From an uncultured Lachnospiraceae bacterium (GTDB lineage Bacteria > Bacillota > Clostridia > Lachnospirales > Lachnospiraceae), in contig CATKXY010000004.1 of the NCBI GenBank assembly GCA_949840915.1, positions 1-64,000 of the forward strand: 64,000 bases of DNA. Reading direction: 5' to 3'. Of the stretch, positions 1 to 64,000 are shown one piece after another. A program made the translations under genes and the position numbers. The stretch's first letter is position 1. Every line of letters starts with the position of its first letter. Below the pieces are notes generated by a model. That model was given only the letters and a program-made list of their open reading frames with translations, had not been told where the DNA came from and made no database searches.

Positions 1-441
<441 letters not shown>

Positions 442-726
442 CTATTTCTCTACAGGATATACGGAAGCCTGCTTCTTGTCGCGGCCTTTTCTCTCAAAAC
501 GCAAAACGCCGTCAACCAGTGCATACAGGGTGTCATCACCGCCGATGCCTACATTGATACCGGGATGAATCTTAGTTCCACGCTGTCTGTAGAGGATGTT
601 TCCGGCCTTCACAAACTGTCCGTCGGCCCGCTTCGCACCCAATCTCTTGGACTCGGAATCTCTGCCGTTCTTGGTAGAGCCTACTCCTTTTTTATGAGCA
701 AAAAATTGAAGGTTCAAATTTAACAT
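442..726 (-). CDS. rpmA: 50S ribosomal protein L27 (precursor form)
   Basis: Structural protein of the large ribosomal subunit whose N-terminus reaches towards the peptidyl-transferase centre. The 94-residue product begins [20 protein letters not shown]. The first nine residues (to QFF) are the Firmicute leader that Prp removes before AHKKG. The start is clear, with AAGGAGGTG nine bases upstream. It is 3 bp downstream of prp, the gene for the protease that processes it. Confidence 0.97.
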
Positions 727-729
727 GGG

Positions 730-1080
730 TTACACCTCCTTAAAATTTACTTGTAAATACTGTTGTCCGTATTGATCGCTGAGCTGCTGCAGTGAAAAGA
801 CCAGCGCATCCAGAAGAAATACGGATTTTTCCTGCAAAGACACATCCGCCGGAAAATCAATTTTCATGAACCCGGTCTCCTCATTGGCCACAACCGTAAT
901 CTCCTCCCCCGCCAGTTCTTCGAGCGCATTTGCGGCGCTGATCACCAGTGCCGATATGGCGGCGCACAGAATATCCGGTTCCCTGTGAAACCAATGTTTC
1001 TTTGCGTAATCTGCATGGCCCATACAGAGGATCTGTCTGTATGCACCAAGTATGTCCCTGCTGATTTCAATCGTGGTCAT
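730..1080 (-). CDS. prp: Ribosomal-processing cysteine protease Prp
   Basis: Cysteine protease (YsxB/DUF464 family) that trims the L27 leader. The 116-residue protein carries the family's catalytic pair: His22 in the GHADYA motif and Cys39 in DILCAAISAL. It sits between rplU and rpmA as in other Firmicutes. No clear Shine-Dalgarno precedes ATG 1080, which is 8 bp after the rplU stop, so translational coupling to rplU is likely. It is sometimes annotated as a ribosomal-associated protein. Confidence 0.93.
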   Translation of the reverse strand: MTTIEISRDILGAYRQILCMGHADYAKKHWFHREPDILCAAISALVISAANALEELAGEEITVVANEETGFMKIDFPADVSLQEKSVFLLDALVFSLQQLSDQYGQQYLQVNFKEV

Positions 1081-1088
1081 CTGATCTG

Positions 1089-1394
1089 TTACGCGTTGAT
1101 CTTATCGATCTTAACCTGTGTGTATGCTTGTCTGTGACCGTTTTTCTTGTGGTATCCGGTTTTTCTCTTGTACTTATATACAATAACCTTCCTGCCACGC
1201 CCCTGCTCCATAACGGTAGCGGACACGGTTGCTTTGGCAACTGCATCGCCCACCTTGAGGGATCCGTCACTTACTGCGATAACCTGGTCAAAAGTAACAG
1301 TATTGCCGGCTTCTGCCTCGAGCTTTTCAACCTTGATCACATCGCCCTCAGAAACCTTGTACTGCTTTCCGCCTGTTGCAATAATTGCGTACAT
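1089..1394 (-). CDS. rplU: 50S ribosomal protein L21
   Basis: Large-subunit ribosomal protein of 101 residues, starting [18 protein letters not shown] and ending with the family's basic [13 protein letters not shown] region. ATG 1394 is chosen because AAGGAGGTG lies directly upstream. An in-frame extension 14 codons longer has no such site and would eat into the leader. First gene of rplU-prp-rpmA. Confidence 0.97.
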
Positions 1395-1512
1395 ATTGGC
1401 ACCTCCTTCACAGAACAAATGCAGATTCTTCCGCACTGCTCTTTACTCGCTAACTTTGGTGGCGCTGTCCTCAGACAACACACTTATACCTAGTTAAGCG
1501 GCATACTGTGAT
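1395..1512 (-). promoter_or_regulatory. 5' leader of rplU, candidate L21 autoregulatory leader
   Basis: About 110 nt separate the rplU promoter from its start codon. On the minus strand this region can form a TGCGGA/TCTGCA hairpin with an AGAA loop shortly before the ribosome-binding site, and a CTG-AGGA-CAG hairpin upstream. Firmicute rplU genes often carry an L21-binding leader here. The assignment rests on position and these stems; a covariance-model match has not been made. Confidence 0.45.
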
Positions 1513-1542
1513 ATAATAGCATGTACTCTGCCCCACTGTCAA
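1513..1542 (-). promoter_or_regulatory. Promoter of rplU-prp-rpmA
   Basis: Minus-strand -35 TTGACA (1537-1542) and -10 TATTAT (1513-1518) with an 18-bp spacer, a good sigma-A match. Confidence 0.7.
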
Positions 1543-1584
1543 TACTTTTCCGGAAATTTCCGGAAATCTTATACATTGACAGTG
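1534..1584. repeat. Inverted repeat and palindrome between divergent promoters
   Basis: CACTGTCAAT (1534-1543) and ATTGACAGTG (1575-1584) form a perfect 10-bp inverted repeat that contains both divergent -35 boxes. Between them lies the 14-bp perfect palindrome CCGGAAATTTCCGG (1550-1563). Possible shared operator. Confidence 0.6.
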
Positions 1585-1604
1585 AAATCCGTCTTTGCTA
1601 TGAT
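1576..1604 (+). promoter_or_regulatory. Promoter of the small lipoprotein gene
   Basis: -35 TTGACA (1576-1581), 17-bp spacer, -10 TATGAT (1599-1604). It fires away from rplU towards the gene at 1686, leaving a leader of about 75 nt. Confidence 0.7.
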
Positions 1605-1685
1605 GACTATTACAGGAACTACTTATTCATCTGTCGAAACGGTAAAGTATCGCAGGCCAAATCTGCGGTATCGGAGGCATAAATT

Positions 1686-2105
1686 ATGAAAAGATCAGCC
1701 GTCCTCATCCTGTTGATGCTGGCCCTGCTATGTTCCGGCTGCGGCTCAGGAGATCATGCACGGTCAGAAAAGGAGTCAGAAAACATGCAGGAAACTATCG
1801 ATTCCGTTCTCTTTGTCCCCGAAGAAAAATTATCTCTGGAGGAATATGCTTCCTCCTTAAGCGAACTATGCCAAAATGCAAAAAACGGCTATGAACAGCT
1901 AATGCTTGCCGCCGAAGATAAAAATGCTCCGAAAAAAGGAGTGAAAGCCGCCCGGAAAATAGAAAAAGAATATAAGGCCCGCCTGGACGAGCTCTGTTCC
2001 ACGGACTTTTCAATCTGTACCGAGGAGGAGATCAGCGACTGCTACCGTGAAGTCAGCACCATGATCACTGCAATCCGCGAGGCAAAAGACCTATTGAAAC
2101 TCTAG
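1686..2105 (+). CDS. Small predicted lipoprotein, function unknown
   Basis: 139 residues. The N-terminus MKRSAVLILLMLALLCSGCG is a lipoprotein signal with lipobox LCSGC, so the mature protein should be anchored on the outer face of the membrane. The rest is charged and probably helical (many Glu and Lys, with cysteines in ELCQ, ELCS and ISDC), with no recognised domain. It has its own promoter and GGAGG at 1673-1677, and is the only plus-strand gene in the left part of the window. It converges on the transglutaminase gene with a 36-bp gap. Confidence 0.75.
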   Translation: MKRSAVLILLMLALLCSGCGSGDHARSEKESENMQETIDSVLFVPEEKLSLEEYASSLSELCQNAKNGYEQLMLAAEDKNAPKKGVKAARKIEKEYKARLDELCSTDFSICTEEEISDCYREVSTMITAIREAKDLLKL

Positions 2106-2141
2106 ACCTTTTGCCTCATCATTTACTCTTCTGCCATTCTG

Positions 2142-4862
2142 TTATTTTACGGTAATTTTTTTGGTGATCACCGATTTCTTTTGGGTTGCCTCCACGCTTC
2201 CGCCGGGTGCGATCTCCAGTACATATTTTCCCTTCTGCGTAAGCTTCGACACCGGCTGTCCGTCCGCGTTATAATAAGTGAGTGTATAATCATCGTCTCT
2301 AAGCAATGTGCTGCCAATCTTGATTTTTACATCAGGCGTCACATCAGATCCGGATTTATACTTCACTGCAGAAGGGCATACCACCCTGAGGCTGGTTATA
2401 GGAGCCTTTTTAATGGTGTAGGTGAAGCTCTTATCTATACGTCCCGAATAATTTCCTTTTCCTATCACATCAATTGTATAACTTCCTGCCTTTTTGGGTG
2501 TATTCCCACTGGAGACCCTATTATAAAAAACAGTATAATCAACGCCCTCCTTCAGGCGTTTGCCCTTCCATTTCACCACAGTAGCCGCGGGATTTCTCTT
2601 GCCGTTATAGGTCTTGGAAACACTGCAGGAAACAAACTCTCCCTGCGAAAGGTCTCTTTGCTTGATTCTGAAGGTTTTTTCGATGGTTCCGCTATAGTTC
2701 CCTGTACCGGTGATGGAGACTGTCGCTGTTCCCGCATTTTTGTTGTTCGTATACTTCACTTTATATTTTGTCCCTTTGGGCAGAGACGGAGTCGTCTTTA
2801 CCTTGGGCGAAAACGCTTTTCCATTGTATTCCACACTGGTGAAAGGCAATTCCTCAAACCAACTCTCCTGAAGCGCCTGTGTCACTTTCAAATTCAGAGT
2901 GGCTTTTTTGCCGCCAAAGCTCACGTTCACCTTAGTACTGCCCACAGCCAGCGGCTTCACTCTCAAAACGATCGTATCTTCGGACAAAGTACAGGAACTC
3001 ACGGCCGCAATCTTGGATTTGCTGACAACGGCTTTGGGATCGGAAAGCTGTTCTGCATAGTATTGTATGGCGGAGGCAGGAATCCGCTCATTCTTTTGTC
3101 CCGCCGCAATCTTAAATTCCACTATATCCGTATCGTCAAACACGCTGTCTTTGTTTGACAGATTGTAGGTCAGACTGGATTTACCATTGTCGGCAAAGGT
3201 CAGCCCCGTCCACTGATAGACATAAACAATGCAGGAAGAGCTACTGCCTGCGATGTTGCATACCACCTTTGTCTTTCCGGGAGCCAACGCCGTCATTCTG
3301 CCCCGGGCATCTACCTTTACCACCTTAGGGTCTTCACTGACCCATGTATGCCGGAAATTATTGTAATAATCCGGAAGCGCAAGCTGTTTTTTCTTTCCTT
3401 TTTCCAATGCAGTCTCCGAGCAGGATAAATTTATCGTCTCCTGCCCGCTGAACTTTGAACCGGCCAGTGTGGGATAAATAAACTTTTGTCCTACCACATA
3501 GCGGGATCCCGTGGCTACGTGTTCAGAATCCGCAGCGGAAAGCAGATACAGTCCGTTGGACTTGCTGCCCGCGTCATTCCAGGTAGAGTCCAGCATATAC
3601 CAGTTTCCGTTGGACATCTTCACATAGTTCCATGCGTGTCCTCCGCCATTGCCCGTCCCATATACCACCATGGAGGGAACTCCCGCGATATCCAGCAGTT
3701 TGTTCATAGCGAGAGCATAACTCTCGCACACGCCATATCCCTTTAAAAGAATACCAATCGAACTGTGACAATAATAAAATTCCTTGGATGCCAGATCTGC
3801 CTTTGTCTGCCCCAGCCCTATATTATTATAGTAATTGTTCTCGCAGATCCATTTGTCAAAATAATACACCAGACCGTACGCAGGCTTACCCTGATATTCC
3901 CGGTTAACAAACTCGTATGCCTCGTCCACCAGAGCCTTAGCCTTCTTATTGGCGCTGTTCAGCAGACCGGCGGAGTAGTGTTTGGATTTATCCATGGTAA
4001 CCTTAATGCTGCCGCTGTAGCTGTAGAGAATTTTAATGCCACCGCTGCGGTCAGCCCACTCAAAACTGGAAGGATATGCGTTCTGTATGGCAGACATGGC
4101 ATTTGCAACAGCCGCATTGCCCGGCTTGCCCGAGACCGACATGGAAAAAGAATTGGATTTCCCTTTTACCATCCTGGACTTGGCCGAGTCATAGATCTGT
4201 TTCTCGAGCTTACTTGCCAACTGCCCCCTGAAATAGCTGTCCTTGTCATAGAGCGTATCAAAGCTCACCGGCTCCAGCTCTTCAAAGGTCTCCTCCGGGA
4301 CGGCATTGCGCTCCATCAGGGATAAGTTTTCCTCCTCAGGTGCAGCCGGAAACAGCTTGTCCGATAAACCGCCCCTGACAGTGACCCCGCGCCGGCAACT
4401 CTCCGGTTCTGCCGGCTGCGCTGCGCAAAAATCAAAGGGAAGCATGTAAGATATCCCAAGTACTCCCTCTCTATCCACAAACAGCACAATATCGCGGACA
4501 TCCTCGCCGGCAGCTTTCCACCCGGCGATCTCATCGCAAAGCGCAAGATAGCTCTCCTGCATACCACTGTCAAATCCTGCCACTGTCGCCGCAGAAAGAT
4601 AAGCAACATCCTGATACAGGATTCCGTCGCTGCCGCAGGCCTTGACTGTACTGTCCGACAAAATCTCCCCGGCACCGTCAAACGATCCCTGCTCCAATTC
4701 CCATCCGAAGACTTCCGGCTCCTCTTCCTCCCACTCCACGGACTGATCGGTATTCGTTCCTGCCGGAACGCTCTCCGCTGCATTCGTTACAACACCCGCT
4801 CCAAAAAGCATTGCAAACGCCATGCTATAAGCAAGCATCCGCCCGGTATATCTCAGTTTCAT
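2142..4862 (-). CDS. Secreted transglutaminase-like protein with Ig-like repeats
   Basis: About 906 residues. ATG 4862 is chosen because GGGGGAGGG precedes it; a GTG 30 nt upstream has no site. A signal peptide (MLAYSMAFAMLFGAGVVTNA) is followed by a linker and a transglutaminase-core domain. That domain has the Cys-His-Asp triad in GVCESYA, GHAWNYV and MLDSTWND. The C-terminal half has a Big-like segment (WVSEDPKVVKVDARGRMTAL) and several repeats with the YNGK...GTGNYSGTI pattern common in Lachnospiraceae surface proteins. It is probably extracellular; the substrate is unknown, and the fold may cleave rather than cross-link. It is the last gene of the operon with two GGDEF proteins. Confidence 0.85.
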   Translation of the reverse strand: MKLRYTGRMLAYSMAFAMLFGAGVVTNAAESVPAGTNTDQSVEWEEEEPEVFGWELEQGSFDGAGEILSDSTVKACGSDGILYQDVAYLSAATVAGFDSGMQESYLALCDEIAGWKAAGEDVRDIVLFVDREGVLGISYMLPFDFCAAQPAEPESCRRGVTVRGGLSDKLFPAAPEEENLSLMERNAVPEETFEELEPVSFDTLYDKDSYFRGQLASKLEKQIYDSAKSRMVKGKSNSFSMSVSGKPGNAAVANAMSAIQNAYPSSFEWADRSGGIKILYSYSGSIKVTMDKSKHYSAGLLNSANKKAKALVDEAYEFVNREYQGKPAYGLVYYFDKWICENNYYNNIGLGQTKADLASKEFYYCHSSIGILLKGYGVCESYALAMNKLLDIAGVPSMVVYGTGNGGGHAWNYVKMSNGNWYMLDSTWNDAGSKSNGLYLLSAADSEHVATGSRYVVGQKFIYPTLAGSKFSGQETINLSCSETALEKGKKKQLALPDYYNNFRHTWVSEDPKVVKVDARGRMTALAPGKTKVVCNIAGSSSSCIVYVYQWTGLTFADNGKSSLTYNLSNKDSVFDDTDIVEFKIAAGQKNERIPASAIQYYAEQLSDPKAVVSKSKIAAVSSCTLSEDTIVLRVKPLAVGSTKVNVSFGGKKATLNLKVTQALQESWFEELPFTSVEYNGKAFSPKVKTTPSLPKGTKYKVKYTNNKNAGTATVSITGTGNYSGTIEKTFRIKQRDLSQGEFVSCSVSKTYNGKRNPAATVVKWKGKRLKEGVDYTVFYNRVSSGNTPKKAGSYTIDVIGKGNYSGRIDKSFTYTIKKAPITSLRVVCPSAVKYKSGSDVTPDVKIKIGSTLLRDDDYTLTYYNADGQPVSKLTQKGKYVLEIAPGGSVEATQKKSVITKKITVK

Positions 4863-4888
4863 CAGCACCCTCCCCCTCCTACGGGTCC

Positions 4889-6664
4889 TCACCTGTCATG
4901 AATCAGCAATTCTATTATCTTACTGATATAAGTAAGATTCGCCATGTCACTGTCAGACCATTTGCGCGCCATATCGCTCATCTTGCAGTATACGATATAG
5001 CCCTCATGCTTCCTGCAGCTCATCTTGTAGACCAGCGCCACTTTTACGCCTCGCATCACCAGATACTTATGTGTCTGCGGACATAACTGCTCTATCAGCT
5101 CCGGCTTATCGATAACAGCCATACCATGCTCCTTGTAGAGATGCACAAAATTTGCCTCATGTACATAATCCGCAAAAGATTCCTTCGGCATTTCACTGCC
5201 GTCCGCATTCCAATAGCTCTCCAGCATCATTTTCTTTGTATCACCATAAAACAGATGAATCTCATCCAGGCCAAAGACAATGCCCACATCTCTCAGCAGC
5301 ATCTCAAAAGGAAGCTTGGATACTTCTGCCAGATACTCCAGCATTTTCAGCACCAGATATTCCTTGTCCTGCCTCTGCAGAGCGCTGCTCTGCACACCGA
5401 TTGTCTCCTGTTCGGAAAGCACATCGCCATGGACTTCCGGAGTATAGATGATATAGCGGTTCTTTCCCTTCTGTTTCGCATGGTACAGCATTTTATCGGC
5501 GATTTTAAACAGATCGTCATAAGTCAGCGCATCGTCCGGGTAAGTGGACACACCGATGGAACAGGTAATAGCGGGCACATCCTTCCGCTCCTTGTAAGCC
5601 CACTCCACATTGCTTCTGATACTGCGCATGATCCCGCGCAGACCGGCAAGCGTATTGACACCCTCCAATACCACGAATAATTCGTCGCCGCCGATCCTGC
5701 CCGCCACTCCTTTTCCCTCAACGGCCTCCTTGATAATATCCGACACAACGGCAAGCACCTCATCTCCGAACATATGGCCCAGTGTATCATTGATCTGCTT
5801 AAAATTATCCAGATCGATGACGCATAGATTCACATGATACTTCGGCTTGTGGCGCAGAAGATTCTCCGTGTATTCCATGATGGCGCGCTTGGTGAGAAGT
5901 CCTGTTGTGACATCCTTTTCATAACTGTTCGGTAAATAGTCTGCCGTCTTACCGCCGGCATTGTTCCTGCGCAGAATACACCCTAACACAACAGGCTCCG
6001 TCTGCGCATTCAGAATGGTTCTGCCCTTCACAATATAAATGTCTTTCTTTGATCCCGCCGTTTTATCCGAAAGCTTCAGCTTATACTCAAAATGCTTCGT
6101 ACCCTTTGCAATATCCTGACACAACTCCTGAAAAGCAGACAGATACTCCTCATCCACTATCTGCCTCTCCAGCATTAATTTCTGAAATTCCGTTTTTGTT
6201 CCGCGGAAGGCATACATACGGTTGCGGCTTCCGCCGTTAAATATCTGAAAGGTGCCCTTGTTCACCTCACACAGAAAGAGATATTCACCCCATAAATCGA
6301 GAAATTCATTGTTCAGAGCATTTTCGTCCCAGATACCGCCCAGCTTATTTTCGATATCCGCGATATCCTGAATCCTGATCTCTATATAAGCATCCTCTGC
6401 TCCATCCACTAAAACTGAGGAGAGTTCAGCGAGCACAGAATGATACTCCCTGTCAAATGCCATGATGCGGACTACCAGTACGGAAGTCTCCTCCTCATCC
6501 AGCGCAGCCACACCCTCTTTAAAATATTTCAGATCTTTGGGATGAATACTTCCCGCAAGAGAAACATAATTATCAAAGCCCAAATATTCATAAAACTGTT
6601 TGTCTGCTCTGACGATCTGCAGTCTCCTGTCTATCGTAGCCGTGCCAGTATAAGATTTTACCAT
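4889..6664 (-). CDS. GGDEF-domain protein (putative diguanylate cyclase), paralogue 2
   Basis: About 591 residues, soluble (no membrane segment). A PAS-like N-terminus (RLQIVRADKQFYEYLGF) is followed by a GGDEF domain near the middle (TGLLTKRAIMEY...DLDNFKQINDTLGHMFGDE) with the active-site loop RIGGDELF. The last motif residue is Leu instead of Phe, and no RxxD inhibitory site precedes the loop. The C-terminal 160 residues are shared with the neighbouring paralogue and look GAF-like. ATG 6664 has GGGAG upstream and sits 2 bp after the previous stop. It probably makes c-di-GMP in response to an intracellular signal; activity is inferred. Confidence 0.85.
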   Translation of the reverse strand: MVKSYTGTATIDRRLQIVRADKQFYEYLGFDNYVSLAGSIHPKDLKYFKEGVAALDEEETSVLVVRIMAFDREYHSVLAELSSVLVDGAEDAYIEIRIQDIADIENKLGGIWDENALNNEFLDLWGEYLFLCEVNKGTFQIFNGGSRNRMYAFRGTKTEFQKLMLERQIVDEEYLSAFQELCQDIAKGTKHFEYKLKLSDKTAGSKKDIYIVKGRTILNAQTEPVVLGCILRRNNAGGKTADYLPNSYEKDVTTGLLTKRAIMEYTENLLRHKPKYHVNLCVIDLDNFKQINDTLGHMFGDEVLAVVSDIIKEAVEGKGVAGRIGGDELFVVLEGVNTLAGLRGIMRSIRSNVEWAYKERKDVPAITCSIGVSTYPDDALTYDDLFKIADKMLYHAKQKGKNRYIIYTPEVHGDVLSEQETIGVQSSALQRQDKEYLVLKMLEYLAEVSKLPFEMLLRDVGIVFGLDEIHLFYGDTKKMMLESYWNADGSEMPKESFADYVHEANFVHLYKEHGMAVIDKPELIEQLCPQTHKYLVMRGVKVALVYKMSCRKHEGYIVYCKMSDMARKWSDSDMANLTYISKIIELLIHDR

Positions 6665-6666
6665 GC

Positions 6667-8427
6667 TTATCTCCCGCCAATCACCAATTCGATCATTTTT
6701 CCGATCAGGTTTAAATGCATCTTGTCGGACTCTGTCCACATTCTGAAGGCAGTCTCTTCTTTATAAAAGACCACATACCCGGAGACCACTCCTTTCATGC
6801 GATAGATCAAAGCTGATGTCACATGCTGTGCGCTGAGGTTTGCATAGGCCTCCGGGCATACAAACTCCAGGTCCGCTGTATGATTGACCACCGCAAGACT
6901 GTTCTCGTTAAACAGCTGGCGAAACTTTTCGCTGTCCGCAAATGTAAGCCTCTCCTCCATGGAAGGCTTTCCGTCAGCTCTCCAATGCATGGCGGTATAG
7001 ACCGGCTCATCATAAAATACACCTGTCTCCACCAGATCAAATGCAAGTCCCGTCTGCTCCAGCACAAACTGCGCTCCCCACATCCCCCGATGCAGAAAGT
7101 TTTCCGCCAGCTCCAGCAGCAGCTGCTCCTTGTTGATTGTCACATTGGGACGTCTCACAAACGCAACAGGCGCAGATTCATCCGTGTTCAGCAGATTACG
7201 ATGAATGTCCGCAGTATAGATGATATAGCGGTTTTTACCACCTGCCTTTGCCTGATAAAGCATTTTGTCGGCAATTTTAAAAAGATCATTATAGTTATCT
7301 GCATCTGCGGGCCATGCCGCCGCCCCCATCGAACAGCTCAGATGCAGATCGTCCTTCACGCCTTTATAGGCCCATTCCACATTGGTGCGGATTGTTCTGA
7401 GAATGCTTTTCAAATCCACTCTGTCAACTATGTCTTCCAGAAAAATAAGCATCTCGTCTCCGCCGATTCGTCCCACAACTCCGCGGTCTCCAACGGAATC
7501 TTTCAAAATATCTGCCACGGTCATGAGTACTTCGTCGCCAAACAGATGACCGTAATTGTCGTTCACACTCTTGAAATTGTCGACATCCAGCACACAGAGA
7601 TAACTGGTGCCGCCTGATTTGGTCTCGATATAATTTTTTATGTAATCCGCAATTGTCTTCTTGCTCAGAAGACCTGTCATCTCGTCTCTTGCCGCATCCG
7701 CTCCTAAACGGGATTTCTTCTGGTGTGAATTCTTAGCCAAAGCGTATACACATCCCAACACCAGCAAATGTCCGTCTTCATCCGAAATCGTTTTTCCCTT
7801 CAGGAGATATAATTCCTTCCCGTCGCCCCCGATCAGATTGGACATCATGACTTCATGGGAAAAACTGCGCGTTCCCTGACGCACATCCGCACAGAAGCGC
7901 CGGAATGATTCCATATACTTTTCCGTGAACGCAGCTTCCTCCACCAGAGACTTTTCCCACTCGTCAAGGCCGCCCCGAAACAGGCTCACATGCTGTCCCC
8001 CTCCGCAGGTGAACAGACCAAAACAGTCCTCCTCCACGCTGTATCGAAAAAAGATCTCGTCCATGATGTCCATATACGCATCAAGCTGACGCACCTCATC
8101 GCTCATAGCGCCAAGCTTCTGATCCAGCATATCGATAGATTGTATATTCAGACTGACAAGTTCTCCAGGCTCGTACACTTCCATGTCGGCAACTACCCAG
8201 TGTATACTTTCGTCCGGGCGCAGGACCCGGTATGTCTCCACCGCGCGCTCTCCCGTAGCAAAAACAGACTCCAGGGAGGTCTTCAGCTTTGCGAAGTCCT
8301 CCCTGAAAACACTCTGTTCCAGAAACATCGGATTCTCCCAGCCTATATATTTATAAAAATCCCTGTCGGTTCTGACTATCTGCAAATTTCTGTCAATAAC
8401 GGCGACGCCTGTTTTAAAATGTGCCAT
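6667..8427 (-). CDS. GGDEF-domain protein (putative diguanylate cyclase), paralogue 1
   Basis: About 586 residues with the same architecture as the next gene: PAS-like N-terminus (NLQIVRTDRDFYKYIGW), central GGDEF domain (DVDNFKSVNDNYGHLFGDE, loop RIGGDEML), and a shared C-terminal sensor-like domain. The two are clearly a tandem duplication. The GGDEM loop also departs from the canonical fifth residue. ATG 8427 has GGGGGA upstream, and the gap to the preceding kinase-like gene is 16 bp, so the two are likely co-transcribed. Confidence 0.85.
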   Translation of the reverse strand: MAHFKTGVAVIDRNLQIVRTDRDFYKYIGWENPMFLEQSVFREDFAKLKTSLESVFATGERAVETYRVLRPDESIHWVVADMEVYEPGELVSLNIQSIDMLDQKLGAMSDEVRQLDAYMDIMDEIFFRYSVEEDCFGLFTCGGGQHVSLFRGGLDEWEKSLVEEAAFTEKYMESFRRFCADVRQGTRSFSHEVMMSNLIGGDGKELYLLKGKTISDEDGHLLVLGCVYALAKNSHQKKSRLGADAARDEMTGLLSKKTIADYIKNYIETKSGGTSYLCVLDVDNFKSVNDNYGHLFGDEVLMTVADILKDSVGDRGVVGRIGGDEMLIFLEDIVDRVDLKSILRTIRTNVEWAYKGVKDDLHLSCSMGAAAWPADADNYNDLFKIADKMLYQAKAGGKNRYIIYTADIHRNLLNTDESAPVAFVRRPNVTINKEQLLLELAENFLHRGMWGAQFVLEQTGLAFDLVETGVFYDEPVYTAMHWRADGKPSMEERLTFADSEKFRQLFNENSLAVVNHTADLEFVCPEAYANLSAQHVTSALIYRMKGVVSGYVVFYKEETAFRMWTESDKMHLNLIGKMIELVIGGR

Positions 8428-8443
8428 GAAAAGAATCCCCCAA

Positions 8444-9073
8444 CTAGTTTGTGTCTCTTTTTTCAAAATCCTCCACATACTGAGCGATCAGCTTCACAGT
8501 TCCCTCCACACCCAGCACACTGCTGTTTACACAAAGATCATAACTGTCCGCACGCCCCCATTTTTTGGAGGAGTAATAATTGTAATAACTCTGGCGCTGT
8601 TTATCCTTCTTGGCGATCATGTCCCTGGCTTTTCCCTCGGGGATATGGTATTTTTCCATGATATGCCTTGTCTTGGTCTCCTCATCCGCATAGATAAAGA
8701 GATGAATGCAGTTCTTGTAGTCTGCCAGCGCATAATCCGCACAGCGGCCGACGATGACGCAGGGTCCCTCCTGCGCGATCTTTTTGATGGTGTCAAACTG
8801 CGCCAGAAAAACCTTGTGACTGATGGGCATATCCACAAAGGAAGACGCGTTGTAACCGAAAGAATAAGTGTCCATCACCAAATTATAGAGGAAGGAGTTG
8901 GTGGGACGCTCATCATGATTCTGGATCATCTCCTCACAGAACCCACTCTCCTTCGCTGCACGGGAAAGCAGCTCCTTGTCATAACATTTAATACCGAAAT
9001 ATTCTGCAACCTTTTCACCGATCTCACGACCGGCAGAGCCAAACTGACGACCAATGGTAATTACAGTATTCAT
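8444..9073 (-). CDS. Cytidylate kinase-like family protein
   Basis: 209 residues beginning MNTVITIGRQFGSAGREIGE, the modified P-loop of the cytidylate-kinase-like family (Cytidylate_kin2). It is distinct from housekeeping Cmk. Further family signatures are CYDKELL and the RHIMEKY/ARDMIAKKDKQR lid region. The substrate is unknown, so a nucleoside-monophosphate kinase role is inferred from fold only. ATG 9073 has GGAGGTG upstream. First gene of a four-gene operon with the GGDEF pair and the transglutaminase protein. Confidence 0.85.
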   Translation of the reverse strand: MNTVITIGRQFGSAGREIGEKVAEYFGIKCYDKELLSRAAKESGFCEEMIQNHDERPTNSFLYNLVMDTYSFGYNASSFVDMPISHKVFLAQFDTIKKIAQEGPCVIVGRCADYALADYKNCIHLFIYADEETKTRHIMEKYHIPEGKARDMIAKKDKQRQSYYNYYSSKKWGRADSYDLCVNSSVLGVEGTVKLIAQYVEDFEKRDTN

Positions 9074-9107
9074 AAAAACACCTCCAATCCAAGATTATTC
9101 CACTCTT

Positions 9108-9136
9108 ATTATACGTTATTTTCCACGCCAAGACAA
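9108..9136 (-). promoter_or_regulatory. Promoter of the kinase-GGDEF-GGDEF-transglutaminase operon
   Basis: Minus-strand -35 TTGTCT (9131-9136), 17-bp spacer, -10 TATAAT (9108-9113), about 35 bp before the first start codon. No further promoter fits in the short gaps downstream. Confidence 0.65.
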
Positions 9137-9180
9137 TGTTTTTTTCGTATTGACCGGCCTATCCTGACGCTCTTTTTATT

Positions 9181-10095
9181 TTACTCCAGAATATCCAGCA
9201 AATGCTGAAAATAATCCGGCAGCGGCGCATCTGTCTCCACATATTCCCCCGTCCTCGGGTGCCGAAAGCCCAGTATTTTGGCATGGAGCGTCTGTCCCTC
9301 CAGCTTATAAGGGGATTTTCTGCCCCCGGAATAGACCTCATCCCCCAGAAGCGGATGGCCGATGGAGGCCATATGGACTCGGATCTGATGTGTGCGCCCC
9401 GTCTCCAGCACGCACTCAATATAAGTATACTTTTGAAAGCGCTGCAGCACTCTGTAATGCGTCACCGCCCGTTTCCCGCACTTTTCATTAACGGCCATCT
9501 TTTTGCGCTCCGTGGGATGTCTGCCCACAGGCTTATCCACAGTCCCCTCATCCTCTGAGATCACACCGTAACAGATTGCATAATAGCGCCTGTTAACACT
9601 GTGTTCCTTCAGTTGGGCGGCCAGACAATTATGAGACCGGTCATTTTTGCACGCCAGAATAGAACCCGTGGTATCCCGGTCTATCCGGTGGACGATGCCG
9701 GGCCGCATGACGCCGTTGATTCCCGACAGTTCCTGCCCGCAGTGATATAACAGTGCATTCACCAGTGTCTTGCTGTAATGGCCTGCCGCAGGGTGTACTA
9801 CCATGCCCTTGGGCTTATTCACCACGATCACATCCTGATCCTCATAAAGTATATCCAGAGGAATATTCTCCGCATCGATGCGGGGCTCCACCGCTTCCGG
9901 CAGGCAGAAACGCACCTCGTCCTCCGCCTTCACCCGGTAACTGCTCTTCACAGACTCGCCGCCCACGCGGACATGGCCTTCCCTGATCATCCTCTGGATA
10001 AAAGAACGTGATAAAGAATCAATGAGCATACTGACACAGCGGTCAATACGCTCATTCTCCAGATCCTCCGTGATAAGAAACACAAACTCATCCAT
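9181..10095 (-). CDS. rluD: 23S rRNA pseudouridine synthase, RluD/RluA family
   Basis: 304 residues. An N-terminal S4 RNA-binding domain (DRCVSMLIDSLSRSFIQRMI...VRVGG) is followed by the RluA-type catalytic domain. The catalytic Asp lies in HRIDRDTTG, and the C-terminal motif is GRTHQIRVHMASIGHPLLGD. It is expected to modify 23S rRNA; which position is a family-level inference. It is 19 bp downstream of lspA, in the operon aroB-lspA-rluD. ATG 10095 has GAGAGGAAG upstream. Confidence 0.92.
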   Translation of the reverse strand: MDEFVFLITEDLENERIDRCVSMLIDSLSRSFIQRMIREGHVRVGGESVKSSYRVKAEDEVRFCLPEAVEPRIDAENIPLDILYEDQDVIVVNKPKGMVVHPAAGHYSKTLVNALLYHCGQELSGINGVMRPGIVHRIDRDTTGSILACKNDRSHNCLAAQLKEHSVNRRYYAICYGVISEDEGTVDKPVGRHPTERKKMAVNEKCGKRAVTHYRVLQRFQKYTYIECVLETGRTHQIRVHMASIGHPLLGDEVYSGGRKSPYKLEGQTLHAKILGFRHPRTGEYVETDAPLPDYFQHLLDILE

Positions 10096-10114
10096 GCCGT
10101 CTTCCTCTCTCCGG

Positions 10115-10669
10115 TTACTTCATCTCCCGATAGCGGTTTTGCTTAAAGCTCAAAAACTCCAGATCCTTCTCCTGAAACACAAACATAAACAATCCGAAAA
10201 GTCCGATGGTCGCCACCACGATATAGATATCCGCCACATTAAATATGGGATAATTGATCAGCACAAAGGATATGAAATCCACCACATAATCAAAGCGGAA
10301 ACGGTCTATCATATTGCCGACACCTCCCGCAATGACCACAGAGAGCAGCACATGTACCTTCACAAACTTTTTTGTCTCCGGCAGTTTGAACAAAAAGAAC
10401 AGAATCACCGCCAAAAAGATCACTCCCACAAACAGGATAAAAAATTTCTGATTCTGCAGCATACCGAAAGCGGACCCCCGGTTCTCCAGATACTGAAGCT
10501 CCAGCACACCGTCTGCCAGCACGAGAGGGGGATTCCCTTTCAGTCTGGAACTCGCCAAATATTTGGTATATTGATCGAGGCCGAGAAGAAGCCCTATGAT
10601 CAGTACGTCAAAACAGATCATAAACCCTCTGCCTACCTTTTTATTGTCCCTGTTTTTGTCTCTACGCAT
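10115..10669 (-). CDS. lspA: Lipoprotein signal peptidase (signal peptidase II)
   Basis: Membrane aspartyl protease that cleaves prolipoproteins at the lipobox. About 184 residues with four membrane segments. The two catalytic aspartates are in GNMIDRFRFDYVVDF and FNVADIYI, and the LENRGSAFGML motif is present. ATG 10669 is preferred over ATG 10675 because GAGG is then correctly spaced. The gene overlaps the end of aroB. Its substrates here would include the lipoproteins at 1686 and 15320. Confidence 0.95.
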   Translation of the reverse strand: MRRDKNRDNKKVGRGFMICFDVLIIGLLLGLDQYTKYLASSRLKGNPPLVLADGVLELQYLENRGSAFGMLQNQKFFILFVGVIFLAVILFFLFKLPETKKFVKVHVLLSVVIAGGVGNMIDRFRFDYVVDFISFVLINYPIFNVADIYIVVATIGLFGLFMFVFQEKDLEFLSFKQNRYREMK

Positions 10670-11771
10670 GTGCATCCTCGTCGCTGAAATGAATTTCTTT
10701 TATGGCCGCCAAGATCTCCTCGTCAGTGACAGTCGTGTCAATAAAGGCCTTGCCGATTTTTTTGAGGAGTATAAAACGGATTTTGCCCGCGCTCATCTTC
10801 TTGTCGGATTTCATGATCCTGAGAATCTCCTCCGGATCGATACCGTCCACGGAGATCGGCAGATAAAACGGCACAAACATATCGCGGATCTCATAGTATT
10901 CCTCCATGGACAACAGCTCCTTCTTCCATGAAATATAAGCAGCCGCCACCGTTCCCAGCGCCACGCACTCACCGTGATAAAGCTCAAAGTTCTTTGCCTT
11001 CTCGATGGCATGACCGACGGTATGTCCCAGATTTAACAGCGCCCGATCCCCCTGTTCCGTGGGATCTTTCTCCACCACCAGCTTCTTGATTTTGCAGCAC
11101 CGCAGCACCATCTCCTCAAGCACTGCCATATCCTTCTCACATATCTCATACATATTCTCGATCAGCCACTCATAAAAAGATGCATCCCTGATCAGCGCAG
11201 ATTTCATAACCTCCGCAAATCCGGAGAAGAACTGCCTGTCCTCAAGACTGCTCAAAACGGAGAGATTCATATAGACCAGACGGGGCATCTTAAACGCTCC
11301 CACCATATTCTTGTAGCCGTCAAAATCCACCCCCGTCTTGCCTCCGATAGAGCTGTCCGCCTGGGACAATAATGTGGTGGGAATCTGAACGAAATCAATG
11401 CCTCTGAGATAGGTAGCAGCCGTATAACCTGTGAGATCACCCACCACGCCGCCGCCCAGAGCCACCATCATATCCTTTCTGTCAAAACCCTCCCTGATCA
11501 GAAAAGAATAAACATCCTTCACCGTATCCAGCGTCTTGTGTTCCTCTCCGGCGGCAAATACATATTTCACAGCCTTGAGACAATTGCCCAAAAGAAGCTT
11601 TAAAACCTCCTCCCCGTAGAGCGCGTCCACATTGGAATCCGTGACGATACAAAGACGCCTGCCCTCTGTGCCAAGCTCCTTGAGTTCCTCCGGAAAATCC
11701 GCAAAAGTTTTAGACAACACAATGTCATAACAGGGCCTTTTTTGATAGGAAACCGATAATCTCTCTGCCAT
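10662..11771 (-). CDS. aroB: 3-dehydroquinate synthase
   Basis: Second enzyme of the shikimate pathway (DAHP to 3-dehydroquinate, NAD and metal dependent). 369 residues, with ALGGGVVGDLTGYTAATYLRG, the IPTTLLSQADSSIGGKTGVD active-site block, and the metal ligands in NLGHTVGHAIE. The start at 11771 has AGGAG only a few bases upstream, directly after the terminator hairpin that follows sepF. Confidence 0.96.
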   Translation of the reverse strand: MAERLSVSYQKRPCYDIVLSKTFADFPEELKELGTEGRRLCIVTDSNVDALYGEEVLKLLLGNCLKAVKYVFAAGEEHKTLDTVKDVYSFLIREGFDRKDMMVALGGGVVGDLTGYTAATYLRGIDFVQIPTTLLSQADSSIGGKTGVDFDGYKNMVGAFKMPRLVYMNLSVLSSLEDRQFFSGFAEVMKSALIRDASFYEWLIENMYEICEKDMAVLEEMVLRCCKIKKLVVEKDPTEQGDRALLNLGHTVGHAIEKAKNFELYHGECVALGTVAAAYISWKKELLSMEEYYEIRDMFVPFYLPISVDGIDPEEILRIMKSDKKMSAGKIRFILLKKIGKAFIDTTVTDEEILAAIKEIHFSDEDAHA

Positions 11772-11781
11772 ATTTTCTCCT

Positions 11782-11807
11782 AAAAAGGCTTCCCTGTCCG
11801 GGAAGCC
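11782..11807 (-). terminator. Intrinsic terminator after sepF, abutting the aroB ribosome-binding site
   Basis: Stem GGCTTCCC (11787-11794) / GGGAAGCC (11800-11807) followed on the minus strand by TTTTT. The T run leads straight into AGGAG and the aroB ATG at 11771. Confidence 0.75.
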
Positions 11808-11836
11808 CGTAATTTACGCAAATTTATGTATCCGTT

Positions 11837-12370
11837 TTATATGCCTCCGTTTAACGGCATCTCAAAAGAGCCGCCGAAGATATCCTGAAAATCTCCTGAA
11901 ATATCCACACTGGCAGGCGTAATGATAAAAATATAATGCGAAATCTTCTGTAGATTGCCCGAAATTGCAAAGCAGGACCCGGAGGTAAAATCAATAATAC
12001 GCTGAGCGATATCCACATCCAGTCCCTCCAGATTCAAAACTACAGTGCGGTTTGCCAGCAGAGTCTCTGTGATCTCTCTGGCATCCTCCACGGTGCTGGG
12101 CTTGATCACGCACACCTCCATGCCGTTTCCCGGCATCTTGCGGGTCACGTTCTGACGAATAGGCGTCACCTTGGGCTGAACGGTTCTCTTTGCCGTCCTG
12201 TCCTCATACCCGGCGTCGGCATTGTCCTTCACCGCCCTGGGAGCAGCTGACTTTTTGGGTGCAGGTTCCAGATCCGCCTCATCTTCGTCATCCAGATAAT
12301 CGTCGTCGTAATATTCATCATCCTCATCGTTCAATTTCATATAGTTCAGAAACTTATCCATGACACCCAT
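11837..12370 (-). CDS. sepF: Cell division protein SepF
   Basis: Cytoplasmic protein that polymerises and anchors FtsZ to the membrane. 177 residues. The N-terminal amphipathic start MGVMDKFLNYMKLND is the membrane anchor. An acidic, low-complexity linker follows (DDEYYDDDYLDDEDEADLE), then the SepF core from about residue 90 (VCVIKPSTVEDAREITETLL...VVLNLEGLDVDIAQRIIDF). It is 3 bp downstream of yggS, the usual Gram-positive pairing. Confidence 0.95.
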   Translation of the reverse strand: MGVMDKFLNYMKLNDEDDEYYDDDYLDDEDEADLEPAPKKSAAPRAVKDNADAGYEDRTAKRTVQPKVTPIRQNVTRKMPGNGMEVCVIKPSTVEDAREITETLLANRTVVLNLEGLDVDIAQRIIDFTSGSCFAISGNLQKISHYIFIITPASVDISGDFQDIFGGSFEMPLNGGI

Positions 12371-12373
12371 CTA

Positions 12374-13099
12374 TCAACTCTCCTTTTTATAGTCCCGCTC
12401 TCCGAAGATGCCTGTCCCCACCCGGACACAGGTAGCGCCTTCCTCCACGGCAACCATATAATCGCCTGTCATCCCCATGGACAGCACATTGCCCATGCAT
12501 CTATTATCGGTGTTTTTGCCCATGATGTCAACAGACAATTGTGTCAACTTTTGAAAATACACGCGGTTCTCTTCCGCATTCTCCACAAAAGGAGCGATGG
12601 TCATCAGGCCTCTGACACAAATGCCGGGCAGCTTTGCGATCTGGGAGACAAGGGCCTGAGCCTCCCCCGGTGCAGCTCCAAACTTGCTCTCCTCCTGCGC
12701 CACATTCACCTCCACCAGAATGTTCACCGTAATATTTCTTTTTACGGCTTCCCTGCTGATCTCCTCCGCCAGTCTCAGAGAGTCCACGCTGTGTATCATG
12801 TACACCTTATCCACGATATATTTCACTTTGTTGCGCTGCAGATGTCCGATCATATGCCATCTGATATCATCAGGCATCTGCGGAATCTTGTCCAGAAGCT
12901 CCTGCACCTTATTCTCGCCGAAGTCCCTGGCACCCGCCGCGTAGGCCTCCTTAAGGAGCTCCACGGGCTTCGTCTTGCTCACCGAGATCAGCGTGACCTC
13001 TGACATGTTCCGCCCGGATGTCTCACAGGCCTTTTTGATATTGTCCTGTACCCGAAGTATATTTTCCCGGATAAAATCTCCTGAATCCATTTCTCTCAT
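12374..13099 (-). CDS. YggS/PLPBP family pyridoxal-phosphate homeostasis protein
   Basis: 241-residue PLP-binding alanine-racemase-like barrel without a known reaction; the family keeps PLP levels balanced. The PLP lysine is in LISVSKTKP, followed by ARDFGENKVQELLDK and the HMIGHLQRNK motif. The C-terminal VRVGTGIFGER is the phosphate-binding region. It is paired with sepF, as in the ylm operon of other Firmicutes. Confidence 0.94.
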   Translation of the reverse strand: MREMDSGDFIRENILRVQDNIKKACETSGRNMSEVTLISVSKTKPVELLKEAYAAGARDFGENKVQELLDKIPQMPDDIRWHMIGHLQRNKVKYIVDKVYMIHSVDSLRLAEEISREAVKRNITVNILVEVNVAQEESKFGAAPGEAQALVSQIAKLPGICVRGLMTIAPFVENAEENRVYFQKLTQLSVDIMGKNTDNRCMGNVLSMGMTGDYMVAVEEGATCVRVGTGIFGERDYKKES

Positions 13100-13158
13100 A
13101 TCCTCTCATTTTGCCGCCCCGCCGGCATCGGATCCCGTCATCCCGCAGATCGGAGATT

Positions 13159-14712
13159 TCAGTTATTCAGAAACTGATCATCATGAACGGCATCCGCGTT
13201 CAGCGCGATATAATCATATACATTCAGACCATATTGGGTATTTGCCTTAACTATGGCATACTCATCGTTCTGATACAGTATATTGATCTGTTTAAAATCC
13301 GCATATCCGTTGTTGACATTGTAAACGCCCTTGAGCGTCGCCCTTCTGCTCACCACAAAAGTTTCCTGTCCGTTCTCCTTAAACAGGATGTCCGCCGCAT
13401 TCAAAATTGCGGCATCCACATAATACTCTCCGGTGTTTTTGTCATAGCTGTACAAAGAGATATCATAGAGCTGACTCGAGACCTCGCCGCTCTCCATCAC
13501 ATACTGTTTGAGCACTTGTGCCTTTCCCGAATTACCCTGCGGAAATATATAGTCCTCGGGAATCAGATAAAACTCCTTGTCCACAATGGCTGAATTGGGA
13601 ATTTTGAGTCCTGTATCATTGTTGAGCAAAAGCTCGATCTCCACAAAACGGTCATTCACAAAAGTGATCATGGAATTTGTGAATGAAAGCTGTAAATAGT
13701 GCTTTCCGTCTCCATTGTTCAAAAGCTTGGCCGCTCCCCAGGACTCATACTGATTTTTGAGAAAGCGTACTTTGATATAACCGTTCTCCTCCAGCTCTGC
13801 CCCGCGCTCCCCATCCTCTATCGGAATGACCACAGACCAGTTCTCGCCGGTAGTGAGCTTATATGCTGCGTCGCCGGCCTCCAGAAGCTCATTGCCCAGC
13901 AGCTGTTCTTTCCGCTCCTCATAGACCTTCTTGTCGAAGACCGTCTCTGTCACCTCTGAGGCAGTCAAGCTCTCATATCCGTCCACCCAATAACTCACCA
14001 CGCCGCTCTGCGGAGCATAGCATCGGGAAATAATATTCGCCACGCCGGCGCCCGAGCCAATGCGGTTCACACTCTCCAGCATATTGGCGTTGGCAAGCTT
14101 CTGTACGGTATTTTTTAAGGAATTTTTAAAATCATACACATTGGAAAATTCGCGGCTGTCAAAACCATGAGAAAAATTTACCAGTTCACTCCTAAATTCC
14201 AGAAGCTCCTTTTCACTCAGCACATTTTCACCCAGATTGGTATTTCCCAGCTCCTCGCTGAGTCGTCCGGTCTCATCCACGATATAAACCAAATCATTGG
14301 CCGCCACACGCTCGCCTTCATTGGCATAGTAATTCACATATCCGGCAGATGCAGTATTCACTACAGTCTCATCCCTGATCACTACGCCGCGATAGATATT
14401 ATTGGTGGCAAGGGAACCCTTTTTGACTTCATATCTCACAATATGTCCTGTCTGAAAATAGAGGATCACACACACGACAACATATAGAAAGATAACCGCA
14501 AAGATCAGCATTCCAATATTGAGGTTCATTGGCTTTTTGTATTTTTTAATGTTGCTTTTATTATTCTGCCTGCTCTGGTTTCGTCTGTTCCGGCTCTGAC
14601 TGTTCTGACTTTGCCTGTTCTGACTTTGCCTGCTCTGACTTTGCCTGCTCTGATCCGGTCTGTTTTGTCTGCCTGTCCTCTTTTTGTGTCTCGCTCCGTT
14701 TCCAGACGCCAA
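13159..14712 (-). CDS. HlyD-like membrane-anchored protein, TTG start
   Basis: About 517 residues. No ATG is available at the start; TTG 14712 lies six bases after GGAGGAG and is the best choice. A very basic Gln/Ser/Arg-rich N-terminus built from RQSQ-type repeats is followed by one membrane segment (NIGMLIFAVIFLYVVVCVIL). The external domain resembles HlyD/efflux adaptors (SAGYVNYYANEGERVAANDLVYIVD, a lipoyl-like hairpin). The gene lies 59 bp upstream of yggS-sepF, suggesting a link to division or envelope assembly. The partner is unknown, as no efflux pump is nearby. Confidence 0.75.
   Translation of the reverse strand: MASGNGARHKKRTGRQNRPDQSRQSQSRQSQNRQSQNSQSRNRRNQSRQNNKSNIKKYKKPMNLNIGMLIFAVIFLYVVVCVILYFQTGHIVRYEVKKGSLATNNIYRGVVIRDETVVNTASAGYVNYYANEGERVAANDLVYIVDETGRLSEELGNTNLGENVLSEKELLEFRSELVNFSHGFDSREFSNVYDFKNSLKNTVQKLANANMLESVNRIGSGAGVANIISRCYAPQSGVVSYWVDGYESLTASEVTETVFDKKVYEERKEQLLGNELLEAGDAAYKLTTGENWSVVIPIEDGERGAELEENGYIKVRFLKNQYESWGAAKLLNNGDGKHYLQLSFTNSMITFVNDRFVEIELLLNNDTGLKIPNSAIVDKEFYLIPEDYIFPQGNSGKAQVLKQYVMESGEVSSQLYDISLYSYDKNTGEYYVDAAILNAADILFKENGQETFVVSRRATLKGVYNVNNGYADFKQINILYQNDEYAIVKANTQYGLNVYDYIALNADAVHDDQFLNN
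14596..14656. repeat. Tandem 15-bp repeats inside the HlyD-like gene
   Basis: About four imperfect copies of the plus-strand unit TGACTTTGCCTGYTC. They encode the RQSQ/KVRAG-like basic repeats at the protein's N-terminus. Copy number could vary by slippage; unit length is a multiple of three, so the frame is kept. Confidence 0.7.
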
Positions 14713-14748
14713 TTTCCACTCCTCCAAAATACATTTAAATTCATCGAA

Positions 14749-14771
14749 AAGCCCCGGGGCTTCCGAGGCTT
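14749..14771 (-). terminator. Terminator after the P-loop gene
   Basis: Stem AAGCCCCGG / CCGAGGCTT with one mismatch and a 5-nt loop, followed on the minus strand by TTTTCG. It lies between the gene at 14816 and the HlyD-like gene. Confidence 0.6.
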
Positions 14772-14815
14772 ATTTTGATACTTTTTAAATTTGATACACG
14801 ACTGACACCATATTC

Positions 14816-15235
14816 TTACAGGGAAGCGATCACCATACTCTTCAACTGCTCGGGAAGCTCCGTCTCATCCAGAGAGATGCTGAGTATAAAGTCTACATTA
14901 AACGCCTGACTCACTTTCATGAGCTTGTCGATAACCGAGCAAAGCTCCTCGTCCCTGAGAGCCGCAATCTTTAAAAAGCTGTCAAAATACATCTGCTGTA
15001 AATCGTGGTCCTGAGACAGTATACCGCAGACAAAGCCGACAAACTCGCTGCTGTTTTCAATCATATACTGTGATACATCAATCAGACGAACCTTGTTGTT
15101 CAGCTCATACATATGCTTGGTACTCTTATCCAGATACACGATATTGCCGGAGATACTCTTTACCTCGCTGTTCACCTTATCCAATAACTGCTTTGTCTTG
15201 CCCTTTCCCTTCTTGCCTACAATCAACTGAACCAT
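14816..15235 (-). CDS. Small P-loop protein, function unknown
   Basis: 139 residues with a Walker A motif right at the N-terminus (IVGKKGKGKTKQ). A weak Walker B-like FILSISLDE lies near the C-terminus. The protein is shorter than known P-loop ATPase families, although such genes are sometimes labelled PilT-like. Apart from the P-loop no function can be claimed. The start has AGGAGGG upstream. It appears monocistronic: a terminator follows, and a weak promoter-like TATAAT (15288-15293) precedes it. Confidence 0.65.
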   Translation of the reverse strand: MVQLIVGKKGKGKTKQLLDKVNSEVKSISGNIVYLDKSTKHMYELNNKVRLIDVSQYMIENSSEFVGFVCGILSQDHDLQQMYFDSFLKIAALRDEELCSVIDKLMKVSQAFNVDFILSISLDETELPEQLKSMVIASL

Positions 15236-15319
15236 TGGTAGCCCTCCTGTCGTATATTAATCTGTAAATCATATTCAATATAGCTCTATTATAGTGTATT
15301 CCCTGTCAAAAAACAACTA

Positions 15320-16363
15320 CTATTTGTTGATTTCATCCAGCAGATCTGTCATTTGTTTATACAGATCGTCGTTTGTGTCAGCTCCCAAAATCACGGATAT
15401 ATAAGGAGCTCCGCCTGTATCCCGGGACATGAGTATCAGACAATGTCCGGCTGCGTTGGTGGTGCCGGTCTTTCCTCCGATGATATTGACATTGGAGGGC
15501 GCCTGAAAATCACCTTTCAGGAAACGGTTTGAATTGGTATAAGAAACTTCCTTGGCATTCCCGCTGCCGTCATAATAGGTGGTCTGATAACTGGTGCTCT
15601 GAATGATCTCACTGAATGTCTCATATTTGACAGCCTCATTGAAGATCAGGTACAGATCATAACAGGTGGTATAATGATTCTCGTCCGTCAGACCATGAGC
15701 GTTGGCAAAATGCGTATTGGTGGCTCCGAGACTTTTCGCCTCCTCATTCATCATCTCCACAAACTGATCCACACTGCCCCCGATATTCTCGGCGATCATA
15801 TTTGCAACATCATTGGCGGAACGCAGCATCAGAATGTGCAGCGCCTGGTTCAGAGTCATGGTATCCCCCGGCTTCAGACCGCTTAACTGTGCGCCGGGCT
15901 CCGTAATCTTCACAACATCCGTGGCTGTCAGCATCTGATCAGGAGAACCGTTCTTTAACGCCACCAGTGCAGTCATCACCTTGGTGATGCTGGCCGGATA
16001 GAGACGCTCATGGGGATTCTGGGCGCACAGAACCTCTTTGTCATTCAGGTCAAAGAGCACTGCCGCCTTGGCTTTGGAGAGATCCAAAGTCTCGCTGTCC
16101 ATGATATTGTCTGTCACCACGCACAGATCTGCCGCAAAGGGTTTAGCGGAATCGCTGGTCTGTCCTACAGTGACATTGAAGCTGCTCACCTTGGCAGCCG
16201 ACTGATAAGTCATCTCATATTTCAGATTACCGCAGCCGGAAAGTACAGTGACCGCCGCCAGAAGCAATGCCAAAATCGCCTTCCTTCTCCTGCCGTGACA
16301 TTTTCCTCTTCCGGAAAATCCGGATATCCTGTTCTTCTCCGTATCACTATTTGTATATTTCAC
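15320..16363 (-). CDS. D-alanyl-D-alanine carboxypeptidase (penicillin-binding protein), lipoprotein form
   Basis: Removes the terminal D-Ala from peptidoglycan stem peptides. 347 residues. A basic N-terminus and lipobox (AVTVLSGCGN) suggest a lipid anchor rather than the usual C-terminal helix. The three active-site motifs are present: SITK in PASITKVMTAL, SAND (SxN), and KTG in GGKTGTTNAAG. The start overlaps the end of mgsA by 17 bp, so the genes are coupled. Confidence 0.92.
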   Translation of the reverse strand: MKYTNSDTEKNRISGFSGRGKCHGRRRKAILALLLAAVTVLSGCGNLKYEMTYQSAAKVSSFNVTVGQTSDSAKPFAADLCVVTDNIMDSETLDLSKAKAAVLFDLNDKEVLCAQNPHERLYPASITKVMTALVALKNGSPDQMLTATDVVKITEPGAQLSGLKPGDTMTLNQALHILMLRSANDVANMIAENIGGSVDQFVEMMNEEAKSLGATNTHFANAHGLTDENHYTTCYDLYLIFNEAVKYETFSEIIQSTSYQTTYYDGSGNAKEVSYTNSNRFLKGDFQAPSNVNIIGGKTGTTNAAGHCLILMSRDTGGAPYISVILGADTNDDLYKQMTDLLDEINK

Positions 16364-16742
16364 GCCACTCCAAATCTCCTCTGTCCAGGGACTTTATCAA
16401 CAGCTCCGCGCTGGCAAGATTGGTGGCCAGCGGAATATTGTACATATCACACAGCCGGAACACATTGTTCACATCAGGCTCATGAGTCTTCGGATTCAGC
16501 GGGTCTCTCAGAAAGATCACCAGATCAATCTGATTGTGCTCTATCTGAGCGCTCACCTGCTGTTCTCCCCCCAGATGCCCTGCCAGATACTTGTGTATGG
16601 TCAGATTGGTGACCTCCTCAATCAGCCTTCCCGTCGTACCCGTTGCATAAAGATCATTTTTGCTCAGGATTCCCCGATAGGCAATGCAGAAATTCTGCAT
16701 TAGTTTCTTTTTCGCGTCGTGCGCGATCAATGCAATGTTCAT
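16347..16742 (-). CDS. mgsA: Methylglyoxal synthase
   Basis: Converts dihydroxyacetone phosphate to methylglyoxal and phosphate, a bypass of lower glycolysis. 131 residues. Family motifs are IALIAHDAKK, ATGTTGRLIEE (phosphate loop), HLGGEQQVSA, and LRDPLNPKTHEPDV with the catalytic Asp. It follows rodA by 24 bp and overlaps the carboxypeptidase gene, so it belongs to the cell-shape transcript. Confidence 0.95.
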   Translation of the reverse strand: MNIALIAHDAKKKLMQNFCIAYRGILSKNDLYATGTTGRLIEEVTNLTIHKYLAGHLGGEQQVSAQIEHNQIDLVIFLRDPLNPKTHEPDVNNVFRLCDMYNIPLATNLASAELLIKSLDRGDLEWREIYK

Positions 16743-16766
16743 AAGCTATCCCCTCTATACCCCTTT

Positions 16767-17888
16767 TTAGCCGGTCTGGCCGGCATTACGTCCGGCCTGA
16801 AGCCGCACGTTCAAGACAAATCCCATACCGATAAAACAGCTCATCAGCGATGTGAGTCCCGAGCTCACAAACGGAAGCGGCAGGCCTGTATTCGGCAGGA
16901 TAAACGTGGCTACGCCGATATTGAAAAAGCTCTGAAATGCTATCAACCCTCCCATGCCGGCTGCAATGATCTGCCCGGCCGTATCCTTCGCCCTGCGGGC
17001 CACGGATATGCATTCCAGCGCCACCCCCATCAACAACACGATAACAACAACGCTCCCTTTGAATCCGAACTCCTCGCCTATTACGGCAAAGATAAAATCC
17101 GTCTCGGTTTCCGATATAAAATCCCCGTTCTTCACGGATGTGATCTCGTTATTTTTATAGCCTTTACCATTGAGCTGTCCCGAACCGATAGCCATGACAG
17201 AATTGAGCTGCTGATAAGCCTCCGCTGTCGCATACTCCTCCGGGTTGATAAAGGCTAAAATCCTGTTCTGCTGATGTTCCTTCAGTATCGTCTGATCCGG
17301 CTGTACGGCGATGGCCACAACCACGATCAGAGCGGGAATCCCCACTGCCAGAGCTCCTATGATGTATTTCCAGCTGATTCCCCCTGCGAACAGGATCACA
17401 CAGAATAGTACCAGCACGATGATACTTGTGGACAGATCCGGCTGTTCCTCGATCAGCACCCAGGGGACTCCGATCAGCACGGCACAGAGCACAAGCATTT
17501 TCAAGGTGTTCAGTTTATTCTTATATTTCATAATAAACTGTGCAAAGAATAAAATCAACATAATTTTTGCGGTCTCGGATGGCTGAAAGGTAATGGAACC
17601 GATCTCCACCCAGCGCTGCGCCCCCTTATGTTCCTCCCCGATAAACATAACAAGCATCAGCAGGGTCAGATTGCCGGCGTAAATCAGCCAGTACAGCTTC
17701 AGCAGGGTGTTATAATTGATGAACGACAGAACGATCATCGTTACGGCCCCCGCCGCCACCCCGACAAACTGCTTGGCCTGCAGGGACTCCTCCGCGCTGC
17801 CAATGGCCACAACGCCGATGGCAGCCAGAGCAAGCACCATAAGTATCAATTTAAAATCATAGTCGCGCAATTTATAATTTCTGAACAT
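16767..17888 (-). CDS. rodA: Rod-shape SEDS glycosyltransferase RodA
   Basis: Polymerises lipid II into glycan during elongation, with PBP2. About 373 residues with roughly ten membrane segments. SEDS motifs include WVEIGSITFQPSE and NTGLPLPFVSSGLTSL. ATG 17888 is chosen (GAGG at the right distance, 7 bp after minE) over a start 15 codons upstream inside minE. The transcript links mre, mrdA, min and rodA. Confidence 0.95.
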   Translation of the reverse strand: MFRNYKLRDYDFKLILMVLALAAIGVVAIGSAEESLQAKQFVGVAAGAVTMIVLSFINYNTLLKLYWLIYAGNLTLLMLVMFIGEEHKGAQRWVEIGSITFQPSETAKIMLILFFAQFIMKYKNKLNTLKMLVLCAVLIGVPWVLIEEQPDLSTSIIVLVLFCVILFAGGISWKYIIGALAVGIPALIVVVAIAVQPDQTILKEHQQNRILAFINPEEYATAEAYQQLNSVMAIGSGQLNGKGYKNNEITSVKNGDFISETETDFIFAVIGEEFGFKGSVVVIVLLMGVALECISVARRAKDTAGQIIAAGMGGLIAFQSFFNIGVATFILPNTGLPLPFVSSGLTSLMSCFIGMGFVLNVRLQAGRNAGQTG

Positions 17889-17895
17889 ATTGTCC

Positions 17896-18159
17896 TCATT
17901 TGGTGTGCAGATCCAGTATGGGAATATTGGCATAGAGCACAGGAGTCTTTCCTCTGCCTGATTTGCTGCCCTTTGTCTGTATCTGAATATCCATATTCCC
18001 TGTATCTATCTTCATGTACTTCGAAATCACCTTTGTGATATCTGCCTTGATCAGCTCCATAACCTCCGGCGAACAGTTGACCCTGTCGGAGATCAGCAGG
18101 ATCTTGAGCCTGTCCTTAGCAACCTGGCAGGAGCTCTTTTTACGAAAGAACTGTAACAT
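17896..18159 (-). CDS. minE: Cell division topological specificity factor MinE
   Basis: 87 residues. The N-terminal membrane-targeting/anti-MinCD helix contains AKDRLKILLISDR, and the C-terminal dimerisation part contains DIQIQTKGS. It drives MinCD oscillation so that the septum forms at mid-cell. AAGGAGGGAG precedes ATG 18159. MinE is absent from Bacillus but usual in clostridia. Confidence 0.95.
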   Translation of the reverse strand: MLQFFRKKSSCQVAKDRLKILLISDRVNCSPEVMELIKADITKVISKYMKIDTGNMDIQIQTKGSKSGRGKTPVLYANIPILDLHTK

Positions 18160-18173
18160 ACAAACTCCCTCCT

Positions 18174-18989
18174 TTATGCTTTGTGAAAAATTCCGGTTAC
18201 TTTAGTCCAAAATGAAATACCTCTTTCCAGATTGACGAAAGGCACCTCCCGTCCGAGAACCCGCTGAACAATGTTCGCATAGGCAATTCCCGCCGGAGAA
18301 TCACTGCCCACAAGGGGCTCCCCCTGATTGGTAGAGATGACTACATTTTCGTCATCCGGTACAATGCCGATGAGCGGAACCGCCAGGATATCCACCACAT
18401 CTGTGGCGGACATCATATCTCCGCGCCGCACCATATCCATGCGCAGTCTGTTGATGATCAGATCCATCTGTTTAAAACCGTTGGCCTCCAATAGTCCCAC
18501 GATCCTGTCTGCATCACGGATGGCTGAAACCTCTGAAGTGGTCACGATCAATGCTCTGTCGGCGCCCGCTATGGCATTCTGAAATCCCTGCTCAATGCCC
18601 GCGGGACAGTCCAGGATAATGTAGTCAAACTGTTCCTTCAGATGCTCTATCACCTTCACCATCTGCCCGGGAGACACCGCACTCTTGTCCCTGGTCTGGG
18701 CTGACGGCATCAGATACAGCCCCTGATAGCGCTTGTCACGGATAAGAGCCTGCTTAACCCTGCAGTTTCCCTCCACTACGTCCACCAGATTGTATACGAT
18801 CCTGTTCTCCAGTCCCATGACCACATCCAGATTGCGCAGTCCGATATCCGTGTCGATCAGACAGACCTTCTTCCCCAGTTTTGCAAGACCGGTTCCAACA
18901 TTTGCTGAAGTGGTGGTCTTTCCCACTCCGCCTTTCCCTGAAGTGACGACAATTACCTCGCAGCCGGGCTGCTTAGACTCGTTTTCCAT
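18174..18989 (-). CDS. minD: Septum site-determining ATPase MinD
   Basis: Membrane-cycling ATPase that recruits MinC and responds to MinE. About 271 residues with the deviant Walker A SGKGGVGKTTTSANVG, switch region LIDTDIGLRNLDVVMG and DYIILDCPAGIEQGF. It ends in the amphipathic membrane-targeting region near WTKVTGIFHK. ATG 18989 is chosen because GGAGGTTTC precedes it; an ATG five codons upstream overlaps that site. Confidence 0.96.
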   Translation of the reverse strand: MENESKQPGCEVIVVTSGKGGVGKTTTSANVGTGLAKLGKKVCLIDTDIGLRNLDVVMGLENRIVYNLVDVVEGNCRVKQALIRDKRYQGLYLMPSAQTRDKSAVSPGQMVKVIEHLKEQFDYIILDCPAGIEQGFQNAIAGADRALIVTTSEVSAIRDADRIVGLLEANGFKQMDLIINRLRMDMVRRGDMMSATDVVDILAVPLIGIVPDDENVVISTNQGEPLVGSDSPAGIAYANIVQRVLGREVPFVNLERGISFWTKVTGIFHKA

Positions 18990-19072
18990 ACCTGAAACCT
19001 CCATTCTTTTTTGTTGCCTGTCATATGGAATACTCTGGTCGTCCCCTGGTTCTCTCTATTGCGAATTGCCGA

Positions 19073-19744
19073 TCAAAAAGAACTCAGTAATTCTTTGGTA
19101 AGTCCCTCAAAGACAATTCTTTCGTTTTTTACATATCCGATCTTTGGCTGTACTTTGGGCTTTATACTCCACTTGGAGGCCTTTCCACTGTGTTTATATT
19201 TGAAATCGCCGATTTTTAATCTTTCCGGCTCCATTTCAAGCGCTACAACATAGGCGTCTTCCTGCCCGTTCCCGCCGGCGTAGGCCTCTCCGTAGAGGCC
19301 TCCCAGCACAATGATATTTTTTGCGGAGATCACAGCGCAGCCGGGATATACGTCCCCGAGGATCACAATACTGCTCTCCGTCTCGATCACCTGATTGTTC
19401 TTGAGAGAGCCCTTGTAAAACTGCCCCTCTCCCTTATCCGTAAAATGCTTGTCCACCTGCTGCAAAGCCTTTATAAAATGCTTGTCCGTAGACTCATCAT
19501 GCCCCACAATACAGACAATGTTCAGATTGCTGTTTCTGTGGATGGTCTCAAGAATCTGCAGTTCCTCCGCATCCTCCACTGCTCTGCCCTCGATGGCAAG
19601 CGCCATGCTGGCTTTCCCGAAAAAGGCCTTTCCCTCCGAGAATTTAAAAGCGATCTCCTCAAGAATCTCCTCAAAGGGAATGTCCCCGTTCAAAAACAAG
19701 GTTATTCCGTTGGGAAAGCTTTTGATCATCACCGCGTCCTTCAT
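19073..19744 (-). CDS. minC: Septum site-determining protein MinC
   Basis: FtsZ antagonist recruited by MinD. About 223 residues. The N-terminal domain has SFPNGITLFLNGDIPFEEIL. The C-terminal beta-helix has VILGDVYPGCAVISAKNIIVLGGLYGEAYAG. The start is ambiguous: ATG 19744 is 11 bases from GGAGGTG, and ATG 19729 has AAGGA at a normal distance. It follows mrdA closely. Confidence 0.92.
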   Translation of the reverse strand: MKDAVMIKSFPNGITLFLNGDIPFEEILEEIAFKFSEGKAFFGKASMALAIEGRAVEDAEELQILETIHRNSNLNIVCIVGHDESTDKHFIKALQQVDKHFTDKGEGQFYKGSLKNNQVIETESSIVILGDVYPGCAVISAKNIIVLGGLYGEAYAGGNGQEDAYVVALEMEPERLKIGDFKYKHSGKASKWSIKPKVQPKIGYVKNERIVFEGLTKELLSSF

Positions 19745-19772
19745 ATAATGCCTGCACCTCCCTTTTGCCTTC

Positions 19773-22673
19773 CTAGAGTTCATTTGACACGCCGGCGTCC
19801 GACACATCCGCCGTACCGGTGATCAGTTCGTCTTCCTCCGCCAGACCATAGTAATACTTGATGATATCTCTGCTGACATGGGCCGCGTAATCCGAGGAAT
19901 ATCCGAATGGAATTCTGGTGGCCATTGCGATCTCCGGCGACTCATAGGGCGCATAACACACAAAGAGAGCGTGGTTGGGACGGGACGTGGTCTGCTCCGC
20001 CGTACCGGTCTTGCCCGCCACATTGACAGCCAGATCGCTGAAATAACTCTTGTTCTGCACCACCTGCCGCATACCGTTGTGAAACGCGTTCCAATAGTTC
20101 TCCGGCAGATCGATGGTATTGCGCACCACGGGTTCATAGTCCGTAATGACATTGTCCTGGGAGTCCGTCACCTTGTCCAACAGCGTCAGCTTGTAGCAGG
20201 TTCCGCTGTTGGCGATGGTCGCCGTATACCGTGCAAGCCCTGCCGTGGTATAACTGTGGCTTCCCTGTCCGATAGCAGAACGCACGGGATCGATGTCCGA
20301 GAACTCCGGATTGTATTCGTTGATCTCCACGCCGGACTTCTCCGTCAGGCCATACATATCCGCATACTCATACAGAGCGTTCAGACCCGCCTGCTCGTCA
20401 TAGCCGCCGTCCCTGGTGGCCAGCTTATATCCCAGATCATAAAAGTAATAGTTGCAGGAATCTCTGATAGCGGTAGTCAGGTTTTCGTTTCCGTGTCCGG
20501 TCCGCTTCCAGCATCTGGGAGAAGGTGTGACCGCGGTATAAGTACCCGTACAATTGATGGTGTCGCGTATACTGAGCACACTCTCCATCAATCCGGCCGA
20601 CGCTGACACGATCTTAAAAGTCGAGCCGGGAGCCGCCTTATACTGAGTGGCGTAATTGAGCTGGGGCTGCGCCTTGTCTGCATTGAGTTTTGTAAAATAG
20701 GCCGCGTCGATGGAATTGGCCATCTTGTTGTTGTCATACCCGGGATAAGACACCATGGCCAGCACCTCGCCGGTGTTCACATCCGTAATCACCACGGACG
20801 CATTACAGGGATCCAGTGCAAGCTGGGCCGGCGTGATATCCAGATTGTTGATCCGGTCCTTCATGAAGTCGTACGCAGTGATCCGATTGTTGTAAAGTTC
20901 CGCCTCCTCCTCGGGAGAGATGTCTATGACCTGCTGTTCACACAAAAGCATACAGATCTGTTTTCCGCTTATTCTGTCATTGAGCAGCATATATTTAAAA
21001 AACCGTTTCTGAAATTCGGTATTGTGGTCTATCATTTCGATGATATGATTCAGAAGCTTATTATAGATTTCTGTGGAATCGGAATATTTCTCGTCCAGCT
21101 CCAGCTTACTGACATCAATCCAGTTCTGTGCAATACAGTATTGGAGATACTCGCTCAGACTGATGACCTCCTCCTGCGCCCACGCAATCTGAGTTGCGTC
21201 CGCCGCATCCACGGCCTCCGTCATGATCACGCCGTTTCTCTGCAGTCTGGACACGATATTGCTCTGATAGACCTGATATTCCTTGGAGAGCTTGTTATAA
21301 GGCGTTTTCCCTTCCGTGAGCTCATAGCGCAGCTTCTCATAGACCTCCTCCTTGTAGGACAGATAAGCCTCGTTGACCGCGCGCTCCGTCTCACCGGCAT
21401 CCTCCGCCGAGAAATGCTTCATGTCCACGATACTGTTGTTGATGACTGCAAAATAAACGTCGTATATGGGAATCCTGATGTCGGAGCTGGAGGCATTCTC
21501 CCTGGGCTTATACTCTTTGATATTATCGATCTTACCGGACACCAGGCCGGCAAGCTTCTGCTCCACGATATTGTAGGCGGCAATCTGCAGATCATGATCA
21601 ATTGTGCAGTACAGATTCTGTCCCGCCTGGGGTTCCGTGCGCTCCAAAATCTGCATCACCTTGCCCGTCACATTGGTCACTACCTTCTCATACCCCTTGA
21701 CGCCCTGCAGCGTAGTCTCCATATATGCCTCCAGGCCGCTCTTGCCCACTACATCGTTAATGTTATAGGTATCTGCGGCCCCCCCGGCCGCTGCGACCTG
21801 CTCGTTTAAACTGGTCAGCTCATCCGAGGATATCTTTCCCGTGTATCCCAGCACATGTGCAAAATATTTGCTGTCATTGTAACGGCGCACCGTGTCCTCC
21901 ACAATGGTGACGCCGGGCAGCTCTCCGGAATTTTCCATGATGACTGCCACAGTCTCATCGCTGACATTGGTGGCGACTGTAGTGCCTATGTATTTGCGGT
22001 AAGAGGTCTGCTGCATGGCAAAACGAATGGTAACCATCTGCAGCCATTCCTCGTTGGTATAGCCCTTTCCCGGGATAAAATCGGAGTGGGAATCCCCCTC
22101 TACCTCATAATCCCCGATACCGAAGGTGAAACCCTTCCCTCTGCTGCGGCTCAGATGCTCCATCACCTCCAGCGGCGTGGATGCCGCTTCCTTGGCTGTC
22201 AGCACATCATCCCCTATCTGCGTGTGGTCATACACATCCGCAAGGAAACGGGTCTGCGCCGCCCCCTCCGCCGTGAATGCGAACTCGCCGTCCTCATCCA
22301 CCATGATCTTAAAATCCGTAATGACATGATCTCCGTTTTTCTCGATCAGCTTGATCAGCCGGTAGATCGTGTCATTCATCTTGCGGTTTTTGTTGCTGTT
22401 CTCATAGACGTCCTCGATCTTTACAGAGTAAGCCAGCTCATTGTAGGCCAGCACATAGCCGTTCCTGTCCATGATATTGCCTCTGGCGCTGGCGATATCC
22501 CTGGTTTTCTCCGTGGAGAGTACAAAATCGTTCAGATAACTCTCTCCCTCGACGATCTGTAGCTCAAAGCAGCGGTAGATCAGCACACCGCCAAGGAGCA
22601 TAAACAGCAAAGTCAAAAGCGTCAGTCTGCTCGTTATGAAATTGATCAGATTATCTCGAATTTCGTCAAACAA
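19773..22673 (-). CDS. mrdA: Penicillin-binding protein 2 (elongasome transpeptidase), unusually long
   Basis: Class B PBP cross-linking lateral wall peptidoglycan, partner of RodA. 966 residues. One N-terminal membrane helix is followed by the dimerisation domain (RGNIMDRNGYVLAYN) and the transpeptidase motifs STFK (Ser684), SCN (739-741) and KTG (888-890). Relatives are usually about 600-720 residues. The extra length is a helical, charged insertion at about residues 380-620, between the first strand region (TIDHDLQIAAYNIVEQKL) and DVNTGEVLAMVSYPGYD. The start appears to be TTG 22673, overlapping the mreD end, with AGGAG upstream. Confidence 0.93.
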   Translation of the reverse strand: MFDEIRDNLINFITSRLTLLTLLFMLLGGVLIYRCFELQIVEGESYLNDFVLSTEKTRDIASARGNIMDRNGYVLAYNELAYSVKIEDVYENSNKNRKMNDTIYRLIKLIEKNGDHVITDFKIMVDEDGEFAFTAEGAAQTRFLADVYDHTQIGDDVLTAKEAASTPLEVMEHLSRSRGKGFTFGIGDYEVEGDSHSDFIPGKGYTNEEWLQMVTIRFAMQQTSYRKYIGTTVATNVSDETVAVIMENSGELPGVTIVEDTVRRYNDSKYFAHVLGYTGKISSDELTSLNEQVAAAGGAADTYNINDVVGKSGLEAYMETTLQGVKGYEKVVTNVTGKVMQILERTEPQAGQNLYCTIDHDLQIAAYNIVEQKLAGLVSGKIDNIKEYKPRENASSSDIRIPIYDVYFAVINNSIVDMKHFSAEDAGETERAVNEAYLSYKEEVYEKLRYELTEGKTPYNKLSKEYQVYQSNIVSRLQRNGVIMTEAVDAADATQIAWAQEEVISLSEYLQYCIAQNWIDVSKLELDEKYSDSTEIYNKLLNHIIEMIDHNTEFQKRFFKYMLLNDRISGKQICMLLCEQQVIDISPEEEAELYNNRITAYDFMKDRINNLDITPAQLALDPCNASVVITDVNTGEVLAMVSYPGYDNNKMANSIDAAYFTKLNADKAQPQLNYATQYKAAPGSTFKIVSASAGLMESVLSIRDTINCTGTYTAVTPSPRCWKRTGHGNENLTTAIRDSCNYYFYDLGYKLATRDGGYDEQAGLNALYEYADMYGLTEKSGVEINEYNPEFSDIDPVRSAIGQGSHSYTTAGLARYTATIANSGTCYKLTLLDKVTDSQDNVITDYEPVVRNTIDLPENYWNAFHNGMRQVVQNKSYFSDLAVNVAGKTGTAEQTTSRPNHALFVCYAPYESPEIAMATRIPFGYSSDYAAHVSRDIIKYYYGLAEEDELITGTADVSDAGVSNEL

Positions 22674-23184
22674 ATTTTTGAGCGCTCCTTTTTTCTCTGG
22701 CCTCGAGTTTTTCGTTTATCTTCAGGATAACGGGGTATAAGAATACGGTCACGACAATAGTGTAGAGTGCCTCAGGCAAAATGATCCTCGTGAAGTAATA
22801 GAAAAAATCAAATCTTCCCCGCAAAAGAAACAGTAAAATATAGCAGATAACTCCGTATGACAGATCGCTCACCACGATCAGCGCGATGGGCAGTTTGATA
22901 TCCTCGGGATAAAAGATGCGTGAAAACTTACCGTTGACATAACCGATGTAAGTCAGAATCAACGCATAAAATCCGAGAACGTCACCGAAGAACACATCGC
23001 TCAGCAGTCCGCAGAAAAATCCGATGACCATCCCCTCCTTCTCCCCCCTCATAAACCCGAAGGCGGAGGTGAGAATGATAGTCAGTCTCGGCACAATGCC
23101 TGCCATGGCCAGGTGATTGAAGACTGCCGATTCCAGCAAAAAGCTTATGAAGACCATAAGTACAACAACGATTTTGCGCAGCAT
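22666..23184 (-). CDS. mreD: Rod shape-determining protein MreD
   Basis: Polytopic membrane component of the elongasome. 172 residues with five or six hydrophobic segments and the family pattern PRLTIILTSAFGFMRGEKEGMVIGFFCGLLSD. AAGGAGAG precedes ATG 23184. It sits between mreC and mrdA and overlaps mrdA by 8 bp. Confidence 0.92.
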   Translation of the reverse strand: MLRKIVVVLMVFISFLLESAVFNHLAMAGIVPRLTIILTSAFGFMRGEKEGMVIGFFCGLLSDVFFGDVLGFYALILTYIGYVNGKFSRIFYPEDIKLPIALIVVSDLSYGVICYILLFLLRGRFDFFYYFTRIILPEALYTIVVTVFLYPVILKINEKLEAREKRSAQKFV

Positions 23185-23207
23185 CCAGTCTCTCCTTCCC
23201 GTTAGGC

Positions 23208-24083
23208 TTACTTTTCCTCCGTCACAACCTGCTTCAGGTCAGTGATGACCAGCACCTCGCTCAAATGCTCAAAATCCACCGCCGTGGTAATATATCCTGA
23301 CTTGGTGAGATTGTTGTTGTCCCTGTTGATGGTATGTACATACCCGATCAGGATGTTGGGAAGATATTTGTCGCTGATGTCGGAGGTGACAATCTTATCT
23401 CCCTCCACCACCGCGTTTTTGCTGTCCACCAGCTTGCTGAAGGTGATGACCCCCTCCGCCATCATCTGAAGGTCGCCGGATACCATCATCTTGTCTCCGG
23501 TGGCGAGCGTCATGGCGCTGACATTACTGTTGTCTGAGATAATGGCCGTGACTCTGGACCAGTTGGGTCCCGTGGCAGTGATCCTGCCAACCAGACCGCC
23601 GCCTGCGATCACATTCATATTCTCGCACAGGCCATCGTCGCTTCCCTTGTCGATAATAAAGGATGAATACCAGTTGCCGGAATCCCTGCTGATAATACGC
23701 GCCCCGATCTTTTTGTAATCGCCGTACTGCTCGTCCAGTTCAACCAGAGCACGGAGCTGATTCAGCTCATACTTGTCCTGCTGGAGAAGCGTATTCTGCT
23801 CCGTCAGCGCAGCCACCTCAGCCTTGAGCCTGGCGTTTTCGTCCAGAAGCACCCGTATCTGCACCAGCTCTTCCGATCGTCTCGAAAGCCACTCTCCCGC
23901 CGTGGAGATCCCCTGTTGAAAGGGAATCACCGCATAGCCCAGGGCAGTGTTCAGCGGTTTGTTGAAGACATTGCTGCCAAAAGTCAGAAACATTAAAAAC
24001 ACACAGACTGCAGTTAATATAAAAAGGAGATACTTACCCGGCAAAGTAAATTTCTCCCCTTTTCGCTTGATAATAGGACTCAT
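23208..24083 (-). CDS. mreC: Rod shape-determining protein MreC
   Basis: Bitopic membrane protein linking MreB to PBP2. 291 residues: short cytoplasmic tail, membrane helix (YLLFILTAVCVFLMFLTFG), a coiled-coil at about residues 70-105 (LLDENARLKAEVAALTEQNT), then the beta-rich external domain (IGARIISRDSGNWYSSFIIDKG). It overlaps mreB by 4 bp (ATGA). Confidence 0.95.
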   Translation of the reverse strand: MSPIIKRKGEKFTLPGKYLLFILTAVCVFLMFLTFGSNVFNKPLNTALGYAVIPFQQGISTAGEWLSRRSEELVQIRVLLDENARLKAEVAALTEQNTLLQQDKYELNQLRALVELDEQYGDYKKIGARIISRDSGNWYSSFIIDKGSDDGLCENMNVIAGGGLVGRITATGPNWSRVTAIISDNSNVSAMTLATGDKMMVSGDLQMMAEGVITFSKLVDSKNAVVEGDKIVTSDISDKYLPNILIGYVHTINRDNNNLTKSGYITTAVDFEHLSEVLVITDLKQVVTEEK

Positions 24084-25090
24084 TTACTCATCCCTTCAAT
24101 GGCATAGGCAACTGATTTATAATTGTCATCCTTAATGATCTTGGCAAGTCCCGTAGCCACACTGGTGAGAGGATTCTCCGCCACATTGACCTTAAGCCCC
24201 GTTCCGGTGGCCATGCGCTGCGCCAGATGATTGACCTGGGACGCGCCGCCTGTCAGATAGATACCGTGCCGGTAGATGTCCGCCGCAAGCTCGGGGGGCG
24301 TGCGCTCCAAAATCACTTTTACATTGTCGATGATTGTATTAAAATGCTCCTCCAGAGACTCATCCACCAGCTTGGTGGGAATCTCACGCTCCACGGGAAG
24401 GCCTGTCACGATATCCCTGCCGTAGACCACGGCGCCCTTGCCGTCACCGTCGAGCTCCTTCAACGCGATCTTGACTTTCTCCGCGGTCTTTCCGCCGATG
24501 ATAAGAGAGAACTCCCTGCGCACCGCCGCCCGGATCGCCTCGTCAAACTTCAGGCCGCCCGCCTTGATCAGACGGCTGAGCACGATGCCGCCCAGCGACA
24601 GAATGGAAATCTCCGTAGTCTCATAGCCCACGTTTACCACCAGCACACCCTGGGAATTTTTCACGTCGATGTCCAGCCCCAGACCGTCGGCCACCGCCTT
24701 CTCCACCACCATGATCCGCTTTGCCTTCACATTGGCATCCTTCACCAAATCATAGAAAGCCCTCTTCTCGACTTCCGTCACATCCGTGGGAACCGCAATA
24801 AAGAAATCCGCGGGCTTAACATTACCCTTCTGCAGATCGCTGACAAAATAGCGTATCAATGTCTCCATGTTCTTGATATCCGCGATGACACCGTTTGAGA
24901 GCGGATAGGAAATATGAATATTTCCGGGCGCCTTCTCATACATTTCAAATGCGGAATCACCGTATGCGAAAAGCGTGTTCTTATTCTCAATGGCGATCAT
25001 GTTCTTTTCCACCATGATATTGTCATCGCTTCGATTATAAATTTTGATATTGTTGGTACCAAGATCGATACCGAATACATTGTTAGCCAT
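24080..25090 (-). CDS. mreB: Rod shape-determining actin MreB
   Basis: Membrane-associated actin homologue that organises the elongasome. 336 residues with FGIDLGTNNIKIY (phosphate 1 loop), VVNVGYETTEISILSLGGIV (phosphate 2) and YLTGGASQVNHLAQRM (adenosine loop). First gene of the mreBCD-mrdA-minCDE-rodA run; radC precedes it as in Bacillus. Confidence 0.95.
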   Translation of the reverse strand: MANNVFGIDLGTNNIKIYNRSDDNIMVEKNMIAIENKNTLFAYGDSAFEMYEKAPGNIHISYPLSNGVIADIKNMETLIRYFVSDLQKGNVKPADFFIAVPTDVTEVEKRAFYDLVKDANVKAKRIMVVEKAVADGLGLDIDVKNSQGVLVVNVGYETTEISILSLGGIVLSRLIKAGGLKFDEAIRAAVRREFSLIIGGKTAEKVKIALKELDGDGKGAVVYGRDIVTGLPVEREIPTKLVDESLEEHFNTIIDNVKVILERTPPELAADIYRHGIYLTGGASQVNHLAQRMATGTGLKVNVAENPLTSVATGLAKIIKDDNYKSVAYAIEGMSK

Positions 25091-25163
25091 CCTGGACAGC
25101 CCCTTTCCGTATCACTAAGAATTCTTATGCACATTATGCCGGTCAAGCCGGTGTATTATACCA

Positions 25164-25862
25164 TTATGTCAGATACCCCAGCTCTTTAAAGCTGGTGTAC
25201 CTGTTGTCCCCGATGATAATATGATCCAAAAGCAGGATATCCATCATGACGCCCAGACTGCTCACATTCTGAGTCAACTCCCTGTCACATTTGCCGGGGG
25301 TAGGGTCGCCGCTGGGATGATTGTGTACCAGCAGAATATTCACTGCATGCATGCGCAGCGCCTCAAGAAATATCTCTCTGGGAGAGATCAGCGACATCCT
25401 CACGCTCCCCTCGGAGATTTTCTTTTCTCCGATCATACGTCCCCTTGTGTCGAGACTGACCAGATATACGCATTCCGTATCCCTGTGCCGCAGCAGCTCC
25501 ATAAAATATTGTGCCACCAAACCCGGGGAATTAAACACCAGTCCTTCCTTTGCGCTGGACCGGCTGATCCGCATGGACAGCTCCGTGAGACATTTCAATT
25601 TGACCGCCTTTACCTGACCGATCCCCTTGATCTGCATAAGTTCTTCCGCAGATACATCGTACAGTCCCAGAAGCCCCTCCCGGGGATGCTTCGCAAGGGA
25701 GAGCACTTCCCCCGCCAGCTCCATGGCGTTCTTCTCCGGGGTGCCTGTCCGCAGAATGATGGCCAGCAGCTCCCGCTCGGTCAGCGCCTCAGGCCCCAGC
25801 TGAAGAAACTTTTCGTAAGGCAGGTCTCTTTTCTGCTCTTCTTTTAATTTGTTTTTCCGCAT
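25164..25862 (-). CDS. radC: RadC/JAB-domain protein
   Basis: About 232 residues. An N-terminal helix-hairpin-helix region (LMQIKGIGQVKAVKLKCL) is followed by a JAB/MPN domain with the JAMM metal motif (LLVHNHPSGDPTPGKCD). The biochemical role of RadC is unsettled despite the old DNA-repair label. ATG 25862 is chosen for its AGGAAGGAACA upstream. Confidence 0.93.
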   Translation of the reverse strand: MRKNKLKEEQKRDLPYEKFLQLGPEALTERELLAIILRTGTPEKNAMELAGEVLSLAKHPREGLLGLYDVSAEELMQIKGIGQVKAVKLKCLTELSMRISRSSAKEGLVFNSPGLVAQYFMELLRHRDTECVYLVSLDTRGRMIGEKKISEGSVRMSLISPREIFLEALRMHAVNILLVHNHPSGDPTPGKCDRELTQNVSSLGVMMDILLLDHIIIGDNRYTSFKELGYLT

Positions 25863-25913
25863 TGTTCCTTCCTTTGCCTTCTCCAAAGCACAGGAACGAA
25901 AACCTCCGATGCG

Positions 25914-26153
25914 CTATCTGATGAAGCGGTATACCACAAAGGCAATGATCACGCCGCAGATGCCGGCCAGGGTGATATGGAACTTCAGCCCGAAGGTCAA
26001 CACCATAAATCCCAGATCCAGCTCTACCGGACTGTTCAGTCCAAACTCCTGCCCATAGCTCATAAAGCTTCCCGGGAAGATCTGAGCGATTACGGTCCCA
26101 AGCACAAAACCGATCAGTACCAGCCAGACCAATAGCCAGTTTACTCTCTTCAT
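25914..26153 (-). CDS. DUF4321-type small membrane protein
   Basis: 79 residues with two hydrophobic segments: WLLVWLVLIGFVLGTVIAQI near the N-terminus and an ITLAGICGVIIAFVVYRFI segment at the C-terminus. It resembles the DUF4321 family found next to shape genes in clostridia. Function unknown. It lies upstream of radC in the same direction. Confidence 0.75.
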   Translation of the reverse strand: MKRVNWLLVWLVLIGFVLGTVIAQIFPGSFMSYGQEFGLNSPVELDLGFMVLTFGLKFHITLAGICGVIIAFVVYRFIR

Positions 26154-26353
26154 GAGAATTCCTCATCTTTCTTCCGTATGCACAATAAAGGATTGCGCTG
26201 TCAATTATTGTAGCATAAAATGCGGAGACTGTACACAAAATTTGCCAATTTTATTTCTTCTTAATCTTCTCCGTTTTTCCTTAAAACACCTGTTTTTTTC
26301 TTTCTTCAGCAGCATTCGCGGGCCGCTATTGGAATACTTTGTCTCCCTGCAGT

Positions 26354-27673
26354 CTAAATCCGAACGATTTTTTTGTCCGCCAGTGACTGCAGAGACTTCA
26401 AAATGCCGAATTTTGCATGCTCCCAGGTAAGTCCTCCCTGAAAATAGACGGCATAGGGCTCTTTGATCGGTCCGTCCGCAGACAATTCGATGGAGGAGCC
26501 CGACACAAAAGCCCCCGCCGCCATGATCACTTTTGCGTCATAGCCCGGCATGTCCCACGGCTCCGGAGTGACATGGGAATCTACGGGAGCTGCGGCCTGA
26601 ATTCCCTGACAAAAAGCGATCACTCCCTCAGGAGATCCCAGAGTCACAGCCTGAATGATATCATGTCTGCTCTCGCTGCCGTCGGGTACCACCGCAAAGC
26701 CCAGCTTTTGATATAAATTCGCCGCAAATACCGCTCCTTTCAGCGCACCTGCAGTCACTGCAGGCGCAAGGAAGAGTCCCTGATAAAAGTCCTTCAAAAT
26801 GCCCAGGGATGCCCCCACCTCCTTGCCCAGCCCCGGGCTGGTGAGACGATACGCGGCGTTTTCCACACATTCTCTCCTGCCCGCGATATAACCGCCGATG
26901 GGCGCCAGGCCGCCCCCGGGATTTTTGATCAGGGAACCCACGACCATATCGGCTCCCACATCCGACGGCTCAAGGGTCTCCACAAACTCACCGTAGCAAT
27001 TGTCTACCATGCAGATCACATCAGGCCGGACCGACTTCACAAAGGCAATCAGTTCTCCGATTCTTTTCACGGATAAGGTGGGCCTGGTCTGATAGCCCTT
27101 GGAGCGCTGAATCGTCACCAGGCGCGTTCTGTCATTGAGGGCTGCGCGGATCCCCGCATAATCAAATTCTCCGTCGGGGAGCAGATCCACCTGCCTGTAG
27201 CTGACGCCATACTCCGCAAGAGAACCCTTTGAGGGACGAATGCCTATGACTTCCTCCAGCGTGTCATAAGGCTTCCCCACAGGCGAGAGCAATTCATCTC
27301 CCGGCCGCAGATTGCTCATGAGCGCCAACGCCAGGGCATGCGTCCCGCAGGTGATCTGGGGGCGTACCAATGCGTCCTCCGCATGAAAGACATCCGCATA
27401 GACTGCCTCAAGCGTGTCCCTCCCGAGATCATTGTAGCCATAACCGCTGGTGCCCAGAAGACAGGCCTCGCTGACCTGATTCTTCTGCATGGCCCTCAAG
27501 ACCTTGAGCTGATTGTACTCGGCCACCCGGTCAATCGCCGCAAAACGCTCTGTCAGCCCATCCAGAATCTGCATTCCAAAATCATACACCTGACGGCTGA
27601 TACCCATAGCCTCATAATAATCCGTAATCTGATCACTCAAGCTACCGCTTTTATTTTCCAAACTGTTTTCCAT
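26354..27673 (-). CDS. Methionine gamma-lyase-like PLP enzyme (aluminium-resistance family)
   Basis: About 439 residues of the YnbB/'aluminum resistance' branch of the Cys/Met-metabolism PLP enzymes. The PLP lysine is in VVGSLIKNPGGGLAP, the cofactor Asp is in CMVDNCYGEFVE, and the substrate region is PQITCGTHALALAL. The reaction has not been settled for this branch; a C-S lyase activity is inferred. ATG 27673 is chosen because AGAGG precedes it. It lies 47 bp after miaA, probably in the same transcript. Confidence 0.88.
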   Translation of the reverse strand: MENSLENKSGSLSDQITDYYEAMGISRQVYDFGMQILDGLTERFAAIDRVAEYNQLKVLRAMQKNQVSEACLLGTSGYGYNDLGRDTLEAVYADVFHAEDALVRPQITCGTHALALALMSNLRPGDELLSPVGKPYDTLEEVIGIRPSKGSLAEYGVSYRQVDLLPDGEFDYAGIRAALNDRTRLVTIQRSKGYQTRPTLSVKRIGELIAFVKSVRPDVICMVDNCYGEFVETLEPSDVGADMVVGSLIKNPGGGLAPIGGYIAGRRECVENAAYRLTSPGLGKEVGASLGILKDFYQGLFLAPAVTAGALKGAVFAANLYQKLGFAVVPDGSESRHDIIQAVTLGSPEGVIAFCQGIQAAAPVDSHVTPEPWDMPGYDAKVIMAAGAFVSGSSIELSADGPIKEPYAVYFQGGLTWEHAKFGILKSLQSLADKKIVRI

Positions 27674-27720
27674 ATACCAATTTCCTCTCATTTCATCGGC
27701 CGGACCGGCTGGCCCGGCGT

Positions 27721-28719
27721 CTATATCACATGCCGTTCCCGCATATGATTCAACATAGTCTGCAGAATCATCTCATCCTGACGCTCTTGCGGAAAATCAG
27801 GACGGTTCAGCCAGATGACATCCTTCTCCCGGCGAAACCAGGTAAGCTGGCGCTTGGCAAAGTGCCGGGTATCCCGCTTGATGAGAGTTACCGCCTCCTC
27901 AAGCGTACACATGCCGTCCAGATAATCCAGGAGCTCCTTATAGCCCAGTCCCTGCATAGCGGTCTGTCCTCGCCTGCAGCCCATGTCCTTCAGACGCTCC
28001 ACTTCCTCCAAAAGCCCCCGCGCCAGCATATCGTCCACTCTTTTTTCTATCCGCCGATAAAGCTTATCCCTGTCGTCATTCAGCACAAAATAACAGGCGT
28101 TGAAAGCATTCTCCCTCCGGCGCTCCTCTTCATTGTGCTGAGAGATACGTCTGCCGGTAAAATGATAAAACTCCAGCGCGCGGATTACCCGCTTCACATT
28201 CCCGGCCGGAATCGCCTCCGCGGAAGGAGCGTCCACCTCCTCCAGCATCCGGTGCAGCGTCTCCGCCCCGTCTCCTGCCGCAATCCGCTCCAAATGCCTT
28301 CGATAACCGTCATCCCCTGTATTCTCCGCATAATCGATATCCCGCAGCACAGCCTGGATATAAAAACCGGTTCCTCCCACAAGAATGGGAAGCTTACCCC
28401 GATCATAGATCTCGTCTATCGCTTCCTTGCACCGCCGCTGGAAGATCACCACATTAAAATCCTCCCACGGATCTAAGATATCAATCATATAATGACGGAT
28501 TTCCTGCATTTCCTGCCGAGTTATCTTGGCAGATCCAAGATCCATATGACGGTAAACTTGCATAGAATCCGCAGAAATGATTTCCCCGTTCACTGCCCGA
28601 GCCAGTGCAATGGAGAGAGCCGTCTTCCCCACCGCCGTAGGCCCCGTCAGTACCACAAGCGGCGGACGGCCATCCGCGGCATTCTTCTCATACAACTCTT
28701 TGTCCGGTTCAACCTGCAT
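27721..28719 (-). CDS. miaA: tRNA dimethylallyltransferase
   Basis: Adds the isopentenyl group to A37 of tRNAs reading U-starting codons; MiaB, also in this window, methylthiolates the product. About 332 residues with P-loop LTGPTAVGKTALSI, ADSMQVYRHMDLGSAK, and LVGGTGFYIQAVL. ATG 28719 has GGAGGAG upstream. It follows mutL in the run mutS-mutL-miaA. Confidence 0.95.
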   Translation of the reverse strand: MQVEPDKELYEKNAADGRPPLVVLTGPTAVGKTALSIALARAVNGEIISADSMQVYRHMDLGSAKITRQEMQEIRHYMIDILDPWEDFNVVIFQRRCKEAIDEIYDRGKLPILVGGTGFYIQAVLRDIDYAENTGDDGYRRHLERIAAGDGAETLHRMLEEVDAPSAEAIPAGNVKRVIRALEFYHFTGRRISQHNEEERRRENAFNACYFVLNDDRDKLYRRIEKRVDDMLARGLLEEVERLKDMGCRRGQTAMQGLGYKELLDYLDGMCTLEEAVTLIKRDTRHFAKRQLTWFRREKDVIWLNRPDFPQERQDEMILQTMLNHMRERHVI

Positions 28720-28792
28720 CTGCCCCACTCCTCCCGCACATAACGCTCCCCCTCAGGCAACTCTTTTCAGCAAATCCCGTGATCCTTCAAAA

Positions 28793-30640
28793 CTATACGA
28801 TTCGTTTAAACTTCTTCTCCATCTCATACCGGTTCACAGTGACGATCGTAGGTCTCCCATGCGGACAATGATACGGATTATCCAGGGTCAGAAGCTCATC
28901 AATAAGCTCCTGAGCCTCCGCAGTGCTGAGACGGTTATTCCCCTTCACCGCCGCCTTGCAGGACATGGACGCAATCTTTTCTTCAATCACCTGAAAACTG
29001 CCGCGGCTTACGCCTGTATCAAGCTCGTCCAACACCTCCAGAAACATTTCCCGCTCGCTGCAGCCATACAGATCCACCGGCACACTGCGCAGGGCATACT
29101 CTCTTCCGCCGAAGGCCTCGATCTCAAATCCCAGCCGTTCAAAAGTCTCCCGATATTCCAAAAACACTGTCTCCTCCTGCGCAGAAAGACTCACAATGAC
29201 CGGCGGTGCAAGCGCCTGGGAGAGCATCTGTCTGTCCGTAAGCCTTTTCATAAAACGCTCGTATTTCACCTTCTCATGCGCGGCATGCTGGTCGATGATC
29301 AGCAGTCTGTCCTCAAACTGAACCATCCAGTACGTGTCAAACACCTGTCCTATGATATGATAACGGCTTCTGTTCTCTACGATTAAAATCTTCTCTTCAA
29401 ACAGATTCATCTGTTTTCCTGTTTCACCTGCAGGGACATGCTGTGATAACTCCCGGTCAGGAATACTTTGCCTGATATCAGGCGTCTTCACGGCAGCCGC
29501 CTGATATCGGTTCTCCTCCATCACCCTGTAAGACGCAGTCCGATTCAGCTCAAACGGTTCCGGCGTATGCTCCTTCCGCCTTTGATCCTGCTCCTCTCTC
29601 TGCGCTCTCCGCTCCTTACTCTCGTCATCCAGTTTTACCTCAGGGATCATCTCCTGATTTCTCAGAGTGTCATGTACGCCGTCGGAGAGCATCTTGCAGA
29701 ACGTCATGCCGTCACTGAAACGCACGTCCATTTTATTGGGATGTACGTTTACATCCACCTGTCCGGCATCCATGGAAATATGCAGCACACACAGGGGAAA
29801 TTTGTGCTGCATCAAGTATTCCCGATAACCTTCCTCCAGCGCCCTGGCGATGAGATTGCTCCGGATATAGCGCCCGTTGATAAAATAAATCTCAAAATTG
29901 CGGTTGGAGCGCACAGCCGTAGGCTTTCCGAGAAATCCCTCCACCCTGTTGCCGTTTTGTTCCAACAACACGGGCACGAGAGAAGCTGCTATATCGCGTC
30001 CGTACAGACGATAGACCACTTCCCGCAGGTCTCCGTTTCCCGTAGTGTGAAAGCGAAGCTGACTGCCCATCTGAAACTTAAAAGAAATATCCGGTCTCGA
30101 CAGTGCCAGATGTTCCATCAGATCGGCGATATAGCCGCCCTCTGTGGCCGGCATCTTCAGGAACTTCCGGCGCACCGGTGTATTATAGAACAGATTCCGC
30201 ACCAAAAAAGTAGTTCCCTCCGGCGCTCCCACCTGAGAAAACTCCTTCTCCACCGCTCCTTCGAGCACAATGCGGCTGCCTGAGAGACTGTCCTTTGTCT
30301 TGGTGATCACCTCCACCTTGGCCACCGCAGCGATACTAGACAACGCCTCCCCGCGAAATCCCAGGCTCGATATCCTGAACAGATCCCCGGCATCCTTTAT
30401 CTTACTGGTGGCATGACGCCAAAAAGCCTTGCGCACCTGATCTTCCTTTATGCCGCAGCCGTTATCCGTGACGCGTATCAATTCGATACCGCCGTCTCTA
30501 ATCTCCACGGCAATGGCCGTGGCGCCGGCATCCATGGCATTCTCCACCAGTTCCTTCACAACGCTTGAAGGCCGCTCCACCACCTCGCCCGCGGCAATCC
30601 TGTCAATAGTCTCCGAATCCAGCAAATGTATTTCGGGCAT
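28793..30640 (-). CDS. mutL: DNA mismatch repair protein MutL
   Basis: 615-residue GHKL ATPase that couples MutS to strand processing. N-terminal motifs are ENAMDAGAT, DNGCGI and GFRGEALSSIAAVAK. The C-terminal domain carries the metal-binding endonuclease motif DQHAAHEKVKYE, so the protein is predicted to nick DNA itself, consistent with the lack of MutH. It is 58 bp after mutS. Confidence 0.96.
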   Translation of the reverse strand: MPEIHLLDSETIDRIAAGEVVERPSSVVKELVENAMDAGATAIAVEIRDGGIELIRVTDNGCGIKEDQVRKAFWRHATSKIKDAGDLFRISSLGFRGEALSSIAAVAKVEVITKTKDSLSGSRIVLEGAVEKEFSQVGAPEGTTFLVRNLFYNTPVRRKFLKMPATEGGYIADLMEHLALSRPDISFKFQMGSQLRFHTTGNGDLREVVYRLYGRDIAASLVPVLLEQNGNRVEGFLGKPTAVRSNRNFEIYFINGRYIRSNLIARALEEGYREYLMQHKFPLCVLHISMDAGQVDVNVHPNKMDVRFSDGMTFCKMLSDGVHDTLRNQEMIPEVKLDDESKERRAQREEQDQRRKEHTPEPFELNRTASYRVMEENRYQAAAVKTPDIRQSIPDRELSQHVPAGETGKQMNLFEEKILIVENRSRYHIIGQVFDTYWMVQFEDRLLIIDQHAAHEKVKYERFMKRLTDRQMLSQALAPPVIVSLSAQEETVFLEYRETFERLGFEIEAFGGREYALRSVPVDLYGCSEREMFLEVLDELDTGVSRGSFQVIEEKIASMSCKAAVKGNNRLSTAEAQELIDELLTLDNPYHCPHGRPTIVTVNRYEMEKKFKRIV

Positions 30641-30698
30641 CCTCCGCCTCCGTTCTCATGCTTATGCTTATTCCCAAACGTCTTTCACAGTCTTCCGC

Positions 30699-33368
30699 TC
30701 ACTCCGCAGTCCAGCGGTTTTTCAATCTGTTCTGCAGCCGGTATAAAGTGTTCAGGGCGTCCAGCGGAGTCAGCGTCGTCACCTCAACCTCCATCAGTTC
30801 TCTGATGACATCCTCGTCCGTCACTGTGTCAAAAAGACTCATCTGCGCCATATCCAGCTCATCATAATGCGCGGTCTGTCTGCCGGCGCTCTTTTTCCCG
30901 TCGCCCCTGGTATCCACAGCGATGCTCTGCACCTTCTCTGTGATATCATTGTCCGAGAGCTGTTCGGCGATCTCCTTTGCCCGGTCGATGACCAGATCCG
31001 GCACTCCGGCCAGCTTTGCCACCTGGATGCCATAGCTTCTGTCCGCACCGCCCTTTATGATCTTGCGCAGAAAGACGATATCCTCCCCGCACTCCTTCAC
31101 GGCGATACAATAATTGTTCACATTGCTCATCTTGCCCTCCAGCTCGGTGAGCTCGTGATAATGTGTGGCAAAGAGGGTTTTTGCACCCAAAAGCTTCCGG
31201 TTGCTGATGTGCTCGATGACGGCCCACGCAATAGAAAGCCCGTCAAAGGTAGATGTTCCGCGTCCGATCTCATCCAGGATCAGAAGACTGTCAGCTGTGG
31301 CATTCCGCAGGATATTAGCCACCTCATTCATCTCAACCATGAAGGTAGACTGGCCGCTGGCCAGATCGTCCGACGCACCCACCCTGGTGAAAATGCGATC
31401 CACTATGCCAATATTTGCCGACTTTGCCGGCACAAAGCAGCCGATCTGCGCAAGCAGCACGATCAGTGCGGACTGCCGCATATAAGTAGACTTTCCCGCC
31501 ATATTAGGCCCTGTGATCACACTGATACAATGACTGCTGTTATCAAGATAAGTGTCGTTTGCGATAAACAGATCATTAGAGATCATCTGCTCCACCACCG
31601 GGTGCCGTCCCTCTCTGATATCAATGACACCCTTCTCATTCAGCTTCGGCCGCACATAACGATTGCGCTCCGCCACCACGGAGAGCGCGGCAAACACGTC
31701 CAGCCTTGCAATCGCCTTTGCAGTCTGCTGTATCCGCTCAATCTGCCCGGATACGGAATCCCTCACCTGACAGAACAGATCATACTCCAGAGTCTGCAGC
31801 TTGTCCTCCGCATTTAAGATCGTGTCCTCCAGCTCCTTCAGCCTCTGGGTGGTATAGCGCTCCGCATTGGCCAGCGTCTGCTTTCTGATATAATCCTCCG
31901 GCACCAGATTCCGGTAAGAATTGGTCACCTCAAAATAATAGCCGAATACCTTGTTGTACTTAATCTTCAGATTTTTGATGCCTGTGCGCTCTCTGTCCTG
32001 CTCCTCCAGCTGTGCGAGCCACTGTTTCCCGTCCCGCCTGGCGCTCCTAAGCCTGTCAATGGTCTCGTCGAAACCGTCCCGGATGATACCGCCCTCCCGT
32101 ATCGTAACAGGCGGCTCCTCCTCTATGGCCTGCGCAATCAACTGATAAATGTCTCTCAGCTCGTCTATCTCCCCGTAAATCTGCGACAATTCTGCACCCT
32201 TAAAATTCTGCAGCACAGTCCTGATATGAGGCAGCATCTCAAGTGAGTTTCTAAAAGCAATCATATCCCTGGGGTTTGCGGTCTTATAGGTGACCTTGGA
32301 CAAAAGCCGCTCCAGGTCATAAATCGGATTCAGGTATTCCCGCATCTCGTCCCGGGCAAAAATATCCCCGTTCAGCTCTTCAATGGCATCCAGTCTCCGC
32401 TCCATAGCCGGCTTGTCTATCAGCGGCTGCTCGATGTAACTGCGCAGGGTTCTTCCGCCCATAGCAGTCTTCGTCTTGTCGAGTACCCAGAGCAGTGAAC
32501 CGCGCTTCTGCTTTTCCCGAAGGGTTTCCGTAAGCTCCAGATTACGTCTGGTGGAGCTGTCCAAAAGCATATATTTGCTGGTGAGATAGGGATAAATATG
32601 TGTAAAATGCTCCAGATTATTCTTCTGTGTCTCATAGAGATACTGAAGCAGCGCCCCTGCCGCCAGCAGGCCGATGGGAAAGTCCTCCACTCCCAGCCCG
32701 ATCAGGGTATTCACCCTGAAATGTCTCATCAGCTCTCTCCGGCATCCCTCATCGTCAAAGAGATGAGATTCCAGCACATTCACGGATATGTGAAGCCTCC
32801 CGCGCAGATCCTCCATATCCATGCCGCTGACTAATAAGGCGTCATTACAGATGATCTCCGACGGCTCATACTTCATCAGCTCATCCATGAGCTTTTTTAA
32901 ATCCTCCACCTCCGTCACATAATAGTCCCCTGTAGTCACATCCGCAGCAGAAATTCCTATCCCGTCCGAAGTATAGGCGATACACAGCAGATAATTATTT
33001 CTGGATTCCTCCAGAGACTGCATATTCAGATTGGTGCCCGGCGTCACGATCCGCACGATTTCCCGCTTCACCAGCCCCTTTGCCAGCTTCGGATCCTCTA
33101 GCTGTTCACAGATCGCGACCTTATAGCCCTTTCCCACCAGCTTTGTCAGATAGCTCTCCACCGCATGATAGGGTACGCCGCACATGGGCGCCCGCTCCTC
33201 CTGCCCGCAGCTTCTGCCTGTCAACGTAAGCTCCAGCTCCTTGGACGCGGTCAGTGCATCCTCATAAAACATCTCATAAAAATCACCCAGACGGTAAAAT
33301 AAGATACAGTCGGGGCATTGTTTCTTGGTCTCCATATATTGCTGCATCATGGGAGTTAATTCCGGCAC
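30699..33368 (-). CDS. mutS: DNA mismatch repair protein MutS
   Basis: 889-residue mismatch-recognition ATPase. The mismatch-reading Phe-X-Glu is in RLGDFYEMF. Walker A is GPNMAGKSTYMRQ and Walker B is LLILDEIGRGTSTFDG. The start is GTG 33368, with AGGAG upstream; the family consensus LTPMMQQY immediately follows, so the next ATG would truncate it. Confidence 0.97.
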   Translation of the reverse strand: MPELTPMMQQYMETKKQCPDCILFYRLGDFYEMFYEDALTASKELELTLTGRSCGQEERAPMCGVPYHAVESYLTKLVGKGYKVAICEQLEDPKLAKGLVKREIVRIVTPGTNLNMQSLEESRNNYLLCIAYTSDGIGISAADVTTGDYYVTEVEDLKKLMDELMKYEPSEIICNDALLVSGMDMEDLRGRLHISVNVLESHLFDDEGCRRELMRHFRVNTLIGLGVEDFPIGLLAAGALLQYLYETQKNNLEHFTHIYPYLTSKYMLLDSSTRRNLELTETLREKQKRGSLLWVLDKTKTAMGGRTLRSYIEQPLIDKPAMERRLDAIEELNGDIFARDEMREYLNPIYDLERLLSKVTYKTANPRDMIAFRNSLEMLPHIRTVLQNFKGAELSQIYGEIDELRDIYQLIAQAIEEEPPVTIREGGIIRDGFDETIDRLRSARRDGKQWLAQLEEQDRERTGIKNLKIKYNKVFGYYFEVTNSYRNLVPEDYIRKQTLANAERYTTQRLKELEDTILNAEDKLQTLEYDLFCQVRDSVSGQIERIQQTAKAIARLDVFAALSVVAERNRYVRPKLNEKGVIDIREGRHPVVEQMISNDLFIANDTYLDNSSHCISVITGPNMAGKSTYMRQSALIVLLAQIGCFVPAKSANIGIVDRIFTRVGASDDLASGQSTFMVEMNEVANILRNATADSLLILDEIGRGTSTFDGLSIAWAVIEHISNRKLLGAKTLFATHYHELTELEGKMSNVNNYCIAVKECGEDIVFLRKIIKGGADRSYGIQVAKLAGVPDLVIDRAKEIAEQLSDNDITEKVQSIAVDTRGDGKKSAGRQTAHYDELDMAQMSLFDTVTDEDVIRELMEVEVTTLTPLDALNTLYRLQNRLKNRWTAE

Positions 33369-33426
33369 GTCTCTACACTCCTGTTCTTCTCAAGTAAAAT
33401 CCACAAATTCTGCCAATCCATTCCAA

Positions 33427-33455
33427 ATCATACCACAAAATATAGTATTTGTAAA
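33427..33455 (-). promoter_or_regulatory. Promoter of mutS-mutL-miaA
   Basis: Minus-strand -35 TTTACA (33450-33455), 17-bp spacer, -10 TATGAT (33427-33432), 58 bp upstream of the GTG start. Confidence 0.6.
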
Positions 33456-33497
33456 TCTCGTTATGCATTGTCAGGTCAGCGTCGGCAGCAATCGGAT

Positions 33498-34031
33498 TCA
33501 ATCTATATAATACACATAATCGCTCTTTCGCGCCTTCGCCTCCGGCTCCTCACAATCCGGATAACCCAGCACACAATGGCCGATTCCCTCATAATCACCC
33601 TCGATTCCCAGACTCCTCAGGATCTCTCTGCCCTCCCCGGAATCAAACTCCTCCTTTGCCCGGTGGATCCAACAGCTTCCGATTCCTTCCGCATGGGCGG
33701 CAAGCATCAGGTTTCCCATCACAAGACTTCCGTCATAGATGTAGGTACCGATACTTCTGTCTGCCAGCACTACAAGTACCACAGGCGCGCCATAAAAGGG
33801 ATCAAAACCCTCTCTCCCCATAATAGCCGCATTCATGCGGGAAAGCCTGTCCCTAAGCCCCCGGTCCGTCACCGCTAAAATAATGGGGGACTGTTTTCCC
33901 ATCCCGGTGGCCGCATAGGTGCCCGCCTCACAGATCCGTCGGATGCTCTCGCCGGGCACCATATCCGGTTTAAATTTCTTAATACTTCTTCTGGTCAAAA
34001 TCTTTTCCAAAACCGTGTTCCTATTTTGCAT
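33498..34031 (-). CDS. Nitroreductase-family FMN oxidoreductase
   Basis: 177 residues. The FMN-binding N-terminus (ILTRRSIKKFKPDMV), IYDGSLVMGNLMLAAHAEGIGSCW, and C-terminal GYP motif define the family. The physiological substrate is unknown. It follows miaB by 50 bp. Confidence 0.9.
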   Translation of the reverse strand: MQNRNTVLEKILTRRSIKKFKPDMVPGESIRRICEAGTYAATGMGKQSPIILAVTDRGLRDRLSRMNAAIMGREGFDPFYGAPVVLVVLADRSIGTYIYDGSLVMGNLMLAAHAEGIGSCWIHRAKEEFDSGEGREILRSLGIEGDYEGIGHCVLGYPDCEEPEAKARKSDYVYYID

Positions 34032-34081
34032 TTACAGCCGCCTTTCCGCCCGCCTCAAGCCGGCACATCATCAAAACTCCC

Positions 34082-35524
34082 CTACACCCGATGTCCCATA
34101 TAGTAAAAACCGTGGCATTCCTCCAGACAAACCGGTACGATCTGCCCGATCAAAGAGGCGTCCCCCGGAAAGTGAACCAATGTATTGTTGGACAGGCGTC
34201 CCGTCACAAGGCTGCCGTCATTTTCATTGATCTCCTCAACCAGCGCATCCATGACCCGGCCCCGATACCGCGCCACCTGCTCTCTGGCCACAGTCTGCAC
34301 TGTCCTGAGCACTTTGTCAAAATTCCTCTTTACCTGTTCCCGGGGCACCTGTTCCATGCCCGCCGCAGGAGTACCCGTGCGCCTGGAATAAATGAATGTA
34401 AACGCATTGTCGTAGCGCACCTGATTGATGACGTCGATGGTCTCCTCCACATCGTCGTCCGTCTCTCCCGGAAATCCAACAATAATATCAGTCGTCAGTG
34501 CAATATCCGGTATCTCTCTCCGTATCTTTGCCGCCAGCTCCAGATATTGCTCCTTTGTATAGCGCCTGTTCATGGCATTCAAAATCCTGGTGGAGCCCGC
34601 CTGCACCGGCAGATGCAAATGTCTGCAGATTTTTTTGGATTCTTTCATCACCTGAATCAGCTCATCGGACAGATCCTTGGGATGGGAAGTCATAAAGCGG
34701 ATCCGCCGCAGGCCTTCAATCTGTTCCACTTCCCGGAGAAGCTGCGCAAAAGTAATGGGGTGTTCCAGATTTTTCCCATAGGAATTGACATTCTGCCCGA
34801 GCAGCATGATCTCCACAACACCGTCTGCCACCAGCGCCTCAATCTCCCGCAGTATCTCCCGCGGCTCCCGGCTGCGCTCTCTGCCGCGCACATAGGGCAC
34901 AATACAGTAACTGCAGAAATTGTTACAGCCAAACATGATATTGATACCCGACTTAAAAGAGTATTTCCTCTCCACGGGCAGATTCTCCACAATACTGTTT
35001 GTGTCCTCCCAGATATCCACCACCATATCGCTCTGATCAAATACAGTACATAAAAGCTCCGCAAATTTGTATATGTTATGCGTTCCAAAAAGCAGATTCA
35101 CAAAGGGATAACTGCCGCGGATCTTTTCTACCGCCGAGGACTCCTGAACCATACAGCCGCAGAGAGCAATCTTCATATCGGGATTTTTCCGCTGATAACC
35201 CTTCAGCTCGCCCAGTCTGCCATACACCCTTTGATTGGCATTGTCCCTGACCGTGCAGGTGTTAAATATTACAAAGTCTGCATCCTCATCCTCAGTCATC
35301 TCATATCCTACAAGGCGCAATATTCCCACCAGCTTCTCAGAGTCCCTGGCATTCATCTGGCAGCCGAAGGTCGTTACACAAGCCTTGGGTACTCGTCCGC
35401 TTTTTTGTTGAAACTCTCTGATCCGCTGACGGCATCTTGCCATGTAATAATATTGACGATCCGGTTCTTCTTTTGGAGGCTCCTTGCTTAAGTCTATCTT
35501 GTCCAAATCAAACTCTTTATGCAT
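34082..35524 (-). CDS. miaB: tRNA-2-methylthio-N6-dimethylallyladenosine synthase
   Basis: Radical-SAM methylthiotransferase acting on i6A37, the product of MiaA. 480 residues: UPF0004 domain (TTFGCQMNARDSEK, three cysteines for the auxiliary cluster), radical-SAM motif CNNFCSYCIVPYVRGRERSR, and a C-terminal TRAM domain (VEEINENDGSLVTGRLSNN). It has a longer N-terminal tail than E. coli MiaB, as is usual in Firmicutes. Confidence 0.96.
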   Translation of the reverse strand: MHKEFDLDKIDLSKEPPKEEPDRQYYYMARCRQRIREFQQKSGRVPKACVTTFGCQMNARDSEKLVGILRLVGYEMTEDEDADFVIFNTCTVRDNANQRVYGRLGELKGYQRKNPDMKIALCGCMVQESSAVEKIRGSYPFVNLLFGTHNIYKFAELLCTVFDQSDMVVDIWEDTNSIVENLPVERKYSFKSGINIMFGCNNFCSYCIVPYVRGRERSREPREILREIEALVADGVVEIMLLGQNVNSYGKNLEHPITFAQLLREVEQIEGLRRIRFMTSHPKDLSDELIQVMKESKKICRHLHLPVQAGSTRILNAMNRRYTKEQYLELAAKIRREIPDIALTTDIIVGFPGETDDDVEETIDVINQVRYDNAFTFIYSRRTGTPAAGMEQVPREQVKRNFDKVLRTVQTVAREQVARYRGRVMDALVEEINENDGSLVTGRLSNNTLVHFPGDASLIGQIVPVCLEECHGFYYMGHRV

Positions 35525-35560
35525 TTCTCTCTATTTTTTCCTTTCCAGAATATCCCCGGC

Positions 35561-36802
35561 TCATAAAACAGGATTTCTGCCATACCTTTGGGCCAGTCTC
35601 ACCAGCAGCTCTGTCACCTGTTCCATGGACTGAACGCAGGCAAACTCATACCTGCCGTGGAAATTCTCTCCGCCCGTACAGAGATTGGGACAGGGCAGCC
35701 CCATAAAGGAGAGTCTTGCACCGTCCGTACCTCCCCGGATAGGGAGGACTCTGGGCTCAATCCCAAGCTCCTCAAAAACCGCCTTGGCATTGTCTATCAG
35801 ATGCATATGGGGAAGGATGATCTCTTTCATATTGTAATAAGAATCCTTCAAGTCCACAGTGACCGTACCCTCTCCATATTTTAAATTGAGGAAATCCACA
35901 CAGTTTAAAAAGACCTTTTTCTTTTTTTCAAACAAAGCGCTGTCATGGTCCCGGATAATATAATCCGCCACAGTCTCCTCCACAGTTCCGCGGATATTAT
36001 CCAGATGGAAGAATCCCTCATAACCTTCTGTATACATGGGGTTTTCCTCCATCGGCAGAAGTCCCTGAAATTCCTGTGCGATCAGTATGGCATTTTTCAT
36101 CCTGCCTTTTGCATCTCCGGGATGTACGCTCCTCCCGTGAACCACAAGTCTGGCTCCGGCAGCATTAAAGTTTTCATATTCCAGCTCTCCCAGAGCGCCG
36201 CCGTCCACCGTATAGGCAAAATCCGCCCCAAACAATGCCACGTCAAAGCAGTCGGCGCCGCAGCCGACCTCCTCATCAGGGGTAAATCCTATCCGGATCT
36301 TTCCATGCCTGATCTCAGGATCCCCCAGCAGTGTCTCCGCCATGGCCATGATCTCCGCCACCCCGGCCTTATCATCCGCTCCCAGCAGCGTGGTCCCATC
36401 TGTGACGATCAGATCCTGCCCCGTATATTTGAACAGATTCGGAAAATCTTCCGTCTTCATGACTATATTTAACTGCTCATTCAGCACGATATCTCCGCCG
36501 TCATACCGCTCCACAATGCGAGGCTTTACGCCTGTACCGGTCACCGCCGGAGAAGTATCCATGTGAGCCACAAATCCCAGAACCGGACGCTCCTCATATC
36601 CCGGGGAAGCAGGAACGGAGGCATAGACATAACAGTGCTCCTCATCATAAACGATCTCCTGAGCCCCCATCTCCGTAAGCTCCTGCACCAGCATTCCGGC
36701 CAGGTCATGCTGTTTTGCAGTGCTGGGAACCACGGCTGAATCCTCAGCCGACTGAGTGTCCACACGCACATACCTCATAAAATTTTCTATTGTCTTTGTC
36801 AT
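35561..36802 (-). CDS. pepT: Peptidase T (tripeptide aminopeptidase)
   Basis: Cytosolic M20 zinc metallopeptidase that removes N-terminal residues from tripeptides. About 413 residues with metal ligands in [32 protein letters not shown] and [16 protein letters not shown] 36802 is preferred; an in-frame ATG seven codons upstream overlaps the AAAGGA site. Confidence 0.95.
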
Positions 36803-36880
36803 GGTATCAGCATCCTTTCTCATCTAACCTAACAACAGTCGCCGCAATTTAAGCATACTCATACCATACCAAAAAACGAA

Positions 36881-38338
36881 TCAACTTGCAATCCCACTTT
36901 GTCTGTCATACTGGCGAATTTCACCGCAGATGCCGTCTCTCCTCAAACTGAGCACCAGGATTCCGATCAGATTCGGCACGGCCATCAGTCCGTTGCAGAT
37001 ATCCGAAAAATTCCACACGATCTCCAGTGAGCATACCGCTCCCACAAAGACGATCAGTACATAGACAAAACGATACCAGACATTATATTGTGTCCCTCCT
37101 ATCAGAAATTCAAATGCCTTCTCCCCCTGATAAGCCCATGCCACAATGGTAGCAAAAGCGAACAGGATAATGCTGATACTCACAAATCGGGCTCCCCAGA
37201 CGCCATAGGTCGCCGTAAATACCGCGATGGTGAGCTCCGTGCCGTTTAAGAGTTCTCCCGAAGGCGCCGTAGTTCCCAGCAGTCCCGAAGTAATAAATGC
37301 AAGCCCTGTCAGCAGACAGATGATCATCGTGTCCAGAAATACCCCTGTCATGCTGATATAGCCCTGACGGACATAGTCCTCCGTGTCTGTTGCTGCAGCA
37401 GTGATGCCCGCCGCCCCCAGACCGGCCTCATTGGAAAAGACTCCGCGGGACACACCCATGCGGATAGATTTTGACAGGGACAAGGATGCCGTCACGGTAA
37501 GATTTCCCAGAAAACCTCCCGTCATCGCTTCCGGAGCAAAAGCCATAACTATGATCGCACCCAGCCCCTGAGGTATGCGCCCCATATTGAAAAAGATCAC
37601 GCCCAATGTTCCCAGGATATAAAAGCCTCCCATAAAGGGAACCAGCACTCTGGTCACCCTGGCAATTGAGCCAAGCCCTCCCAGGACCACAAGAATCGTG
37701 GCAATGGTTACCGACAGTCCTGTCATGGCAACAGGAGCGTCAAAAGTCACCCTGCATGCCTCGGCGATGGAATTGGACTGTGTCATATTGCCCATACCAA
37801 AAGATGCCGCCACTGCAAAAAAAGCATAACTCAACGCCAGAAAACGTCCCACCTTTCCGCCATGTCTCCCTCTGGTTCTCGGCAGTGCATTCTGCAGAAT
37901 GTACATAGGACCGCCTACACGCTCGCCGCGCTCATTGTATGAGTGATACTTCACTGAGAGCGAGCTCTCCACAAGCTTAGTGGCGAGTCCCAGGACACTG
38001 GCCGCCAACATCCACAGCAAAGCTCCCGGACCTCCTAAAACCATAGCGGTAGCCACCCCCACAATATTCCCTGTTCCTATAGTGGCGGCAAGCTCCGTGG
38101 TCAGGGAGGCAAACGGAGACATACCGCCTGCACTGCGGCGTCCCCTGCGCTCTCTCCGGCGGCCATCCTTTCCGTATTCCGGTTCCAGTCCAAGTACACA
38201 GCGCAGAGCAAATTTCAGCCTTCTAACCGGTAGAAACCGCAGCCGCAGCATCAGCCACACCCCGGTCCCCAACATAAAAATCAGAAGCCAGGGGCCCCAT
38301 ATCAGATCATCCAGTCTGGCAATCCATTCAGAAATCAT
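36881..38338 (-). CDS. Alanine/glycine:cation symporter (AGCS family)
   Basis: 485-residue sodium- or proton-coupled amino-acid transporter with about ten membrane helices. Family motifs are ATIGTGNIVGVATAMVLGGPGALLWM, GGPMYILQNALP and GVFSNEAGLGAAGI. GGGGAG precedes ATG 38338. It lies just after the cotJ terminator, in the same direction. Confidence 0.93.
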   Translation of the reverse strand: MISEWIARLDDLIWGPWLLIFMLGTGVWLMLRLRFLPVRRLKFALRCVLGLEPEYGKDGRRRERRGRRSAGGMSPFASLTTELAATIGTGNIVGVATAMVLGGPGALLWMLAASVLGLATKLVESSLSVKYHSYNERGERVGGPMYILQNALPRTRGRHGGKVGRFLALSYAFFAVAASFGMGNMTQSNSIAEACRVTFDAPVAMTGLSVTIATILVVLGGLGSIARVTRVLVPFMGGFYILGTLGVIFFNMGRIPQGLGAIIVMAFAPEAMTGGFLGNLTVTASLSLSKSIRMGVSRGVFSNEAGLGAAGITAAATDTEDYVRQGYISMTGVFLDTMIICLLTGLAFITSGLLGTTAPSGELLNGTELTIAVFTATYGVWGARFVSISIILFAFATIVAWAYQGEKAFEFLIGGTQYNVWYRFVYVLIVFVGAVCSLEIVWNFSDICNGLMAVPNLIGILVLSLRRDGICGEIRQYDRQSGIAS

Positions 38339-38377
38339 TGTCCGCTCCCCGGGAAGCTTTGATAATTGGTATGAAAA

Positions 38378-38407
38378 AGCTGCCTGTACTTATTCATACA
38401 GGCAGCT
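38378..38407 (-). terminator. Intrinsic terminator of the cotJ operon
   Basis: 11-bp perfect stem (AGCTGCCTGTA / TACAGGCAGCT) with an 8-nt loop, followed by TTTTT on the minus strand. It lies 34 bp after the end of the 3' part of cotJC. Confidence 0.85.
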
Positions 38408-38441
38408 AAAAACTTTTCCGGGGAGGATAATACCGTAACTT

Positions 38442-38645
38442 CTAACTCTCACATCTGTCAAATCCAGGGTTAAATGCATAGAAGTTCTTTGCATTCAACT
38501 TATCCTGTGTGATGCGCAAACCTTCACCGAAACGCTGGAAGTGCACAATCTCGCGGGCTCTCAAAAACTTGATGGGTTCGCATACATCCGGGTCTTTCAC
38601 AAGGCGCAGAATATTGTCATAAGTGCTGCGCGCTTTCTGCTCTGC
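38442..38645 (-). pseudogene. cotJC: cotJC, 3' part (separated from its 5' part by the element)
   Basis: C-terminal 66 codons of the spore-coat manganese-catalase-like protein CotJC, starting EQKARSTYDNILRLV and ending FNPGFDRCES. It contains the predicted metal ligands Glu (first residue, codon 136 of the joined gene) and His169 in EIVHFQRF. By itself it lacks a convincing start; a weak ATG at 38669 is created by element sequence. It aligns directly onto the truncated end of the 5' part at 45440, in the same frame, and the operon terminator follows it. It looks like a displaced exon-like half, not a decayed gene. Confidence 0.9.
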
Positions 38646-38665
38646 TGCAATCATATAAGAACAAC
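38641..38665. other. Left attachment site of the cotJC element
   Basis: Shared core TCTGC at 38641-38645 (also at 45438-45442). On the element side, 13 bp after the TC dinucleotide, comes TAAGAACAAC (38656-38665), the exact inverse of the arm at the other end. Left of the core is cotJC sequence. Confidence 0.8.
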
Positions 38666-38670
38666 TCATG

Positions 38671-38692
38671 CTTATCGAGCCTGCTCAATAAG
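38671..38692. repeat. 22-bp dyad between the attachment core and the recombinase gene
   Basis: CTTATCGAGC / GCTCAATAAG, a 10-bp inverted repeat with one mismatch and a 2-bp centre, just after the recombinase stop. No T run follows, so a protein-binding site is more likely than a terminator. Confidence 0.5.
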
Positions 38693-38699
38693 ATTCAGA

Positions 38700-40265
38700 T
38701 TAAAAGTTCCAGTGAATTTCAATCGGAACGTCCCTTGTTCCCGGAATACGTTTGCCGATGGATATATAATCAATCAGCGTTTCCACAATCTCGCGGGTAA
38801 GGTGTTCCAAGTTGGTGTATTGTTCAATCAGTTCGCGGCAATTGTCGCCCGCCGCAATTTTTTCTTCGATTTTAGCTAACTGCTTTTCTCCGTCAGCAAG
38901 AACATGCTCCAAACGGTCGCGTTCTGTGGTAAAGCCTTTTGACATTTCCACATAATCACTTTCGGAAATCAAGCCCTTTACCTTATCCATGTATAGCTCT
39001 CGGATACCTTTTGAATATTCATCAATCTTTTTCTGATAAATAGTTAGGTCAGAGAGCAGGCGGGCTTTTTGCCCTTGCAAGTTGTCGCAAAATTCAATAT
39101 TCTGCTCTAACTCGTCTTTGTCAAGATACTCCGCGGCCAAACGGTTAAGCTCGTCAATTACCGTTCTTTCCAGTCTGTCAACGGAGATAAACGAGCCGAT
39201 ACAAGCGTCTTTTGCTACATGGCGGTTTGAACATTGTAAATAATGTTTGCTGCCACGTTGGGGAGACGTTTTAGAGGAACGCATGGTATAACCGCAGTTA
39301 GCACAGCGGGCTTTTTTTGCGAATAAGCCGATTGTGCCAACATCAAAGGGCTTTGCCCTCTGTGCGACTAATGCTTGTACTCTCTCCCATAATTCCCGGT
39401 CAATAATCGGTTCATGTGTTCCCTCAACGCGATACCATTCTTCTTTAGGACGCGGCTTGTTTTGCTTTGTCTTATAGGACACACTACCGTATTTTCCTTG
39501 AACCATATTGCCGATATAGATTTCATTTGTCAGCATGTCAGAGATAGCAAAGTATTTCCAAAGGGTGCTGTTTTTCGTTTTCGGCTGTTGGTATCGTAAG
39601 CCATGCAGACGCTTATATTCTGTTGGATTTGGTATGCCCCGGTCATTGAGCATACGGGCGATTGCGGTTTTCCCGTAACCTTGTGCAAATAGGGTAAATA
39701 CTTCACGGACAACGACTGCGGCTTCTTCGTCGATTATCAAATGTCCCTTTTGATCGGGGTCTTTCTTGTAACCGTAAAGAGCAAATGCGCCAATGTGAAA
39801 ACCGTTTACCCGTCTGTTTGTTAAAACGCTGCGGATATTTTCAGACATATCCTCTAAATACCATTCATTGACAAGTCCGTTAATTTGGCGGGATTTTTTG
39901 TTTCCTTTGTTAGCGGTATCAGCATTATCAACGATACTGATGAAGCGAATACCCCAAATAGGGAATAGTCCGTGTATGTACTTTTCCACAAGTTCCAGTT
40001 CGCGGGTAAAACGCGATTGTGTCTTACAGAGGATAATATCAAATCTGCGCTGTTCTGCGTCTTTTAACAAACGATTAAATTCCGGTCGGCGGCGGTCAGA
40101 GCCGGTATAGTCGTCATCGCTGTAAATGTTGTAAAGTTCCCACCCCTGTTCCATAGCGTATTGCAGCAGCATAGATTTTTGATTTTGTATGCTGTTGCTG
40201 TCGTCAGTTTCAAATTGCTTGTTTCTATCTTCTTCGGATAAGCGGCAGTAAATAGCTACTTTCAT
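38700..40265 (-). CDS. Large serine recombinase (site-specific integrase/excisionase)
   Basis: About 521 residues. The resolvase catalytic domain begins MKVAIYCRLSEEDRN with the nucleophile Ser10, and continues with the arginines of CKTQSRFTRELE. A recombinase domain follows (GFHIGAFALYGYKKD), then a zinc ribbon (CANCGYTM...CSNRH...C) and a coiled-coil with helical C-terminus (QKARLLSDLTIYQKKIDEY). All usual domains are present, so it is predicted active. ATG 40265 has AAGGAG upstream. The gene lies only 55 bp inside the left attachment core, as expected for the enzyme that recombines these ends. Closest in type to SpoIVCA/TnpX-like recombinases; the assignment is by domain layout. Confidence 0.93.
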   Translation of the reverse strand: MKVAIYCRLSEEDRNKQFETDDSNSIQNQKSMLLQYAMEQGWELYNIYSDDDYTGSDRRRPEFNRLLKDAEQRRFDIILCKTQSRFTRELELVEKYIHGLFPIWGIRFISIVDNADTANKGNKKSRQINGLVNEWYLEDMSENIRSVLTNRRVNGFHIGAFALYGYKKDPDQKGHLIIDEEAAVVVREVFTLFAQGYGKTAIARMLNDRGIPNPTEYKRLHGLRYQQPKTKNSTLWKYFAISDMLTNEIYIGNMVQGKYGSVSYKTKQNKPRPKEEWYRVEGTHEPIIDRELWERVQALVAQRAKPFDVGTIGLFAKKARCANCGYTMRSSKTSPQRGSKHYLQCSNRHVAKDACIGSFISVDRLERTVIDELNRLAAEYLDKDELEQNIEFCDNLQGQKARLLSDLTIYQKKIDEYSKGIRELYMDKVKGLISESDYVEMSKGFTTERDRLEHVLADGEKQLAKIEEKIAAGDNCRELIEQYTNLEHLTREIVETLIDYISIGKRIPGTRDVPIEIHWNF

Positions 40266-40291
40266 GTTCTCATATCTCCTTAGAGACAGGA

Positions 40292-40326
40292 ACAAGCCTC
40301 CTCGTTTATGATTAGAGGGGGCTTGT
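40292..40326 (-). promoter_or_regulatory. Hairpin in the recombinase leader
   Basis: ACAAGCCTCCTC / GAGGGGGCTTGT, a 12-bp stem with a single non-Watson-Crick pair and an 11-nt loop. It lies between the 49-codon ORF and the recombinase start. No T run follows; it could modulate translation or RNA stability. Confidence 0.4.
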
Positions 40327-40328
40327 CA

Positions 40329-40478
40329 TTATCGCCGTACTGCGGCTATTCCCTTATTTTTTTCGATGTTATTGATAAGCTCAATCCATTTTTTTGTGAA
40401 TTGAGTTTTTGAAGTCGTGCTTTCGCCGCTTTTGAAAACACTCCTACAAACACTTTTCGATTTTTCGTTGTTTGCCAT
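40329..40478 (-). CDS. Small basic protein (49 aa) upstream of the recombinase
   Basis: Unrecognised family. The product starts MANNEKSKSVCRSVFKSGES and contains FTKKWIELINNIEKNKG. It is lysine-rich and probably helical at the C-terminus. The ATG at 40478 has a strong AAAGGGGGC site. The gene is 63 bp upstream of the recombinase and in the same direction, so the two are likely co-transcribed. Its size, charge and position would suit an accessory factor such as a recombination directionality factor, but nothing in the sequence proves this. Confidence 0.6.
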   Translation of the reverse strand: MANNEKSKSVCRSVFKSGESTTSKTQFTKKWIELINNIEKNKGIAAVRR

Positions 40479-40508
40479 AATTAGCCCCCTTTCAAGAATG
40501 GCTAATAC

Positions 40509-40538
40509 ACTATATGAAAAGTGGCAAGTCTACTATTA
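40509..40538 (-). promoter_or_regulatory. Candidate promoter for the 49-codon ORF and recombinase, sporulation-type resemblance
   Basis: Minus-strand CATATAGT (40509-40516) and TAATAGT (40532-40538) separated by 15 bp. This partly resembles the sigma-E pattern kmATAtt-N13-15-CATACAnT, with three mismatches. No good sigma-A -35 (TTGACA-like) sits 17 bp above TATAGT. The predicted transcript would start about 23 nt before ATG 40478. The match is weak. Confidence 0.25.
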
Positions 40539-40700
40539 CAACATAAGGGGCTTCAATCGGACGGCTGTTAGCATAGCTCCACGAGAATTCCTCTCTGCTC
40601 CGACTCCTTGTCCGGCTTGCGGTTCACTACACTTGGCGGTAAAAACCCGTGGCTGGATTTGCACCAACGAGATTAGTGCCATGCTCGGCACACAAAGAAA

Positions 40701-40727
40701 CGGCGGCTCTGATAATCAAAGCCGCCG
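40701..40727 (-). terminator. Probable terminator of the ABC-transporter operon
   Basis: 8-bp stem CGGCGGCT / AGCCGCCG, followed on the minus strand by TTTCTTTG. The remainder of the 40479-40838 gap holds the candidate promoter above and no other supported gene. Confidence 0.5.
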
Positions 40728-40838
40728 GAATAGAATAGGCGCGTGAATACATCTGCTTTTCGACGGCTTTTTTCTTATGCCGTCATTTGGCAGACTATAA
40801 CTATTAAATTTGCTTCATAATTGCTTAACACAACTATT

Positions 40839-42650
40839 TTACAATTCGTTGATTGTCTCAGTTACAGAAATATTCCGTATTCGTTTGGCAGGGGTATAGG
40901 TGGCTACCATAGCTGCAAGAACAACAAATAGAAGTATAACTATTAAGGAAAAAATGGGTAAATTCCAAACCGCACTGGGAAAATGTTCTGCAATAAGAAA
41001 ATCAAAAAGCAGTTTGCTTAATGGCAGTCCAACTATACAACCGACAACGCATCCCCAAAAAGAATAGGTAATCGCTTCGGCTGCAATCATTTTTGTGATT
41101 TGACGTTCATCCATACCTACGGCTCGCATAGCTCCATATTGTTTTATTCTTGCGGACACACTCATAGAAATGCTGTTGATAATATTCAGCACGGTAACTA
41201 GAGTGATGATAGCTAAAAATCCATATACACAAAATACAAAGGCCATATAGGTGCCCGATGTGCGCTGTTCTCGTTTGTCACGGAAACTGTAATTATCACC
41301 TACAGCAGTTTGGATGGCGTTGATATTTTCATCGGTTACCTCACTTGTGGTCTGTATCATAACAAGAGAATAGTCCGTTATCCCTGTTAAGCGGACGAAA
41401 GTTTCACTGGACGTAATAAGGGTAATTCTGCCATGTGTTAGACCGTCGTCGCTGAATGGGTCATATTTCAGCAAACCAGCAATTTCAAGGGTTTCATTCC
41501 CTACTAAAATGGTATCCCCAATCTTCCAAGGGCTACTTTGGTCGGAGGTAATCAGGACATAATTGCTGTCTCCATAAACCTTTGATAAGTCGCTTCCTCT
41601 TTTCAAAACACCATCTTTTTTTAGGCAATCCAAATCAAAATCATCATAAGAAATAAGGTCAATGGTACTGGAACGTGTTGTATCTCCATTCATGCCTGCC
41701 AAAACACCAAAAGAACTGCGACGTCCATAAACCTCTTTCACCCCATCCATTCCACGAATTATTTCAACTAAATCTGTGGAAATAGAATCGGCGTTACCAC
41801 TGCTTGAAATGTCAATATCAGAGGCGCTCGCTGATTGGGGCATAAGATAATTGACAAAATCAATCATAACCGAAAAGCTCAAAAGCAGGATTATACTAAG
41901 TGCAAAAGAGCCGGTCATTAGGATTAGATTTTTCTTTGCAGAAACAGCATGATTGATGCCAAGAGCCGTTTCTATTTTTATGAATCGTGTATTTGCTGAA
42001 TGACGGATTGTTTTATCGTTGCCCGCATTTCCTGATACCGCAGAAATAGGAGATACTTTTGAGGCACGCTTAGCGGGAGAACTTGCAGCGATTAGTACGG
42101 TAACAACCCCAACAAGAACACCGCTGAGAATACCAATGAAACTGATACCAAAAAGCGGAATGTTCGAAAATTCTTCTCCTACAAGAAAATGTAAAGCTGC
42201 ACATAATCCCCATGTAACTACAATTCCCAGAACATTACCAATAGGAATCGCTGTTTTACACCAGTTCAGGGCTTCCAGACGTACAAAGCGGATAATCTGC
42301 TGCCTGCTCATACCAATACAGCGCATCATCCCAAAAAATTTTGTTCTTTGGGCTACGCTGCTATTGATACTACTGGAAATCATCAAAACGCCTGCAATTA
42401 GTATCAGCAGGAATAAAACAATAGCAGCGGAAATAAGCGTTTGTCCCATTGAGCTACCAAGTAAATCCCCAATAGTGAAACTTCCATGTTTTCCAACCAA
42501 TCGGCTCTGTTCCATTCTAAATCCCATCTCAGCCATACTGAATATTGCTGTTACCATAAATACAGCAAAGATAATGCAAAGCAGTGTCATACGGTTTTGA
42601 CGTCGGTGTACTTTGGCAGAAATGGGAATTAAGCTAAGATAACTTTTCAT
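40839..42650 (-). CDS. FtsX-like ABC transporter permease
   Basis: About 603 residues with two FtsX-type membrane domains. Each carries the family signature before a helix: [20 protein letters not shown] and [21 protein letters not shown] large external domain lies between them. This layout is used by MacB/LolE/SalY-type exporters that act on peptides or lipoproteins. Next to a two-component system it suggests sensing and removal of an antimicrobial peptide, but the substrate is unknown. ATG 42650 (GGGAGGTG upstream) overlaps the ATPase stop by 4 bp. Confidence 0.85.
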
Positions 42651-43330
42651 TCGCGGCACCTCCCGAAATCCGTCAACACCCCGTCAGATACTTGTAAAAT
42701 GCGGTCAGCAGTTTGTGCAATACTCCGGCTATGCGTAATCATTATAATAGTCTGTTCGTACTTTTTTGCAGCTTCTTTTAACAAGGCAATTACCTCGCTA
42801 CTGTTTTGGGTATCAAGATTGCCCGTCGGTTCATCAGCAAGAATAAGAGCCGGACGGGTAATTAGCGCACGTCCTATTGCCACACGTTGCTGCTGTCCGC
42901 CGGATAATTGACTAGGTAAATGGTGGCGGCGTTCTTGCAAATTAAGTACCGTAAGCAATTCTTCCAAATGCTGTTTATCAGGTCTTTGGTAATCAAGTAA
43001 CACCGGGAAAATAATATTTTGTTCAACAGTCAACTCAGGAATTAAGTTAAAGCTCTGAAATATAAATCCAATGTTTCTGCGTCGAAAGACAGTCAAATTA
43101 CTATCTTTCATTGAAAAAATATCTTTTCCGTCTATAAACACCTTGCCGGAAGTGGGAGTATCAAGCGCACCTACCATATTTAGAAGTGTGCTTTTACCAG
43201 AGCCTGACTCACCTACGATTGCAACAAACTCGCCTTTTGGAACGGAAAAGCTGGCGTTTCTTAATGCGTGTACGGCAGCTTCGCCACTTCCATAAGTTTT
43301 ACAAATTGATTGAACTTCTAATAAATTCAT
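42647..43330 (-). CDS. ABC transporter ATPase (MacB/LolD type)
   Basis: About 227 residues with Walker [11 protein letters not shown]-loop [13 protein letters not shown], signature [15 protein letters not shown], Walker [13 protein letters not shown] and H-loop THS. Partner of the FtsX-like permease. ATG 43330 has AGAGGTGG upstream; starts further upstream have no site. Confidence 0.93.
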
Positions 43331-43398
43331 AAGATAACCACCTCTTTCTTGATATAGAAAGGTTATCATGTCAATCCTACTGTAAGATGACACTCAGC

Positions 43399-44436
43399 CT
43401 ACAATTTTGTAGGAATTAAAAAATTGATTGTAAAAATGCTTCCTCGGCCTAATTCACTATCAACTTCTATTGCTCCGTTATGTGCTTCAATAATAGACTT
43501 TGCAAGCGGCAGACCAAGACCAATTCCCTGCGTATCTTTAGAAAAACGGCTGCGATAAAATCGTTTGAAAATATGGTGTAAATCTTCCGGGTGAATGCCA
43601 CTTCCATTGTCTTTTACAATGATTTGAACAATGGACGCAAACTGCTTCCACTCAATACAGATAATATCTCCTTTTTTTGTGTGGTCGAAAGCGTTTTTAA
43701 CAATATTACTGATTGCTTCGACAATCCAATTATGGTCGCATAATAAAGAAACCGTATCGTCACCCGACAGATAGATTTTCTTCTCTTCCTGCTCAGCACG
43801 ATATGAAAAGTGTCTTTCAATGCGGTTTATCATCTCCGAAACATTTTCTATTGCTTTTTCTATTACGATTGTTCCGGCGTCAAGTTTTGTGATTTTTAAA
43901 AGGTTCTGTACCAGTATTTCTATACGGTCTAGCTCTTGTTCTGAAAGAACAGTAAACTCTTGAATTGCGGGTAAGTCCTTTGCTTCTTCCTGCAAGATAC
44001 CGTTATATACGTTAAGGGCAGCAAGTGGAGTTTTTAGCTGATGTGAAATATCAGATATAGTACCTTTCAGAAATCTTTTGGCATTTCCTTCATTTTCAGC
44101 ATGAGCGTTCAAAATAGAAACTAAAGAATTTACTTCATGGAACAGTCGATATAATTCACCCTCATCATCACATTCAATACGCGCATTTTGATCACCCGAA
44201 ATATAGTTTTTAATCTGCATGATTGCATTTTCCATAATTTTATTTTGTTTCTTAAAATACCAATATCCAACTGCCAATATAAGAATATCCATGCATAAAG
44301 ATGATACCAGCACATACCATGCTGCATTTTTTAATCCTAACATTATCAATGCAATAGATAGCATAGAAAACACTACAATGAAAAACATTATCCGGTAAAA
44401 TAATAGCTTGATTTTTCTATTTACAAGTATTTTCAT
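43399..44436 (-). CDS. Sensor histidine kinase
   Basis: About 345 residues. Two membrane helices near the N-terminus with almost no external loop, a HAMP-like linker (IKNYISGDQNARIECDDEGE), phospho-acceptor motif SDISHQLKTPLAAL, N box IVKNAFDHTK, and G boxes VKDNGSGIHP and GIGLGLPLAKSI. The short sensor loop resembles intramembrane kinases that work with peptide transporters. GAGGTG precedes ATG 44436. Cognate regulator is the next gene upstream. Confidence 0.9.
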   Translation of the reverse strand: MKILVNRKIKLLFYRIMFFIVVFSMLSIALIMLGLKNAAWYVLVSSLCMDILILAVGYWYFKKQNKIMENAIMQIKNYISGDQNARIECDDEGELYRLFHEVNSLVSILNAHAENEGNAKRFLKGTISDISHQLKTPLAALNVYNGILQEEAKDLPAIQEFTVLSEQELDRIEILVQNLLKITKLDAGTIVIEKAIENVSEMINRIERHFSYRAEQEEKKIYLSGDDTVSLLCDHNWIVEAISNIVKNAFDHTKKGDIICIEWKQFASIVQIIVKDNGSGIHPEDLHHIFKRFYRSRFSKDTQGIGLGLPLAKSIIEAHNGAIEVDSELGRGSIFTINFLIPTKL

Positions 44437-44444
44437 TGCGCACC

Positions 44445-45131
44445 TCAATCCGTTGTATTCCATTTGTACCCCATACGACGAACCGTTATTATTTTTTTCG
44501 GTTCGCCGGGGTTATCTTCGATTTTTGTGCGAAGTCTGCGAATATACACAGTAAGCGTATTACTATCAATATAGTTTTCGTCGCAATCCCAAAGTTTGCT
44601 CAAAATTTGCTCTGGTGAAAGAACAATATTCGCGTTCTCTATGAAAAAGCAAAGCAGTTTATATTCACTTGCCGTTAATTCCAGCAGTTCATTGTTCTTA
44701 TAAACTTCTCTTTTCAATAGATTTATTTTTATTCCATTGGAATCCAATTCGGTATCTGCTTGATTAAAATTATCACTTCGGCGAAGCAAAGCATTTATTC
44801 TTGACAAAAATACTGCTAATTTGAAAGGTTTTGTAATATAATCATCACCGCCTATATCCAGTCCCATTATGATGTTTGTTTCTTCATCAGCCGCAGTAAG
44901 AAACATAATCGGTACCTTTGAGGTTTCTCGGATTTTTTGACATAAATCATAACCAGAACCGTCCGGAAGCGATACGTCTAAAATGACTAAATCGTATTTG
45001 CCATTTATCCATTTTGTTTCCGCTTCAAAGCATGTCCGAGCAATATCCACTTCATATCCCTGTTTCTTAATAGCAAAAGATAAGCCGCTAATTAGACTCA
45101 CATCATCTTCAACAAAGAAAATGTGTTACAT
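44445..45131 (-). pseudogene. OmpR-family response regulator with a stop at codon 2
   Basis: The receiver-plus-winged-helix protein is otherwise intact: phospho-acceptor Asp in YDLVILDVSLPDG, Lys in DDYITKPF, DNA-binding domain with ELTASEYKLLCFF and YIDSNTLTVYIRRLR. The expected start ATG at 45131 (with AAAGGA upstream) is followed at once by TAA, and then in frame by HIFFVEDDV, the first strand with the acidic pocket. The next in-frame standard start is GTG 45101, after that strand, so its product would lack the acidic residues needed for phosphorylation. A rare AUU start at 45122 would rescue it. Sequencing error is possible. Confidence 0.75.
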
Positions 45132-45169
45132 TTACTATCACCGTCCTTTCCTCAAACTATATCCATATA

Positions 45170-45198
45170 ATTGTAATCGGATAGCCGAACAATAGCAA
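45170..45198 (-). promoter_or_regulatory. Promoter of the two-component/ABC operon
   Basis: Minus-strand -35 TTGCTA (45193-45198), 17-bp spacer, -10 TACAAT (45170-45175), about 40 bp before the original response-regulator start. Confidence 0.5.
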
Positions 45199-45287
45199 GT
45201 GTATGGTATGCTTTATTCCTATCCATACTATGATGTGTGTAATCAAATTTTGAAAGAGAGATGAACTATACAATGTAGCTGGGTGAA

Positions 45288-45383
45288 ATGATTATAAAGC
45301 AGAATAAAGAAAAGTTTGATTTTAAGACTTTCGGACAGGCTGTCAAAGCGGAAAGAAAAGCAAAGGGCTTCACAAGCAAACGG
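45288..45383 (+). pseudogene. Truncated XRE-type regulator, N-terminal remnant
   Basis: About 32 codons starting MIIKQNKEKFDFKTFGQAVK and ending KAKGFTSKR. They look like the first helix region of XRE repressors in integrative elements (FxxFGxAxKxxRxxxG). The helix-turn-helix is missing, and the frame then runs through the element end and into cotJC antisense. It suggests the element lost DNA at this end. Confidence 0.5.
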
Positions 45384-45414
45384 GGTAGCATGATTTATAG
45401 GGGTTTCCGGCTTT

Positions 45415-45442
45415 GTTGTTCTTACGCAGTCGTACCATCTGC
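45415..45442. other. Right attachment site of the cotJC element
   Basis: Arm GTTGTTCTTA (45415-45424), a 13-bp spacer, then the core TCTGC (45438-45442) followed by cotJC. The arm is the exact inverse of 38656-38665 and equally far from the TC dinucleotide. Confidence 0.8.
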
Positions 45443-45844
45443 CGCCATATCTTCCACCAGATCCGTGATGATGTCACCTTTCACCTGAAACTCACAGGCA
45501 TTGAAGGGAATGCCCCCGGCAGCCTGAGGCCATACGCCTACGGTATGATCCACATAATATTTGTCGAATCCGCTCTTCTCAATTTCTTCCATGGAGAGAT
45601 TTCTGGTCAGCTGATGCACGATGGCGCCGATCATCTCCAGATGTGCAAGCTCCTCGGTTCCGATGTCTGTGAGAAGACCGGCCACCTCTTTGTAAGGCAT
45701 GGAATAGCGCTGGGACAGATAACGCATACTGGCTGCCAGCTCGCCGTCGGGCCCGCCGAACTGGGAGATGATCACCTGGGCCAGCTTGGCGTTAGGTTCT
45801 TTGATGTTTACGGGAAACTGCAATCTTTTTTCATAACTCCACAT
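45422..45844 (-). pseudogene. cotJC: cotJC, 5' part (truncated by the element)
   Basis: N-terminal 135 codons of the CotJC spore-coat protein, from MWSYEKRLQFPVNIKEPN to LVEDMAA, then five element-encoded codons (DGTTA) and a stop. Predicted di-manganese ligands by analogy with Mn catalases are Glu35 (DGELAA), Glu65 and His68 (TEELAHLEM); the other two ligands are on the 3' part. As it stands the product would be 140 residues and lack half the metal site. ATG 45844 overlaps the cotJB stop by one base. Confidence 0.92.
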
Positions 45845-46098
45845 TATCCACACACTCCTTCCCAGGGCAGCGGCGCTGCGCCCCATCTCCACTCCTGATT
45901 ACTCTCGGCGAGTGACAGCTTCAACGGATAATAAATTCTGGAGAACTCTCTCTCCAGCTGTGTCTTAATGCGGTTGTAATGATTGTAATACTCCATGGCG
46001 TTGGTGTCATAGGGATGGGTATCCAGATAAAGCGCAAGCTCAATCAGCGTAAAATCCAAGATACCGATATCTCTGAGCATCTGTTCCTTATTGTTCAT
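45844..46098 (-). CDS. cotJB: Spore coat protein CotJB
   Basis: 84 residues, starting MNNKEQMLRDIGILDFTLIE, with HPYDTNAMEYYNHYNRIK typical of CotJB. Made in the mother cell and incorporated in the coat with CotJA and CotJC in Bacillus. AAGGAG lies nine bases before ATG 46098, so the longer in-frame extension upstream is not used. Confidence 0.92.
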   Translation of the reverse strand: MNNKEQMLRDIGILDFTLIELALYLDTHPYDTNAMEYYNHYNRIKTQLEREFSRIYYPLKLSLAESNQEWRWGAAPLPWEGVCG

Positions 46099-46265
46099 GA
46101 TACACATCTCCTTCCCGTGAAAGGTTTGTTTAATTCCGGAAAGATTGTGCCGATACAATATGCCTTTTCCAGATCTTCATACATTTTGTCGAAGCGCTGC
46201 CAGGGCACATAAGCCATAGCCACGGGAAACTGTTCACAGTGATCGTCAAACTTGATTTCCTGCAT
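46095..46265 (-). CDS. cotJA: Spore coat-associated protein CotJA
   Basis: 56 residues (MQEIKFDDHCEQFPVAMAYV...). The core PVAMAYVPWQ...YEDLEKAYCIGTIFPELNKPF is the CotJA signature. First gene of cotJA-cotJB-cotJC; it overlaps cotJB by 4 bp. ATG 46265 has GAGAGGAAA upstream. Confidence 0.92.
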   Translation of the reverse strand: MQEIKFDDHCEQFPVAMAYVPWQRFDKMYEDLEKAYCIGTIFPELNKPFTGRRCVS

Positions 46266-46275
46266 GATATTTCCT

Positions 46276-46313
46276 CTCATACTATTCAATTTAGGTTAAT
46301 ATCATAGTATGAG
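46276..46313. repeat. 10-bp inverted repeat upstream of cotJA
   Basis: CTCATACTAT (46276-46285) and ATAGTATGAG (46304-46313), 18 bp apart. On the minus strand each arm contains or mirrors CATACTAT, close to the sigma-E -10 CATACAnT. No clear -35 was found at the usual distance. Probably the cotJ control region. Confidence 0.45.
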
Positions 46314-46352
46314 AAATATTGATATTGGTGCGCAAATCCCTGCAGGCAATTC

Positions 46353-47816
46353 TTATCTGCCGCCTCTTGTGCTGCTTTCCTCCGCATGCGCCGCACTGTG
46401 GCCTCCCTGTTTTGCCCCGGGGAGTCTTCTCCTGATCAGACGCTCCGCAAGCTTGCCTGCATTGAATGGTATCAGCGGATAGACATAGCTCCTGCGGGAC
46501 ACCGTGCGATTACATATGACAGACAATACAGCGATAAGAACCGCCGCAAGATATCCCCCCAGACCAAACAGGGAGGTCAGAACCAGATTTAAAATACGCA
46601 TAAATTTCAGCGCATATCCAAGCTCATAATTGGCCTGCGTATAGTTTGCTATGGCCACAAATGCCATATAAAGCATGACCTCCGAGGAAAACCAGCCGCT
46701 GTTCACCGAAAATTCTCCCAGCACCAGCGCTGCCATGACACTCAAGGGTGTGCTCAGCATGTTGGGTGTATTCACTGCAGCCAGTTTCAGTCCGTCTATG
46801 GCCAGCTCCAATAATAGAAACTGCCACAAAATCGGGATGTTCGGCGCCTCCTTCAGCGTGATGAACTCAAAACCATGGGGAATATACTGCGGGTTATTGA
46901 TCAACAGCAGAAAAGTCGGCGTCATGATATAAGTCAATAGCGCAATGAAAAAGCGGGTGAGCCGCAGATAGGTTCCTGTGATGGGCGGAAAGTAATAATC
47001 ATCGGCCTCATCCACCACATCAAAGATCGTAGTGGGAATGATCATTGCCGAGGGGGAATTATCCACCAGAATAATGATATTGCCCTCCAATACCTGTGCG
47101 GCCGCGGTATCCGGTCTCTCCGTGTATTTAAACTTCGGAAAGGGATTAAACCATTTTCTCCGATAGATGCACTCCGCCAGGCTCTCCTGATTCATGGTGA
47201 GAGATTCCACCTGTATACTGTTTATCTTGCCGCGCAGCTCCTCGAGAAAATCCCTGTCCACTCTGTCATCCATATAACAGAGCACAATGTCCGTGTGGGA
47301 ACATTCTCCGGCACTCAACATCTCCATCCGCAGCTTTTCACTGCGGATACGACGGCGGATCAAAGCTGTGTTAAAGACCACAGTCTCCACGAAACCGTCC
47401 TTGGAGCCGCGCAGAACCTTATCCTTCTCCGGCTCCTCCACACTGCGGGCGGGATATGTGCGGGAATCTATCAAAACGGCTTTGTCATATCCCTGAACAA
47501 ATAAGACAAACATGCCTGACAGCAATGCCACCATCAGCTTGTCAAAACGCTCCTCCACTTCTACCTCCACATGAGGAATGTATTGCTGTACAAGCGTCTC
47601 GGCATCCTGCGGCACATCCTCCGGCTTCATATCCATAAAATATTGCAGAATCTTCTGTATCAGATCATCCTTACAGAAGCCGTCTATCAGATACATGCAG
47701 GCTCTTTTATCACCGATCTGCATTGTTCTGTGTACCACATCAAAATTGTGCTCCACTCCAAGCATTTGATTCATATAATCCATATTAGCCTGCAGGCTGC
47801 CCGATATTCTCTCCAT
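46353..47816 (-). CDS. GerA-family spore germination protein, SpoVAF-like
   Basis: About 487 residues. The N-terminal part (NFDVVHRTMQIGDKRACMYL, DGFCKDDLIQKILQYFM) resembles SpoVAF. The core of the family is seen in VLLSG-like FDKLMVALLSGMF, VEEPEKDKVLRGSKDGFVET and RRIRSEKLRMEM. About five C-terminal membrane helices and a basic tail follow. Inner spore-membrane location is expected. No gerB/gerC or spoVA genes are adjacent, which is unusual; it stands between dut and cotJA. GGGAGGA precedes ATG 47816. Confidence 0.85.
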   Translation of the reverse strand: MERISGSLQANMDYMNQMLGVEHNFDVVHRTMQIGDKRACMYLIDGFCKDDLIQKILQYFMDMKPEDVPQDAETLVQQYIPHVEVEVEERFDKLMVALLSGMFVLFVQGYDKAVLIDSRTYPARSVEEPEKDKVLRGSKDGFVETVVFNTALIRRRIRSEKLRMEMLSAGECSHTDIVLCYMDDRVDRDFLEELRGKINSIQVESLTMNQESLAECIYRRKWFNPFPKFKYTERPDTAAAQVLEGNIIILVDNSPSAMIIPTTIFDVVDEADDYYFPPITGTYLRLTRFFIALLTYIMTPTFLLLINNPQYIPHGFEFITLKEAPNIPILWQFLLLELAIDGLKLAAVNTPNMLSTPLSVMAALVLGEFSVNSGWFSSEVMLYMAFVAIANYTQANYELGYALKFMRILNLVLTSLFGLGGYLAAVLIAVLSVICNRTVSRRSYVYPLIPFNAGKLAERLIRRRLPGAKQGGHSAAHAEESSTRGGR

Positions 47817-47883
47817 AAAAAATCCTCCCGACACGACACTGTTTTTGATTAGTGTCGCCCGGAAGGAATTTCTTTATACGAAA

Positions 47884-48399
47884 TTATTGATTGGATGTAC
47901 TGCCAAAGCCGCCGTTTCGGACTCCTGCGGCCTCATCGTCAACCGTGATCCCGTACTCCAGAAAGATACCCTGCACAAGCCCCGTTCCGGCAGCCACATC
48001 CACCGTTTTGCCCTCTCTGGAATCATTGGTAATCTTCACAAAAATGTGACCCTCGTTGTCGGAATCATAATAATCACTGTCAATAATTCCCACAGTGTTG
48101 TCCATCTGCAGGCGGAATTTAAAGCCCAGACCGCTGCGGGGATAGAGCTTTAACACCCAGCCCTCCTCAATCTTTGACCGTATACCGGTAGGAATCTTGA
48201 TCGATGCCCCGGCAGGCAGTGAAAACGCAAAAGGGGCATAGAAATCATATCCCGCACTTCCTCTGGTAGCGCGCTCCGGAAGCTTCAGCGATTCATAAAT
48301 ATCACGAATATCCCCCTCCGTGTACTGAGGAAACTCCTCTCCGACAGCGCGTAAAAACTGATCTGCGCTAACCTTAAAAAATTGTGCAATCCTACGCAT
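47884..48399 (-). CDS. dut: dUTP diphosphatase (dUTPase)
   Basis: Hydrolyses dUTP to dUMP, keeping uracil out of DNA. About 171 residues. The five motifs are visible: ATRGSAGYDFYA, PRSGLGFK, GIIDSDYYDSDN, QGIF and RNGGFGSTS. About 45 residues precede motif 1 (MRRIAQFFKVSADQFLRAV...), longer than in classic trimeric dUTPases. ATG 48399 is preferred over ATG 48405 because GGAGAG is then correctly spaced. It follows nrdG. Confidence 0.9.
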   Translation of the reverse strand: MRRIAQFFKVSADQFLRAVGEEFPQYTEGDIRDIYESLKLPERATRGSAGYDFYAPFAFSLPAGASIKIPTGIRSKIEEGWVLKLYPRSGLGFKFRLQMDNTVGIIDSDYYDSDNEGHIFVKITNDSREGKTVDVAAGTGLVQGIFLEYGITVDDEAAGVRNGGFGSTSNQ

Positions 48400-48468
48400 A
48401 TCCATCTCTCCAATCTCGTACCTGATATTGCTTTTTGTCTGGTCTCGTCATTTACCGGCACCGCATAT

Positions 48469-49041
48469 TTACAGCACACAGGATGTGACAGGCGCTCCTG
48501 TCACAGGCTTCGGCACGGGGGCATCCTTAGGACTGGAATAATCCGGGCAGTGCAGCACCGGAATCTTAGGATTTCTCTGCTGCATGGTCTTTTTTACATC
48601 GATGACACGCTGATTTCTGCTTCCCTTCCAGAGAAGCTTTGCATCCTTCTCCTCCACATGAAACTCTCCGTCTACCACTACGTCCACATACTGCATCACC
48701 GGATATTGGAAAATGTTCTCCCAGATATCTCCGGTATAGAGCCATATCGTCTTATTCGGATATCTCTCCCTGATCTCCGCCATAAGTTTGCGCACATCCA
48801 GAGAATTTGCCGGATGCAGCGGATCTCCTCCGGAAAAGGTAATACCTGATATATAGGACTTGTCTAATTGTTCAAAAATTTCCGCTCTTGCCGCATCATC
48901 AAAGAGAATCCCTCCGTCCGGATCCCATGTGACGGGATTATGGCACTCCCTGCAGCAATGATTGCAGCCGGCAACCCAAAGCACAACCCGCAGCCCGTCG
49001 CCGTTCAGCATATCATCCTTCGTAATATTGTGATATCTCAT
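48469..49041 (-). CDS. nrdG: Anaerobic ribonucleotide reductase activating protein
   Basis: Radical-SAM enzyme that installs the glycyl radical on NrdD. 190 residues with the cluster motif CNHCCRECHNP (C-X3-C-X2-C) and TFSGGDPLHPAN. It lies 54 bp after nrdD. Confidence 0.95.
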   Translation of the reverse strand: MRYHNITKDDMLNGDGLRVVLWVAGCNHCCRECHNPVTWDPDGGILFDDAARAEIFEQLDKSYISGITFSGGDPLHPANSLDVRKLMAEIRERYPNKTIWLYTGDIWENIFQYPVMQYVDVVVDGEFHVEEKDAKLLWKGSRNQRVIDVKKTMQQRNPKIPVLHCPDYSSPKDAPVPKPVTGAPVTSCVL

Positions 49042-49095
49042 GAATATTATACCCTCGCAATCTCTGCATGTGATTCTGCGTGTAAACCCGCATTA

Positions 49096-51285
49096 TCACA
49101 TACTCTTCCTCTCGGCGATCTCCGCCATCTTGGCGTCGTTCAAACGAGTGTCGCCATGAACGCGGGAATAGGACAGATAGCCGTTCATCCTGTCGATCTT
49201 GGTCAGGTTGCGGCTACCGCACTCGGGACACACATCCATCTCCAGCTCCTGATGTCCACAGTCGTCACAATATGCCAGAGAGAGGTTAACGCCTTCATAA
49301 AAACCCATATCCATAGCTCTTCGGATCAAAGTCTTAATTGCTTCAGTATTATAGTCTATGGGATATTTGACATACTGAATCTTGCCGCCATTGCTCAAAT
49401 CCCAGAAACGATCCTCCAGATTCTGTTTCTCAATAGGCGTAATATCCTCCGTCACATGACAGTGAAAGCTGTTGGACACATATTCTCTGTCTGACACGCC
49501 CTCGATAATGCCGTATTTTTTTCGGAACTGCTTAATCTGCAGACCACAGAGATTCTCCGCCGGCGTGCCGTAGATGGCATAGAGATTGCCGTCCGCCTCC
49601 TTAAACTCTGCGATCCTCTTATTGATATGCTCCATGACCTCCAGGGCGAAAGCTCCGTCTTCCACCAGTGATTTACCATTATAAAGCTCCTGGAGTTCAT
49701 TTAACGCAGTGATGCCGAAACTGGCTGTAGCCGATTTTAACAGCGGTTTAATCTTGTCCGTAAGCTTCAGATTACCGCCCAAAAATCCGCCCTCACAGTA
49801 AGCCAGCGGGTTGGTGGAGGCACGCATCTCGCCCAGATAGGCATAAGTGCGGATATGAAGCTGTCTGATCAGATTCAGATAATAATCCAGCACCTCATAA
49901 AAATCCCTGCTCTCCTTGCGGGCTTTAGCCAGGATCATGGGCAGATGCAGGGACACTGCACCCACGTTAAAGCGCCCCACAAATACAGGCAGATCATTGT
50001 CATCTGCCGGATGCATTCCCCCTCTCTCATACCAGGGAGAGAGAAACGCTCTGCAGCCCATGGGGGATATGATTCTGCCGTACTGCTTATACATACTGGC
50101 CACATAGCCCTTTCCGGTGAGGCTGAGCCAATCGGGATACATGGTCTTGGCAGAACATTTCACCCCCGCCTCAAACACATCCTCCAGTTCCTTCCCGGGC
50201 CCGTGGAGATTCTCGTCATACAGAAATACGATTTTCGGGAATAAAACGGGTTTCTTGTGATCCTTCCTGCCCTGCCCTTCTCTGCGGACATTCAGCATTG
50301 TGATGGTGGCAAGCTTTGCAAACCTGCCGGTTCCCGTACCCGCCGTCACAGTGATAAACGGATAATCGCCGCGGCTGGAAGCCACAGTATTGAACTTATA
50401 CTCCCAGCCCTGGAATCCCTGCTCAAACTCTTTGGTCACATCCGCATAGCTCTCCGCCTCCGCGGCCGCCTCATCAATCCCGAGCTTTCTGTATTTCTCT
50501 ATATTGCGGTTATAAGACTTTTCAGCGTAGGGCTCCAGAATCAGATCCACGCTGGGCACAGTAAACCCGCCATACTGCTGACTGGCCGCGCTCAGAACGA
50601 TATCGCCTATGACGTCGAAGGCAACATCCAGAGATTTGGGCTCATTATACCAGATATTGCCCATCTCAAAGCCGCCGGTCAGTACATTCTGCACATCAAA
50701 AAGACAGCAGTTCATCGTATCTCTTCTGGCAGACATATCATGGACATAAATATAGCCGTCCCTGCATGCCTGTATCTCTTCCGTTGTCAGAAAGAACTTC
50801 TGGTAAAGTTCCTTGTTGAGCTGATTGAAAATCAGGCTTCTCTTGGTGGACACCAGCGCAGAGTCCGTGTTCGCATTCTCCTTGTCGCCGATATACATGA
50901 TTGACTGACTCTTTTTATACACGTCATCCAGCATACGCACAAAGTCCTGTTTATAATTGCGGTAATCGCGATAGCTTTTGGCCACCACGGGCTTGACCTG
51001 CTCCAGAGCGCTCTCCACAATATTGTGCATGATGGGAATGGGAATTTCATCTGCATCCAGCTCATTAACCTTGTCCACCACAAACTGACAGATGCTGCGT
51101 TCCTCCTCCTCCGTAAATCTGGTCAGCGCTCTATAAGCGCTCTTTCCTACAGCGCTGATCACCTTCTGTACATTAAACGCCTCTTTGCTGCCGTCCTTCT
51201 TAATCACATATACGGTGCGCTCCGGCTTGTATTCCAATCCGAAATTTACATCTGTCGTGGTTGACTGACCAAAATTACTGCCCAT
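49096..51285 (-). CDS. nrdD: Anaerobic ribonucleoside-triphosphate reductase
   Basis: Oxygen-sensitive class III reductase making dNTPs. About 729 residues: an N-terminal ATP-cone (YVIKKDGSKEAFNVQKVISAV), catalytic barrel, zinc ribbon (CDDCGHQELEMDVCPECGS), and the C-terminal glycyl-radical region (RMNGYLSYSRVHGDTR). ATG 51285 has AGGAAAGGGAAG upstream. Tandem NrdR boxes lie upstream. Confidence 0.95.
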   Translation of the reverse strand: MGSNFGQSTTTDVNFGLEYKPERTVYVIKKDGSKEAFNVQKVISAVGKSAYRALTRFTEEEERSICQFVVDKVNELDADEIPIPIMHNIVESALEQVKPVVAKSYRDYRNYKQDFVRMLDDVYKKSQSIMYIGDKENANTDSALVSTKRSLIFNQLNKELYQKFFLTTEEIQACRDGYIYVHDMSARRDTMNCCLFDVQNVLTGGFEMGNIWYNEPKSLDVAFDVIGDIVLSAASQQYGGFTVPSVDLILEPYAEKSYNRNIEKYRKLGIDEAAAEAESYADVTKEFEQGFQGWEYKFNTVASSRGDYPFITVTAGTGTGRFAKLATITMLNVRREGQGRKDHKKPVLFPKIVFLYDENLHGPGKELEDVFEAGVKCSAKTMYPDWLSLTGKGYVASMYKQYGRIISPMGCRAFLSPWYERGGMHPADDNDLPVFVGRFNVGAVSLHLPMILAKARKESRDFYEVLDYYLNLIRQLHIRTYAYLGEMRASTNPLAYCEGGFLGGNLKLTDKIKPLLKSATASFGITALNELQELYNGKSLVEDGAFALEVMEHINKRIAEFKEADGNLYAIYGTPAENLCGLQIKQFRKKYGIIEGVSDREYVSNSFHCHVTEDITPIEKQNLEDRFWDLSNGGKIQYVKYPIDYNTEAIKTLIRRAMDMGFYEGVNLSLAYCDDCGHQELEMDVCPECGSRNLTKIDRMNGYLSYSRVHGDTRLNDAKMAEIAERKSM

Positions 51286-51400
51286 GCTCTTCCCTTTCCT
51301 CATCCATTCTCGAATCCGGGTATCCTATTCAGCACTTCCCTCTCAAAGACCAAATATGCGCGCAAAACAGGCTTATATGCCCGAACGCACGCGACTCGAA

Positions 51401-51446
51401 ATACAATATATAGTGTTATTTTATCCTGCGGCCCGAGATATTGTGC
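51401..51446. promoter_or_regulatory. Tandem NrdR boxes upstream of nrdD
   Basis: Box 1 ATACAATATATAGTGT (51401-51416) matches the NrdR consensus acaCwAtATaTwGtgt at 15 of 16 positions. Box 2 GCCCGAGATATTGTGC (51431-51446) matches at 11 of 16. The centres are 30 bp apart, three helical turns, as is usual for NrdR repression. Confidence 0.75.
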
Positions 51447-51514
51447 CGCTTATTTAACAGTATAAAAAAGAATCTCCCGATTGTCAACGGAAGTAACCAC
51501 TAAAAATCTAACAA

Positions 51515-51543
51515 AAAAGGTGTCCTAATTTTAGACACCTTTT
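51515..51543 (-). terminator. Intrinsic terminator after the aminotransferase gene
   Basis: 10-bp perfect stem AAAAGGTGTC / GACACCTTTT with a 9-nt loop and extra Ts on the minus strand. Confidence 0.85.
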
Positions 51544-51573
51544 CGCAATTTTTCACTTGACTTTATATGAACA

Positions 51574-52758
51574 TCAGAGAATTCCACTGGCAGCAACCTT
51601 TTCCAGCGCCTCCTCGATCTCCTCCACGGTGAGCACCAGTGCGAATCTCACATGCCCTTTTCCCAGTTCTCCGAAGCTGCTTCCGGGAGTACAGAGCACG
51701 CCGGTCTTTTCCAGAAGTTCCATGACAAAGCTCACATCGTCTCCCTCAAAACGGCCGGGAATCCCGGCCCAGGCAAACATAGTGCCCTGACTGCGCTCAA
51801 AATCCCAGCCCAGCCTTGTAAATCCGTCACAGAGGGCGTTTCTCCGCCTCTCATACTCCGCGCACTGCGCTCTCACCATATCATCCGGCCCTGTGAGCGC
51901 GGCGATCGCTCCGCACTGTACCGGAAGAAACGTACCATAATCAATCTGCGACCGCAGCTTCTTGAAATTCTGCACCACAGCTTCATTTCCCACAAGGAAC
52001 CCCATCCGCGCGCCGGTGTAGTTAAAGGATTTGGAGAGAGAATAAAACTCCACCGCCACCTCCCTCGCCCCTGCAAAGGAGAGAATGGAACGCCCTACCC
52101 TGCCGTCATAGATGATATCCGAATAGGCATTGTCATGGACGATCAATATTTCATTTTTCTGTGCCCAGGGAATCAGCTTCTCGTAAAACGAATCCGGAGC
52201 CGCCTTGCAGATGGGATTCAGAGGGTATGACACAATCATCATTTTTGCCTTTTTTCCCGATCCGCCAATACCATATACCTTCCCCAGAGTCTCAAGATCC
52301 GGCAGATAACCGTTCTCCTCCAAAAGCTCATAATATGCAAGCTCGGCCCCCGCCAGCGCAGGCCCGATGGCAAAAATCGGATAGCCGGGATCCGGCACTA
52401 ATACCACATCCCCCTCGTCCAACAGGCTCAGGCCGATATGTGCGATTCCTTCCTGTGAGCCGTACACACTCATGATCTCCGAAGAGTCAAGCTCCACATG
52501 ATAGCGTGTCCGGTATCTCCGGATGACCGCATCGATCAGCTCCGGCATATCCTGCAGTGCATATTTATAGTTTTCCGGTTTGGATGCCGCAGCACAGACC
52601 GCATCCATAATATGCTGAGCCGGTTTAAAATCAGGGGTTCCAACCGAAAAATTAAAGACCTTTCCTCCCTGAGACTCCACCTCCTGCTTTTTTTCGTTCA
52701 GAACCTGGAAGATTCCCTCCTCAAATTCCTCCATTCGTCTTGACGGTGCAAACTGCAT
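51574..52758 (-). CDS. Class I/II pyridoxal-phosphate aminotransferase
   Basis: About 394 residues of fold type I. The PLP lysine is in SLSKSFNYTGARMGFL, the cofactor Asp in ILIVHDNAYSDIIYDG, and the C-terminal Arg in GHVRFALVL. It resembles LL-diaminopimelate or alanine/aspartate aminotransferases; the exact substrate cannot be read. The NPI sequence replaces the common NPTG. ATG 52758 is 2 bp after the WYL gene stop, with AGAGG upstream. Confidence 0.88.
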   Translation of the reverse strand: MQFAPSRRMEEFEEGIFQVLNEKKQEVESQGGKVFNFSVGTPDFKPAQHIMDAVCAAASKPENYKYALQDMPELIDAVIRRYRTRYHVELDSSEIMSVYGSQEGIAHIGLSLLDEGDVVLVPDPGYPIFAIGPALAGAELAYYELLEENGYLPDLETLGKVYGIGGSGKKAKMMIVSYPLNPICKAAPDSFYEKLIPWAQKNEILIVHDNAYSDIIYDGRVGRSILSFAGAREVAVEFYSLSKSFNYTGARMGFLVGNEAVVQNFKKLRSQIDYGTFLPVQCGAIAALTGPDDMVRAQCAEYERRRNALCDGFTRLGWDFERSQGTMFAWAGIPGRFEGDDVSFVMELLEKTGVLCTPGSSFGELGKGHVRFALVLTVEEIEEALEKVAASGIL

Positions 52759-52760
52759 GG

Positions 52761-53750
52761 TCACTCATCCTCTTTTCTGTTTAATATCTCTGTCAGCCAA
52801 TCTCTGTACTGATCTCTGATTCTTTCGGGAGCCGCGATCTCTGCCTCCGGTCCGATACCGGACAGCCATCCGAAAAACTGTCCGCTGACTGCCACCCGCG
52901 CCCGGATACGAAAAGTGCCATCCTCCATGGGACGGATATCAGCCTCCTTGCCGAAGCGATCCAGGACCACGCCTGCCAGCCTGTTGGGAAACCGCATAGT
53001 CACAGTCTCTTCCTCTCCGCTGTACATGCCGAAGGTACGGTTCGTGTAAGCCGCCAGATCCTGCTGTTCAAATTCTGCCAGCCCTTCTCTCTTCGCCTCC
53101 AGCACTTCCACACTGCCCATTTTATCCACACGATAATGCTTTAAGACACCGCTGACGGCATCCCATGCCGCCAGATAATAATTTTCCTCGCGCCAGATCA
53201 GTGCCCAAGGACTGACCCTGCGCCTCTCACCCCGCGGAACCAGCTGCTTTTTGAGATTCCACTCCAGATAGGTGAACGCGATCTGCCTGTTTTCCTGTAT
53301 CGCTCTGTGTATGCTGTCCACACTGTAATAAATATTCTCATTCTCGGTTTTTACGCGCCCGGCCACATAGACCTGCCTCTGAAGCTTGCCCGCATCGTGC
53401 CTGCCCGCCAGCTTCTCCAGCTTGCTTATCAGCTCTCTGGACTTCCTCGGTGTGATAAAGCGCGAGGACTGCACCACATCCACCAAAAGCTTGAGCTCTG
53501 CCAGCTCAAATGTCCGGCTGGCCAGATAATATCCTCCGCCCCTGCGGCTGGACACCTGTATGATATCATAGCCGAAGTCGATAAGACCGGCGATATCACT
53601 GTAGATGGTCTTGCGCTCACAGCAGATTCCCTCCGCCTCCAGACGTCTGATGATCTCCGCCGTGGACATGGGATGCGCCTCGTCTGTGTACTCCTCGAGC
53701 ATCCGCAGGATATATAATATTTTCAGCTTCTGTCCTTCCGATTTCGCCAT
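52761..53750 (-). CDS. WYL-domain transcriptional regulator
   Basis: 329 residues. An N-terminal winged helix of HTH_11 type (MSTAEIIRRLEAEGICCERKTIYSDI) is followed by a WYL ligand-binding domain (SPWALIWREENYYLAAWD) and the WCX extension. The ligand and targets are unknown. It lies between the YjjG-like and aminotransferase genes with gaps of 6 and 2 bp, so it may be regulated with them. Confidence 0.9.
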   Translation of the reverse strand: MAKSEGQKLKILYILRMLEEYTDEAHPMSTAEIIRRLEAEGICCERKTIYSDIAGLIDFGYDIIQVSSRRGGGYYLASRTFELAELKLLVDVVQSSRFITPRKSRELISKLEKLAGRHDAGKLQRQVYVAGRVKTENENIYYSVDSIHRAIQENRQIAFTYLEWNLKKQLVPRGERRRVSPWALIWREENYYLAAWDAVSGVLKHYRVDKMGSVEVLEAKREGLAEFEQQDLAAYTNRTFGMYSGEEETVTMRFPNRLAGVVLDRFGKEADIRPMEDGTFRIRARVAVSGQFFGWLSGIGPEAEIAAPERIRDQYRDWLTEILNRKEDE

Positions 53751-53756
53751 TGTATC

Positions 53757-54512
53757 TCATAGCCTTTCGCGCTGAATTTCCAGTATGTCAAAGATCTGAC
53801 CCAGACGGCTGATCTCATGATCCGGTCTGTACAGCTCATATTGAACCGCGGCAGACGCATCCTTCTCGAAAATATCTTCGGGACGATACCAACAGGTAGG
53901 AATACCACTCAGGACCCCGCCCTTGATATCACTGGTGAGAGAGTCCCCCACGATCAAAAGTTCCTCCCGCCGAAGGCCTGCCCCGGATTCCTCTATAGCC
54001 TTGACACAGTGATCAAAAAATTCCTTTTGCGGCTTGGGCGTCCCAATCCGTTCCGAGATAAATACTCCGTCCATCAGATCATACAGCCCGGAAAGCCGCA
54101 GCTTATTCTCCTGGGTAGAGGTTACACCGTTAGTGATGATATACTGCCTTACTTTCCCGTGCAGCGCTCTGCAGACATCCAGAGAAGAATCCGCAGGATC
54201 TTCCATATACCGATAGACTCTGCCCAACAGGTCCTGGTACTCCTCCCGGAAAGCCTCAACATCCACTCCCGTGATGCCGTACTCCTCAAACAGAGTGGTG
54301 AAACGGCCTGTAAGAAGCTCCGCTTTCGTCACTTCACCCAGCTCCAGCCGTTTCCAGTAACCGTCATTGATCTCCTGATAGCGCTGCAGTATCTCTTCCG
54401 TAATATCCTGTCCGATGGTCTGAAAACATCTGTTCATGGCATATCTCTGTGAGTATACAAAATCCAGCAAAGTACCGTCCACATCCCACAGCACTGATCG
54501 ATAGCGGCTCAT
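53757..54512 (-). CDS. YjjG-family HAD hydrolase (noncanonical pyrimidine nucleotidase type)
   Basis: 251 residues. HAD motifs I DVDGTLLDF, II ITNGV, III GTPKPQKEFFD and IV VGDSLTSDIKGG are all present. The YjjG group dephosphorylates unusual nucleoside monophosphates, which fits the nearby nucleotide genes; substrate is inferred. AAGGAGGAGGG precedes ATG 54512. Confidence 0.88.
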   Translation of the reverse strand: MSRYRSVLWDVDGTLLDFVYSQRYAMNRCFQTIGQDITEEILQRYQEINDGYWKRLELGEVTKAELLTGRFTTLFEEYGITGVDVEAFREEYQDLLGRVYRYMEDPADSSLDVCRALHGKVRQYIITNGVTSTQENKLRLSGLYDLMDGVFISERIGTPKPQKEFFDHCVKAIEESGAGLRREELLIVGDSLTSDIKGGVLSGIPTCWYRPEDIFEKDASAAVQYELYRPDHEISRLGQIFDILEIQRERL

Positions 54513-54552
54513 AGACGTCCCTCCTCCTTCCTTTTTCCCGCAATGCAGAAAA

Positions 54553-54577
54553 AGGAGCCATCCACAGGAAAGCTCCT
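54553..54577 (-). terminator. Terminator after the small membrane-protein gene
   Basis: Stem AGGAGC / GCTCCT, followed on the minus strand by TTTTTC. The stem is short (6 bp). Confidence 0.5.
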
Positions 54578-54584
54578 CACATCC

Positions 54585-54740
54585 TTATGCCTGCTCTGCA
54601 CTCTCCGCATGCTCGGTCTGATCCGCCTTTGCATTTGCGTTTCTGCGCATCGTGATTCCGAGAAAGACTGCCGCTCCACCCACTGCCACAAAAATCAATA
54701 ACAGTAACAGATAAGACACAAACGCGTTAATGAATCCCAT
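54585..54740 (-). CDS. Small single-pass membrane protein, 51 aa
   Basis: One strong membrane helix (AFVSYLLLLLIFVAVGGAAV) followed by a short basic then acidic tail (MRRNANAKADQTEHAES). No known family. ATG 54740 has GGGAGG upstream. It has its own consensus promoter and terminator, so it is a separate, probably well expressed gene. Function unknown. Confidence 0.75.
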   Translation of the reverse strand: MGFINAFVSYLLLLLIFVAVGGAAVFLGITMRRNANAKADQTEHAESAEQA

Positions 54741-54757
54741 ATTGATACCTCCCTGCC

Positions 54758-54775
54758 CGGCGGTACTCACCGCCG
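54758..54775 (-). other. Hairpin in the leader of the 51-aa membrane-protein gene
   Basis: 7-bp perfect stem CGGCGGT / ACCGCCG with a 4-nt loop, directly before the ribosome-binding site. No T run, so not a terminator. Confidence 0.45.
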
Positions 54776-54789
54776 AAAAATCTGTAATC

Positions 54790-54818
54790 AGTATAAAACT
54801 TTTGGAGAAAGCCGTCAA
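54790..54818 (-). promoter_or_regulatory. Promoter of the 51-aa membrane-protein gene
   Basis: Minus-strand -35 TTGACG (54813-54818), 17-bp spacer, -10 TATACT (54790-54795). The -35 overlaps the stop codon of the MutS-like gene. Confidence 0.65.
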
Positions 54819-56497
54819 GTCCGCCAGACGCCGCTGTCCAAAAATCTTTGGGCGCTCTCCATGGCCCGCTCCGTGACTTCCGGCGCATATCCCATCATGC
54901 CCAACAGACGAATGGCATTTCTGGTATCAGATTTGCCGGTCAGAAGACGATAAGCAAAAGAGAGATCCCCGTCCCTGATATCCTCCTCAAAATGATAATT
55001 GTCAAAATCCTCCCGCAAAAGCTCGGTGAGTTCAATGTCATGAGTCGCCGCAAAACACAGCACCTGTCTGCCCGCAAGACTCTTAAGAATCTGCGCTGAG
55101 GCCGCTATGCGCTCCACTGTGTTGGTTCCCCGGAGCACCTCGTCCACAAAACAGAGCACTGTTCTGCCCTCCGAGACTGCGTCCAGAATACGCTTAAGCG
55201 CCTTGATCTCAACGATATAATAGCTCTCCCCACCGGTGATATTATCCCGCAGGGCCATGGAGGAATAGACTGCCGCCAGAGGAGCCCGGTAGACATCCGC
55301 CGCGCAGGTGTGAATCGTCTGCGCCATGATGGCATTGACAGCCGCCATCTTCAAAAAAGTAGATTTCCCGGAGGCGTTCGAACCCGTGAGCAGCACACCC
55401 CGCTCTGCCTCGATACTGTTTTTCACCGGCTGATCCAGCAGCGGATGATACCCCTCCCCGATAACGATTTTTAGTTCCGAATCCAAAAATTCAGGCACGC
55501 ACCAGCCATTTTTCAGAGAAGCCCGAAAAGCGGCAACAGAGACCGCAGCCTCCAGAAGCCCCGCCCCGGAGATCAGCGCGTCTATCTCCGCCACATGCCT
55601 GCGCAGCTGCTTCAGCATTTTATTAAAGACAATCAGATCCACATGAAAAACCATACGGACATAATCCATGATGATCTCAAGAGGATTGCCGCCTGTCTTG
55701 CCGTTCCCTGCGCCAAAGACCCAGAAGGAACCGCTCCGCACCCCCTTCAGACTCTGAATACAGCTTCTCATGTCAGAAAGCTCCCCGCTGCAGACCGGCA
55801 ATTCTGTTTTAACGATTCTGTCACTGATTCTGAGCAGGCGGATCACATAAGCAAAGCTGGTGATATAAGGTTCCGTCTCCCTCTTGTCCTTAAAATAGCT
55901 GACAATCTGATATACGCTCAATACTGCCATACCCAAAAGCGCGAATGTAAGCTGAAAAGGCATGAGAATCAGCAGCAGAACATACAATCCGTTTGCCAGA
56001 TGATGCCTGGCATTGCTCCGCTCTCCCAGATAGTCCAGATTCTCGATATAATCATAGAGCGAATACTTTCCCGTATAACCCAGTTCGCTCATGAGCAGCT
56101 GTATCTGCACACGCTCATCCGCATGTTCTGAAAACCAGTCCGTGATCTCCTCAAAGTGTTCCAGCCATTCTCTGCTCCGCCCCGCGCTTCTGAGCAGATA
56201 ATACAGATACTCTTCCCCCGTGGCAGAATGCGTATCGTTGATCCGACGGAAAATATCATCCATACTCAGATCATTCCAGGTGATATCGTCAAGCTGCCCA
56301 TCCTCTTTATGCCGTTTATAATAGCCCGGTATATGGGCGCTGTTCTCCGGAGTGTATTTTCGCCCGGGAGGCATACCGAAATGATCATACAATGACTGAA
56401 CAAACCGCTTTTTTTGTTTTCCGGCCTGCACAGTCTCCCGGACAAAGATTACGATCACAAAAAGCAGCATGGCAGCCGCCAATGCCAGATATTCCAT
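54815..56497 (-). CDS. Membrane-anchored MutS-like ATPase
   Basis: 560 residues. A membrane helix at the very N-terminus (LALAAAMLLFVIVIFV) and a hydrophobic pair near residues 170-205 (LYVLLLILMPFQL...LLGMAVLSVYQIV) are joined to a C-terminal MutS domain V. That domain has Walker A TGSNASGKSTFLKM, Walker B CFVDEVLRGTNTVER and ATHDIELT. It has no mismatch-recognition domain, so it is not the repair MutS at 30699. Function unknown. It starts 17 bp after the NCS2 permease stop. Confidence 0.85.
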   Translation of the reverse strand: MEYLALAAAMLLFVIVIFVRETVQAGKQKKRFVQSLYDHFGMPPGRKYTPENSAHIPGYYKRHKEDGQLDDITWNDLSMDDIFRRINDTHSATGEEYLYYLLRSAGRSREWLEHFEEITDWFSEHADERVQIQLLMSELGYTGKYSLYDYIENLDYLGERSNARHHLANGLYVLLLILMPFQLTFALLGMAVLSVYQIVSYFKDKRETEPYITSFAYVIRLLRISDRIVKTELPVCSGELSDMRSCIQSLKGVRSGSFWVFGAGNGKTGGNPLEIIMDYVRMVFHVDLIVFNKMLKQLRRHVAEIDALISGAGLLEAAVSVAAFRASLKNGWCVPEFLDSELKIVIGEGYHPLLDQPVKNSIEAERGVLLTGSNASGKSTFLKMAAVNAIMAQTIHTCAADVYRAPLAAVYSSMALRDNITGGESYYIVEIKALKRILDAVSEGRTVLCFVDEVLRGTNTVERIAASAQILKSLAGRQVLCFAATHDIELTELLREDFDNYHFEEDIRDGDLSFAYRLLTGKSDTRNAIRLLGMMGYAPEVTERAMESAQRFLDSGVWRT

Positions 56498-56514
56498 AGA
56501 TTTTTATACTCCTT

Positions 56515-57942
56515 CTAAGCCACCAGGAAGAATTTTACAAGGAATATGACGGAGAGAATGTAAGTGAGAACGGACACCTCCTTCGCCTTTCCCGTAAACA
56601 GCTTGATTACCGTGTAAGCAATGAGCCCAATGCCGATGGCATGTCCGATAGAGCCGGACACAGGCATGGCGATCAGCATCAAAGCGACCGGCACGGACTG
56701 GCAGATATCGTTAAAGTCAATATTTTTCAAACCGGTAACCATCAGCACACCCACATAGATCAGAGCCGAAGAGGTAGCAGCGGCAGGAATGATCGCCGCG
56801 ATGGGCGCAAGGAACATACATGCCAGAAAAACGATACCCGTGGTAAGCGCCGTCAGACCCGTGCGCCCGCCTGCCTCAACGCCGGACGCTGACTCGATGA
56901 AAGTGGTGACGGTGGAAGTACCTGTGGCAGATCCCACCACAGTGCCCACAGCATCGGCCAGCAGGGCCTGCTTCATCCGGGGCATCTTGCCTTCCTTGTC
57001 CAGCATACCCGCACGGCTCGCCGTACCCACCAGCGTACCGATGGTATCAAACATATCGATAATACAGAAAGTCACGATCAGAGTGACCACGGTGAACCAG
57101 CCGATCTGTGCAAAACCTGCGAAATTAAATTTAAACAGAGTAGTCGCCGTCATATCCGAAAAAGGCGGAATGAAGGACGCTTTGGAAAGACTGGCAAAAG
57201 GATTTACCCTGAGGAAAAGCGCCTCGCACGCCCAGTATACAATACTGGCCACCAGCATACCGATGATAACGGCAGCCTTAAGTCCCTTCTTCGCAAGGAT
57301 TACGATCACAAACAGACCGATAAACATGGTCACTACCGTGAGTACCATAGATGTATAACCCGAACCCATATCCGCCTTTGCAACACTGGGAGTAAGAGCC
57401 CCGAAAAAGTCTCTCATAACATAAAAAGGCCCTCCGTTTTCCGAATAAATGCCCACATTTGATCCCACACCGATATTCATCAGCATCAGACCGATAGCGG
57501 GCGCGATCCCCAGACGAACCCCCAGCGGAATCGCCTCCACGATCTTCTCCCGCACATTCAGAACGGACAGAACCAGGAACACAAGACCCTCGATTAAAAT
57601 AATACACAGTGCCGCCTGAAAAGAAGCCACATAACTCATACCCGTCAGCGCTACAATGTTGGTGACTACAACGGCAAAGAAACTGTTGAGTCCCATACCG
57701 GGAGCCATGGCAAAAGGCTTGTTGGCCGCGAATGCCATCACGAACATACCTATGGCAGATGCGATACAGGTCGCCAAGAACACACCGTTCCACAGATCCG
57801 TGCCTTCCACTCCGAAATTCGTAAGCAGATTGGGATTCAATGCGATGATATATGCCATCGTCATGAAGGTGGTGAGTCCGGCAACGATCTCTGTCCTGAC
57901 ATTAGTGCCGTTCTCTTTGAGTTTAAAGATTTTTTCTAACAT
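56515..57942 (-). CDS. NCS2-family purine permease
   Basis: 475 residues, about 12-14 membrane segments, AzgA/PbuG-like branch (guanine/hypoxanthine/adenine). Motifs include VAGLTTFMTMAYIIALNPN at the N-terminus, MAPGMGLNSFFA, and GTSTVTTFIESASGVEAGGRTGLTAL. It lies downstream of nucleoside-salvage enzymes, supporting nucleobase uptake. No purine riboswitch is visible in the 59-bp gap. AGGAGGGAA precedes ATG 57942. Confidence 0.92.
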   Translation of the reverse strand: MLEKIFKLKENGTNVRTEIVAGLTTFMTMAYIIALNPNLLTNFGVEGTDLWNGVFLATCIASAIGMFVMAFAANKPFAMAPGMGLNSFFAVVVTNIVALTGMSYVASFQAALCIILIEGLVFLVLSVLNVREKIVEAIPLGVRLGIAPAIGLMLMNIGVGSNVGIYSENGGPFYVMRDFFGALTPSVAKADMGSGYTSMVLTVVTMFIGLFVIVILAKKGLKAAVIIGMLVASIVYWACEALFLRVNPFASLSKASFIPPFSDMTATTLFKFNFAGFAQIGWFTVVTLIVTFCIIDMFDTIGTLVGTASRAGMLDKEGKMPRMKQALLADAVGTVVGSATGTSTVTTFIESASGVEAGGRTGLTALTTGIVFLACMFLAPIAAIIPAAATSSALIYVGVLMVTGLKNIDFNDICQSVPVALMLIAMPVSGSIGHAIGIGLIAYTVIKLFTGKAKEVSVLTYILSVIFLVKFFLVA

Positions 57943-58001
57943 TACTTTCCCTCCTAAGTGAATTGTTTTATATTAACATATCTTGAGAACCGTAAACCGG
58001 G

Positions 58002-59306
58002 TCACTCCGACAGCATCCGCTGCAAAATGACATTACATCTGCGATAAATATGCTCGGGACTCTCTCCGATCCAGAATGAACCGTCCTTGTAAAGTATTTT
58101 TCCCTGGATCATCGTCATGCGGACATTGGACTTGCTGCCGCTGTAGACCAGATTACCCACAATATTGTTTAGCGGCTGCATATTGGGCTGGTGCAGATCG
58201 ATCAGAATCATGTCCGCATACTTCCCTTTTGTAAGTGTATCCGACCTGCCAAGCCGCATTGCCTTGGCCCCGTGTACCGTAGCCATCCGCAGCACCCGCT
58301 CCGCGCTTACGCACGCGGCGTTCTGCTCTCTCACCTTGCTCAGTCCCGCCACCAGAAACATCTCCCTGAACATATCCAGACAATTATTGCTTGCAGGTCC
58401 GTCAGTCCCTATGGCCACAGGAATTTTACGCTTTTCAAACTCTGCGATAGGTGCGATCCCGCTGGCAAGCTTCAGGTTTGAAGCCGGATTCGTGATCACA
58501 TGCAGCCTGCGCATCCTGAATACATTCATATCCTCCGGAGTCATATGGACGCAGTGGAATCCTCCGCCTCCAAACTCAAACATCCCAAGAGAATCCAAAA
58601 AAACTGCGGGAGTCATGCCGTATCGCGCCCTGCACTCCTCCACCTCCCTGGCAGTCTCCGCCATATGCGTATAGACCGGCGCTCTGTGTCTGTGGGCAAG
58701 CCCCGATACCTGACACAGGAGTTCCTTGGAACAGGTATACTCGGCGTGGAAACCAAGCTGATAGCTGATCAGAGGACCGCATTTATTCCATCTTACATAC
58801 TCCTCCTCAACCTGCTCCGGCGAAGACACAAAATCATTGAGCCCGGGGACCAGAACACAACGCATGCCTGTGTCCATACAGGCTTCCGCTACCGCCCCCG
58901 GATTGACATACATGTCAAAAATAGAAGTGATACCGCTGGTGAGATACTCCAGCACTGCCAGCCTGGTCAGCTCATAGATGTCCTCCGGTGTAAGTCTGGC
59001 CTCCATGGGAAATATTTTCTCCTTCAGCCACTGATCCAGAGGAAGATCATCCGCATAGGATCTCAGGAAAGTCATGGCCGAGTGAGTGTGGGCGTTCTTA
59101 AATCCGGGCATCAGCAGATTCCCCTCGCAGTCAAGCTGTATATCCCAGTTGATGCGGGGTACTCCCGCCGGGTTCCAATCCGCTTCCAGCTCCTTCTGAT
59201 CGGCCACATATACGATCTTCTCATTCTTTACCCAGACCTCGCCCTCAAAAATGGGCCTGTGTTTCTCCATGGTAAGGATTTTTGCATTATATAATCTGAC
59301 ATTCAT
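58002..59306 (-). CDS. Amidohydrolase, MtaD/SsnA-like deaminase family
   Basis: 434 residues of the metal-dependent amidohydrolase superfamily. Metal ligands are in KNAHTHSAM, LGFHAEYTCS, CVHMTPED and AIGTDGPASNN. This layout is shared by S-adenosylhomocysteine/methylthioadenosine deaminases and guanine-type deaminases. With pnp and cdd upstream a nucleoside- or nucleobase-deaminating role is likely, substrate unproven. It overlaps cdd by 4 bp. Confidence 0.87.
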   Translation of the reverse strand: MNVRLYNAKILTMEKHRPIFEGEVWVKNEKIVYVADQKELEADWNPAGVPRINWDIQLDCEGNLLMPGFKNAHTHSAMTFLRSYADDLPLDQWLKEKIFPMEARLTPEDIYELTRLAVLEYLTSGITSIFDMYVNPGAVAEACMDTGMRCVLVPGLNDFVSSPEQVEEEYVRWNKCGPLISYQLGFHAEYTCSKELLCQVSGLAHRHRAPVYTHMAETAREVEECRARYGMTPAVFLDSLGMFEFGGGGFHCVHMTPEDMNVFRMRRLHVITNPASNLKLASGIAPIAEFEKRKIPVAIGTDGPASNNCLDMFREMFLVAGLSKVREQNAACVSAERVLRMATVHGAKAMRLGRSDTLTKGKYADMILIDLHQPNMQPLNNIVGNLVYSGSKSNVRMTMIQGKILYKDGSFWIGESPEHIYRRCNVILQRMLSE

Positions 59307-59734
59307 TGAATGGATTCCCCTCCAAAGCCACAGGGCAGCAATTCCTTCAATCTGTATTCCCTGTAGTCCTCTTTCCCTTTCACTACTAAAATACGAAAAT
59401 CCGCATCCCCGAACTCCTGCATCACCTGCCTGCAGATGCCGCAGGGATAAGCATATTCTGCAGGCTCCTGTCCCTCCAGTCCCCCGGCAATGGCAATCGC
59501 CTTAAACCTGCGCTCCCCTTCGCTCACCGCTTTGAAAAACGCCGTGCGTTCGGCGCAATTGGTCGCTCCGTAAGAGGCGTTCTCGATATTGCCCCCACAG
59601 TAGATTCTGCCGCTCTCCGCCAAAAGCGCCGCTCCCACAGTATAACGGGAATAGGGGGCGTAGGCTGTCTCTCTTGCCTTCAGCGCCGATATTGTCAACC
59701 TTTCCGTTTCATTTTCCGTCAATTGCTTTTCCAA
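59303..59734 (-). CDS. cdd: Cytidine deaminase
   Basis: Deaminates cytidine/deoxycytidine to uridine. 143 residues with the zinc motifs CAERTAFF (Cys, catalytic Glu) and PCGICRQ, and substrate-binding GNIENASYG. No ATG is suitable; TTG 59734 is the longest start, overlapping pnp by 26 bp. A TTG at 59719 is an alternative. Confidence 0.92.
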   Translation of the reverse strand: MEKQLTENETERLTISALKARETAYAPYSRYTVGAALLAESGRIYCGGNIENASYGATNCAERTAFFKAVSEGERRFKAIAIAGGLEGQEPAEYAYPCGICRQVMQEFGDADFRILVVKGKEDYREYRLKELLPCGFGGESIQ

Positions 59735-60575
59735 ACTGTCTCACTGCCTCCGTCACCAGTTTTTTGAACTTGGGAGCCGCCGCATCCGCCGCCGCCTGCA
59801 CCTCCCCGTGATTCAGAGGAGCCGAAGACATACCTGCCGCCAGATTACTGATGCAGGAGATGCCGCAGACCCTCAGTCCGCAGTGATTGGCAGCAATACT
59901 CTCCACCACTGTGCTCATTCCCACTGCGTCACAGCCTAATGTCCGCAACATGCGTATCTCTGCAGGCGACTCATAGGAAGGCCCTGTGAGTTGGGCATAC
60001 ACACCCTCCTGCAGGAATATATCATGCTCCTTTGCCGTGCTTCTGATAATATTCTGCAGCTCGAGATTATAAACCGCACTCATATCCGGAAAACGGATGC
60101 CCAGCTCACCGATATTACACCCGATCAAAGGATTTGGCGCAAATACGGATATGTGATCTCTGATCAGCATCAGATCGCCCGGGTGAAAGGAAGTGTTAAC
60201 GCCTCCTGCCGCGTTGGTGAGGAATAAAATTTCCGCTCCCAAAAGCTTCATCAGCCGTACGGGCAGCACCACATCCGAGATGTCATAGCCCTCATAATAA
60301 TGTACTCTTCCCTTCATGCACACCACGGGAACCTGATCGATATACCCGAATATAAAACAGCCTGCATGCCCTGGTACCGTAGACACCGGAAAGCCCTGAA
60401 TCTCCCCGTAAGGTATCTCGGCCTCCACCCGGATTCCAGCCGCATAATCTCCCAGACCCGAGCCCAGGACAATCGCGACGCGGGGGACAAAATCCGTCTT
60501 TTCACGCACTGCGCGCACACAACGCAACAGTTTCTCATAAACAGGGTTTTGATTCTGATTCCGAATTCCTTCCAT
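59709..60575 (-). CDS. Purine-nucleoside phosphorylase (inosine/guanosine type)
   Basis: Cleaves purine nucleosides with phosphate. About 288 residues of the trimeric PNP family: VAIVLGSGLGDYA, GRVHYYEGYD, LTNAAGGVNTSF, and TGPSYESPAEIRMLRTLGCDAVGMSTV. ATG 60575 has GGGAGG upstream; the long in-frame extension further upstream covers the promoter and is not used. First gene of the salvage operon pnp-cdd-amidohydrolase-NCS2-MutS-like. Confidence 0.95.
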   Translation of the reverse strand: MEGIRNQNQNPVYEKLLRCVRAVREKTDFVPRVAIVLGSGLGDYAAGIRVEAEIPYGEIQGFPVSTVPGHAGCFIFGYIDQVPVVCMKGRVHYYEGYDISDVVLPVRLMKLLGAEILFLTNAAGGVNTSFHPGDLMLIRDHISVFAPNPLIGCNIGELGIRFPDMSAVYNLELQNIIRSTAKEHDIFLQEGVYAQLTGPSYESPAEIRMLRTLGCDAVGMSTVVESIAANHCGLRVCGISCISNLAAGMSSAPLNHGEVQAAADAAAPKFKKLVTEAVRQFGKAIDGK

Positions 60576-60623
60576 GACAAACGCCTCCCTTCTCAAATGG
60601 CAGCTTTGCTGCTTAATATGCTT

Positions 60624-60652
60624 ATTATACAGAATCCCTATACAAAAAGCAA
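60624..60652 (-). promoter_or_regulatory. Promoter of the nucleoside-salvage operon
   Basis: Minus-strand -35 TTGCTT (60647-60652), 17-bp spacer, -10 TATAAT (60624-60629). Confidence 0.65.
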
Positions 60653-60704
60653 TTATAAGAAGCGATTCTATTGCTGAAAGCACAGCAGGGCATTCCATTA
60701 TGAA

Positions 60705-60746
60705 AAGCCTGTGAGCGAAACGGGTGTTCCGTCCGCCCACAGGCTT
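60705..60746 (-). terminator. Terminator after spoIVA
   Basis: 9-bp stem AAGCCTGTG / CACAGGCTT with a long loop and TTTTC on the minus strand, 14 bp after the spoIVA stop. Confidence 0.6.
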
Positions 60747-60760
60747 ATACCGGATTACGA

Positions 60761-62245
60761 TTAGATGATGATACACACCATACCGCCGTTTGAATCGTTT
60801 ACAATCTTCTGCATGGTATCCTGAAGCTTGAGCTGGCTGTCGTCCCCGATGGAGGACACCTTGGTGGTGATGCCGTCGTTCACAAGCTGCTCAACCGTTT
60901 TTCCAAATATATTGGTGTCCCAGATACCCTCCTCCATATCCGCCTGATTGATGTAGCGCACCAGATCCTCCGCCTGCTGTTCGCTTCCCACAATGGGCGC
61001 GATCTCTGTCTCAATATTGGCGCGGATCATGTGAATTGAGGGACTGATGGCTTTGATCTTTACGCCAAATTTATTGCCATGGCGAATCAACTCCGGCTTC
61101 TCCAGACGAATCTCATCCTTCTCAGGCGTCACCACCCCGTAGCCTCTGCCCCGCACCATATTCACGGCGTTCAGCACTTTTGAATACTCCTTCTGCATGG
61201 CGGAAAACTCCCGCAGCTTCTCGATCAGCTGGTATTCATCCTGGATTTTCTCCCCGATCATCTCCGAGAGCATCTCGTAATAGTATGCCTCATCCACATC
61301 CATCTGCACGCGTATGATTCCATTGTCCAGCCGTATCCCGTCCATCTTACAGCGCTTCACAAAATCGCTCTCCATCTGTACCGGGCGCTCCAGCACATCC
61401 CGGATGCGCTCATAGTCTTTCATGAGCGTTCGCACGCACTCTATGATCTCCTGCTTCATCCGATTATCCCCGGGCAGCATTTCCACCCATTTGGGCATAT
61501 AAAACTCCATGGCCGAGATGGGAAACTCATACAGCACATGCTCCAGAATATCATGGATATCATCCTTTTTCAGCTGTTCACAATTGACGGGCAGCACAGA
61601 TACATTGTATTTGCCCTCCAGCTCCTCTGCCAGACGTTTCGTATCTTCGGAATAGGGCTTCTGACTATTCAACAGTACCAGAAATGGTTTATGTATACGC
61701 TGCAGGGCATTGATGGTTCTCTCCTCCGCCTCTATATAGCTGCTTCTGGGAATCTCCGAAAAGCTGCCGTCTGTGGTCACCACAAGACCGATGGTGGAGT
61801 GGTCGTTCATCACCTTATCAGTCCCGATCTCCGCAGCCTGAGTGAAGGGAATCTCCTCCTCAAACCAGGGCGTTTTCACCATACGCTCCTGATCCTCCTC
61901 CAGATGTCCCGCCGCACCGTCCACCATATACCCCACACAGTCGATGAGACGCACCCTAAGCTCCACGTCGCCATTGAGCTTAATCTTAGCAGCCTCATTT
62001 GGAATGAATTTTGGCTCCGTGGTGGTGATGGTCTTTCCGCCCGCGCTCTGGGGCAGTTCATCCATGGCTCTGGCAAGCGCATGCTCATCCTCCATATTGG
62101 GCAGCACCATCTCATCCATAAAGCGCTTGATGAAGGTGGACTTCCCGGTACGCACGGGACCCAGCACGCCGATATAGATTTCGCCCCCGGTCCGCCTCTG
62201 TATGTCGGAATACAGATCGTATGTATGATTCGATGCATAATCCAT
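60761..62245 (-). CDS. spoIVA: Stage IV sporulation protein A (coat morphogenetic ATPase)
   Basis: Builds the basement layer of the spore coat by ATP-driven polymerisation on the forespore surface. 494 residues. Walker A is GVLGPVRTGKSTFIKRF, with IDCVGYMVDGAAGH, LNSQKPY and the conserved C-terminus VNDSNGGMVCIII. Full length for the family. The ribosome-binding site AGGAGG is seven bases before ATG 62245 but inside the hairpin at 62253-62287. Confidence 0.97.
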   Translation of the reverse strand: MDYASNHTYDLYSDIQRRTGGEIYIGVLGPVRTGKSTFIKRFMDEMVLPNMEDEHALARAMDELPQSAGGKTITTTEPKFIPNEAAKIKLNGDVELRVRLIDCVGYMVDGAAGHLEEDQERMVKTPWFEEEIPFTQAAEIGTDKVMNDHSTIGLVVTTDGSFSEIPRSSYIEAEERTINALQRIHKPFLVLLNSQKPYSEDTKRLAEELEGKYNVSVLPVNCEQLKKDDIHDILEHVLYEFPISAMEFYMPKWVEMLPGDNRMKQEIIECVRTLMKDYERIRDVLERPVQMESDFVKRCKMDGIRLDNGIIRVQMDVDEAYYYEMLSEMIGEKIQDEYQLIEKLREFSAMQKEYSKVLNAVNMVRGRGYGVVTPEKDEIRLEKPELIRHGNKFGVKIKAISPSIHMIRANIETEIAPIVGSEQQAEDLVRYINQADMEEGIWDTNIFGKTVEQLVNDGITTKVSSIGDDSQLKLQDTMQKIVNDSNGGMVCIII

Positions 62246-62252
62246 AACAAAA

Positions 62253-62287
62253 CCTCCTGCCGATACTGTTACAGTATACGCAGGAGG
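62253..62287 (-). terminator. Hairpin after tyrS that contains the spoIVA ribosome-binding site
   Basis: 35-nt imperfect hairpin: 8-bp outer stem (CCTCCTGC / GCAGGAGG), a 2x2 internal loop, 6-bp inner stem (ATACTG / CAGTAT) and a TAA loop. On the minus strand it is followed by TTTTGTT. It starts 13 nt after the tyrS stop, so it can end tyrS transcription; its 3' arm is the spoIVA AGGAGG. Confidence 0.7.
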
Positions 62288-62300
62288 CCCTGAAAGAATG

Positions 62301-63524
62301 CTATTTCAACACAATTCTCTTAAAGTTTTTCTTGCCGCGCTTCACCACGATCCCGTCGCCGGCAAATTGATCCGGCGTGTAAGTGGTCTTGATATCGGAG
62401 ACTTTCTCTCCATCTACCGTGACACCGCCCTGTTCCACGGCGCGTCTGGCCTCGGATCGGGAGGCCGTCAGCCCGGAGGCCGCGAGCACACCCAGAATGT
62501 CGATTCTGCCGTCTAAGAAGTCTGTCCCGGAAAGCTCATAGGTGGGCATTTCCGCAGCATTTCCTCCTGCGAACAAGGCCCTGGCACTCTCCTGTGCTTT
62601 CGCTGCTTCCTCCTCTCCGTGTATCATCTTGGTGAGCTCATATGCAAGAATCTCCTTCGCCTGATTGAGCTGACTGCCCTCCCATTTCTCCATCTCTTCT
62701 ATCTGCTCCAGAGGCAGGAAGGTCAGCATGCGCAGGCATTTCAGCACATCCGCATCCCCTACATTTCTCCAGTACTGATAGAACTCGTAGGGCGATGTCT
62801 TCTCCGGGTCAAGCCACACGGCTCCCTTCTGGGTCTTACCCATCTTTTTGCCCTCGGAATTGAGCAGCAGCGTGATTGTCATGGCATAGGCATCCTTGCC
62901 AAGCTTTCTGCGGATCAGCTCTGTTCCACCCAGCATATTGCTCCACTGATCGTCTCCTCCGAACTGCATGTTGCAGCCGTATTTTTCATATAAGCACAGG
63001 AAATCATAGCTCTGCATGATCATGTAGTTGAACTCCAGAAAGCTCAGCCCTTTCTCCATGCGTTGTTTGTAGCACTCAGCGGTAAGCATGCGGTTCACTG
63101 AAAAATGAGCGCCGATATCCCGTATAAATTCAATATAATTCAAATCTCTCAGCCAGTCGGCATTGTTCACCATCATGGCCTTGCCCTCGCCGAACTCGAT
63201 GAATTTGCTCATCTGCTTTTTAAAGCACTCACAATTGTGATCGATCATTTCCGTAGTCATCATGCTGCGCAGATCCGTGCGTCCGGAAGGGTCTCCGATC
63301 ATGGCAGTGCCGCCCCCGATCAGCGCAATGGGCTTGTTACCCGCCATCTGCAGTCTCTTCATCAGACACAGCGCCATAAAATGTCCCACATGCAGACTGT
63401 CCGCCGTGGGGTCAAAGCCAATGTAGAACACCGCTTTGCCATTGTTGACCAGCTCTTTGATCTCCTCCTCGTCTGTGAGCTGTGCCAGAAGTCCTCTTGC
63501 CTTCAACTCGTCAAATACTGTCAT
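62301..63524 (-). CDS. tyrS: Tyrosyl-tRNA synthetase
   Basis: 407 residues. Class I signature HVGH in [20 protein letters not shown]-like KMGKTQKG; C-terminal S4 domain ([20 protein letters not shown]). Charges tRNA-Tyr. GGAGAGAGG precedes ATG 63524, and a T-box leader with a tyrosine specifier controls it. Confidence 0.96.
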
Positions 63525-63571
63525 AATTCCTCTCTCCTTTATGATTTTAATGTCAGCGGCCGGATGTACAC

Positions 63572-63911
63572 AAAAAAAGCCCCTCCTGCAAAGGACGGGC
63601 CTGCGCTCGTGTTACCACCTTAATTCCTGCAGGACTCACATCCTGCAGCTTTGCGAGTATCATAATACTATGAATATCTATCCATATCATGAGCATCCAT
63701 CAATACCCCGGCAGATATCGGTGCCTTCCGGCAAAGCCTACTCTCTTCCCCCTATCCGAATGTCCCAGATACGGTCTCCTGTTTCAGCCCTGCAGCTCCG
63801 AGATGTATTTCCCATTGCCCTTCTTGCGCCTCTCACCAACCGGCAGCTCTCTGTCAGCCTGTAGACAAAGGTACTTCTTCTCATCATCGCTTTCTCTGAT
63901 ATTATGCTCCT
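63572..63911 (-). promoter_or_regulatory. Tyrosine T-box riboswitch of tyrS
   Basis: Minus-strand leader of about 330 nt. The T-box sequence AAGGTGGTAACACGAGC lies at 63605-63621. The terminator stem GCCCCTCC / GGACGGGC with a run of seven Ts lies at 63572-63600. The stem I specifier loop contains TAC at 63805-63807 (in GAAATACATC), the Tyr codon. Uncharged tRNA-Tyr should stabilise the antiterminator and switch tyrS on. Confidence 0.92.
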
Positions 63912-63912
63912 T

Positions 63913-63941
63913 ATTATACAAATTGTTTTCCGGACTGTCAA
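63913..63941 (-). promoter_or_regulatory. Promoter of tyrS
   Basis: Minus-strand consensus -35 TTGACA (63936-63941), 17-bp spacer, -10 TATAAT (63913-63918). Confidence 0.85.
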
Positions 63942-64000
63942 CCGTCTTTCATAATTTCTTCCTCAAACTGCTGAACGGTTTCAACTCGAATGGCTTTCCG
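63938..64000 (-). CDS. C-terminal end of an upstream gene (partial)
   Basis: Twenty codons and a stop, ending FEEEIMKDG, run in from beyond the window edge. The stop codon overlaps the tyrS -35 box. Too little is visible to name the product; it may also be a chance open frame. Confidence 0.35.
   Translation of the reverse strand, partial: RKAIRVETVQQFEEEIMKDG

Follow-up and report, generated by a model that had tools for sequence, protein, structure and literature searches.

How can a spore-forming bacterium carry a coat gene that is cut in two by an inserted element, and what becomes of that gene when spores are made? This question is raised by a stretch of 64,000 nucleotides from an uncultured Lachnospiraceae bacterium (positions 1 to 64,000 of contig CATKXY010000004.1, assembly GCA_949840915.1), the whole of which we call the window and in which the coat catalase gene cotJC is interrupted. 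The sporulation-gene rearrangements covered in the cited passages are few single cases, mostly prophages, whereas here one coat gene is hit at one codon in many genera. No description of an intervening element in cotJC was found in the literature searched (open-licence full texts). Statements on published systems refer throughout to the cited passages of the papers named.

The cotJC gene of the window is split by a recombinase-encoding element

The initial annotation had proposed that a 6,797-bp insert interrupts cotJC behind codon 135, and these coordinates were reproduced: on the minus strand, the gene runs from its ATG at 45844 to the end of codon 135 at 45440, codon 136 is broken as GA|T (45439-45437), and the 3' part starts with GA|G (38642-38640) and ends with its stop at 38444-38442, the distance between the two GA cores being 6,797 bp (Table 1). 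Both junctions do share TCTGC, read on the plus strand, and joining the gene at the GA cores gives the predicted unbroken frame of 201 codons plus stop. The joined gene is collinear with the uninterrupted cotJC of 7 congeners that we picked for this comparison, with no gap or scar over 60 bases on each side. Both halves match the Mn_catalase profile PF05067 and are open in frame, in agreement with the claim that they are undamaged. An intact second cotJC had been named as an observation that would refute the proposal; no PF05067 match beyond the two halves was found in the window genome, which is 84.6% complete, so that a second copy may have been missed.

Table 1. Features of the cotJ operon and of the inserted element (window positions).
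Feature	Positions	Strand	Basis
cotJA, first gene of the operon	46095-46265	minus	ORF list and translation
cotJB	45844-46098	minus	ORF list and translation
cotJC 5' part, codons 1-135	45440-45844	minus	PF05067 profile 1-151; frame open
attL: core GA (45439-45438) and element arm TGGTACGACTGCGTAAGAACAAC	45415-45439	minus	relatives' junctions with similar arms
Response regulator, cargo	44445-45101	minus	called from internal GTG
Sensor histidine kinase, cargo	43399-44463	minus	HATPase_c, HisKA
ABC transporter ATPase, cargo	42647-43393	minus	ABC_tran
FtsX-type ABC permease, cargo	40839-42659	minus	FtsX
Sigma-E-type promoter motif ATA-N17-CATATAGT	40509-40536	minus	pattern match
Small ORF, 49 aa, candidate recombination directionality factor	40329-40478	minus	profile match
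Large serine recombinase (LSR), 521 aa	38700-40265	minus	ATG at 40265; domains
attR: element arm AGTTGTTCTTATATGATTGCAGCA and core GA (38642-38641)	38641-38666	minus	relatives' junctions with similar arms
cotJC 3' part, codons 136-201 and stop	38442-38642	minus	PF05067 profile 147-197; frame open

The insert encodes a complete LSR, as had been annotated, with all domains expected of an LSR integrase (Resolvase catalytic domain, Recombinase and Zn ribbon) and a DUF4368 domain. Three features are shared with skin-type elements: the insert lies within the reading frame of a sporulation gene, the two gene halves join in frame at a short core, and a serine recombinase is encoded in the insert itself. 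Relaxase or conjugation genes, as in an ICE or IME, were not found among its ORFs and domain matches. The insert is probably a mobile element with a specific target site, integrated by its LSR between bases 2 and 3 of cotJC codon 136, a claim that shares the probability given below for the reading as a whole.

One LSR clade targets one codon of cotJC in many genera

Among the 80 closest LSR loci retained from named genomes, 75 have a cotJC half broken at codon 136, so the split is not a chance event; both halves lie inside the retrieved stretch in 13 of these 75 loci. The insertions span many genera of Lachnospiraceae, Oscillospiraceae and relatives. In the LSR tree, all 78 codon-136 (site 2) recombinases included fall into one clade of 84 (support 0.93), of which the other six members were either not seen adjoining cotJC (L084, L108, L151) or end at a contig edge (L152, L156, L219). 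By tree and target site, this LSR clade is tied to one cotJC codon. The LSRs described in PMC10083194 likewise end in a C-terminal DUF4368; a DUF4368-rich clade is called multi-targeting there, whereas we found no insertion into many genes but the single codon in 75/80 loci.

It is scarcely credible that the split is an assembly artefact or a chimera of a draft genome. The window genome does consist of 34 contigs and is incomplete, but cotJC is broken at the same codon in records of four isolates (Roseburia faecis M72, Clostridium fessum, Parablautia intestinalis, and Diplocloster modestus) and lies in pieces at that codon in a single-contig genome (G341).

In a set of 71 cotJC-bearing genomes with about one per genus, both sides of a break were present in 23, and 20 of these 23 have no intact copy by our reading of the table. 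The 3' parts that we extracted run to the stop codon in 60 of 61 cases (the exception, L114, runs to the contig end), and the frame is open in all 20 extracted 5' parts that include a start. Matches to spoIVA and to the sigma-E/K family were present in 18/18 hosts. Viral contigs contributed 17 LSR loci; in 6 of the 11 examined, the locus includes cotJC, which in 5 of these lies no more than 0.3 kb from the LSR. One pattern for an attP-like circle junction found no match in the collected loci, and the window genome's own assembly contains no excised or rejoined junction and no circle.

A conserved small ORF with a sigma-E-type promoter motif accompanies the LSR

By profile search, 75/76 close loci have the 49-aa small ORF immediately upstream of their LSR, against none of 14 control LSRs located elsewhere; this search replaced regular expressions that had caught 5 loci and then 54/76. 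Three distant site-2 elements from the same genus as the window, two of them near-identical, all have the ORF as well. The 60 proteins listed, including the window's own, carry no Pfam domain and no functional name, and a comparison with NCBIfam gave no match. Its position, size and promoter motif make the small ORF a candidate directionality factor. It is reminiscent of TnpW of Tn4451-type transposons (TnpX/TnpW), but the identification as TnpW was dropped, as no protein family backs it.

Upstream of the small ORF, a sigma-E-type motif (ATA-N16/17-CATANNNT) occurs in 54/74 loci (42/54 after removal of redundancy), compared to a mean of 1.12 and a maximum of 4 in 200 dinucleotide shuffles and 2/54 on the reverse strand. 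With CATANNNT as the anchor, 30/50 sequences have ATA at spacer 17, and no other spacer accounts for more than 4. Against a pure sigma-E reading, AC at distance 11 within the spacer is as frequent (31/50) as ATA at 17, and part of the conservation is therefore not explained by sigma-E. The strict pattern is missing in 20/74 loci, including an Oscillospiraceae-type group (L112, L113, L115, L118, L120, L122, L124, L137), and in each of the three distant elements from the genus of the window. The motif copies are moreover kin by descent, with 21 left after clustering the promoter 38-mers at 75% identity. A looser sigma-E pattern was seen in 2/15 control LSRs, and the sigma-E pattern in 2/6 LSRs of site 1, another cotJC break point. 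Sites for SpoIIID are not claimed: the C. difficile consensus (PMC5025042) fits 0/54 promoter 38-mers. A B. subtilis consensus fits 4/54.

At the host operon, the regions upstream of cotJA carry a sigma-K-type motif in 40/57 cases (100 shuffles: mean 0.6, maximum 3) and a sigma-E-type motif in 2/57, with AC at spacer 16 in 35/47; the window has AC-N16-CATACTATG, one mismatch from the sigma-K-type pattern. Sigma-A-like motifs precede the LSR in 29/74 loci.

Decay, in which cotJC would be a pseudogene of this lineage and the element a dead remnant, is very improbable. The window element does show two features in favour of it, an in-frame stop directly behind the apparent ATG (45131) of the response regulator and a 10-nt gap that removes the -10 of the sigma-A-like promoter present in relatives; however, the sigma-E-type motif is kept, and no damage is seen in the LSR, the small ORF, the two att arms or either half of cotJC.

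A model of excision in the mother cell

During sporulation, mother-cell sigma-E would switch on the 49-aa protein as a directionality factor, with which the LSR would recombine attL with attR in the mother cell. The element would leave as a circle, cotJC would be rebuilt, and sigma-K would afterwards transcribe the rebuilt cotJABC, as in the case of C. difficile skin. The spore chromosome would retain the element at no loss and the host would keep its coat catalase; the element would lose nothing because the mother cell dies and the chromosome of the spore keeps the insertion. We assign a probability of about 0.7 to this reading, which rests on sequence comparisons, and cotJC is thus probably repaired in the mother cell at each spore formation. 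The initial annotation had called the insert a skin-like element that controls, or is at least tolerated by, cotJC. The likeness to skin gains strong indirect support from the conserved small ORF with its sigma-E-type promoter beside the LSR and from the sigma-K-type motif at the host cotJ operon, but the element is not a private regulatory switch, since its family moves between genera; tolerance through removal in the mother cell is better supported than control of cotJC. In B. subtilis, cotJC is counted among the genes that depend on sigma-E (PMC3416734), so the order of sigma-E and then sigma-K need not apply everywhere.

The closest published parallel is skin in C. difficile sigK, an LSR element within a mother-cell gene (LSR CD1231 and factor CD1234; PMC5025042) that combines a constitutive LSR with a 53-aa factor under sigma-E (PMC5025042, PMC10747680), comparable to the 49-aa ORF with its sigma-E-type motif. 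The skin LSR is expressed from a sigma-A promoter, in line with the sigma-A-like motifs described above. However, skin interrupts a sigma factor gene and not a coat catalase gene, the cotJC element has small ORF and LSR adjacent and belongs to a family mobile across genera, its recombination is a prediction from sequence, and the window copy has no sigma-A-like -10. The gin element in gerE of Bacillus cereus is likewise a non-phage intervening element, with a serine recombinase and an additional factor (GirC and GirX) rebuilding a mother-cell gene, but it has three serine recombinases, 28.6 kb, a 9-bp shared sequence and another target gene (PMC5595907). SP-beta in spsM (PMC4191935) as well as vfbin in spoVFB and yin in yabG (PMC10747680) also reside in sporulation genes and use serine-type recombinases, and yin has a putative sigma-K promoter ahead of its putative factor (PMC10747680); unlike the cotJC element, all three are prophages or prophage-like and target other genes.

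If the model is true, common gut bacteria would excise DNA in a programmed manner as a routine step of sporulation. The model would also account for genomes that list cotJC in pieces and provide a compact pair of LSR and small protein with a defined attB. The module would have a putative built-in developmental switch with a testable order, a sigma-E factor followed by a sigma-K target.

The element family is mobile

Synonymous divergence (dS) of the LSR is far lower than that of cotJC in most of the closest 70 pairs listed (for the window and its relative L090, 0.20 versus saturation), and the relationships of LSR and cotJC conflict within one genus. By these comparisons, the element family moves between genera and, for the same two reasons, many insertions may be recent; intact halves by themselves are therefore no proof of function. 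The very low dN/dS of split halves in some pairs (0 nonsynonymous and 25 synonymous changes in G392/G397; 6.5 and 49.5 in G358/G359) gives no clear selection signal either, because the insertions may post-date the divergence of the hosts. Relative L112 has a MobQ relaxase scoring above its cut-off and the relative in Roseburia faecis has a cut piece of a TcpF-like ATPase below the whole-protein cut-off; judged by these genes, the family also includes conjugative or mobilizable elements built on this LSR module.

The low LSR divergence, the conflicting relationships and the conjugation or mobilization genes of some relatives fit a rival reading, in which an ordinary mobile element exploits a conserved codon in a coat gene that the host can spare, with cotJC inactivated, no developmental excision and halves intact as the insertions are recent. 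Serine integrases often aim at one conserved gene site (PMC10083194), and in C. difficile, insertions that hit the homologues, cotCB and cotD, caused no significant coat defect (PMC11222575); PMC3533761 takes a similar view. Catalase-type coat genes thus look dispensable in the cited passages, which weighs slightly against mother-cell excision and in favour of an ordinary element. The latter nevertheless seems unlikely, if clearly the strongest rival: it leaves unexplained the conserved sigma-E-type motif before the LSR-adjacent gene and the two-sided breaks mostly lacking an intact copy, and the extracted 3' halves show no frameshift or stop. Conjugative versions would need excision in growing cells too, which counts against excision driven by sigma-E and raises the question of how they excise there if the factor is made only in a doomed cell.

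Further break points in cotJC

Beyond codon 136, cotJC has three more break points, some with other LSR-like genes alongside; by these breaks, the gene is a landing site for elements. Tentatively, and with slightly more doubt than belief, we extend this to a general safe harbour in spore-forming gut Clostridia, where several serine-integrase families would each recognize their own conserved motif (codons ~29, 62, 136, and 175) and mother-cell-timed excision would let conjugative or cargo elements live near cost-free, with sigma-E as the excision clock and sigma-K reading the gene once it is repaired, in some cases by the departure of two or three elements.

Split cotJC and its element

The cotJ operon of the window is split within cotJC by an element encoding a large serine recombinase (LSR, 521 aa), and the two halves rejoin in frame, as the initial annotation had claimed (see table). 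The comparison with uninterrupted relatives that it had proposed bears this out: the crossover point lies inside codon 136 (GA|G), and the joined flanks run collinear with 7 uninterrupted cotJC genes of congeners, a set of our own choosing, without gap or scar across the junction. An intact second cotJC, which would have counted against its reading, was not found either, as the window's genome assembly (84.6% complete) holds no second match to PF05067, the Mn_catalase family of CotJC. On its own, the 5' half is missing the C-terminal third of the protein. Codon 136 encodes the conserved Glu of AAEQKAR, which aligns with AAEAGAR of the solved protein Alr3090, the match that heads the list of manganese catalases; we take this Glu to be a metal ligand. 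The response-regulator cargo may be decaying, whereas the LSR and the small ORF (a candidate recombination directionality factor) are intact.

Features of the split cotJC, of other recurrent break points and of a split sigma-factor gene
Feature	Position	Details
cotJA, cotJB	minus strand	precede cotJC
cotJC 5' half	codons 1-135, minus strand	
Insert	between cotJC halves	6,797 bp; response regulator, histidine kinase, ABC ATPase, FtsX permease
Small ORF and LSR	between cotJC halves	49-aa ORF; intact LSR with DUF4368
cotJC 3' half	codons 136-201, minus strand	
Apparent ATG and stop codon	window 45126-45131	response regulator; stop immediately after the ATG
10-nt gap	window ~40300-40330	before LSR
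Site 1	codon ~62	L072 (G012), L127, L130, L068 (G014), L073, L086; many of the 110 survey genomes
Site 3	codon ~175, QRFGEA	L101, L103, L112, L124, L145, L025, L045, L066
Site 4	codon ~29, before GGPDGE	L036/L089, L040, L116, L161; G392, G397, G398
Sigma-K/E-family gene, G367	C1:659043-659399 and 679202-679486	Clostridium fessum

Intervening elements are known in sigK, spsM, spoVFB, gerE and yabG (available portions of PMC10747680, PMC5595907 and PMC4191935, the last also naming vrin). The annotation knew of no cotJC element, and we likewise found none in the literature searched. In kind the mechanism is familiar; what is new, as far as our searches reach, is the gene targeted, the LSR clade dedicated to it, the probable factor and how widely the element occurs.

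An LSR clade tied to codon 136

A search with the LSR (E <= 1e-60) matched 129 of 299 genomes of the window's family. Leaving aside the window's own genome, 12 of its 14 closest loci (L034-L046 and L048; 71-95% identity) have a cotJC half adjoining the LSR. Named genomes were scanned with an LSR alignment, and among the best 80 loci kept, 75 have a cotJC half broken at codon 136 (site 2) in or beside the element, 13 of them with both halves inside the fetched stretch; the exceptions are L084, L108 and L151 together with L152 and L156, which break off at a contig end or close to it. According to record titles, the hosts include Roseburia faecis, Clostridium fessum, Parablautia intestinalis, Diplocloster modestus, Blautia sp. 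An249, Flintibacter muris, Pseudoflavonifractor sp. and Anaerotignum. In a tree, the 78 site-2 LSRs fall within a single clade of 84 (support 0.93), whose remaining six members were either not observed next to cotJC or end at a contig edge. DUF4368 LSRs are reported as mostly multi-targeting in the available part of PMC10083194, and this clade departs markedly from that pattern. Codon 136 is also used by LSRs just 55% identical, within the window's own genus. In 20 whole genomes that we chose from hosts of the best 80 loci, cotJC was always in pieces, and 18 lack an intact copy by our reading of the match table.

The attL junctions share the arms ...GCNGCNGA|TGGTRC...TAAGAACAAC and the attR junctions GTTGTTCTTATATGATTGCA(G/C)CA|GAGCARAARGC, both with variants, and the two element arms flanking the GA core are near inverted repeats. 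The element is flipped in 13 of the 75 loci, with the LSR adjoining the cotJC 5' half and a TC core relative to the LSR. In Parablautia intestinalis (L100/L037), cotJC apparently holds two tandem elements with an attP-like junction between them and a degenerate second LSR. Five contigs from viral collections (L213, L214, L216, L217, L218) carry the LSR <=0.3 kb from cotJC, so some of them are host islands or prophages at the cotJC site.

Several points weigh against a developmental role. Judged by sequence comparison, the elements are mobile. LSR and cotJC relationships disagree inside one genus, dS between the LSRs of the window and L090 is 0.20 with the compared cotJC stretch saturated, and some relatives' elements carry conjugation or mobilization genes and would need to excise in growing cells as well. 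Every one of the 20 5' parts that include a start has an open frame, and 60 of 61 3' parts reach the stop (one reaches the contig end); because the elements are mobile, such open halves are as compatible with a recent insertion as with a functional gene. In C. difficile, coat genes of the catalase type seem dispensable, according to the part of PMC11222575 available.

Other break points in cotJC

Three more breaks recur in cotJC. Gaps at site 1 span from ~3 to 39 kb and involve a different group of LSRs (26-29% identity to the window's LSR, 36-67% among themselves), while site-3 breaks often have a short in-frame replacement C terminus. Weak recombinase matches lie 0.3-1.5 kb past site-3 breaks (L117, L124, L112) and 0.3-0.6 kb past site-4 breaks (L116, L161). 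We surveyed 110 genomes, nearly one per genus of the window's family, reading breaks from the match table and inspecting the DNA of few. cotJC was above cut-off in 71, and 23 of these showed both sides of a break by our table reading (site 1, n = 11; site 2, n = 6; site 4, n = 9, with many of the short site-4 5' pieces being weak matches; three genomes at two sites). Twenty of the 23 lack an intact copy, and six further genomes are one-sided or odd (G099, G116, G191, G195, G096, G154). Some copies of cotJC carry two or three breaks each (G014, L130, Blautia sp. An249). In L015, L105 and L078, a second cotJC 3'-end fragment follows ~1-2 kb after the intact gene or 3' half, as though the element supplied its own replacement end.

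A putative sigma-E-type switch

Directly upstream of the LSR, the small-ORF profile matched in 75 of 76 close loci, the lone exception being L151, likewise not seen at cotJC; it also matched in 3/3 distant site-2 elements (two near-identical) and in 0/14 LSRs elsewhere. A sigma-E-type motif, ATA-N16/17-CATANNNT, precedes the small ORF in 54 of 74 loci (42/54 nonredundant; shuffle mean 1.12, maximum 4; other strand 2/54), and a looser pattern occurs at 2 of 15 control LSRs. Anchoring on CATANNNT alone places ATA at spacer 17 in 30/50, with AC at distance 11 equally common (31/50). Against such a switch, the strict motif is absent from 20 of the 74 loci, including an Oscillospiraceae-type group, and from all three distant elements in the window's genus. 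In 29 of 74 loci the LSR is also preceded by a sigma-A-like motif, which in the loci read individually sits between small ORF and LSR; in the window the 10-nt gap relative to relatives deletes its -10, so transcription of the LSR there may rely on the promoter of sigma-E type.

Upstream of cotJA, by comparison, a sigma-K-type pattern, AC-N15..17-CATANNNTA, was found in 40 of 57 cases (shuffle mean 0.6, maximum 3), against 2/57 for the sigma-E pattern; AC stood at spacer 16 in 35/47, and the window's copy has a single mismatch to the sigma-K-type pattern. The sigma-E-type motif at the small ORF and this differing pattern at cotJA suggest an order of events in these hosts: sigma-E would induce the small protein, the small protein would promote excision, and sigma-K would then act on the rebuilt cotJ. 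Excision would thereby fall between the sigma-E and sigma-K steps as in skin, the sigK element of C. difficile, wired from sigma-E over factor and excision to sigma-K in the available part of PMC5025042. The available part of PMC3416734 lists cotJC of B. subtilis among the sigma-E-dependent genes.

Among 18 examined hosts, spoIVA is present in all, and the sigma-K model matched in all at E <= 1e-30, above its own cut-off in 1/18 only. A sigma-K/E-family gene, probably sigK, is split in G367 into parts ~20 kb apart, and in G368 the first half alone was matched; both genomes may have skin-like elements in this gene too.
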